33,563 nucleotides of DNA from Microcaldota archaeon. Lineage in GTDB: Archaea > Micrarchaeota > Micrarchaeia > Micrarchaeales > CABMGC01. How positions within the stretch are numbered: position 1 is the stretch's first letter; each line of letters begins with the position of its first letter. The notes beneath the pieces were generated by a model that saw nothing but the letters and a program-made list of their open reading frames with translations, was not told the origin of the DNA and did not search any database. This document shows positions 1 through 33,563 of the stretch, one piece after another. The DNA is taken from the NCBI GenBank assembly GCA_021797995.1, contig JAJZYR010000009.1, positions 1 through 33,563 of the forward strand. Direction: 5' to 3'. A program made the position numbers and the translations under genes.

Positions 1-2
1 AT

Positions 3-140
3 ATAAACGCAAGTATAAACGTACTCAATAGAGCTACTACCGAAGGACATTCGGGAAGTCAAGCCTGTGGAGACGACATAAGACCTTCCGCAAGGAAGGC
101 AGTTGCCGAAGAAGCAGGAACTACACGGGTGGCATCATGA
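3..140 (+). pseudogene. tnpB: C-terminal fragment of an IS200/IS605-family TnpB (truncated by window edge or a relic)
   Basis: Frame 3 reads ...INASINVLNRATTEGHSGSQACGDDIRPSARKAVAEEAGTTRVAS*, matching the RuvC-III (DxNAS-N) and C-terminal 'ACGD...EEAGTT' pattern of TnpB. Absent from the ORF track because there is no start codon in the window. Confidence 0.8.
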
Positions 141-162
141 CGACCAATCATAGCCACCCTGG

Positions 163-197
163 AAGCTCCCAACCTTTCAATTGGGAGAGGAGGTCAC
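163..197 (+). mobile_element. IS200/IS605 right-end-like hairpin / probable 3' end of omega RNA
   Basis: GAAGCTCCCAACCTTTCAATTGGGAGAGGAGGTCAC just 3' of the tnpB stop; 7-bp stem CTCCCAA/TTGGGAG (166-172/181-187). Confidence 0.65.
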
Positions 198-279
198 AAA
201 ACCTTCCTATGTTTTCTTGCATGGGCATCGCACAAGAACCTTTTTAATTCCTTTCAAAGCAAGTATGTCTGTGAATTGA

Positions 280-996
280 TTGGACTTAAGCAACGGTCAG
301 AGGCTCGGCTTCATAGGAAGTGCAATAATACTCCTGAGCCTGATTGTCTCTATTGTGATAGGCATATGGGCAACCATAGTCCTGATCTCAGTGGCATATC
401 CGCAGGTGGTCGCGTCGAATGGCATTACCAACGCCACGGCGAATGCCACGCAGATATCGCAGGAGCTAAACGTGGCCGAGCTGGGCTTGGAGAACCAGTT
501 GCTCCTCCCGATAAGCGCGGATATAATCGTCGAGATTGTCGGGATTATAGTGCTGGGCATGGCCTTTGTGGCGCTGGGGAGGAAGTATGGCATTGAAAAG
601 ATGTCGAGGTACGGCTACTATGGCGCAATCGCCATTGTGGTCGGCTTGGCACTCCAGTTCACGAGCCTGGCAGTCCTCGGCATTGTCGCATATATCCTCG
701 GCATACTTGGGTTCGTGTTTTACATGCTCTCCTTTAAGGAGCTTGCTTCTGCATCTGGCATCAGGAACTTCAGGTATTACGGATACGGCCTTGTCGTAGG
801 CGCTGCCCTGCAGCTCCTTGCGCCAATCGGGACAGTGGTATTCATCATAGTGTTTGCGCTCATCGTGCTCGCCTTCAGGAAGCTCAGGGATACGGAGCCG
901 CTGCCGACCCCGTTTGACCAGGGAGCCTTGATAATAAAGAAGGGAAGCGGCGGAGGCGCAACCGCAAGGAAGGGCGCGAAAAAGAGGCAGGGATAG
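280..996 (+). CDS. Polytopic membrane protein, DUF996-like
   Basis: 238 aa, TTG start, about six hydrophobic segments, basic C-terminal tail. Confidence 0.7.
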   Translation: MDLSNGQRLGFIGSAIILLSLIVSIVIGIWATIVLISVAYPQVVASNGITNATANATQISQELNVAELGLENQLLLPISADIIVEIVGIIVLGMAFVALGRKYGIEKMSRYGYYGAIAIVVGLALQFTSLAVLGIVAYILGILGFVFYMLSFKELASASGIRNFRYYGYGLVVGAALQLLAPIGTVVFIIVFALIVLAFRKLRDTEPLPTPFDQGALIIKKGSGGGATARKGAKKRQG

Positions 997-1004
997 GTGT
1001 CTTT

Positions 1005-1133
1005 ATGCAGAGATCAGTAAGCAAGAAGAAAAGGTGGGTAGGAAAAAGATACAGGAAGATAACGAAAATAGCAAAGCTCAGAAAGGTCGCGCGCAAAAGG
1101 ATGCACCTTCACAGGAAGCGCAGAAGGCAGTAG
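1005..1133 (+). CDS. Very small, extremely basic protein (42 aa)
   Basis: ATG...TAG reads MQRSVSKKKRWVGKRYRKITKIAKLRKVARKRMHLHRKRRRQ; 8 bp after the preceding stop; below the ORF-track length cutoff. Confidence 0.45.
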   Translation: MQRSVSKKKRWVGKRYRKITKIAKLRKVARKRMHLHRKRRRQ

Positions 1134-1248
1134 CTGCAAGTGTGTCGCTGGCAAGGTCTGATCCGTTCTGGCGGCAGCAGCTGCACGCCATATGACAACC
1201 AGATTTCTAACCCTCTTATCGTTGCGCATCCCTTGCCAGGATTGCCTG

Positions 1249-1836
1249 CTACAGTACGTCTATGTACATGCGGTCGTTGAACTCGTATGCCGTTGCCTCG
1301 CCTTCCTCGCTTATCCCAAGGCTCTTCAGCAGGATCTCCTTTGTATCGTACCTGTTTATCCCTTTCTCCATGTCTATCGCAATTATCTTACCGCCGAATT
1401 CCGAGTATACGGCAAACGACCTTCGGCTGTCGCTTACCGCTATTATCACCTTTGTCGATGGATTGCCTAGCGCGATCAGCAGACTGCATAGCAGGACGGA
1501 CTTGTCGAATATGTCCCCGGCGCCGTAGGATATCGTCTGGCTCGGCCTGAGCCAGAATTGTATAGGTAGCGTCACTCCAGCTATGGAGTCCCTTACATAC
1601 TCATATGCGAGCTGGGCCGCGTCGGGGAAGTTCTCCTCGTAGTCGTACTCCTGGAACTTCGAAGCAATCGAGCCGGCGATGGCCTTTACCGAACCGTCCT
1701 CCGGGGTCACCAGCTTGGGGAGCTCTGCGACGTAGAGGTTCTCCTGCTCCTCTATATACTCCTTATACTTCATTATTATCTCTAGATACAGACTGTTGTA
1801 CTTTTTCAGAATCTCGGATGATTCGTCCATGCGCAT
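1249..1836 (-). CDS. Transglutaminase-like fold protein, possibly catalytically inactive
   Basis: 195 aa; AYEYVRDSI...GAGDIFDKSVLLCSLLIALG...FAVYSEFGGKIIAIDMEKG resembles transglutaminase-like layout, but the catalytic Cys and His positions look replaced. Confidence 0.6.
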   Translation of the reverse strand: MRMDESSEILKKYNSLYLEIIMKYKEYIEEQENLYVAELPKLVTPEDGSVKAIAGSIASKFQEYDYEENFPDAAQLAYEYVRDSIAGVTLPIQFWLRPSQTISYGAGDIFDKSVLLCSLLIALGNPSTKVIIAVSDSRRSFAVYSEFGGKIIAIDMEKGINRYDTKEILLKSLGISEEGEATAYEFNDRMYIDVL

Positions 1837-1960
1837 CCTTATATTGATATACGGGGCAAAAAGGATAATAGGCTATTGGTTTTAGTAGATAGGGCCGACA
1901 CGCCATGCTTCCGCCATTCAGGCGTGCTGATAAATGATTCGGCACGCAAGCCCACCCATT

Positions 1961-2470
1961 TCAATGGTTGGCTAACTTGTACCATTCGAAGAGTTTAAGG
2001 AATGTAGGTACGAACTTCTCCCCGTGCGTTATCTTCTCATCTATCTCTTCTATGGTGTATCTCTTCTGGGACGCCGCATCCTCGTGCAGCTTTGGCTTCT
2101 TATCCGAGTGCGTGATGAAGAGCCTTACGAATTCGTTGCCGGTTGAAGGGCTGGCCGGAAGGTCGTATACGGGCTTCAGCTCAAGGCCTTCTATCCCAAG
2201 CTCCTCAAGAGCCTCCCTCTGCGCCCCCTGCTCGTAGGTCTCACCCTTCCTCACGTGGCCGGCCGCAGACGAGTCGTAGTATCCGGGGTTCGTGTCAACG
2301 GTTTGACCTCTCCTCTCTATCCAAAGCCTTCCTGCCGAGTCGAACATGAAGATGTGCGCGGCGCGGTGCAGCTTGCCTGTCTTGTGTATACCCTTCCTAG
2401 GCGCTTCTCCTATCACATTATTACTTTCATCTACTACGTCCACCATTTCAACTGTCTCATTTGTTTCCAT
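1961..2470 (-). CDS. Nudix hydrolase (IDI/YfcD-like)
   Basis: Nudix box GHVRKGETYEQGAQREALEELGI; IDI-like N-terminus VDVVDESNNVIGEAPRKGIHKTGKLHRAAHIF. Confidence 0.85.
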   Translation of the reverse strand: METNETVEMVDVVDESNNVIGEAPRKGIHKTGKLHRAAHIFMFDSAGRLWIERRGQTVDTNPGYYDSSAAGHVRKGETYEQGAQREALEELGIEGLELKPVYDLPASPSTGNEFVRLFITHSDKKPKLHEDAASQKRYTIEEIDEKITHGEKFVPTFLKLFEWYKLANH

Positions 2471-2563
2471 TCATATCACTAATAATGATAACTCATAAGA
2501 TATGGAAATATGCATTAACAATGGGTGTGTGGAATGAATACGCTTGTCATCTGAAACGTGATT

Positions 2564-2667
2564 TCCCGTTGGTGTGAGTCGAACACACAACCTGTCGGTT
2601 TCTTCTCAGATTCTTCCAAGAAGCAATCAAGCTACAGCCGACCGCTCTGCCATTGAGCTACAACGGG
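2564..2667 (-). tRNA. tRNA-Tyr (GTA) with ~32-nt intron after position 37
   Basis: Acceptor CCCGTTG/CAACGGG (C1-G72), D-arm GCTC/GAGC, anticodon stem GTCGG/CCGAC with GTA, T-arm GTGTG-TTCGACT-CACAC. Removing about 2600-2631 gives a 72-nt tRNA. Confidence 0.88.
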
Positions 2668-2727
2668 ATTGTGGATATTATTTATGTTAGTAACAGTATT
2701 TATATATTCCATATCCAATAAAAAAAC

Positions 2728-5526
2728 ATGTCTGAAAAAGCCGGGGCGAGAGGGGATAAGGGTCAAAAAAAAAGCGCCTCTAGGTTAAACTTCGAATTCA
2801 AGAAGCATGCAAAGGAGCCTGCCATGGCGAAGAGGCCATACAGGCTCACCGTGCCGTTGGCATTCTATTGGGTCAAGGACATCGTGCGGCAGCTCTTCAG
2901 GCACAAGAACTTTCCAGACTCTGTCGCAGTCTCCCTGGCAATGATAAGCGTCGCAATAGCCTTCCCGTCCCTGCCTGTGCCCATCCTGCTGGTGCTGGTC
3001 ATCATGGGCATAGTGCTCACTATGCTGAATCCCCTCCTGGGGCTAATGGTCCTTCTCTTCAGCACCCTGCCGATGTTCATATATCAGGCCCCGCTTCTGG
3101 GATGGATGTCGACAATCCTTGTAAGTGCCGCGCTCTTCCTGGGTTACAGGCACTACAGGACGATAACGTTCATATACGTGATGGCCATGCTCCCGCTCTC
3201 GGTCATGGGGTCATTTCTGGAGATACCGGGATTCATCCTCGGAACGCTCTTCATAGGCTTTAAGAGATCCGTGGTCTCTGCGGTGGCAATAATATTCATC
3301 GTTGCAGTCTTCTCGGGTCTTACCGGGATACAGGATACGGGTCCCATAGTATACAATGCCGCTGCGGCGCATCTTGCGCTCGGAAACAGCCCCGCAGTGC
3401 AGTACCTTACGCCGTCAAAGCCGGCGCTTACGCTTTCCAATGCCGGAAGCGGCTTCGCCGAGGCAATCGGGACCATGTTCAGCTACCAAGTCTCCCAGTA
3501 TATACTCGCGTCGGCGGGGCTGGCTGCCAGCGTGATAGGCAGCCAGTTTGAGCTCATAGGCATGCAGGTTGTAGTTTGGCTGCTTGCCGTGTTCGCGATA
3601 AGCAACTATGCTGTAAAGCGCAGGTCTGCGTACAAGGGCGCCGAATCCAGCCTCTTCGGCATCCTCATACCTGTGGCATACGCCCTGCTTTCCTACGCCG
3701 CTGGCTTGCAAATAAATCCGTACGTGCTCGTGAGCTTTGCCATCGCCCCCCTGACATACTTCGCCCTGGAATACAACGGCATAGACCTTGTGAGGACCCT
3801 CGACGTTGTAAAGAGAGACTTCCTCGGCAAGTTCTCCGACAGCGTGGAGGAGCTGACAAGCGGCGCAAAGGAGACCCTCGACGACGTAGCGAATTATGCG
3901 CATACCAAGGATGAGCTGAGGGATGCTATCCTAGCACCGATGGAGCACAGGGAGATAGCCGGCGCGTACAACGTCAAGCCGGCGAGGGGAATACTGCTCT
4001 TCGGTCCTCCGGGCACCGGAAAGACCCTAATCATGAGGGCGCTCTCGAACGAGATACGCGGCAGGTTCTTTTATGTGAAGTCTTCATCGCTAATAAGCCC
4101 CTATCAGGGGGAAAGCTCAAACAAGCTATCGCAGATATTCCTCATGGCAAGAAAGCACACTCCGGCAATACTCTTCTTCGACGAGATTGACGGCCTGGCA
4201 AGCAGCAGGGAGCTCAAGGAGAGCGATGAGGCAAGGCAGCTGCTCTCGGTGCTCCTGGGCGAGATGGACGGCTTCCAGAAGATGGAGGGCGTGGTGATAG
4301 TCGGCTCGACGAACATGCCGAACCTGCTCGATCCCGGAATAACGCGCCCCGGGAGGTTCGACAAGATAATCTACATGAAGCTGCCTGACGAGAATGGCAG
4401 GGCTGAGATATTCAGGCTCTATCTGAAGAAGCTCCCCACTGGCAGCGACGTCGATTTCGCAAAGCTCGCCAAGCTCTCCAACAGGTACTCCGGGGCCGAC
4501 ATAAAGAACGTCTGCGATGAGGTCGCAAGGTCGGTCTCTGAGGACGCGATAAAGACAAGGAAGGTGCTTGAGATCACAATGGGTGACATAGTCCCTATAA
4601 TACGGCAGACAAAGCCGTCTACGACGCTCTCCCAGCTTGAGATGTACGCGACCTTCCAGATGGACTACGAGCGCAGGATGCATCCCGAGAAGGTTGAGGA
4701 GTCAGCAAAAGGGATCACCATTGACGACGTGGTCGGGCTCGGCAACGCAAAGAAGGCCGTATATGAGGCAATCGAGATACCGATGCTGCATCCTGATCTT
4801 GTCAGGAAGTACGATGTAGCCGACATAAAAGGGATACTGCTCTTTGGCCCCCCGGGAGTGGGAAAGACGATGCTCATGCGCGCCGTGGCCTCGGAGATAA
4901 GCGACGTGAGGGTGCTCACGCTGTCCGGCGCAGAGGTAAGCAAGTACGGCATCGAGAAGGCAATGCTCACAATCAAGCAGGTCTTTGACCGGGCGAGGGA
5001 GAACGAGCCTGCCGTGATATTCATAGACGAGATAGACTCCCTGCTGCCGTCGCGCTCGCAGACAGGCACGCTCGGCGCCGGCATAACGAGCGAATTCCTC
5101 CAGCAGATGGACGGGATAAAGGAGCTTGGAAACATTGTAGTAGTGGGTGCAACAAACAAGCCCGACGACCTCGATCCGGCACTGCTGCGCGGAGGGAGAT
5201 TCGACAAGCTCATCTTCGTAGGCCCTCCGGAAAAGGAAGCGAGGGCCGAACTCTTCAGGAGGAATCTTGCAAAGGCCCCGTGCGCCGATGACATCGACTA
5301 TAACAGGCTTGCCGAGGTGACCAGCGGGTATACCGGAGCCGACATCGCAAACATGTGCAGGCAGATAAAGCTCAATGCGATGGAGAGAAGCATAAGCAAG
5401 GAAGGGGGCAAGGCGGAGATAACCATGGAGGAGGCGATGGGGCAGATAAACGCCACACGGCCTTCGGCTCCTGCCCTCTCCCTGAGCAATTATCTAAACT
5501 TCCTTTCCAGGTATGGACGAAATTGA
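2728..5526 (+). CDS. Double AAA+ ATPase (CDC48/VCP-like) with polytopic membrane N-terminal region
   Basis: 932 aa; two Walker A (GPPGTGKT, GPPGVGKT) and two Walker B (ILFFDEIDGL, VIFIDEIDSL); residues about 40-360 hold many hydrophobic segments. TATA-like TTTATATAT lies about 30 bp upstream. Confidence 0.92.
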   Translation: MSEKAGARGDKGQKKSASRLNFEFKKHAKEPAMAKRPYRLTVPLAFYWVKDIVRQLFRHKNFPDSVAVSLAMISVAIAFPSLPVPILLVLVIMGIVLTMLNPLLGLMVLLFSTLPMFIYQAPLLGWMSTILVSAALFLGYRHYRTITFIYVMAMLPLSVMGSFLEIPGFILGTLFIGFKRSVVSAVAIIFIVAVFSGLTGIQDTGPIVYNAAAAHLALGNSPAVQYLTPSKPALTLSNAGSGFAEAIGTMFSYQVSQYILASAGLAASVIGSQFELIGMQVVVWLLAVFAISNYAVKRRSAYKGAESSLFGILIPVAYALLSYAAGLQINPYVLVSFAIAPLTYFALEYNGIDLVRTLDVVKRDFLGKFSDSVEELTSGAKETLDDVANYAHTKDELRDAILAPMEHREIAGAYNVKPARGILLFGPPGTGKTLIMRALSNEIRGRFFYVKSSSLISPYQGESSNKLSQIFLMARKHTPAILFFDEIDGLASSRELKESDEARQLLSVLLGEMDGFQKMEGVVIVGSTNMPNLLDPGITRPGRFDKIIYMKLPDENGRAEIFRLYLKKLPTGSDVDFAKLAKLSNRYSGADIKNVCDEVARSVSEDAIKTRKVLEITMGDIVPIIRQTKPSTTLSQLEMYATFQMDYERRMHPEKVEESAKGITIDDVVGLGNAKKAVYEAIEIPMLHPDLVRKYDVADIKGILLFGPPGVGKTMLMRAVASEISDVRVLTLSGAEVSKYGIEKAMLTIKQVFDRARENEPAVIFIDEIDSLLPSRSQTGTLGAGITSEFLQQMDGIKELGNIVVVGATNKPDDLDPALLRGGRFDKLIFVGPPEKEARAELFRRNLAKAPCADDIDYNRLAEVTSGYTGADIANMCRQIKLNAMERSISKEGGKAEITMEEAMGQINATRPSAPALSLSNYLNFLSRYGRN

Positions 5527-6955
5527 AGAAAAACTGCGTGATATTATGATACTACTTCCCCTCCTGGTCCTCTTGCCGTTCCTTGCGGCAGCGGTCTCGT
5601 TCCTTGCCGGGAAGAGGCTTTCAGGCTACGTCTCCGTGGCGTTCTCCAGTGCCGTTCTTATGCTTACCCTCCTTGCGGTGTACCTTGCAGCCCAGGGCGG
5701 CCTGAATTCCATGGCATTCAGTGCGTCCTATATCCCGTCGCTCAACCTCTCCTTCCATCTCCAGCTGACCCAGCTCTCGTTAATACTCGTAGTAATGACG
5801 TCCATCGTCTTCTTTGCCGCCTCCCTGGCTGGCGTGTACTTCATAAAGGCATCGAGGCTCTACAACATAATATTCCTCGCTGCCGAAGGCGCATCCCTGG
5901 GCGTCTTCCTCTCGGCAAACCTGCTCTTCCTCTACGTCTTCTGGGAGGTTGCCGAGATAATGATGTTCTTCATAATCTTCATATTCGGGGGATACGACAG
6001 GAAATATGCCGCTATAAAGTTCATAATCTACTCCCTGCTCTCAAGCATGCTCCTCCTCGTCGCGATACTGGTGCTCTATACGGCAGCTACGCCGCACACG
6101 TTCAATATAGGCGCGCTCGCAGGCCTTGCCTCCCAGATCCCACAGCAGGTGCAGCTGCTCGTTGTCGTGCTGCTCACCGTGGCATTCATGATAAAGATAC
6201 CCGTATTCCCGTTCCATACATGGCTTCCTGATGCGCACACAGAGGCTCCGACCACAGGGAGCATGATCCTCGCCGGCGTGCTCCTCAAATTCGGCGGCTA
6301 TGGCCTGCTGCTGATGTTCCTTATGCTGCCCCTGTCGCACGCCTATACGCTTTACATGGCCCTCCTCTTCGGGTTCTCAGCAGTCTATTCGGCGCTGGTG
6401 ACGCTGAAGCAGACCAACATGAAGCGCCTGATCGCGTACACCAGCATAACGGACATGGGCATCATATCCGTCGGCATAGCGGCGTCGAATCTCTTCGGCA
6501 CCTCAGGCGCGCTGTATGGCATGATGGGCCATGCGCTTGCCATCTCCCTTCTCTTCCTGATAGCCGGGATTGTCGACGAGGCTTACGGAACCCTGGAGAT
6601 AGGCAACCTAAAGCGCATAATAGCGCAGTTCCCAGCGCTTGCCTACCTGTTCATCGCCGGCGTCTTCGCCGCCCTGGGCCTTCCGCTTACGGCCGGATTC
6701 ATAGGCGACCTGCTGATATTCATAGGCTCGTTCAAGGCCTTCGGCCTCCTGGGGGTAGCCCCGCTCGCCGGCCTGTTCATCGCAGGCGCGGCGCTTTTCT
6801 GGACCGTGGAGCGCGTCTTCCTTGGCGCATCAGAGCCAACCGTGCCGTATGGGTCCGTGGGAAGGGGCATTATTCTCCAGGGTGCAGTCCTCCTTGCGGC
6901 GAGCATAGCGTTGGGAGTACTCCCCTTCCTTCTCCTAGGCATATCCAGGCTCTGA
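5513..6955 (+). CDS. NuoM/MrpD-like proton-translocating antiporter subunit
   Basis: 480 aa, multi-TM, KIPVFPFHTWLPDAHTEAPTTGSMILAGVLLKFGGYG and FLYVFWEVAEIMMFF signatures. Overlaps the AAA gene by 14 bp; a second ATG at 5546 is possible. Confidence 0.9.
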   Translation: MDEIEEKLRDIMILLPLLVLLPFLAAAVSFLAGKRLSGYVSVAFSSAVLMLTLLAVYLAAQGGLNSMAFSASYIPSLNLSFHLQLTQLSLILVVMTSIVFFAASLAGVYFIKASRLYNIIFLAAEGASLGVFLSANLLFLYVFWEVAEIMMFFIIFIFGGYDRKYAAIKFIIYSLLSSMLLLVAILVLYTAATPHTFNIGALAGLASQIPQQVQLLVVVLLTVAFMIKIPVFPFHTWLPDAHTEAPTTGSMILAGVLLKFGGYGLLLMFLMLPLSHAYTLYMALLFGFSAVYSALVTLKQTNMKRLIAYTSITDMGIISVGIAASNLFGTSGALYGMMGHALAISLLFLIAGIVDEAYGTLEIGNLKRIIAQFPALAYLFIAGVFAALGLPLTAGFIGDLLIFIGSFKAFGLLGVAPLAGLFIAGAALFWTVERVFLGASEPTVPYGSVGRGIILQGAVLLAASIALGVLPFLLLGISRL

Positions 6956-7117
6956 GTGCTGCAGGAGGACAAGCCCACTCGCGGCAGGTTCCGCTGCTTT
7001 CCATCCCCATTCAAGGCGCGATGCAGCGACCTACCGCGCAGTTGTGCCACCGTTCGGCGCAGGGCGAAGGCGCCCAGAGGCCGCGCCCGGCATTCCCGTA
7101 CTGCAGCGCCGCATGCG

Positions 7118-7714
7118 TCAGGATTTGACTATCCTTGAGAGTATCTCGTAGCTCCTCAGCGCATCCTCCCTCATCACCACGAGGATTGTCTCCGTATAAA
7201 CCGATATGAGCTCAATCACGTTTATGTTCTGCTCAGCGAGCAGCGATGCAAGGAATGCGATGACCCCAGAGGTTCCTTCAAGCTTCTCCTCGGAGTATAT
7301 GATGAGCGCAGAGCAGTTGTCCCTTGACCTGACTATGCTCTCCTTTGCCCTCTTCCCCAGCCTCTGCATCACGTTCTTCCTCGTAAGGTAGACGTAGTAC
7401 TCGTCCATCTTCACCTTTGCGTCGTTCTCTATGCCGAGCTCCTCTTCCGAGACTATCACATGGACCCCGTCCAGCAGCGCGATCCTGTTTTCCTTCAGCA
7501 CCCCAAGCGCCCTTGCCTCTATGCTGCCCTTTACCGTGTCGATGTGCTCGGCATACCTCCTTATTGCGGCCTTGATCGCCTGGTAATTCTTAATCCCGAG
7601 CTCCTTCTGCACCACCCTGGCAAGCGCACTGAAGTTCACCACCCCGTTCTCCAGCGCCTCCATCGTGTAAGGCTTGTTCTTCAGGTACGTCCTTACGACA
7701 TCGGATACGGTCAT
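7118..7714 (-). CDS. ACT-domain protein (archaeal conserved hypothetical)
   Basis: 198 aa; tail SGVIAFLASLLAEQNINVIELISVYTETILVVMREDA is ACT-like. Confidence 0.7.
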   Translation of the reverse strand: MTVSDVVRTYLKNKPYTMEALENGVVNFSALARVVQKELGIKNYQAIKAAIRRYAEHIDTVKGSIEARALGVLKENRIALLDGVHVIVSEEELGIENDAKVKMDEYYVYLTRKNVMQRLGKRAKESIVRSRDNCSALIIYSEEKLEGTSGVIAFLASLLAEQNINVIELISVYTETILVVMREDALRSYEILSRIVKS

Positions 7715-7809
7715 GCGGCCATCTGTTCCATATGATACATTTCTATCCTATTTGTCATTAAAAGGCACAGAAGATTAATAAGGATATCACGTCCCATCTC
7801 GGTAAGAGC

Positions 7810-8331
7810 ATGCGCGCAGTGGAGGCAATGGCACAGCCAATGGCACAGATAACGATAGAGAAGCCAGCAGAAGGCGACATACCCGCGATAATCGGGATGG
7901 TCAGCGCCGAGGCGAAGAGCACCGGCGCGCTCCTTCCGGTGTCAAGCGATACGCTCAGGGGGTGGATAAGCTCAGGGCTCTCGTATGTTGCAAAGCATTC
8001 CGGCACGGTCGTCGGGCATGAGGCTGCGCACATATGGCCCAAATCTGGCTGGATAGAGCTGCGTTCAGCGGTCGTGAAGCCGGAATACCGAGGTATGGGG
8101 ATAGGGAGCAGGATGAGTGCGGCCCTGCTGGAGGATTTAAGGAAGGAGCACTGCCGGAGTACGGTTGTTGCGTTTACCAACATGGCCGGGAAGGGCAAGG
8201 GGATACTCAAGGCCCGCGGCTTCAGGGAAATTGGGCGCGAGGGCGTTCCCGAGGAGCTTTTCACGATAGGCCCGAAGCACCGCGGCAAGAGCGAGTTCGG
8301 ATACAAGATATTCGTGCTCACTCCCAGCTAA
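7810..8331 (+). CDS. GNAT-family N-acetyltransferase
   Basis: [30 protein letters not shown] (R-x-x-G-x-G/A acetyl-CoA motif). Confidence 0.8.
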
Positions 8332-8368
8332 TATAAACCTGTGGCGTAAAGAAGATAAGAGGGATAAA

Positions 8369-9631
8369 ATGTCATCAAAGAAAGTGGTACTGGCATACAG
8401 CGGAGGGCTTGACACATCGGTGATACTCAAGTGGCTCTGCAACAGCGGCTACGAGGTAATCTGCTTTGTAGGCAACGTTGGCCAGGACGAGGACTTCGCG
8501 GCAATAAAGAGGAAGGCGCTCGCCACAGGGGCCTCGAAGGTGTACGTCGAGGATCTCAGGGAAGAGTTCGTAACCGACTACATATTCCCGGCAATGCGGG
8601 GTGATGCGCTCTACGAAGGCCGGTACCTTCTGGGCACAGCGCTCGCGCGCCCCCTTCTCGCAAGGACGCAGATCGAGATTGCAGGGAAGGAGCACGCCCA
8701 GTATGTCGCGCATGGCGCCACTGGAAAGGGAAACGACCAGGTCCGGTTCGAGCTCACGTATTATGCGCTGAACCCAGGTATAAAGATAATAGCGCCGTGG
8801 AAGGATCCTGGATTCCTCTCCGAATTCAAGGGGCGGGGCGACCTGATCAGGTATGCTGAAAGGTACGGAATACCTGTCAAGGCCACCAAGGCCAAGCCTT
8901 ACAGCGAGGACGAGAACCTCATGCACATAAGCCATGAATCCGGAGTCCTGGAGGATCCGGCCTACAGGCCGCCGGAGCACGTCTTCTCGAAGACAGCGCC
9001 GATAGACAAGGCGCCAAACAGCGAGACTGTAATAGAGATAACGTTCAAGGACGGCAATCCGGTAAAGGTAATGGACAAGAGCGCGAAGGTTGTAAAGACA
9101 GGGGCTCTTGAGATGTTCACATACCTGAACAAGATAGGCTGCGAGAACGGGGTCGGCCGCGTGGACATGGTCGAGAACAGGTTTGTCGGGATAAAGTCAA
9201 GGGGGGTCTACGAGACCCCAGGAGCGACGATACTCTGGGCCGCGCACCGCGACCTCGAGGGCATCGCAATGGACAAGGAAGTAATGCACATACGCGACAT
9301 GTTCATCCCTAAGTTCTCCGAGCTCATCTACAACGGCTTCTGGTTCTCGCCGGAGATGGATTTCCTGATGAATGCGTTCGACAAGAGCCAGGAGGCGATA
9401 GACGGCAGGGTCATGCTCTCCATCTACAAGGGGAATGTCATCACTATAGGGAGGGAGGCATTTACCCCTCTCTACGACCAGAAGCAGTCGAGCATGGAGG
9501 AAGAAGGGGGGTTCAACGCCGCCGACTCAAAGGGATTCATAGACGTAAATGCCATCAGGCTCAAGGCGCACTTCGTGGCGCTGAAGGGAAAGCTTCCGTA
9601 CAAGTGGATGAGGAAATGGGAGAAAGCATGA
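8369..9631 (+). CDS. argG: Argininosuccinate synthase
   Basis: N-terminal [18 protein letters not shown]-loop; [32 protein letters not shown]. Confidence 0.97.
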
Positions 9632-10821
9632 GTCCTGCCAGGCTCTGGGACAAGGGATACAAGGTCGACGAGGCGGTAGAGGAATTTACCGTAGGCAACG
9701 ACTACCGGCTTGATCTCAATCTGCTGAAGTACGACTGCATGGCATCAATAGCCCATGCGAAGATGCTCGCAAAGATTGGCATACTGACAGGGCCAGAGTG
9801 CGGGAAGATAGTAAAGGAGCTGCAGAGGATAAAGAAGCTGAGCGAGGAGCGCAAGTTTCCTATCCTAAAGGGGCAGGAGGACTGCCACACCGCGATAGAG
9901 AATGAGCTTACCAGGACTCTTGGGGAGCTTGGGAAGAAGATACACGCCGGCAGGTCGAGGAACGACCAGGTGCTCACCGCTCTCAGGCTGTACTACATGG
10001 ATAACATAAGGGAGTGCATAAGCCTTTCGAAGTCGTACGTTCAGGCGCTAAACTTCTTCAGCAGCAAGTACGGCAGGATACGTATTCCAGGGTACACGCA
10101 CACGAGAAAGGCCATGCCCTCGTCCGTAAAGCTATGGGCGGGCGCGTTCATCGACTCTATGCTTGACAACATAAAGCTGCTCGAGTGCGCCCTCGCGCTT
10201 GTAGACCAGTCGCCGCTGGGTACCGGGGCGGGCTATGGTAGCCCGATAAAATACGACATGGAGTATGCCGCCACTGAGCTCGGCTTCTCGGCCGTGCAGA
10301 AGAACCCGATATACGCGCAGCTGAGCCGGGGCAAGTTCGAGTCAACAATACTCCATGCGCTGACGCAGATCATGTTCGACATCAACAGGCTCTCTACGGA
10401 CCTCATAATCTTCAGCATGCCTGAGTTCGGATACTACGAACTGCCGGACAGCTTTACCACCGGGAGCTCGATGATGCCGCAGAAGAAGAACCCCGACGTC
10501 CTCGAGCTGCTCCGCGCAAAGTATCATGTTGTCGTTGCATTGGAGACTGAGGTAAAGGCGATCTCCTCGAACCTTCCTACGGGGTACAGCCGTGATCTTC
10601 AGCTGACGAAGGGTTCCATAATGAAGGGGTTCATGGTCACCGAGCAGAGCCTGAAAGTCTCTGCGCTGCTGTTCAGGAACCTGAAGGTAAGCAAGAAGAG
10701 GTGCAAGAAGGCCATGACGAAGGAGCTCTACGCCACGGAGCGGGCGCACGTGCTCGTGGAGAAGGGGGTGCCTTTCAGGGATGCGTACAAGCGGGTATCA
10801 AGGGAGCTTGAGGGGAAGTAG
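9628..10821 (+). CDS. argH: Argininosuccinate lyase
   Basis: Fumarase/lyase signature [33 protein letters not shown] at 9628 overlaps the argG stop (ATGA). Confidence 0.96.
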
Positions 10822-10921
10822 TGCCGTCGTACAGCAAGATCAAAGGAACAAACAACAGTACCGATATTGACAAAAAGAAAGACCTTTTTATATCAGGAAA
10901 CACATATGTTCCCGTGGTAAG

Positions 10922-11902
10922 ATGTCTGCTCATCTGGAGAGTTCAGAGATACAGAGACTCGCAGCAGAGCTTCTGGGTGGTAGAGAGATATCCGACTTCG
11001 CAATTGGCTTCATACATAATATGAAGGCAACCGAAGAGTCGATAAGGGCAGTGCATGCAGTACTCACTGAACTCGGCCTCTCAGAGGAGAAGATCGCAAC
11101 CTATGCACAGCTCCTCGGCCGTGACCCAGAGACCATCCAGCGAAACTACGGCAACCTCAGGAGGATCGGACTTTCAGAGGAGAAGATCGCAACCTATGCA
11201 CAGCTCCTCGGCCTTGACCCAGAGACTATCCAGAGAAACTACGGCAACCTCAGGAGGATCGGACTTTCAGAGGAGAAGATCGCAACCTATGCACAGCTCC
11301 TCGGCCTTGACCCAGAGACCCTCCAGCGAAACTACGGCAACCTCAGGAGGATCGGACTTTCAGAGGAGAAGATCGCAACCAATGCACATCTCCTCAGCCG
11401 CGACCCAGAGACCATCCAGCGAAACTACGGCAACCTCAGGAGGATCGGACTTTCAGAGGAGAAGATCGCAACCTATGCACAGCTCCTCGGCCGCGACCCA
11501 GAGACTATCCAGAGAAACTACAGCAACCATATCGGTCTTCTTGGAGGAAGGGAATGCGGAAGGAGCATACTTACCACATTTGCAAGTCTTCTTGGCAGGT
11601 CCCCTGATGGCTTTACTGCCACTTTCCAGCATCTCGCATACATAGACAGGCAGGGTGGCAATGGAAATGCACCAATCTATGAGAAGAACCCTATACTATT
11701 AGGTACTACATCTGCAAAGCAGCGCGAGAAGATGGCATTCCTGCTCAGGGAGATCTACGACTACAGAAAACTTGGCTCTGACGAGAAGAAGGCTGCAATA
11801 AAGGGGGTTTACAGGCTGGTATCTGATAATCCACAGTTACTTGCATGCTCGATCCCAACTCTGGAAAGGAAGGTGGACGCGATAAGGCGGAAGGCTGCGT
11901 GA
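10922..11902 (+). CDS. Tandem helical-repeat protein (31-aa mTERF/TALE-like repeats) with uncharacterised C-terminal domain
   Basis: Five near-identical GLSEEKIATYAQLLGRDPETIQRNYGNLRRI units plus a divergent sixth; C-terminus NPILLGTTSAKQREKMAFLLREIYDYRK.... Confidence 0.85.
   Translation: MSAHLESSEIQRLAAELLGGREISDFAIGFIHNMKATEESIRAVHAVLTELGLSEEKIATYAQLLGRDPETIQRNYGNLRRIGLSEEKIATYAQLLGLDPETIQRNYGNLRRIGLSEEKIATYAQLLGLDPETLQRNYGNLRRIGLSEEKIATNAHLLSRDPETIQRNYGNLRRIGLSEEKIATYAQLLGRDPETIQRNYSNHIGLLGGRECGRSILTTFASLLGRSPDGFTATFQHLAYIDRQGGNGNAPIYEKNPILLGTTSAKQREKMAFLLREIYDYRKLGSDEKKAAIKGVYRLVSDNPQLLACSIPTLERKVDAIRRKAA
11075..11539 (+). repeat. 93-bp tandem repeat, about five copies, in frame
   Basis: Unit starts at 11075, 11168, 11261, 11354, 11447; copies differ at only a few positions. 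Confidence 0.95.
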
Positions 11903-12039
11903 CGTGCAGTTATTGGCATTATCGATATGTCCTATTTGGAACATAATTTCCCGATTTTATAACAAATGTGTCATAATATTAATATATGACAGAATGCACA
12001 ATCCTCAGATAGCGGCATTGTGGCTCGCGGCAGATTTAT

Positions 12040-13050
12040 ATGGCAATTACGTCAGTTCGAGGAAGGCAGGATCCGGCGCAGCCGGTCCGGCCTGCGCCTG
12101 CGGAGCCTAAGGCATACCAGGCATTCGTAGCCCAGCCGCCGCCAAATTTCCTTGATGGAATTACACAGGGCACTGGCAGCAGTGAGTTAATGGACTTGCT
12201 GCGCAGGAACCCTGAATGCGGCAAAGAGAATAGTTATCAGAAGATACTGCGTCAGTGGTGTGCATATGTAGAGGCCCTGCGGGAGGCCGGCGTAGAGCCT
12301 GTGATATTAGAGGACGGTAGGGAAGGCAGCCCTATGCATCCTGACCGCTCATACGTCCAAGACCAGATATTCATAGTGTCGGTGCAGGGCAGGAAATACG
12401 GGATACTCGCAAATCCAGGCCATCAGGCAAGGGCCGCGGAGCTGGCGGATGTCAAGGCAATGGCCTCGAAAAGCGGCATAGAGACACTGCAAATCGAAAT
12501 GGGTCACATAGAGATCGGGGACATCGTCCCGGACTGGCACAACAAGACCGTATTCGTAGGGATTACCGCAGGGGAGGGCAAGGTCCCGCGAACCGATGAT
12601 GCCGGAGCAGCTGGCTTTGCAGACGTTCTTGGCAGGATAGCCCCGGAGTTCACCGTCGTGGGGCTTAAGCACGAAGGCTCTCCGCACCTGGGAACCCACT
12701 TCACCGTGATAGGAAAAGACATCGCTCTGTGCGATCCCAACGGAAAGATAAGGTTCGATATGCCCTATGTACTAAGGGAGGGCCAGCTCCCGTTCAAGGG
12801 GCTTACGCAGTTTGCAGAACCAGGGGCGCAGGAAGGGATAATCATGGTGCCGGAAAGCGAGGGATATGCCGCAAACGTTCTTGTTGTGAATGGCTTTGCC
12901 ATCGTACCCGAGGGATACGATACAGTTGCAAAGATAGTGGAAAGCGTATACGGCAAGGAGAATACGAAACTCCTTGACTTCAGTGAGTCAAGGGAGATGG
13001 ACGGCAGTTCGACATGCTGGTCCGCGCTTCACTTCGAGCTGCGGGAGTAG
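12040..13050 (+). CDS. Amidinotransferase / DDAH / arginine-deiminase superfamily (guanidino-modifying) enzyme
   Basis: HPDRSYVQDQIFIV, GHIEIGDIVPDWHNKTVFVGITAG (DDAH-like 'DGGDVLF...FFVGLS'), GSPHLGTHFTVIG (His), C-terminal GSSTCWSALHFEL (Cys). Confidence 0.7.
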   Translation: MAITSVRGRQDPAQPVRPAPAEPKAYQAFVAQPPPNFLDGITQGTGSSELMDLLRRNPECGKENSYQKILRQWCAYVEALREAGVEPVILEDGREGSPMHPDRSYVQDQIFIVSVQGRKYGILANPGHQARAAELADVKAMASKSGIETLQIEMGHIEIGDIVPDWHNKTVFVGITAGEGKVPRTDDAGAAGFADVLGRIAPEFTVVGLKHEGSPHLGTHFTVIGKDIALCDPNGKIRFDMPYVLREGQLPFKGLTQFAEPGAQEGIIMVPESEGYAANVLVVNGFAIVPEGYDTVAKIVESVYGKENTKLLDFSESREMDGSSTCWSALHFELRE

Positions 13051-13060
13051 GTGACTGACA

Positions 13061-13708
13061 ATGGCAGCAATACATAGATCAATCTCAAGGTCCTCTGCGC
13101 AGCCCGCTGGGCTAAACCCGGACTTCCGCGGGATTGCAGCAGGGGGGAGCTCCTTCATGCCAAGAAAAGCCGTGCAAGCTGACTTCGGAGCAATCCGCGA
13201 CCTTATTGCCGCCGAGGCGAAGCTCTCAGGCAAGGTCATAGACCGTGACGACGAAAGGATAAAGGAATGGATAAGCAATGGGATGTCGTTCGTGGCCGTG
13301 GACGAAAACGGCAGTATAGTCTCGCATGTCGCCCTTGACAGGTGGCCCGGATGCGTGGAGCTGGTCTCGGCGGTGACGGTCCCGGGGCACCGCGGCAAGG
13401 GCATCTACGAAAGCATGCATGCTGCAATACTCGAGGCGCACTTTGCGGAACCAGGCGCAGTGCCTGTCGTAAGCGTAAAGAATGATGCAAGCAACGGGCG
13501 CAGGCTTAAGCAGGCTGCAGGATTCAAGGAAGTGGGGCTTGCCGAGGCTGAGGCCACCGGGCTGAGGCTGCTTAAGCCAGAAGCAGGGCCATGGACGGTA
13601 TACCTGCTCACGCAGGAAGCATACCTGCTTGCAAAGGGGCTCAGGCGCGATGGCGCCGGCCCAAACGCCGCACAGTATGCAGGGCTGGCAAGGGACGTCG
13701 CAATGTAA
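13061..13708 (+). CDS. GNAT-family N-acetyltransferase (paralogue of the 7810 gene)
   Basis: VELVSAVTVPGHRGKGIYESMHAAILE aligns with [27 protein letters not shown]. Confidence 0.78.
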   Translation: MAAIHRSISRSSAQPAGLNPDFRGIAAGGSSFMPRKAVQADFGAIRDLIAAEAKLSGKVIDRDDERIKEWISNGMSFVAVDENGSIVSHVALDRWPGCVELVSAVTVPGHRGKGIYESMHAAILEAHFAEPGAVPVVSVKNDASNGRRLKQAAGFKEVGLAEAEATGLRLLKPEAGPWTVYLLTQEAYLLAKGLRRDGAGPNAAQYAGLARDVAM

Positions 13709-13781
13709 TCGTAACAGCGTTTTTTTACATAGATGGAACTTCTCGCTCACATTGTTAACCCTTTCCACTCAATATCAATTT

Positions 13782-14375
13782 ATGCGCAGCATCGATCTGT
13801 CCGGAGAAGAGCACTTCGGTCCTCTCAGCGCGAGGCTCTATTCAATGCTGTGCAGGCCTGGATGGAATACCGTATACAGGTTCGCCGTGGATGACATACT
13901 CTCAAGCAGGTCCAGCGGCACCCTCCTTGACGTTGGAACAGGACCTGGCACGCTCCCGGCGATACTCTACTACAATGCGTACAGCCTCCAGATCTATGCG
14001 GTCGATCCCTCGCTCTCAATGCTTAAGATCGCGAGGAAGAGACTCTCCGGCACGGAGGTGAGGGTCGCGTGGGGGTACAGCATGTACATACCGTTCAAGG
14101 CCAGGTATGACCTCATAGTCAGCTCGCTCTCGTTCCACCACTGGGCGCATCAGCGTGAGTCCCTTACGTACCTCTCAAGGTTCCTCAAGAGGGACGGCGA
14201 GATAAGGATCTACGAGTTCAGGAAGTCGAGGGCAAGCGGCATACTTGGGTTCGTGAGGAGGGCGCACAGCATGGACGGCAGGGAGCTGCGCTCCGCAGCC
14301 AAAGGATCAAGAGTGAAGTTCAATGGCCTCGCCGAGGACGGCGAGGTGATAAGGGCAAGCTACTCTCTGAGCTAG
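13782..14375 (+). CDS. Class I SAM-dependent methyltransferase
   Basis: LLDVGTGPGTLPAIL motif I, VDPSLSMLKIARKR; preferred ATG at 13782 within ORF 13629-14375. Confidence 0.8.
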   Translation: MRSIDLSGEEHFGPLSARLYSMLCRPGWNTVYRFAVDDILSSRSSGTLLDVGTGPGTLPAILYYNAYSLQIYAVDPSLSMLKIARKRLSGTEVRVAWGYSMYIPFKARYDLIVSSLSFHHWAHQRESLTYLSRFLKRDGEIRIYEFRKSRASGILGFVRRAHSMDGRELRSAAKGSRVKFNGLAEDGEVIRASYSLS

Positions 14376-14513
14376 GTGCGCCTCGATTGAAATTCGCGGT
14401 CTCTACTGTAGGTGCTTTAGGGAGAGGGATAGTCTGATGGGTCAAGAAACCTGACTGGCCCTCATGCCGAAGATGAATTGAATCCTTCAGCATAGTTACA
14501 GGCGACTGCCGCC

Positions 14514-14545
14514 GAAGTCCCAGGCGTCAGCCGTGGGTAGTTTAC
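14514..14545 (+). mobile_element. IS200/IS605 right-end-like hairpin relic
   Basis: GAAGTCCCAGGCGTCAGCCGTGGGTAGTTTAC: bulged stem CCCAGGC/GCCgTGGG then a TAGTTTAC tail, no transposase ORF upstream. Confidence 0.45.
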
Positions 14546-14641
14546 GTACTTATCTAACAGATTGGACTTGTTTGACAAAGCCAAACAATAGAGAATGTAT
14601 AAATAAGCCAAAAAGGCATTATCAAGCGCGGGACTGAGTTC

Positions 14642-15736
14642 ATGCAAAAAGCAAGAAGGGTAGGCCAAGAGGCAGAATTAACAAGAGGGGCCGGCAAAGA
14701 GGCCGAATTAAAGGACAAATTAATAAGGGCCGTCTTTGCCCTCCCGCGCGAGAAGCGGATGCAGTTTCTGGAGGGCGGTCCGGTTAACTTTCGCGTGGCA
14801 ATACCAGATCCAGAAGACATACCTAATCTAATTCGGAAAGTCGAAGCAATTGCAGAGGGCCGAGAGCGCATAGCTGATTCTGGCTCCGCCACAAGCCAGG
14901 GTCAACAGCCTCCGGGAGCCAGTCCTGCAGCCGATGGACAGGTAAAGCAGCCTTCCGGCCATGACGGAAAGGCAGTCGATGCGGAGTCGGCTGAGCCTGC
15001 GGTGATGGAGCGTGCGATAGCGCTGCTATTCAAGATGCGCGATCTGGAACAGGCAAGGAGAGTAGAGAAAATAGAACCCGCAGAACTTGGCAGTAAGCTT
15101 AGTGACATACGCGCCGAGGCAGTTACAATCCCGGGGAGCCTGCGGCATTCAGTTGAACGCATACTTGCACAACAAAGCGGCATTATGCCAAGGGATCTTG
15201 AGCAGCTTGCCAAGAGTGATGATCCACGTACACTGGTCCATGTCTGCGGCAACAGGAAAACACCCCCAGAGACGCTGCACAGTATGGCTTCGGCGGTCAT
15301 GCCGATGCAAATGAAGCATACTGGTGCCTCAGGAGAGACGCTGAGGCACAGCTATGCTTCAGGAGAGATGCTGCTTGCCGCAATAGCCGGCAACCCGAAT
15401 GCATACAATAAGACGCTCCACCAGATTGTCAGTGACGGGCGCGTTCCGCAGTGGGTAAGAGACATTGCAGTCAGTAGACTCATCCACAAGAGGGCCTTGC
15501 AGATTATATCCGAGAATGAAGAAGGCATTAAACCAGGGTCGGGAGAAGCCGAGGAGATTGCCGCAATGGCTGGGAGTCCGCAGACGCGCCATGGCACACT
15601 CTACATTATCTCTGAAGCCGAACAGGTGCCTAAGCAGATAAGGAATGCCGCACTCACGGTGCTCGATGACAGGAGAGTCCATCCTAAGCTGCAGTTAGGC
15701 AAGTGGACGGCAGTGCAAGCAGGCAATCCCATATAA
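14642..15736 (+). CDS. LRV/HEAT-like helical repeat protein (hypothetical)
   Basis: 364 aa; repeats like LAKSDDPRTLVHVCGNRKTPPETLHSMA, LLAAIAGNPNAYNKTLHQIV, IAAMAGSPQTRHGTLYIISE resemble leucine-rich-variant repeats. Confidence 0.6.
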   Translation: MQKARRVGQEAELTRGAGKEAELKDKLIRAVFALPREKRMQFLEGGPVNFRVAIPDPEDIPNLIRKVEAIAEGRERIADSGSATSQGQQPPGASPAADGQVKQPSGHDGKAVDAESAEPAVMERAIALLFKMRDLEQARRVEKIEPAELGSKLSDIRAEAVTIPGSLRHSVERILAQQSGIMPRDLEQLAKSDDPRTLVHVCGNRKTPPETLHSMASAVMPMQMKHTGASGETLRHSYASGEMLLAAIAGNPNAYNKTLHQIVSDGRVPQWVRDIAVSRLIHKRALQIISENEEGIKPGSGEAEEIAAMAGSPQTRHGTLYIISEAEQVPKQIRNAALTVLDDRRVHPKLQLGKWTAVQAGNPI

Positions 15737-15764
15737 GCAGGCGCGCCGATGCCGGCGCTTGACA

Positions 15765-16616
15765 TCACTTTTTCTCAAAAACCAGGAGATTATGTATGAG
15801 CTTTGTTGTAAGTTCATTGTAACCTAGGAAAACCTCATGCTTCACTCTCCATCCGTGTTTCCCAAAGCGTCTTATCCAGCCATCCGGACTTTCATAAGTC
15901 CCAGGAACCGGTATGTCCGCATTTTGGAAGAAACGATTCCATAATGCGTCATTTACAAAAGTCCTTTCCCACTGCTGTTTAGTGCCATCGGCAGGCGAAG
16001 TCTCAATTATGACGATTCTATGTTTAACTATCCTAGTTAATTCCCTAAGGATGCGTTCATTATCTGCTTCATGGTGTATGACAACACTCAAGACAGCAGC
16101 ATTGTAGCGGCCGTCAGCTGCAGGGACCCTACCTCCCTCAAATTCCAGGGAAGGCACAGTAACGCTCTTATCTCTAAAATTGGATACGTCTACCATTTCC
16201 ATATCCAGACCATATCTGTCATGGAGCCTTTGTGCAATGCCGCCGCTTCCCGCACCGAAATCTATTACCTTCCCTTTTATGCCCTTAACGTAGGGGCCCA
16301 GTTCGCCTGCAATTCTATCCTCCCTCTCTTCCAGCTTCTGGTGTAAGACCTCCATGAACGGCTTGCCGTCAATCTCTATCTTATCAAAGAGCGTACGGAC
16401 ATTATCTTCAGCAGTCTTCAGCGTAGTGCCTGCCCTCATGTTGGCTATTATCTGCCTAGTTAGCCTCTTTGCACCGGCTTCGCTTAGCCCTATATTCTCG
16501 AAAGCGGATACAAAGTCCTCTTGTATCGCCCCTATGACCTCAGTATCCAACAATGCTTCAGTTAGTCGCTTTTTTAGCAAAATATTCCTAGGTGAGTCTT
16601 TTGTCACCATTTGCAT
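15765..16616 (-). CDS. Class I SAM-dependent methyltransferase
   Basis: KGKVIDFGAGSGGIAQRLHDRYGLDMEMVDVSNF motif I; AAVLSVVIHHEADNERILREL. Confidence 0.82.
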   Translation of the reverse strand: MQMVTKDSPRNILLKKRLTEALLDTEVIGAIQEDFVSAFENIGLSEAGAKRLTRQIIANMRAGTTLKTAEDNVRTLFDKIEIDGKPFMEVLHQKLEEREDRIAGELGPYVKGIKGKVIDFGAGSGGIAQRLHDRYGLDMEMVDVSNFRDKSVTVPSLEFEGGRVPAADGRYNAAVLSVVIHHEADNERILRELTRIVKHRIVIIETSPADGTKQQWERTFVNDALWNRFFQNADIPVPGTYESPDGWIRRFGKHGWRVKHEVFLGYNELTTKLIHNLLVFEKK

Positions 16617-16660
16617 CGTAAAATATCTTTCCTTCTGAATCCATTTATAGCTTTCCTTGA

Positions 16661-16932
16661 AAGTCTCGCCTGCTGCGGCCCTGCTCCGGTACGCTCAGGA
16701 CAGCCGTTCGGGCCCGGCAAGCCCCTCTTATGGTTGCTATTATATGCTGCTCTGTTGAACAAATAGTACAGTTCTCTTTGTAGTGCCATAAATCTTGCAG
16801 TTTTTGCCAAAACTGCATTTCACACCCTACTTCTGCCATAATCCTTCAAGAAGTCGTAAAAAACGAACTTCTGAAGAGACTCTACGAAATTGTATCAGAA
16901 GACAAGATATATCGGGTCAGCAGGCGAGACTT
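16661..16932. repeat. 272-bp segment bounded by an exact 15-nt inverted repeat
   Basis: AAGTCTCGCCTGCTG at 16661-16675 is the exact reverse complement of CAGCAGGCGAGACTT at 16918-16932. Confidence 0.6.
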
Positions 16933-16954
16933 GCCGCATGAATAGCGTCCTATA

Positions 16955-16984
16955 CCCCCGACTTTAGTCGGGGGAGGATGTCAC
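16955..16984 (+). mobile_element. IS200/IS605 right-end-like hairpin (solo)
   Basis: CCCCCGACTTTAGTCGGGGGAGGATGTCAC: 9-bp stem, tail GGAGGATGTCAC close to GGAGGTCAC at the tnpB 3' end (163-197). Confidence 0.6.
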
Positions 16985-17000
16985 GTTCCGTTAAAACCGC

Positions 17001-17420
17001 TTACACTGAAAAATGACTTAGGGGTCTAACAAAATTTAGCTTTTTGACTTTTAACAGCATCTTATCATCTGCCGTATAAAACAGTGCTCCTATATGGTAG
17101 GCAAAAGCCACATATGTGGCATCATATGCTGAGATATTGTAATCCACAGAAAAATCGACTATCTTATTGACTACAAAGTCGTTAACATCCACAACAGAGA
17201 ATGCATAGTCTCTTACGGCCTCTATTGCCTCTTTTATCTCCTCTTTTTCGAAATTCTTGTACTTCAATACATTAACAAGCTCGTATTTCATTAAAGAAGG
17301 CACCATAACCTCCACTTTGCCTTCGATATGAGCATCCTTTATCTTAACAGCAGTATCAGAACCTTCCTCTTCCAAGAAAAGTTTGACTATGACATTCGTA
17401 TCAAGTACTATTTGGTCCAT
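17001..17420 (-). CDS. vapC: PIN-domain toxin, VapC-like
   Basis: MDQIVLDTNVIVKLFLEEEGSD...YELVNVLK...ISAYDATYVAFAYHIGALFYTADDKML; PIN acidic residues conserved. Confidence 0.88.
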   Translation of the reverse strand: MDQIVLDTNVIVKLFLEEEGSDTAVKIKDAHIEGKVEVMVPSLMKYELVNVLKYKNFEKEEIKEAIEAVRDYAFSVVDVNDFVVNKIVDFSVDYNISAYDATYVAFAYHIGALFYTADDKMLLKVKKLNFVRPLSHFSV

Positions 17421-17643
17421 ACCTAGTCTCCCTCATCCTCCTAATCACCTCAGTGCTATCAATACCCCTGCTCTTTCTGAACAACTTTGCCCTTAGCTTC
17501 TCAGCCTTTGCAATGTTTCTTTTCTTTTCGAGTTCCCTTTGTATGAATTCGCGAATCAACTCTGACCAGTTGGTTTTTACAGACTTCATTTTCTTCTTAG
17601 TATTGCTGTCCAGTTTGATTAATATCGTCTCTCTATATGCCAT
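17401..17643 (-). CDS. vapB: VapB-like antitoxin
   Basis: 80 aa; RETILIKLDSNTKKKMKSVKTNWSELIREFIQRELEKK RHH-like N-terminus; overlaps vapC by 20 bp. Confidence 0.8.
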   Translation of the reverse strand: MAYRETILIKLDSNTKKKMKSVKTNWSELIREFIQRELEKKRNIAKAEKLRAKLFRKSRGIDSTEVIRRMRETRYGPNST

Positions 17644-17687
17644 GCCACCACGTATATACTATATATACCAGCAAGAATAAATACCTT

Positions 17688-17963
17688 ATGTTTCGACCTG
17701 AAAGTACTTGTTTAGCTAATATCCGTGCAGGATATCCGAAAGACCTGCGCGACTACTCTGCTTCAGCCGATGTACTCGGGGATCTGAAGGTTCGCAGCGT
17801 CAAGCTGATAACGAACAACCCCGACAAGCGCAAGCAGCTCACGAGCCTCGGCATAAAGGTGACAGGGCTGATACCATGCGAGGAAAAGTCCTCGAACGCG
17901 CTAGTAAGGAAGAACCTCAAGGCGAAGAGGGACAAGCTCGGACATCTCATCAAGCATCTATAA
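17688..17963 (+). pseudogene. ribA: GTP cyclohydrolase II, C-terminal fragment
   Basis: NIRAGYPKDLRDYSASADVLGDLKVRSVKLITNNPDKRKQLTSLGIKVTGLIPCEE...NLKAKRDKLGHLI matches the C-terminal third of RibA; the N-terminal Zn/catalytic region is absent. Confidence 0.75.
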
Positions 17964-18085
17964 TTTAAAGGACAATACCTACATGTCCGGTGCCACAGTG
18001 GACGTGAATGGTGGGCTATACATGAGATGATCAGCAGCCCCGTATAACGTATTTATATCTATGCTGTGCTACAAGATTAACAAAT

Positions 18086-18188
18086 GGGTCCGTAGCTCAG
18101 CTTGGATAGAGCAGCACCGTCCTAAGGTGATGGTCGCGGGTTCAAACTGCCAGAGCCGAGCGATGGCATGAAAATCCCGTCGGACCCG
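18086..18188 (+). tRNA. tRNA-Arg (CCT) with ~28-nt intron in the T-loop
   Basis: Acceptor GGGTCCG/CGGACCC, D-stem GCTC/GAGC, anticodon loop GTCCTAA, T-stem GCGGG/CCCGT; loop TTCAAA...T interrupted by about 18147-18174 holding a TGCC/GGCA hairpin. 75 nt after removal. 27:43 is a G-A mismatch. Confidence 0.8.
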
Positions 18189-18199
18189 TGGTGCTTACA

Positions 18200-19261
18200 A
18201 TGGCAGGGAAACAAGGCAGCGCAAAGGCCGGCACAGGCAACATAAAGTCGCCCAGCATACTGATAAGGCCGATAACAAGGCTTGGCGGCCTTGACAACAT
18301 CCACGTGGCGCTCCTTGCGCTTGTCGTCATACTCATGGCGCTTCTCATGCTCATCTCATATTACAAGCCGATCGGGGTTCCGCCCTCAAACCAGACTACC
18401 ACGGCAATCCCGCCGAACTACTCCGTTTATATGATTCATACCCCTGCGCAGATCAAGGCCATTGCGGAGAGGCTGATAGCCGGATACGCCATGACCAACA
18501 GCTCCATTTCGGTGCTTCCTTACATTACAAACGTCTCCGCGATGACGGTATCGTATGTGCCGTCGATGAAGGACTGGTACGTCCAGGCCCCATTCCGCAG
18601 CCCGTCGTCAAATGCGACCGTGTACTTCTCCGCGCTGATAAGCGACGCGACTGGAGGCCTCGTAGCCCCGTTCATGCAGGCCGCAAGGCCCCCGCAGTCA
18701 GGAGGCCAGGTCGTATCTCAGGGCGTAGTGAAGCTGTCCGGCAGGTCCTATTGCAGCGTGCAGAACCCGCTCAGGGTATCGTGGTTCATAGATCCGTATG
18801 CCCCGGGTGCGATAGCGAGCCTGAAGAACCTGACGGAGCTGCAAAGCGCATATCCTGATAAGGTCAACATATCAGTGGACATACTTTACGGCAGCTCCTT
18901 CCAGTATATAGCCAATTCTGCCGGCACGCTTAATGCGCAGGCCCTTGGCAAGTACATACTCTGCTCCTCAGGCCAGCAGCGCTTCCCCGCCTTCGTCAGC
19001 GCGCTGAACTCCGTATACGACAACGGCTATCTCTCGCCGAACGCGCTGCAGTCGATCTCCGCAACTGCGGGGATCAACCAGACGCAGCTGAACAGCTGCA
19101 TTGCGGATTCAGGAAGTGCGATTAACGCGCAGGCGATTCTTGCGCAATACTACAACATAACCTTCACACCAGCCGTGATAGTCAATTGCGAGTATCAGGC
19201 GATACCGCAGACCGCAAGGGAAGCGATCTGCTATGCAAACAGCACAATCTGCGGGGCGTGA
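18200..19261 (+). CDS. Membrane-anchored DsbA/thioredoxin-fold protein lacking the CXXC
   Basis: N-terminal [61 protein letters not shown] follow a DsbA-like order. Confidence 0.6.
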
Positions 19262-19265
19262 GGAG

Positions 19266-19568
19266 ATGGGAAGCGGGCAGAAAGAGGCGGCGCCGGGCCC
19301 TGCTGAAAACACCATCTTCGTAGGGAAGAAGCCTCCGATGAACTATGTCCTTGCAGTGGTAACCCAGTTCAACAACGGTGCGAGGAGCGTAAAGATAAAG
19401 GCCAGGGGCAGCGCGATCTCAAGGGCCGTCGATGTCGCCGAAATCTCAAGGAACAGGTTTGTCACCGGCGCAAGGGTAGATGCGATCGTGATAAGTTCTG
19501 AGGAGCTCCCAAACGAGGACGGAACGCGGTCGAAGGTAAGCTCGATAGAGATAACGCTTGCAAGGTGA
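19266..19568 (+). CDS. albA: Alba DNA/RNA-binding protein
   Basis: [46 protein letters not shown]. Confidence 0.93.
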
Positions 19569-19589
19569 GCAGAAGGCCCGGCCCCCCGG

Positions 19590-19967
19590 CTACTTCTTCA
19601 GCTCCTTCATTATGCCTGTAGAGGTGATTATCCCCGTCACCTTCATCTCCCTGCTGTTGTTTACGACGGGAAGCCTGCTGAGCCCGCTCCTGACCATCCG
19701 CTGCGCCGCGTCCTCTATGCCGGTATCCTCCTCAGCGAACGCATCCGGTCTGAGCATCACCTCCCTGACCGTTTTTCCTGAATAGCCGCCCCGCGCCGCT
19801 CTCTCCATTGTCAGGAGCCCGATAAGCCTACCGCCGGAGACTACAGGGGCAATGGAGATGCCGGTATTCTTCATCAGCTCAAGGGCAGTGGAAACGGCTT
19901 CTGTCCCCTCTATTCCCACGGCATCCCTGCGCATTACTTCAGAAACAGGCTTCATAATAACTCCCAT
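19590..19967 (-). CDS. CBS-domain pair protein
   Basis: 125 aa: two CBS repeats (VSEVMRRDAVGIEG..., VREVMLRPDAFAEEDTGIEDA...GIITSTGIM). Confidence 0.88.
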   Translation of the reverse strand: MGVIMKPVSEVMRRDAVGIEGTEAVSTALELMKNTGISIAPVVSGGRLIGLLTMERAARGGYSGKTVREVMLRPDAFAEEDTGIEDAAQRMVRSGLSRLPVVNNSREMKVTGIITSTGIMKELKK

Positions 19968-20124
19968 CCAGCAAGGATATTATAAAAATAAGGTATATAA
20001 ACATGAATCACGAAACAAGTAGCATGGATCCTACAAAAGCCTACAAGTTCAAGATTCATCAGGGCGCAAAACGCCTGTCAAAGGCGGATTTGCATTCCCA
20101 TGGCCATACGCATCAGGTGTTTCT

Positions 20125-21423
20125 CTGCAGAATCAGTACCGCACGCACTACATAGGCGATCTTACCCAGGAGATGGAGGGCAGCGAGGTGAGGCTTGCCG
20201 GATGGGTACACGAGGTAAGGAACATCGGTAAGATAATATTCCTGATCCTCAGGGACCACAGCGGCCTGGTGCAGGTAATTGCAAAGGAGGGCGCCACTCC
20301 TGATGCGGTAATGAAGGCGATGAACCTGCCAAAGGAGAGCGTCGTGTCTGTAAGCGGCACGATAAGGTCAAATGCCCAGGCCAGGCGCGGATTTGAGATA
20401 GCGATAAGCGGGATTACCGACATAAATCCGCTCTCCGCTCCGATACCGTTCGAGGTGACTGGGAAGGTCCCGGCAGAGCTTGACGTCAGGCTCAACTACA
20501 GGTACATAGATTTCAGGAGGGCCGAGACCACTGCGATATTCAGCATACAGGCGGCAGTGCTCAGGGAATTCAGGGACGCGGTCTACAAGGAGGGTTTCCA
20601 GGAGATCAGGCCTCCGGAGGTGGTGGAGGCCGCCACCGAGGGCGGTGCGGACCTCTTCCAGATAAATTACTTCGAGAGGAAGGCGTACATGGCGCAGTCG
20701 CCGCAGCTCTACAAGCAGCTTGCGGTCATCGGGGGGATGGACCGCGTCTCGATGGTCGTTCCGGTCTTCAGGGCGGAGAAGCACAATACCGTGTACCACC
20801 TTAATGAGAGCACGCAGATGGATATTGAGATGGGCTTTGCCGGCCACGAGGACGTGATGGCTGTGCTGAAGAGGGTTTTCTACGCGATACAGAAGGGCAT
20901 AGAAAAGAACAATGCAAGGGAGCTGGCCGCGCTTGGCGTCCAGCTGAACAGGGCAAGGATAAAGGAGATAACGTACAAGCAGGCGGTTGCAAAGCTCTCC
21001 GCCCAGGGGGCGAAGATCGAGTTCGGCCAGGACTTCAACAGGGAGGACGAGGAGAGGCTGAGGGGAATATACGGCGATGCGATACTCGTGAAAGAGTATC
21101 CCACGGCGCTGCGCGCATTCTACAGCATGCCCAACCCGGGGAATCCCGAGGTCTCGAACAGCTTCGACCTGATATACAAGGGCCTTGAGATATGCAGCGG
21201 AGCGCAGCGGATACACGATCCAGGCATGCTCACCGAGGCGATAAGGAGGCGCGGCATGAACCCCAAGGACTTCGAGTTCTACATCAACTCGTTCAGGATG
21301 GGCGCGCCGCCCCATGCGGGATGGAGCATAGGGCTTGAGAGGCTTACGATGAAGCTTACCGGCATGGGGAACATACGCGAATGCGCCCTCTTTCCGAGGG
21401 ACCGGGAGCGGCTTGTACCGTGA
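20125..21423 (+). CDS. aspS: Aspartyl-tRNA synthetase (archaeal type); start uncertain (ATG at 20173 or a non-ATG start near 20125)
   Basis: YRTHYIGDLTQEMEGSEVRLAGWVHEVRNIGKIIFLILRD..., GLERLTMKLTGMGNIRECALFPRDRERL. Conserved YRTHYIGDL lies upstream of the first in-frame ATG. Confidence 0.9.
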   Translation: MQNQYRTHYIGDLTQEMEGSEVRLAGWVHEVRNIGKIIFLILRDHSGLVQVIAKEGATPDAVMKAMNLPKESVVSVSGTIRSNAQARRGFEIAISGITDINPLSAPIPFEVTGKVPAELDVRLNYRYIDFRRAETTAIFSIQAAVLREFRDAVYKEGFQEIRPPEVVEAATEGGADLFQINYFERKAYMAQSPQLYKQLAVIGGMDRVSMVVPVFRAEKHNTVYHLNESTQMDIEMGFAGHEDVMAVLKRVFYAIQKGIEKNNARELAALGVQLNRARIKEITYKQAVAKLSAQGAKIEFGQDFNREDEERLRGIYGDAILVKEYPTALRAFYSMPNPGNPEVSNSFDLIYKGLEICSGAQRIHDPGMLTEAIRRRGMNPKDFEFYINSFRMGAPPHAGWSIGLERLTMKLTGMGNIRECALFPRDRERLVP

Positions 21424-21427
21424 TTTG

Positions 21428-21913
21428 ATGGCAGAGATAGAGATTGTCAGGATAAACAAGAAGGACGACGAGCAGGTCATCATAGGCCATGCAGGGTTCA
21501 TAAAGACCGTCGAGGATCTCTACGAGGCGATGGTCTGTTCGGTGCCAGGCGTCAAGTTTGGCCTTGCCTTTGCCGAGGCGAGCGGCCCGTGCCTAATAAG
21601 GGGGGAGGGAAACGACGAGGGCATGAAGGCGCTCGCGGAGCGCAACCTGCTCGCTCTCTCGGCAGGCCATACCTTCATGATCATATTCAAGGGCGCCTTC
21701 CCGATAAACGTGGCAAATGCGGTAAAGGCCGTCCCGGAGGTCACCGATGTATACTGTGCTACTGCGAATGCGGTGCAGGTGCTTGTGGTGAGGACAGACG
21801 CGGGTTCAGGGGTGATAGGCGTAATTGACGGTTCGGGCTCCCGGGGGATAGAAGGGCTGGAGGACAGGGAGAAGAGGATAAGGCTGCTCCGCGACCTCGG
21901 CTACAAGAGGTAA
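21428..21913 (+). CDS. Adenosine-specific kinase (DUF355 family)
   Basis: TVEDLYEAMVCSVPGVKFGLAFAEASG...AGHTFMIIFKGAFPINVANAVKAVPEVTDVYCATANAVQVLV. Confidence 0.85.
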   Translation: MAEIEIVRINKKDDEQVIIGHAGFIKTVEDLYEAMVCSVPGVKFGLAFAEASGPCLIRGEGNDEGMKALAERNLLALSAGHTFMIIFKGAFPINVANAVKAVPEVTDVYCATANAVQVLVVRTDAGSGVIGVIDGSGSRGIEGLEDREKRIRLLRDLGYKR

Positions 21914-21917
21914 GGGC

Positions 21918-22574
21918 ATGGCATTCATGCTGCTAAGCCAGAAGAAAGCCGGAGAAGCAGTGTCGCTTCTGGAAAGGGAGTACAACGAGGCGCGCTATTA
22001 TCTGGACTTCTCAACGCCAATAGACCTGGCAGTGGCAGCGATACTCTCCGCACAGACGCACGATTATACGGTAAACGCGATAACGCCCGGCCTCTTCAAG
22101 AAGTACAGGACCGCGAAGGACTATGCAAATGCCGATCCGGAGAGGCTGGCTGCCGAAGCCAGGGGCGTGGCCTTCGCAGGCAGCAAGGCAAGGAACATCG
22201 TCGCGGCGTGTAAGATAATCAACGAGAAGTTCGGCGGAAGGGTGCCTGACAAGATGGCGGATCTCGTGGAGCTTCCTGGGATAGGAAGGAAGACAGCAAA
22301 CACGATACTGATCAACGCATACGGCATCGTAGAGGGAATACCTGTCGATACGTGGGTCATAAAGCTTTCCGGAAGGATCGGGCTCTCCGGCTCAGGGGAT
22401 CCGGACGGCATAGAGCGGGATCTGATGAAAAAGGTAAGCAGAAGGTACTGGAAGAACTTTGCATACGTGCTCAAGGAGCACGGCCATAGGATATGCCATT
22501 CGCAGGTGCCGCTGTGCAGCAAGTGCCTTCTCAACCTGATCTGCCCGAGGAACGGAGTGGTGAAGTCTGCGTAG
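21918..22574 (+). CDS. nth: Endonuclease III
   Basis: AAILSAQTHDYTVNAITP, VELPGIGRKTANTILINAYG (HhH), VDTWVIKLSGRIGLS; C-terminal Fe-S Cys set C..CSKCLLNLIC. Confidence 0.92.
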   Translation: MAFMLLSQKKAGEAVSLLEREYNEARYYLDFSTPIDLAVAAILSAQTHDYTVNAITPGLFKKYRTAKDYANADPERLAAEARGVAFAGSKARNIVAACKIINEKFGGRVPDKMADLVELPGIGRKTANTILINAYGIVEGIPVDTWVIKLSGRIGLSGSGDPDGIERDLMKKVSRRYWKNFAYVLKEHGHRICHSQVPLCSKCLLNLICPRNGVVKSA

Positions 22575-22583
22575 GCTGGTGCA

Positions 22584-22967
22584 ATGAGCTATAAAGGGAA
22601 TATCATAGAGGAAAGCCTGTCTGACAAGGGCATACTGAAGAGGTTCAGGATACTCAGCACAAGAACCGTGGCGGTTACAGCAAGGCACAGGACGCCGTGG
22701 ATAAGGCAGTGGACGCTGCATCTTGTGGAGGTTACGGATGCGGAGGCAGAAGAGCTCGCAGGACTCCTGAGCAGGAGCCTGGACCAGGGCCACGGTGGCT
22801 CGTGGTACGTCGACTATAAGAATGAGAATACGCACTATATCATATTTCCTGGAAAGGTATTCAGGGTAAACAGGAGAAAGCCTGGGGAATACGCAAAGGC
22901 AAGGGAGTACGGAATCTCCATCGGCATACCCGAACACCAGCTTGACTTCTCCCCTGGCGTGAGATAA
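22584..22967 (+). CDS. Conserved hypothetical protein (127 aa)
   Basis: Sits between nth and endoQ; stop overlaps the endoQ start (taATG). Confidence 0.7.
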   Translation: MSYKGNIIEESLSDKGILKRFRILSTRTVAVTARHRTPWIRQWTLHLVEVTDAEAEELAGLLSRSLDQGHGGSWYVDYKNENTHYIIFPGKVFRVNRRKPGEYAKAREYGISIGIPEHQLDFSPGVR

Positions 22968-24229
22968 TGGACTGCATTGCCGACCTTCACATCCACTCGA
23001 GGTACGCAGGCGCGTGCAGCGGGCAGCTCGTGCTTGAGAACATCGACAGGATCGCCGGGATAAAGGGGATCAAGGTAATTGGCACAGGGGACTTCACGCA
23101 CCCGGAGTGGAGCAAGGAGCTCCGCGGCAAGCTCGATGACGCTGAAGGCAGCGGCCTTTACAGGCTCAGGGGAAGCGCCACAGGGACAAGGTTCATGCTG
23201 ACTTCAGAGGTCTCGCTCTTCTTCGGCGGCGAGGCGGGCGGCAGGGTGAAGAAGGTGCACAACCTGATATACGCCCCGAGCCTTGAGGCCGTAAGCCAGA
23301 TAAATGACCGGCTTTGCAGATATGGAAACCTGGGCTCTGACGGCCGGCCTATACTCCAGCTGGGCAATAGCGATCTCGTTGAGCTGATGCATGGCATAGA
23401 TCCTAAGATAATGGTTATGCCAAGCCATGTCTGGACCCCGTGGTTCGGCGCTCTTGGCGCCATGTCGGGATTCGATTCGCTCGAGGAGGCGTACGGGGAC
23501 CAGGTCAAGCGGGTTTGCGCGCTGGAGATGGGGCTGAGCAGCGACCCCCCAATGAACTGGAGGGTATCAAAGCTCGACAGGTTCGCCCTCCTCGCCGGCA
23601 GCGACGCGCACTCGCTTCCGAAGATAGGAAGGGAGGCCGTGGTCTTCGATATCGGCGGCGACAAGATATCGTTCAGGTCAATCGCCGATTCGATCAGGGA
23701 GAAGAGGATCAAGATGACGCTCAAGTTCTACCCCGAGGAGGGGAAGTACCATTTCGACGGGCACAGGGCGTGCAGCGTATCATTGAGCCCCGCGGATGCA
23801 ATGAAGTACGGGAACATCTGCCCCAGGTGCCGGAAGCCGCTGACGATAGGGGTTCTGCACCGCGTCGAGTCGCTTGCCGACAGGAAAGAGGGAGAAAGGC
23901 CCGGCAGTGCAAGGCCGTTTGTCCACATAATACAGCTGCAGGAGATAATCGCCCATGCGTCGGGCAGGGGCGCCAACACCGCGTACGTGGGCCAGCTTTA
24001 CGACAGCCTTGTCAAGGCGTTCGGGACCGAGTTCGACGTGCTGCTCAACGCAGACACCAAGAGGATTGCAGAGACGGATCCGGAAGTCGGGAAGGCCATA
24101 GAGAACGTAAGGAGCGGGCGCGTCAGGATAGTTCCTGGATACGATGGCGTTTTCGGAGAAATCGACATATTCGGCAGGATGCGCCCCGCGGTGAAGCAGG
24201 GGGAGCAGAAGCGCATAAGCGAGTGGTGA
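22967..24229 (+). CDS. endoQ: PHP-family endonuclease Q
   Basis: MDCIADLHIHSRYAGACS...GTGDFTHPEWSKEL...SHVWTPWFGALGAMSGFDS...LLAGSDAHSLPKIGRE; zinc motif CPRCRKPLTIGVLHRVESLADR. Confidence 0.85.
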   Translation: MDCIADLHIHSRYAGACSGQLVLENIDRIAGIKGIKVIGTGDFTHPEWSKELRGKLDDAEGSGLYRLRGSATGTRFMLTSEVSLFFGGEAGGRVKKVHNLIYAPSLEAVSQINDRLCRYGNLGSDGRPILQLGNSDLVELMHGIDPKIMVMPSHVWTPWFGALGAMSGFDSLEEAYGDQVKRVCALEMGLSSDPPMNWRVSKLDRFALLAGSDAHSLPKIGREAVVFDIGGDKISFRSIADSIREKRIKMTLKFYPEEGKYHFDGHRACSVSLSPADAMKYGNICPRCRKPLTIGVLHRVESLADRKEGERPGSARPFVHIIQLQEIIAHASGRGANTAYVGQLYDSLVKAFGTEFDVLLNADTKRIAETDPEVGKAIENVRSGRVRIVPGYDGVFGEIDIFGRMRPAVKQGEQKRISEW

Positions 24230-24271
24230 CAGCAAATAGTAATTTAAATTATTGCAATCAAATGTTATGTC

Positions 24272-26080
24272 ATGCGATTCAGCCAGAGTGTGCTGTGCCT
24301 GGCAGTATTCATTGCGGCATTGTCCGCTTCATCAGGCGCCTATACGACAAGCATCAGGGCCCCGGCCGTGCTGCTCAACGAGGACGTAGGCGTGCTTACG
24401 ACCATCACGCTCAATGTGACCTACGGCAACGGCACCGTGGCGGTAACCGGGCCGGCAATAGTCAATGTTTCGACGTTGCAGTCCGCGCAGACCGCGGCAG
24501 CATATGCCGCGCGTTTCATGGGCCTGAATGAGAGCAGGTATAATTTCATATACAGGATAGACAACGCCACGAACGTGTCAGGGCCGAGCGGCGGCCTTGC
24601 GCTCACGCTCCTTGCAGTCTCCGCGCTCGGGCACAGGCAGCTCGCCGCTAATTTCACCACCACAGGCACGATAAGCCCCGGCGGCGAGGTGGGCGAGATC
24701 GGGGGCATATACGACAAGGCGCAGGTGTCGGCTGCCGGAGGAATGAGGTTCATCCTCGTTCCATACGCCCCTAACTCAACCTTCGAATACATGCTGTATT
24801 ACATCTCGCAGCAGCAGTTCGGCATTCCGCTGATTCCTGTTGCAAACGTCTCGGATGCGCTTGGATACGCCTATGGCGAAAGAACAGTGCTTCCCCGCCT
24901 TGACTACAACATCTCGATAAACTACCGTGCAGCTGCGCTTCCAAATGCCTCAATCAGCTGCGCCGGATGCAACGAAAGCGCATTCGCCAAGCTTGTAAAC
25001 TTCACGTTCAATACCACGGGCGCCGAGATAGGGAGCATGGGAAGCCAGTACCAGGGGCTGAAGTCCCAGATGCGCTCAATGCTCGCACAGTATGGCCAGA
25101 TAGCGCAGAAAGGCTACCTGTATTCTGGAGCTGACCTCGCGTTCCTTGAGTATACCAACGCATTCACCATTGCAAATTCCAACAACATAACGAAAACCAG
25201 TACGGCAGAGCTTGTGAACAGCACCGGCGCGTACTGCTCCTCGCTCCTCGCGCCGCAGATGACAGACAGGAACTATGAATACGTTGCAGGAGGGGAGCTC
25301 AGGCAGGCATGGGGCGAAACATATGTGAAGTACGCCTCGGCAGCGCTGAACGCCTCCGGAACCTCGGACGGGCTCATCCTCAGCGTCAGCGACATAGCAA
25401 AGTCAGAGGGCTGGTGCCTGGCGGCAGGCGAGATGTACTACATTGCTGCAGGGCTCGGCGGAACGCCGGTGCAGACCTCCGCATCATTCAATGCGAACGT
25501 CCTGTCGGCGGTAAACCATGCTATGAGCACGGGCCTGAATTTCTATTCAGAGTCTGCACAGAGCGAGTACAGGCAGCACAACTACGCAGCAGCGCTCTAT
25601 GCCTCTTACTACGCGGATTCGTTCTCCGGGCAGGCGCCGACGGAAGCTGAGAACGCAAGCCTTGCCGCGAACCTTTCCTCATACGACCATGGCATCTGGC
25701 CTACGGAGTTTGCGCTTCAGTCGCAATTCTACACCGACGAGGCCGGAATGGCCTCCAACCAGTCGCAGGGCTCATCCTATGCCGCAGCAGCGCGTACGAC
25801 AGCATACCTTGCAAGCCTTCTCGACTCTGCGAACAGGCAGATTGCCGGGTCGTTCGAGTACAACGTGACTCCGCAGCAGGCAACTGGAGCACCATCAGCT
25901 GCGTCTCTAGCATCTCTTGCCGGCGGGCTCTCAGCCCTCAAGGGCGAGGTGGCTGGACTGCAGAACAGCGTGTCTGAGCTCTACTGGCTCATGCTCTTTG
26001 TTCTGGTTCTCCTCTTTGCAATCCTCATATCAATGCTCGTTCTGGTGCTCAGGCAAGGGAGGCGCAGGCCGAGGGGATAA
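24272..26080 (+). CDS. Secreted/membrane-anchored Lon-like (S16) serine protease without AAA domain
   Basis: N-terminal signal; GPSGGLALTLLAVSAL (Ser) and TGTISPGGEVGEIGGIYDKAQVSAAGGMRFILVP (Lys) of Lon protease; C-terminal TM. Confidence 0.82.
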   Translation: MRFSQSVLCLAVFIAALSASSGAYTTSIRAPAVLLNEDVGVLTTITLNVTYGNGTVAVTGPAIVNVSTLQSAQTAAAYAARFMGLNESRYNFIYRIDNATNVSGPSGGLALTLLAVSALGHRQLAANFTTTGTISPGGEVGEIGGIYDKAQVSAAGGMRFILVPYAPNSTFEYMLYYISQQQFGIPLIPVANVSDALGYAYGERTVLPRLDYNISINYRAAALPNASISCAGCNESAFAKLVNFTFNTTGAEIGSMGSQYQGLKSQMRSMLAQYGQIAQKGYLYSGADLAFLEYTNAFTIANSNNITKTSTAELVNSTGAYCSSLLAPQMTDRNYEYVAGGELRQAWGETYVKYASAALNASGTSDGLILSVSDIAKSEGWCLAAGEMYYIAAGLGGTPVQTSASFNANVLSAVNHAMSTGLNFYSESAQSEYRQHNYAAALYASYYADSFSGQAPTEAENASLAANLSSYDHGIWPTEFALQSQFYTDEAGMASNQSQGSSYAAAARTTAYLASLLDSANRQIAGSFEYNVTPQQATGAPSAASLASLAGGLSALKGEVAGLQNSVSELYWLMLFVLVLLFAILISMLVLVLRQGRRRPRG

Positions 26081-26082
26081 AG

Positions 26083-26553
26083 ATGCCTGCTGAGAGCGCT
26101 GGCGCGGCAGCCTCCGACCCCTTCTGCAGCGACATGGCTATGGCCGATACGTTAATATGCAGGACAAGGCACTTCAACCTCCTTTACGACATAAGGCCTG
26201 TGCTTCCTGGCCATGTGCTCATTGTGCCCATACGCCACGTTGCCGGCTTCTCCGAACTTACGCCTGGGGAGTTTGAGGACCTCAGGAAGCTGCTCAAGAG
26301 GATAACTGCGGTAATGTCGCGCGAGTACGCCTCAAAGGGCTCATACGACGTTATAGCGCAGGTCGGCGAATACAGCGGCGGGTCGATAAGGCATCTCCAC
26401 CTGCACTTCGTTCCGAGAGGCAGGGACGATAAATACAGGATGAGGGACGAGGCGCTGTACGAGAACATAGAATGCAGGACCAGGTGCCTCGGCATCAGCT
26501 TCGTCAGGGCCGAGGTAAAGCGGTTAAGGAAGCTCTTCAGATGCGCACCATGA
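26083..26553 (+). CDS. HIT-family protein
   Basis: HVLIVPIRHVAGFSELTPGEFEDL...SIRHLHLHFVPR. Confidence 0.88.
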   Translation: MPAESAGAAASDPFCSDMAMADTLICRTRHFNLLYDIRPVLPGHVLIVPIRHVAGFSELTPGEFEDLRKLLKRITAVMSREYASKGSYDVIAQVGEYSGGSIRHLHLHFVPRGRDDKYRMRDEALYENIECRTRCLGISFVRAEVKRLRKLFRCAP

Positions 26554-27427
26554 GGAGCGCAGAGAGCAGTATCGTTGCCAGCGCAAGCGCCATCGCCGCA
26601 AGGGAGACGTTCCTTGCATGCCCATAAAACCTGCGGCCCTTCCTGTACAGGTATTCGATGCCCAGATACGCCAGCATTATGTCCACGGCGAGTATCGGGA
26701 GCGCGTATGCCAGGTTCTGCCTAAACGGCTGCACCGCGAAGAACAGGTATGCGCTTATCGCTATTGCAAGCGCATACAGGGATAGCGCAAGGAACGCTGA
26801 GCGCCTGCGACCTATGACTCTCGGGAAGGTCCTTGCCGCCCTCGCCTGTGCGTCTCCCTTCATGTCGCGTATGGTCCCGTGTATCTCCCTAGCGAGCCCG
26901 CTCAGGAAGATCATGGCGGAGACGAGGAGTATGCCGTATGGCATGCTGCTGCTCACGACATAATTCCCGTAGATGAACGGTATTGCCATCGAGAAGGCCA
27001 CGTACGCGTTTCCCCAGAAGAGCAGCTCCTTGAGCCTGTAGCTGTATAGCAGTGCGAGTGCCCCGAATAGCGCTGCTATCGCGAGCGCATAGGGGTTGAT
27101 GAAGCTGCTTGCCCCGATACCGACTGCAAGGCATACGGCGGTTATGCGGAGGGCTCCATTAGGGGTTATCTCCCCGGTAACGAGAGGCCTCTGCCTCCTG
27201 TTTGCCCTGTCGACCTTCACGTCGAAGTAGTCGTTTATCGCGAATGCCGCCATGCTCACGAATATGGGGGTTACCATGCTGAGCGCGAAGACCGTGATGG
27301 AGGGCATGCCCCCTGCCATAATCTCCGCGGCTATGACCGCGATTACGAGCATTATGCTGTGCTCTATGCGCGTGAGCCTCAGCACTGCAGCAAGCTTGCT
27401 GGACAGGTCCGTGTTCTTTGCAGCCAT
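26537..27427 (-). CDS. UbiA-family prenyltransferase (likely geranylgeranylglyceryl-phosphate geranylgeranyltransferase)
   Basis: Multi-TM; AFAINDYFDVKVDRANRRQRPLVTGEI (NDxxDxxxD) and second REIHGTIRDMKGD motif. Confidence 0.88.
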   Translation of the reverse strand: MAAKNTDLSSKLAAVLRLTRIEHSIMLVIAVIAAEIMAGGMPSITVFALSMVTPIFVSMAAFAINDYFDVKVDRANRRQRPLVTGEITPNGALRITAVCLAVGIGASSFINPYALAIAALFGALALLYSYRLKELLFWGNAYVAFSMAIPFIYGNYVVSSSMPYGILLVSAMIFLSGLAREIHGTIRDMKGDAQARAARTFPRVIGRRRSAFLALSLYALAIAISAYLFFAVQPFRQNLAYALPILAVDIMLAYLGIEYLYRKGRRFYGHARNVSLAAMALALATILLSALLMVRI

Positions 27428-27431
27428 AGCG

Positions 27432-28442
27432 TCAGCACCCGTTGCTGATCCCCTCGTACGGGCCGTCGAGACCGCTGGGGAAGCACCCATTGTTAATCGA
27501 GTTGGATACGAATGGCGGCATTTCTATGCTGCCTGTCGGATCGTCTGCAGGTATCGCGCCATAGTTGAAGCAGAGGACGCCGTTGAAGCCGCTTCCGCAG
27601 TCTATTGTGGGGGGCGAGCCTATGTCCTGTGGGCAGCCTGATGCGGCATTGCCCTCGCACGACGCCAGGTAGTACTGCGCGACAGTGCTGCATGAGGCTA
27701 GCGCGTTTCCAGGCGCGTACGCGTTGGCCGGCAGGCACATGTACTCGTTAGGAGACCCGAAGAATGCCTCTTCGGTGATGTTGTCGGCAGGCATGGTGAA
27801 TGTGTAGTTCTGGAAGGTGAAGAACTTCGCGTCTTCGAACGCGTCGTTCGGACTCGTGTAAGGCGGGGTTATGGCACCCAGGCCTGTATAGCTTCCTGCG
27901 CCAGTACCGAGCCAGCCGATGAAGTCCGTGTTGATGTTGCCCCCCCTGCTGCCCTCCCTCAAGGAGACGGGCGTGCCAGGAACCACACACAGCTCAAAAG
28001 GCCCGACAATCACGCTGTTGGGCGCGTAGACCTCACCGGAGTATCCTGAGCCGGGGAGTTGGCCTACGGTCTGGCCTGTGCCCATATAAGCGATGACGGT
28101 ATAGCACTTGCCGGCCTGCCCCGCAGTGGCAGCAGCGGCCGGGGCTGTGGTCTCTCCAGCAGCTGGTTGCGTGGTCTGGCTTCCTGCCGCAGCCGTCTGC
28201 GCCTGCACCGCTGTCTCTCCGGTGATTACGCCAACTTGGCTCGCATTCATGGCTCCGTTGCCGCCGCCTGCGCCTCCCCCAGAGATAGGTGCATGCTGCG
28301 ATGAGGCGTACGCGTAGAGCCCTCCGATTGCGGCGCCTACAACAAGCATGATGATGGCATACGCGACAAGATTCGATGCGGAGGCGCGCATGCTGCCTGC
28401 ATGTGCAGTGCCATTTCCATCATGTTGGCCTTCATCTTTCAT
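27432..28442 (-). CDS. Secreted/membrane-anchored surface protein with InlB-B-like segment
   Basis: N-terminal TM VAYAIIMLVVGAAIGGLYAYAS, Cys-rich C-terminus; DFIGWLGTGAG...FTFQNYTFTMPADNITEEAFFG. Confidence 0.65.
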   Translation of the reverse strand: MKDEGQHDGNGTAHAGSMRASASNLVAYAIIMLVVGAAIGGLYAYASSQHAPISGGGAGGGNGAMNASQVGVITGETAVQAQTAAAGSQTTQPAAGETTAPAAAATAGQAGKCYTVIAYMGTGQTVGQLPGSGYSGEVYAPNSVIVGPFELCVVPGTPVSLREGSRGGNINTDFIGWLGTGAGSYTGLGAITPPYTSPNDAFEDAKFFTFQNYTFTMPADNITEEAFFGSPNEYMCLPANAYAPGNALASCSTVAQYYLASCEGNAASGCPQDIGSPPTIDCGSGFNGVLCFNYGAIPADDPTGSIEMPPFVSNSINNGCFPSGLDGPYEGISNGC

Positions 28443-28511
28443 ATGACCCCCTTCCCAAACTGAAGATTGGGAGATTCTCCTGCACCTGTTCTGTATACCG
28501 ATGCCGAGCCC

Positions 28512-31133
28512 TCACGGGGTCCCGCCGCCGCAGTCCCCTGTTGTAGAGGTCGGGCAATCCCCCTCTCTATTATTATAGCCATCGATTGCATTGGCGGCTC
28601 CTAAAGAGGCTCCGCTCCCAGCGGTTGAATTCGCGACCGTATCTTGAACTCCGCCAGTGCCGCTGTTTGCCAGGTAGCACATTACCTGGCCAGGAGTAGC
28701 AGCTACGCCATTATTGTTAGGGCAGTCATAATAGTCGCCGGCTTCAAGAGGTTCATAGTCATAACCTGAAGGGCAATTTGCTTGCGTCTCGCCTACTGGC
28801 AAGCAGTATATCGGAAGCTCTGCAGGTGGCGGTGAAGAGACATAAAAGACCGTGGACGCTAATGCTATGCCTCCTACGTTTTCATACTCGATGGTTAGTC
28901 CATACACACCAGGGGTAAGGCTGTTTGTATTTATGGAGAGCACACCGTGGTTGTTGTCGTTGCCGCATGAAGGCAGGTTCAGCGCGTTAGGGTTGGTAAA
29001 CTGCAAGCCGTTGAAATCCTGCAGTGTGTTAAGGGTAGGGCTGTTGGGGTTGTATATCTCATACGTGCACGATATCGTATTTGCCGCAGGGATGCCTAAA
29101 GTGCTGTAGAGGACGCCTGATGAGGGTCCTACTCCGTTGAATGGACCGCCGCTGGTCCAGTATGGGATGTTTGCAGGTGTGCCCTGAGGCACGCTGACAA
29201 TGCTGTTGGAGAATCCAACGCCAAGTGCATAAAGCTGGTCAGCTACAACATTGCCAGAAGGAAAAAACATGACATTCGTAGTGCCGCTGCCATATGGCGA
29301 GTTCGCAGTCAGTTGGAAGGTATATGCTCCATAATAATTAGGGGAGGGCTGTGTCAATGTAGGCTCAAATATACTACTATATCCTAATACGCTGCTAGCG
29401 GAGCTTGCGGTTGAGGCTGCATTCATCGGAATTGCATATCCATTGCTAGTGTACGGTGCGCCGCATAGCTCGTCAAAACAGACGGTCCATGTAAATGTAA
29501 CAGGGCCGCATCCAGGCCAGCTAGTATACGCGTATAAAACTGTGGGTGCGCCCTTGCCAAATCCTACTCCATTGTAGCTGCCAATAAATCCTGTTCCGCT
29601 GTAGCCCTCAACGAGCGGCTCAGGAGGCAGGCATCCATACATAACATTTTCAGTAACAGAGGCGTTGGGCATGGCAAAGGTAAATGAGTTGCTTGCCGTA
29701 AACGAATTGGTTGATGGATCTAAGACGTTGGTGCCGGACCACCCATTGAACGTGAATCCCTCTACCGGCCCGCCGTTATTTGCGTTTGCCCATTCCGCGG
29801 CTGCGGAACCGGAGGAAAAGAGAGTGCTTATATAATTTATGTCATAGCCATTGATGCTGAATACCGCTGCAACATTTCCAGGAGGCACTGATATAGGGCC
29901 TGCCTGCCCGAGAACGTTATCCGGATTGGGTGCAACCATTAAATTGCCAGGAAGTGTGGATGGCACGCTGTTGTATGCCCCTATGCCGAGGGCAGCGAAG
30001 TTGTTGAATATCATGATGTTTACCGGCGAGGATGAGGAGTTGCGGGCGGTCAGGGCATACAGCGTTATCTGCGGCTGATACTGTCCTGTCACTGTGCAGT
30101 TGTACGTTGCTATAAAGGTTGATTGCGTTCCGGACGTGCCACAGCCGGATGCGGACAGCGCGCCGTTATATGAATAGGACTGCCTTGAGCCTGATGCAAC
30201 CGGCAGCGTGACAGGCAGCTGCGAGCCTGTATACGTTACCCCGTCGACCACGGCCACGTTGCTTGACTGCGGCGCATTGACCGCGGTGTAAATGACGTAC
30301 ATCGGAGGGGTAAAGTCGACACTGACAGTATTGGAGTATCCTGCAAAGGTCGCCGTGGCAACCACATTTCCTGGCGTGGTGCTTGAGATGAGGCTTATTA
30401 CCTTGCCATCGCTGTTCGTGGTCCCTGATGCGGGGCTCAGCGCCGGAAAGGTCGGCGAGACGGTGAAGAACACGCTTGCACCCTGCAGCGGCGAGCCGAG
30501 CAGGCTGACCTCGGCAGTGAGCGGGTCTCCTGCGCCTGTAGCCGGCTCCGACGCAGCCATCGCATTGAGCGTTATCGTTACCGTGTTTGCATTGGGCGTA
30601 GCCGCCTGCACGTGCGTTGCTATCTTCCCGCTGTAAACCTGTGCAGGTGCGCCTGTGCATCCGGCTGGAGCCGAGCATGTGGTGCCGCTCAGGTATACCG
30701 AACCCGAAACGAGCTGGCCCTGGCTGTACGACTGGCTTATCGGCACTGTGCATATGATCGCGCCTCCCGGAAGCACATAGCTAGGCGAGCACGTGCCCGT
30801 GACGTTGCCGCCATTCTGCACATTGACTATTATGCTGGGATTCTGCAGCGGATAGGGCTCAGCATTGGACAGCAGCATTACCATCTTTGATGAGACTGCA
30901 TTGCTCGCAAAGACAAAATCGGAACAGCCCACGCCTGAGTTGAACGTGCAGTTCTGCGGTACGGCCGTCTGCGGCGAAACCACAAAGACGTACAGCATTA
31001 CGAGCACGACCGCCACAATGAGGATCGCCCACCCGTACGTCGTCAGGTACTCTATGGCAGACTGGCCCTTTCCACTCCTGCGCCTTGCCTCAAACGGCTT
31101 GCCGCCTTCGCCAGTGCGGATGCCACCCCCCAT
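28512..31133 (-). CDS. Large pilin-like surface protein with class III signal peptide and Ig-/InlB-like regions
   Basis: 873 aa; GKGQSAIEYLTTYGWAILIVAVVLVMLYVFVVSP; FTFNGWSGTNVLDP...NSFTFAMPNASVTENVMYG. Confidence 0.78.
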   Translation of the reverse strand: MGGGIRTGEGGKPFEARRRSGKGQSAIEYLTTYGWAILIVAVVLVMLYVFVVSPQTAVPQNCTFNSGVGCSDFVFASNAVSSKMVMLLSNAEPYPLQNPSIIVNVQNGGNVTGTCSPSYVLPGGAIICTVPISQSYSQGQLVSGSVYLSGTTCSAPAGCTGAPAQVYSGKIATHVQAATPNANTVTITLNAMAASEPATGAGDPLTAEVSLLGSPLQGASVFFTVSPTFPALSPASGTTNSDGKVISLISSTTPGNVVATATFAGYSNTVSVDFTPPMYVIYTAVNAPQSSNVAVVDGVTYTGSQLPVTLPVASGSRQSYSYNGALSASGCGTSGTQSTFIATYNCTVTGQYQPQITLYALTARNSSSSPVNIMIFNNFAALGIGAYNSVPSTLPGNLMVAPNPDNVLGQAGPISVPPGNVAAVFSINGYDINYISTLFSSGSAAAEWANANNGGPVEGFTFNGWSGTNVLDPSTNSFTASNSFTFAMPNASVTENVMYGCLPPEPLVEGYSGTGFIGSYNGVGFGKGAPTVLYAYTSWPGCGPVTFTWTVCFDELCGAPYTSNGYAIPMNAASTASSASSVLGYSSIFEPTLTQPSPNYYGAYTFQLTANSPYGSGTTNVMFFPSGNVVADQLYALGVGFSNSIVSVPQGTPANIPYWTSGGPFNGVGPSSGVLYSTLGIPAANTISCTYEIYNPNSPTLNTLQDFNGLQFTNPNALNLPSCGNDNNHGVLSINTNSLTPGVYGLTIEYENVGGIALASTVFYVSSPPPAELPIYCLPVGETQANCPSGYDYEPLEAGDYYDCPNNNGVAATPGQVMCYLANSGTGGVQDTVANSTAGSGASLGAANAIDGYNNREGDCPTSTTGDCGGGTP

Positions 31134-31450
31134 ATCAACCCTCAGACCCTTATTATCTGCACAGTCAGATATTTATATATAGCGTTTCGCGGTTCTGTCG
31201 CACTTTCGGCAACCCAGAACAAGTGCCGCATCAATCAAGTTCCCACTCCAGGCGGCCGGCTTTGCTCTAAAAGTCCATTCTGCTCCTAAAGTAGTCAAGT
31301 TCAAGGACTAAAAGAGAAAGCCCAGGCAGCCTCGCCTGCACGGCCTTTTATGGCTGTTTGGCAGGCAACCATGCGAACCTAGGGGCTAGTCACCTTCCCG
31401 ATGCAGGCAGGACTGGAACGGCAGAATGCGACTGCTAGGCAGCGGCGCCG

Positions 31451-31957
31451 TCAGGCCCCTACCTTCCTGAGGTGCGAGAGCGCCGCAAAGACCTCGGTCA
31501 CGGCGAGCAGCACCACGACCTGCGGGGCTATCAAATACGTTACCAGGAATCCGGCAGTCAGGCCCGCCTGCGGCGTTACGTAGAGTATTACCTCGTATAT
31601 GATGAATATGGCAATGATATATACGATCGCCGCGTAGGCTCCGTTGAGCAGCCCGAAGCGCAGCGCCTTCTTCAGGCGTGCAGACCTGAGCCCGATCTCC
31701 GCGCCTATCGCGGCGCCCACTATCAGCGGAAGTATCAGGGAGCCTGCGTCGAACAGGAAGAAGTTTGAGGCGGAGTCGGCAATGCCATAAGCCTGGGTGC
31801 CATGCGCGAATATCGAGGTGTTGGAGAGAACGATCCTGAGGACGAGTGCGAGCACGAGCACGATGATCCAGAAGAAGAGCGGCTCTGCGATACTGACGCC
31901 TGCCTGCTGCTTCTTCTCCTGACGTGCGCTTCTGGTCTCATCAGCACTTTCAGCCAT
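31451..31957 (-). CDS. Small multi-TM membrane protein
   Basis: Preferred start MAESADETRSARQEKKQQAGVSIAEPLFFWIIVLVLALVLRIVL; four or so hydrophobic segments. Confidence 0.65.
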   Translation of the reverse strand: MAESADETRSARQEKKQQAGVSIAEPLFFWIIVLVLALVLRIVLSNTSIFAHGTQAYGIADSASNFFLFDAGSLILPLIVGAAIGAEIGLRSARLKKALRFGLLNGAYAAIVYIIAIFIIYEVILYVTPQAGLTAGFLVTYLIAPQVVVLLAVTEVFAALSHLRKVGA

Positions 31958-32095
31958 GGTATAACATTGCTGTGCAATGTTTATAAAGAGTGGGCGTAAA
32001 ACCCGCTCCCTCCGGATAGGACATAAGCACGCAAGCATGCACTTACCTTCTTATCCTTTTGCCTTGCTATACACGTGTCAGGACGGGCAATTCCA

Positions 32096-33301
32096 ATGGA
32101 AAGCGGATTCAAGGCAATAGGGAAGGCGATAGACGGATACAAGGGCGAGATGACAGCTCTTCTGGCCAGCATGATAAGCATCAAGGCAGTGTCTCCGAAG
32201 AGCGGCGGAGATGGCGAGGGCAGGAGAGCCGACTTTCTTGCTGGTATACTGGAGGGCTGGGGCCTGAAGGTCTCCAGATACGAGTACAAGGACCAGACCT
32301 CGACTTCCAGGCCGAGCCTGGTGGCAAGGATAGGTGAAAAGAAGCGGACGATATGGCTCGTCGCACATACCGATACGGTTGCGGAAGGCGACAGGTCCCT
32401 TTGGAAGACCGACCCGTACAAGGCCCACATAGACGGAGACAGGATATACGGCAGGGGAACTGTCGACGACGGGCAGGCCGTGGTGTCCTGCATGTACGCC
32501 ATGAAGGTGCTCAAGGATTCTGGCGCGGATCTCAAGTACAACTGCGGCCTTGTCCTTGCGGCCGACGAGGAGAATGGCAGCAGGTACGGAATGCAGAAGC
32601 TCATGGACGAGGGGTTTTTTGCAAAGGACGACATGTTCGTGGTGCCTGACTTCGGGTTTCCGAAAGGGGATGTAATAGAGATAGGCGAGAAGGGCCTCCT
32701 CTGGCTTAAATTTACCATTACGGGAAAGCAGGTCCATGCATCAACGCCTGCGCAGGGAGTCAACGCATTTAGGTATATGTCGAGGTTCGTGCTTGCCGTG
32801 GACGAGAAGCTCCATAAGAAGTACACGAAGACAAACAGCCTCTTCGATCCCGCATATTCGACATTCGAGATGACAAGGCACGAAAAGAACGTGGACAGCA
32901 CGAATATAATACCGGGAAGGGAGGTCTTCTACCTCGACTGCAGGGTCCTTCCGGACTACAGCCTCGATGCGGTGCTCGCGGACATAAACTCCGTAATCGG
33001 AAGCGAGGAGTTCAAGCCCGTGTCGATAAGCATGGAGATTATGGTCAAGGAGACTGCGCCTGTTACCGACGCCGGCTCAGAGGTGGTAAAGCTGCTGTCG
33101 AATGCGGTGACCGAGCTGCGCGGAATAACCATCAAGTGCATAGGCATAGGCGGCGGGACGTGCGCCATGTTCCCAAGGCAGAGGTCCATGCAGGCCGCGG
33201 TATGGCTTACCCAGGATCCCCTTGACCATCAGCCTGACGAGTATGCAAAGATAAGCGACATGGTTGCGGACGCGAAGGTCTTTGCGCGTCTATACGTCTG
33301 A
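32096..33301 (+). CDS. M20-family metallopeptidase/deacylase (ArgE/DapE-like)
   Basis: WLVAHTDTVAEGD, DGDRIYGRGTVDDGQAVVSCMYA, LAADEENGSRYGMQ, GKQVHASTPAQGVNAF. Alternative GTG start at 32075. Confidence 0.9.
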   Translation: MESGFKAIGKAIDGYKGEMTALLASMISIKAVSPKSGGDGEGRRADFLAGILEGWGLKVSRYEYKDQTSTSRPSLVARIGEKKRTIWLVAHTDTVAEGDRSLWKTDPYKAHIDGDRIYGRGTVDDGQAVVSCMYAMKVLKDSGADLKYNCGLVLAADEENGSRYGMQKLMDEGFFAKDDMFVVPDFGFPKGDVIEIGEKGLLWLKFTITGKQVHASTPAQGVNAFRYMSRFVLAVDEKLHKKYTKTNSLFDPAYSTFEMTRHEKNVDSTNIIPGREVFYLDCRVLPDYSLDAVLADINSVIGSEEFKPVSISMEIMVKETAPVTDAGSEVVKLLSNAVTELRGITIKCIGIGGGTCAMFPRQRSMQAAVWLTQDPLDHQPDEYAKISDMVADAKVFARLYV

Positions 33302-33390
33302 GCGTAAGCCATAATGTATGCTTGGACCATATGCATAAACGTATACTGCATTTTACAAAAAATACCAATCTGGTACAATAGCATATACAA

Positions 33391-33432
33391 TAATAGATAT
33401 ATTTATATACCACATGTACATAATATCTATTA
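33391..33432. promoter_or_regulatory. Inverted repeat around an AT-rich promoter region (possible operator)
   Basis: TAATAGATAT (33391-33400) and exact reverse complement ATATCTATTA (33423-33432), about 30 bp upstream of the ATG at 33462. Confidence 0.4.
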
Positions 33433-33461
33433 ATACTATAGGGTATATAAAAGATGAGAGA

Positions 33462-33563
33462 ATGGTCTCCCTAGAGAAATTGGCAATTGCGAATCCATGG
33501 TGGAGTAAAGGCACCGGATTTGCGCTGCAGGACGAGAAGCTGCGCGAACTCCTCAATCCTGAA
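33462..33563 (+). CDS. N-terminus of probable AAA-family ATPase (DUF4143-type), truncated by window end
   Basis: MVSLEKLAIANPWWSKGTGFALQDEKLRELLNPE...; open to window end, TATA-like GGTATATAAA just upstream. Confidence 0.5.
   Translation, partial: MVSLEKLAIANPWWSKGTGFALQDEKLRELLNPE

Follow-up and report, generated by a model that had tools for sequence, protein, structure and literature searches.

An archaeal mTERF protein with near-identical tandem repeats that vary mainly at or beside positions corresponding to MTERF1 base contacts

The DNA analysed here, hereafter the window, is a stretch of 33,563 nucleotides from a Micrarchaeota archaeon. At 10922..11902 on the + strand it carries a gene with an ATG start for a tandem mTERF-repeat protein of 326 aa, assigned by Pfam (PF02536), AlphaFold and Foldseek similarity to MTERF1. 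The gene is preceded by two others that, from reading their translations, we take to be argG (8369-9631) and argH (9604-10821). In G002, a genome of the same genus as that of the window (G000), the C-terminus of argH precedes the ortholog L002 as well, and the paralog L007 is located elsewhere. Two GNAT acetyltransferase-like genes (7810-8331 and 13061-13708; Pfam Acetyltransf_1) flank the argG-argH-mTERF stretch. Near the arginine-biosynthesis genes, the 336-aa product of 12040-13050 has a weak, below cut-off match (0.0045) to a eukaryotic-type dimethylarginine dimethylaminohydrolase. An open frame at 11055-11645, in a different frame, was rejected as a gene and is an open-frame echo of the repeat.

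As a preliminary description of the locus had stated, the protein contains five in-frame units of 31 aa (93 bp), recovered both by Tandem Repeats Finder and by translation of the open reading frame. The program reported an array at 11073-11528 with a period of 93, 4.9 copies, 94% matches, 0% indels and a score of 807; in the rest of the whole window it found just one 30-bp pair (score 85). The units begin at residues 52, 83, 114, 145 and 176, and their DNA is 85-97% identical (~91%) in pairwise comparison. Among units 1-4, amino acid changes are confined to unit positions 10 (Y/N), 12 (Q/H), 15 (G/S), 16 (R/L) and 21 (I/L), exactly the differences listed earlier. Herein, P denotes the mTERF proline or the alanine replacing it (Ala11 of the window unit). 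This register was set because L023, L043 and L025 have units with Pro at this place, because the central helix of the model starts there, and because the flanking pattern is shared by the subfamilies termed below types II and III. The residues at P-2, P-1, P+1, P+4 and P+5 read TY.Q.GR in unit 1 (11075..11167, +), TY.Q.GL in unit 2 (11168..11260, +) and unit 3 (11261..11353, +), TN.H.SR in unit 4 (11354..11446, +), which is the odd one out, and TY.Q.GR in unit 5 (11447..11539, +), whose sequence departs from the others past QRNY. Synonymous codons differ too among the units; thus, they do not stem from a brand-new duplication of a single copy. The pN/pS ratio of the array is 1.12 at the variable positions and 0.33 outside them, the latter indicating a protein-coding repeat under purifying selection.

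Degenerate units lie on both sides of the five. The N-terminal capping unit (residues 21-51; 10982..11074, +) is placed one 31-residue period ahead of unit 1, with model helices at 25-33 and 38-50. Unit 6 (ILTTFASLLGRSPDGF..., residues 207-244; 11540..11653, +) is degenerate and has the three-helix pattern in the model (H209-219, H221-225, H228-244). Unit 7 (residues 245-281; 11654..11764, +), recognised as an mTERF motif by inspection, carries the canonical mTERF Pro (NPILLGTTSAKQREKMAFLLREIYDY; NPILL), and AlphaFold confidence is low over residues 246-261. Unit 8 (residues 282-326; 11765..11899, +; H286-302, H304-308, H311-316, H318-325) is the C-terminal cap, again with a canonical Pro (NPQLL); P304 in this unit is invariant in profile A3. 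The charge of the repeat region is nearly neutral (21 K/R vs 20 D/E), which weighs against DNA binding. No paralog of the protein was found in its own genome (0.95 Mb, 32 contigs). Since the assembly has 32 contigs and several homologous arrays stop at contig ends, the true copy number of the array may be larger than assembled.

A TATA-like box of archaeal type (CTTTTTATAT; 10884..10893, +) was located by sequence ~29 nt ahead of the ATG, and L002 and L007 have its core (TTTTTATA) unchanged. A near-leaderless transcript would be expected. Upstream of it, at 10838..10853 (+), the promoters of three genus-level homologs share a conserved block, GATCAAAGGAACAAAC (also given as GATCAAANNAACAAAC, the first base varying in L002), with all 13 specified core bases common to the window, L002 and L007. 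Allowing at most one mismatch, this is the sole occurrence of the block in G000, and all its occurrences in G002 lie ahead of the two homologs there; in G003 the single match falls within a coding gene. It is possibly an operator or activator site, and as such a lead for regulation. Autoregulation through the block, though attractive, was set aside: three proteins with different variable residues share this one block, and it may thus be bound by something else.

The Pfam mTERF model, PF02536, matched the window protein at 5.6e-10 (39.1 bits vs a cut-off of 23.1); near-identical repeats inflate such Pfam and profile E-values, as they can whole-protein scores, and single stretches of ~100 aa pass the cut-off by themselves. 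Among the relatives, L021, L023 (6e-20), L024, L025 (Lokiarchaeota, 3e-22), L080, L089 (1.4e-25) and L003 also exceeded the cut-off, with L026 and L004 slightly under it. Because of the inflation, the assignment leans on the fold, the reciprocal profile search and residue-level agreement jointly. With seven family sequences as input, AlphaFold predicted for the 326-aa protein an mTERF-type alpha-helical superhelix (pLDDT 83.6, pTM 0.61), in keeping with the superhelix proposed beforehand. In each modelled unit, helix A (SEEKIA) is followed, after a one-residue break, by a central helix (AQLLG) and then by the long helix B (PETIQRNYGNLRR), and the same three-helix pattern was predicted in most units of L023 (pLDDT 87.9, pTM 0.69). 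When the two models were searched with Foldseek against the PDB, human MTERF1-DNA complexes ranked first for both (TM 0.56-0.60 for the window protein and, by query length, 0.46-0.49 for L023), followed by MTERF3/MTERF4, with TALE lower (TM 0.34 or less); the Foldseek probability to MTERF1/3/4 was 1.00. In the reverse direction, the archaeal types II/III profile A5 found MTERF1 (6e-12) and MTERF3 (7e-9). The place of the canonical mTERF Pro is taken by Ala in window units 1-5 and by Pro in units 7 and 8; Pro also stands there in some type I units (L023, L043, L025) and throughout types II/III. By Pfam, predicted fold and the match of the archaeal profile to MTERF1, the window protein is an archaeal mTERF protein, which upholds the mTERF likeness first seen by eye. 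Matches to HTH_38, Crp, TrmB and other HTH Pfam models were rejected as domains, each consisting of few to ~40 residues within one repeat summed over the units, and the predicted fold being a solenoid.

A likeness to TALE repeats had been proposed alongside that to mTERF. It holds at the level of sequence: profile A3 matches a TALE construct at 1.2e-19, a value summed over several stretches, and the 31-mers of the designed dTor toroids at 2.5e-10; TAL_effector matches L024 below its cut-off (1.1e-5, 26.1 bits vs 28); and for L023, TALE structures rank second after mTERF. TALE/Bat-type repeats are likewise near-identical helical units of 30-35 residues with few variable residues each and local sequence similarity. 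As a fold, the likeness fails. TALE units have two helices, whereas the models of the window protein and L023 have three per unit; the TALE RVD columns align to the invariant L13-L14, so that the few variable residues per repeat, which were indeed found, include no pair aligned to the RVD. Moreover, PF02536 and not TAL_effector passes its cut-off, the TAL_effector model of Pfam gave no match on the window protein, and MTERF1 is the best structural match. That the repeat is TALE-like or designed-toroid-like instead of mTERF is, in our judgment, highly improbable. The designed alpha-toroids dTor_9x31L and dTor_12x31L (5BYO, 4YXZ) share with it a 31-residue unit and a similar helix pattern and consensus, but they are artificial and the sequence similarity is convergent only.

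The preliminary description had also set apart a conserved C-terminal module that might always accompany the array. No Pfam family matched residues 201-326, and a separate domain was rejected, as the model repeats the three-helix pattern in this part and the NP-x-LL motif occurs twice. The module looks like further mTERF motifs, two of them with the canonical Pro. Nor is it a constant companion of the array: L003 and L004 end otherwise, and L005 has the module but hardly any repeats.

Profile searches of archaeal genomes showed where relatives occur. The type I profile matched 18 of 301 genomes of the phylum of the window, Micrarchaeota, and PF02536 matched 22 of the 301 as well as 2 of 228 genomes of the Lokiarchaeota phylum; at the same threshold, none of 14 control genomes had a PF02536 match. 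Three array subfamilies were distinguished: type I (the window; Ala for Pro), type II (e.g. L071, L089, L073) and type III (L080, L084, L069). Repeat number varies, as had been anticipated, from 3 to 13 parsed units per array, several arrays being cut by contig ends and all relatives being MAGs, whose short-read assemblies can collapse arrays. Paralogs on the same scaffold type but with different variable residues coexist within one genome: two in G002 (P-2/P-1 pairs SR SR QQ QQ TS in L002 and TS TL QQ TN in L007, compared with TY TY TY TN TY in the window protein), several in G140 and two in G057, which like G010 belongs to the family of the window's genome. The longer arrays of L071, L089, L073, L080 and L066, which belong to types II and III and yielded 4-13 parsed units, some of them being truncated at contig ends, vary at the same S-loop positions (KF/MS/KY/KH ahead of Pro). 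Contig ends fall inside the arrays of L003, L008, L009, L016, L019 and L071, and short-read assemblies probably break or collapse such repeat genes. In Lokiarchaeota, one contig codes for an mTERF protein of 526 aa that contains many divergent units (L025), and a second genome of that phylum holds a broken copy with stops inside (L065). Lateral spread to Marsarchaeota through L031 was rejected: this fragment is identical to L016 (Micrarchaeota G115) and its open frame starts at a contig end, and the Marsarchaeota label is likely a binning or naming error. A viral origin of the gene was not supported either, no window-type repeat protein being found in phage records and viral contigs.

In 2014, mTERFs were said to be eukaryote-only (PMC4005652), and our literature search, which covered few subscription journals, found no report of archaeal mTERFs. 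The bacterial pTERF proteins (Hu et al. 2024), mostly of Bacillota, have 3-11 tandem three-helix mTERF-like repeats that are devoid of the canonical mTERF Pro and heptad features (PMC11417379). Specific dsDNA binding is reported for two of them, pTERF1 (Kd of 1.87 nM, motif ACTNNNAGTC) and pTERF2, and differing repeat arrangements bind differing motifs (PMC11417379); these two are the only tested prokaryotic tandem mTERF-like proteins that we found. Compared by published description, the window array agrees with pTERF in having tandem mTERF-like repeats in a prokaryote with the canonical Pro missing (window units 1-5). All reported pTERF members are bacterial, whereas the window array is archaeal, and the published text is without specificity positions, to which the archaeal arrays give a sharper clue. 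The window protein can be regarded as an archaeal variant of this known kind of protein.

To describe where the units diverge, near-identical repeats from 22 arrays of the three subfamilies were compared column by column. The most variable columns were P-1, P+5, P+1 and P+4, with P-2 in seventh place. Together these 5 of 31 columns held 40% of the amino acid differences vs 11% of the synonymous ones, an enrichment with a permutation P of 0.00002 over non-core columns, for a column set that was picked after viewing the sequences. As a guard, columns were learned on type I and tested on types II/III: the top five learned with the window left out predicted types II/III at P = 0.0012, and the variability profiles of type I and types II/III were correlated (Spearman 0.54, P = 0.002). 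The pN/pS ratio was ~1 at the five positions vs 0.2-0.5 in the remaining columns, and a value of ~1 fits relaxed constraint and diversifying selection equally. In 95 type I-like units, the P-2/P-1 pair was SQ in 19, SR in 18, TN in 12, QQ in 10, TY in 5 and TL in 4, with 20 rarer pairs. Where P-1 was Arg, P+1 was Asp or Glu in 14 of 20 units, and without that Arg in 0 of 75 (Fisher 2e-12, nine proteins; the P value is optimistic, since units share descent). Such a pattern would be expected of a buttressed, base-reading arginine.

These positions can be set against human MTERF1 (mitochondrial transcription termination factor 1; 3MVA, 3N6S), which has eight 33-residue motifs of three helices each, a conserved proline per motif that forms the S-loop lining the major groove, and base-contacting residues R162, R202, R251, R350 and R387 (PMC4705650). 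The archaeal repeats share the mTERF fold, motifs of about this length with three helices, and the S-loop position, but the motifs of MTERF1 are degenerate and have retained the Pro, whereas archaeal type I units are near-identical and mostly have Ala there. MTERF1 residues were placed through profile-to-chain alignments (chain number plus 72), which were checked on F243A (5CRK), F322A (5CRJ) and P277 of the GPG loop. In this register, R162 is P-2, R202, F243 and R350 are P+1, F322 is P+4, R251 is P+9, and R387 is P+4 when counted from Trp383 in the place of Pro. Of the five variable positions in the archaeal arrays, three thus coincide with contact positions, and the other two, P-1 and P+5, adjoin contacts. 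P+9 is not notably variable in the archaeal arrays. The strict MTERF1 set of P-2, P+1 and P+4 was rejected as the sole predictor of variability, being enriched at only P ~0.05 in each subfamily. Variability peaks at P-1 and P+5, which lie next to contacts and are not contacts themselves; this counts against explaining the variation by base reading.

Alternatively, the variable positions might just be those surface sites of a recently duplicated solenoid that are under the least constraint, in which case the protein would serve as a scaffold or bind other proteins and carry no nucleic-acid code. Their pN/pS of ~1, not clearly >1, fits such a surface, and there is also variation at further exposed columns, among them P-8, P+15 and P+19. 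Yet many positions of like polarity (K at P-5; E/T/Q/R of helix B) are much less variable, two subfamilies with little common sequence have the same leading columns, few residue pairs recur (SQ, SR, TN and QQ make up 59 of the 95 units), and the pairing of Arg with Asp/Glu is strict. We consider this surface explanation quite unlikely.

By homology to MTERF1, the variable residues would face the DNA groove. We infer that the window protein is probably a sequence-specific dsDNA-binding mTERF protein, whose specificity resides in S-loop and central-helix residues, and which likely acts as a transcription regulator. About nine mTERF motifs (the cap, five near-identical and three degenerate units) would stack as a superhelix wrapping double-stranded DNA along the major groove. 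The S-loop would be the variable pair between helix A and the central helix, and the choice of bases would be set by the S-loop and central-helix residues P-2, P-1, P+1, P+4 and P+5. Tandem duplication would grow and homogenise the arrays while those few residues diverge, and paralogs would be a common scaffold reading different sequences. The likely end result would be a small sequence-specific transcription factor or roadblock.

Some mTERF proteins, such as MTERF4 and plant mTERFs, work on RNA or ribosomes. The archaeal protein could accordingly have the mTERF fold and yet be an RNA- or ribosome-associated factor, with an S-loop that recognises structured or single-stranded RNA. The structural matches do include MTERF4-NSUN4 and mitoribosomal mTERF proteins, and several plant mTERFs work on RNA (PMC4005652, PMC13126933). 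Against this, the variation lies at or beside the DNA base-reading positions of MTERF1 (PMC4705650), and ribosome factors would have no need for near-identical diverging arrays or for paralogs in the same genome that differ in these residues. A further point for DNA over RNA is the specific dsDNA binding of pTERF1 and pTERF2, the prokaryotic tandem relatives for which tests were found (PMC11417379). An RNA or ribosome role is thus unlikely, and dsDNA binding is the reading that we retain.

A further, tentative suggestion is that dsDNA binding follows a modular mTERF recognition code, in which one motif reads one base or base step through its S-loop and central-helix residues; for example, G might be read by an Arg at P-1 that is buttressed by the Asp/Glu at P+1. 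Such arrays might form a naturally programmable DNA-binding scaffold of a different kind from TALE, PPR and PUF, and they might retain an evolutionary link from mTERF to TALE repeats. Archaeal units that are almost alike, and whose differences lie chiefly at known base-contact positions or next to them, amount to a natural experiment for an mTERF code. If true, this would provide a programmable DNA-binding scaffold, compact at ~31 aa per unit, and would have a bearing on how the organellar mTERF family arose.

Elsewhere in the window, a 364-aa protein with no Pfam match is encoded at 14642-15736. A 30-bp tandem pair (14652-14711) lies at its coding start, and the C-terminal half of the protein resembles a series of degenerate helical repeats.
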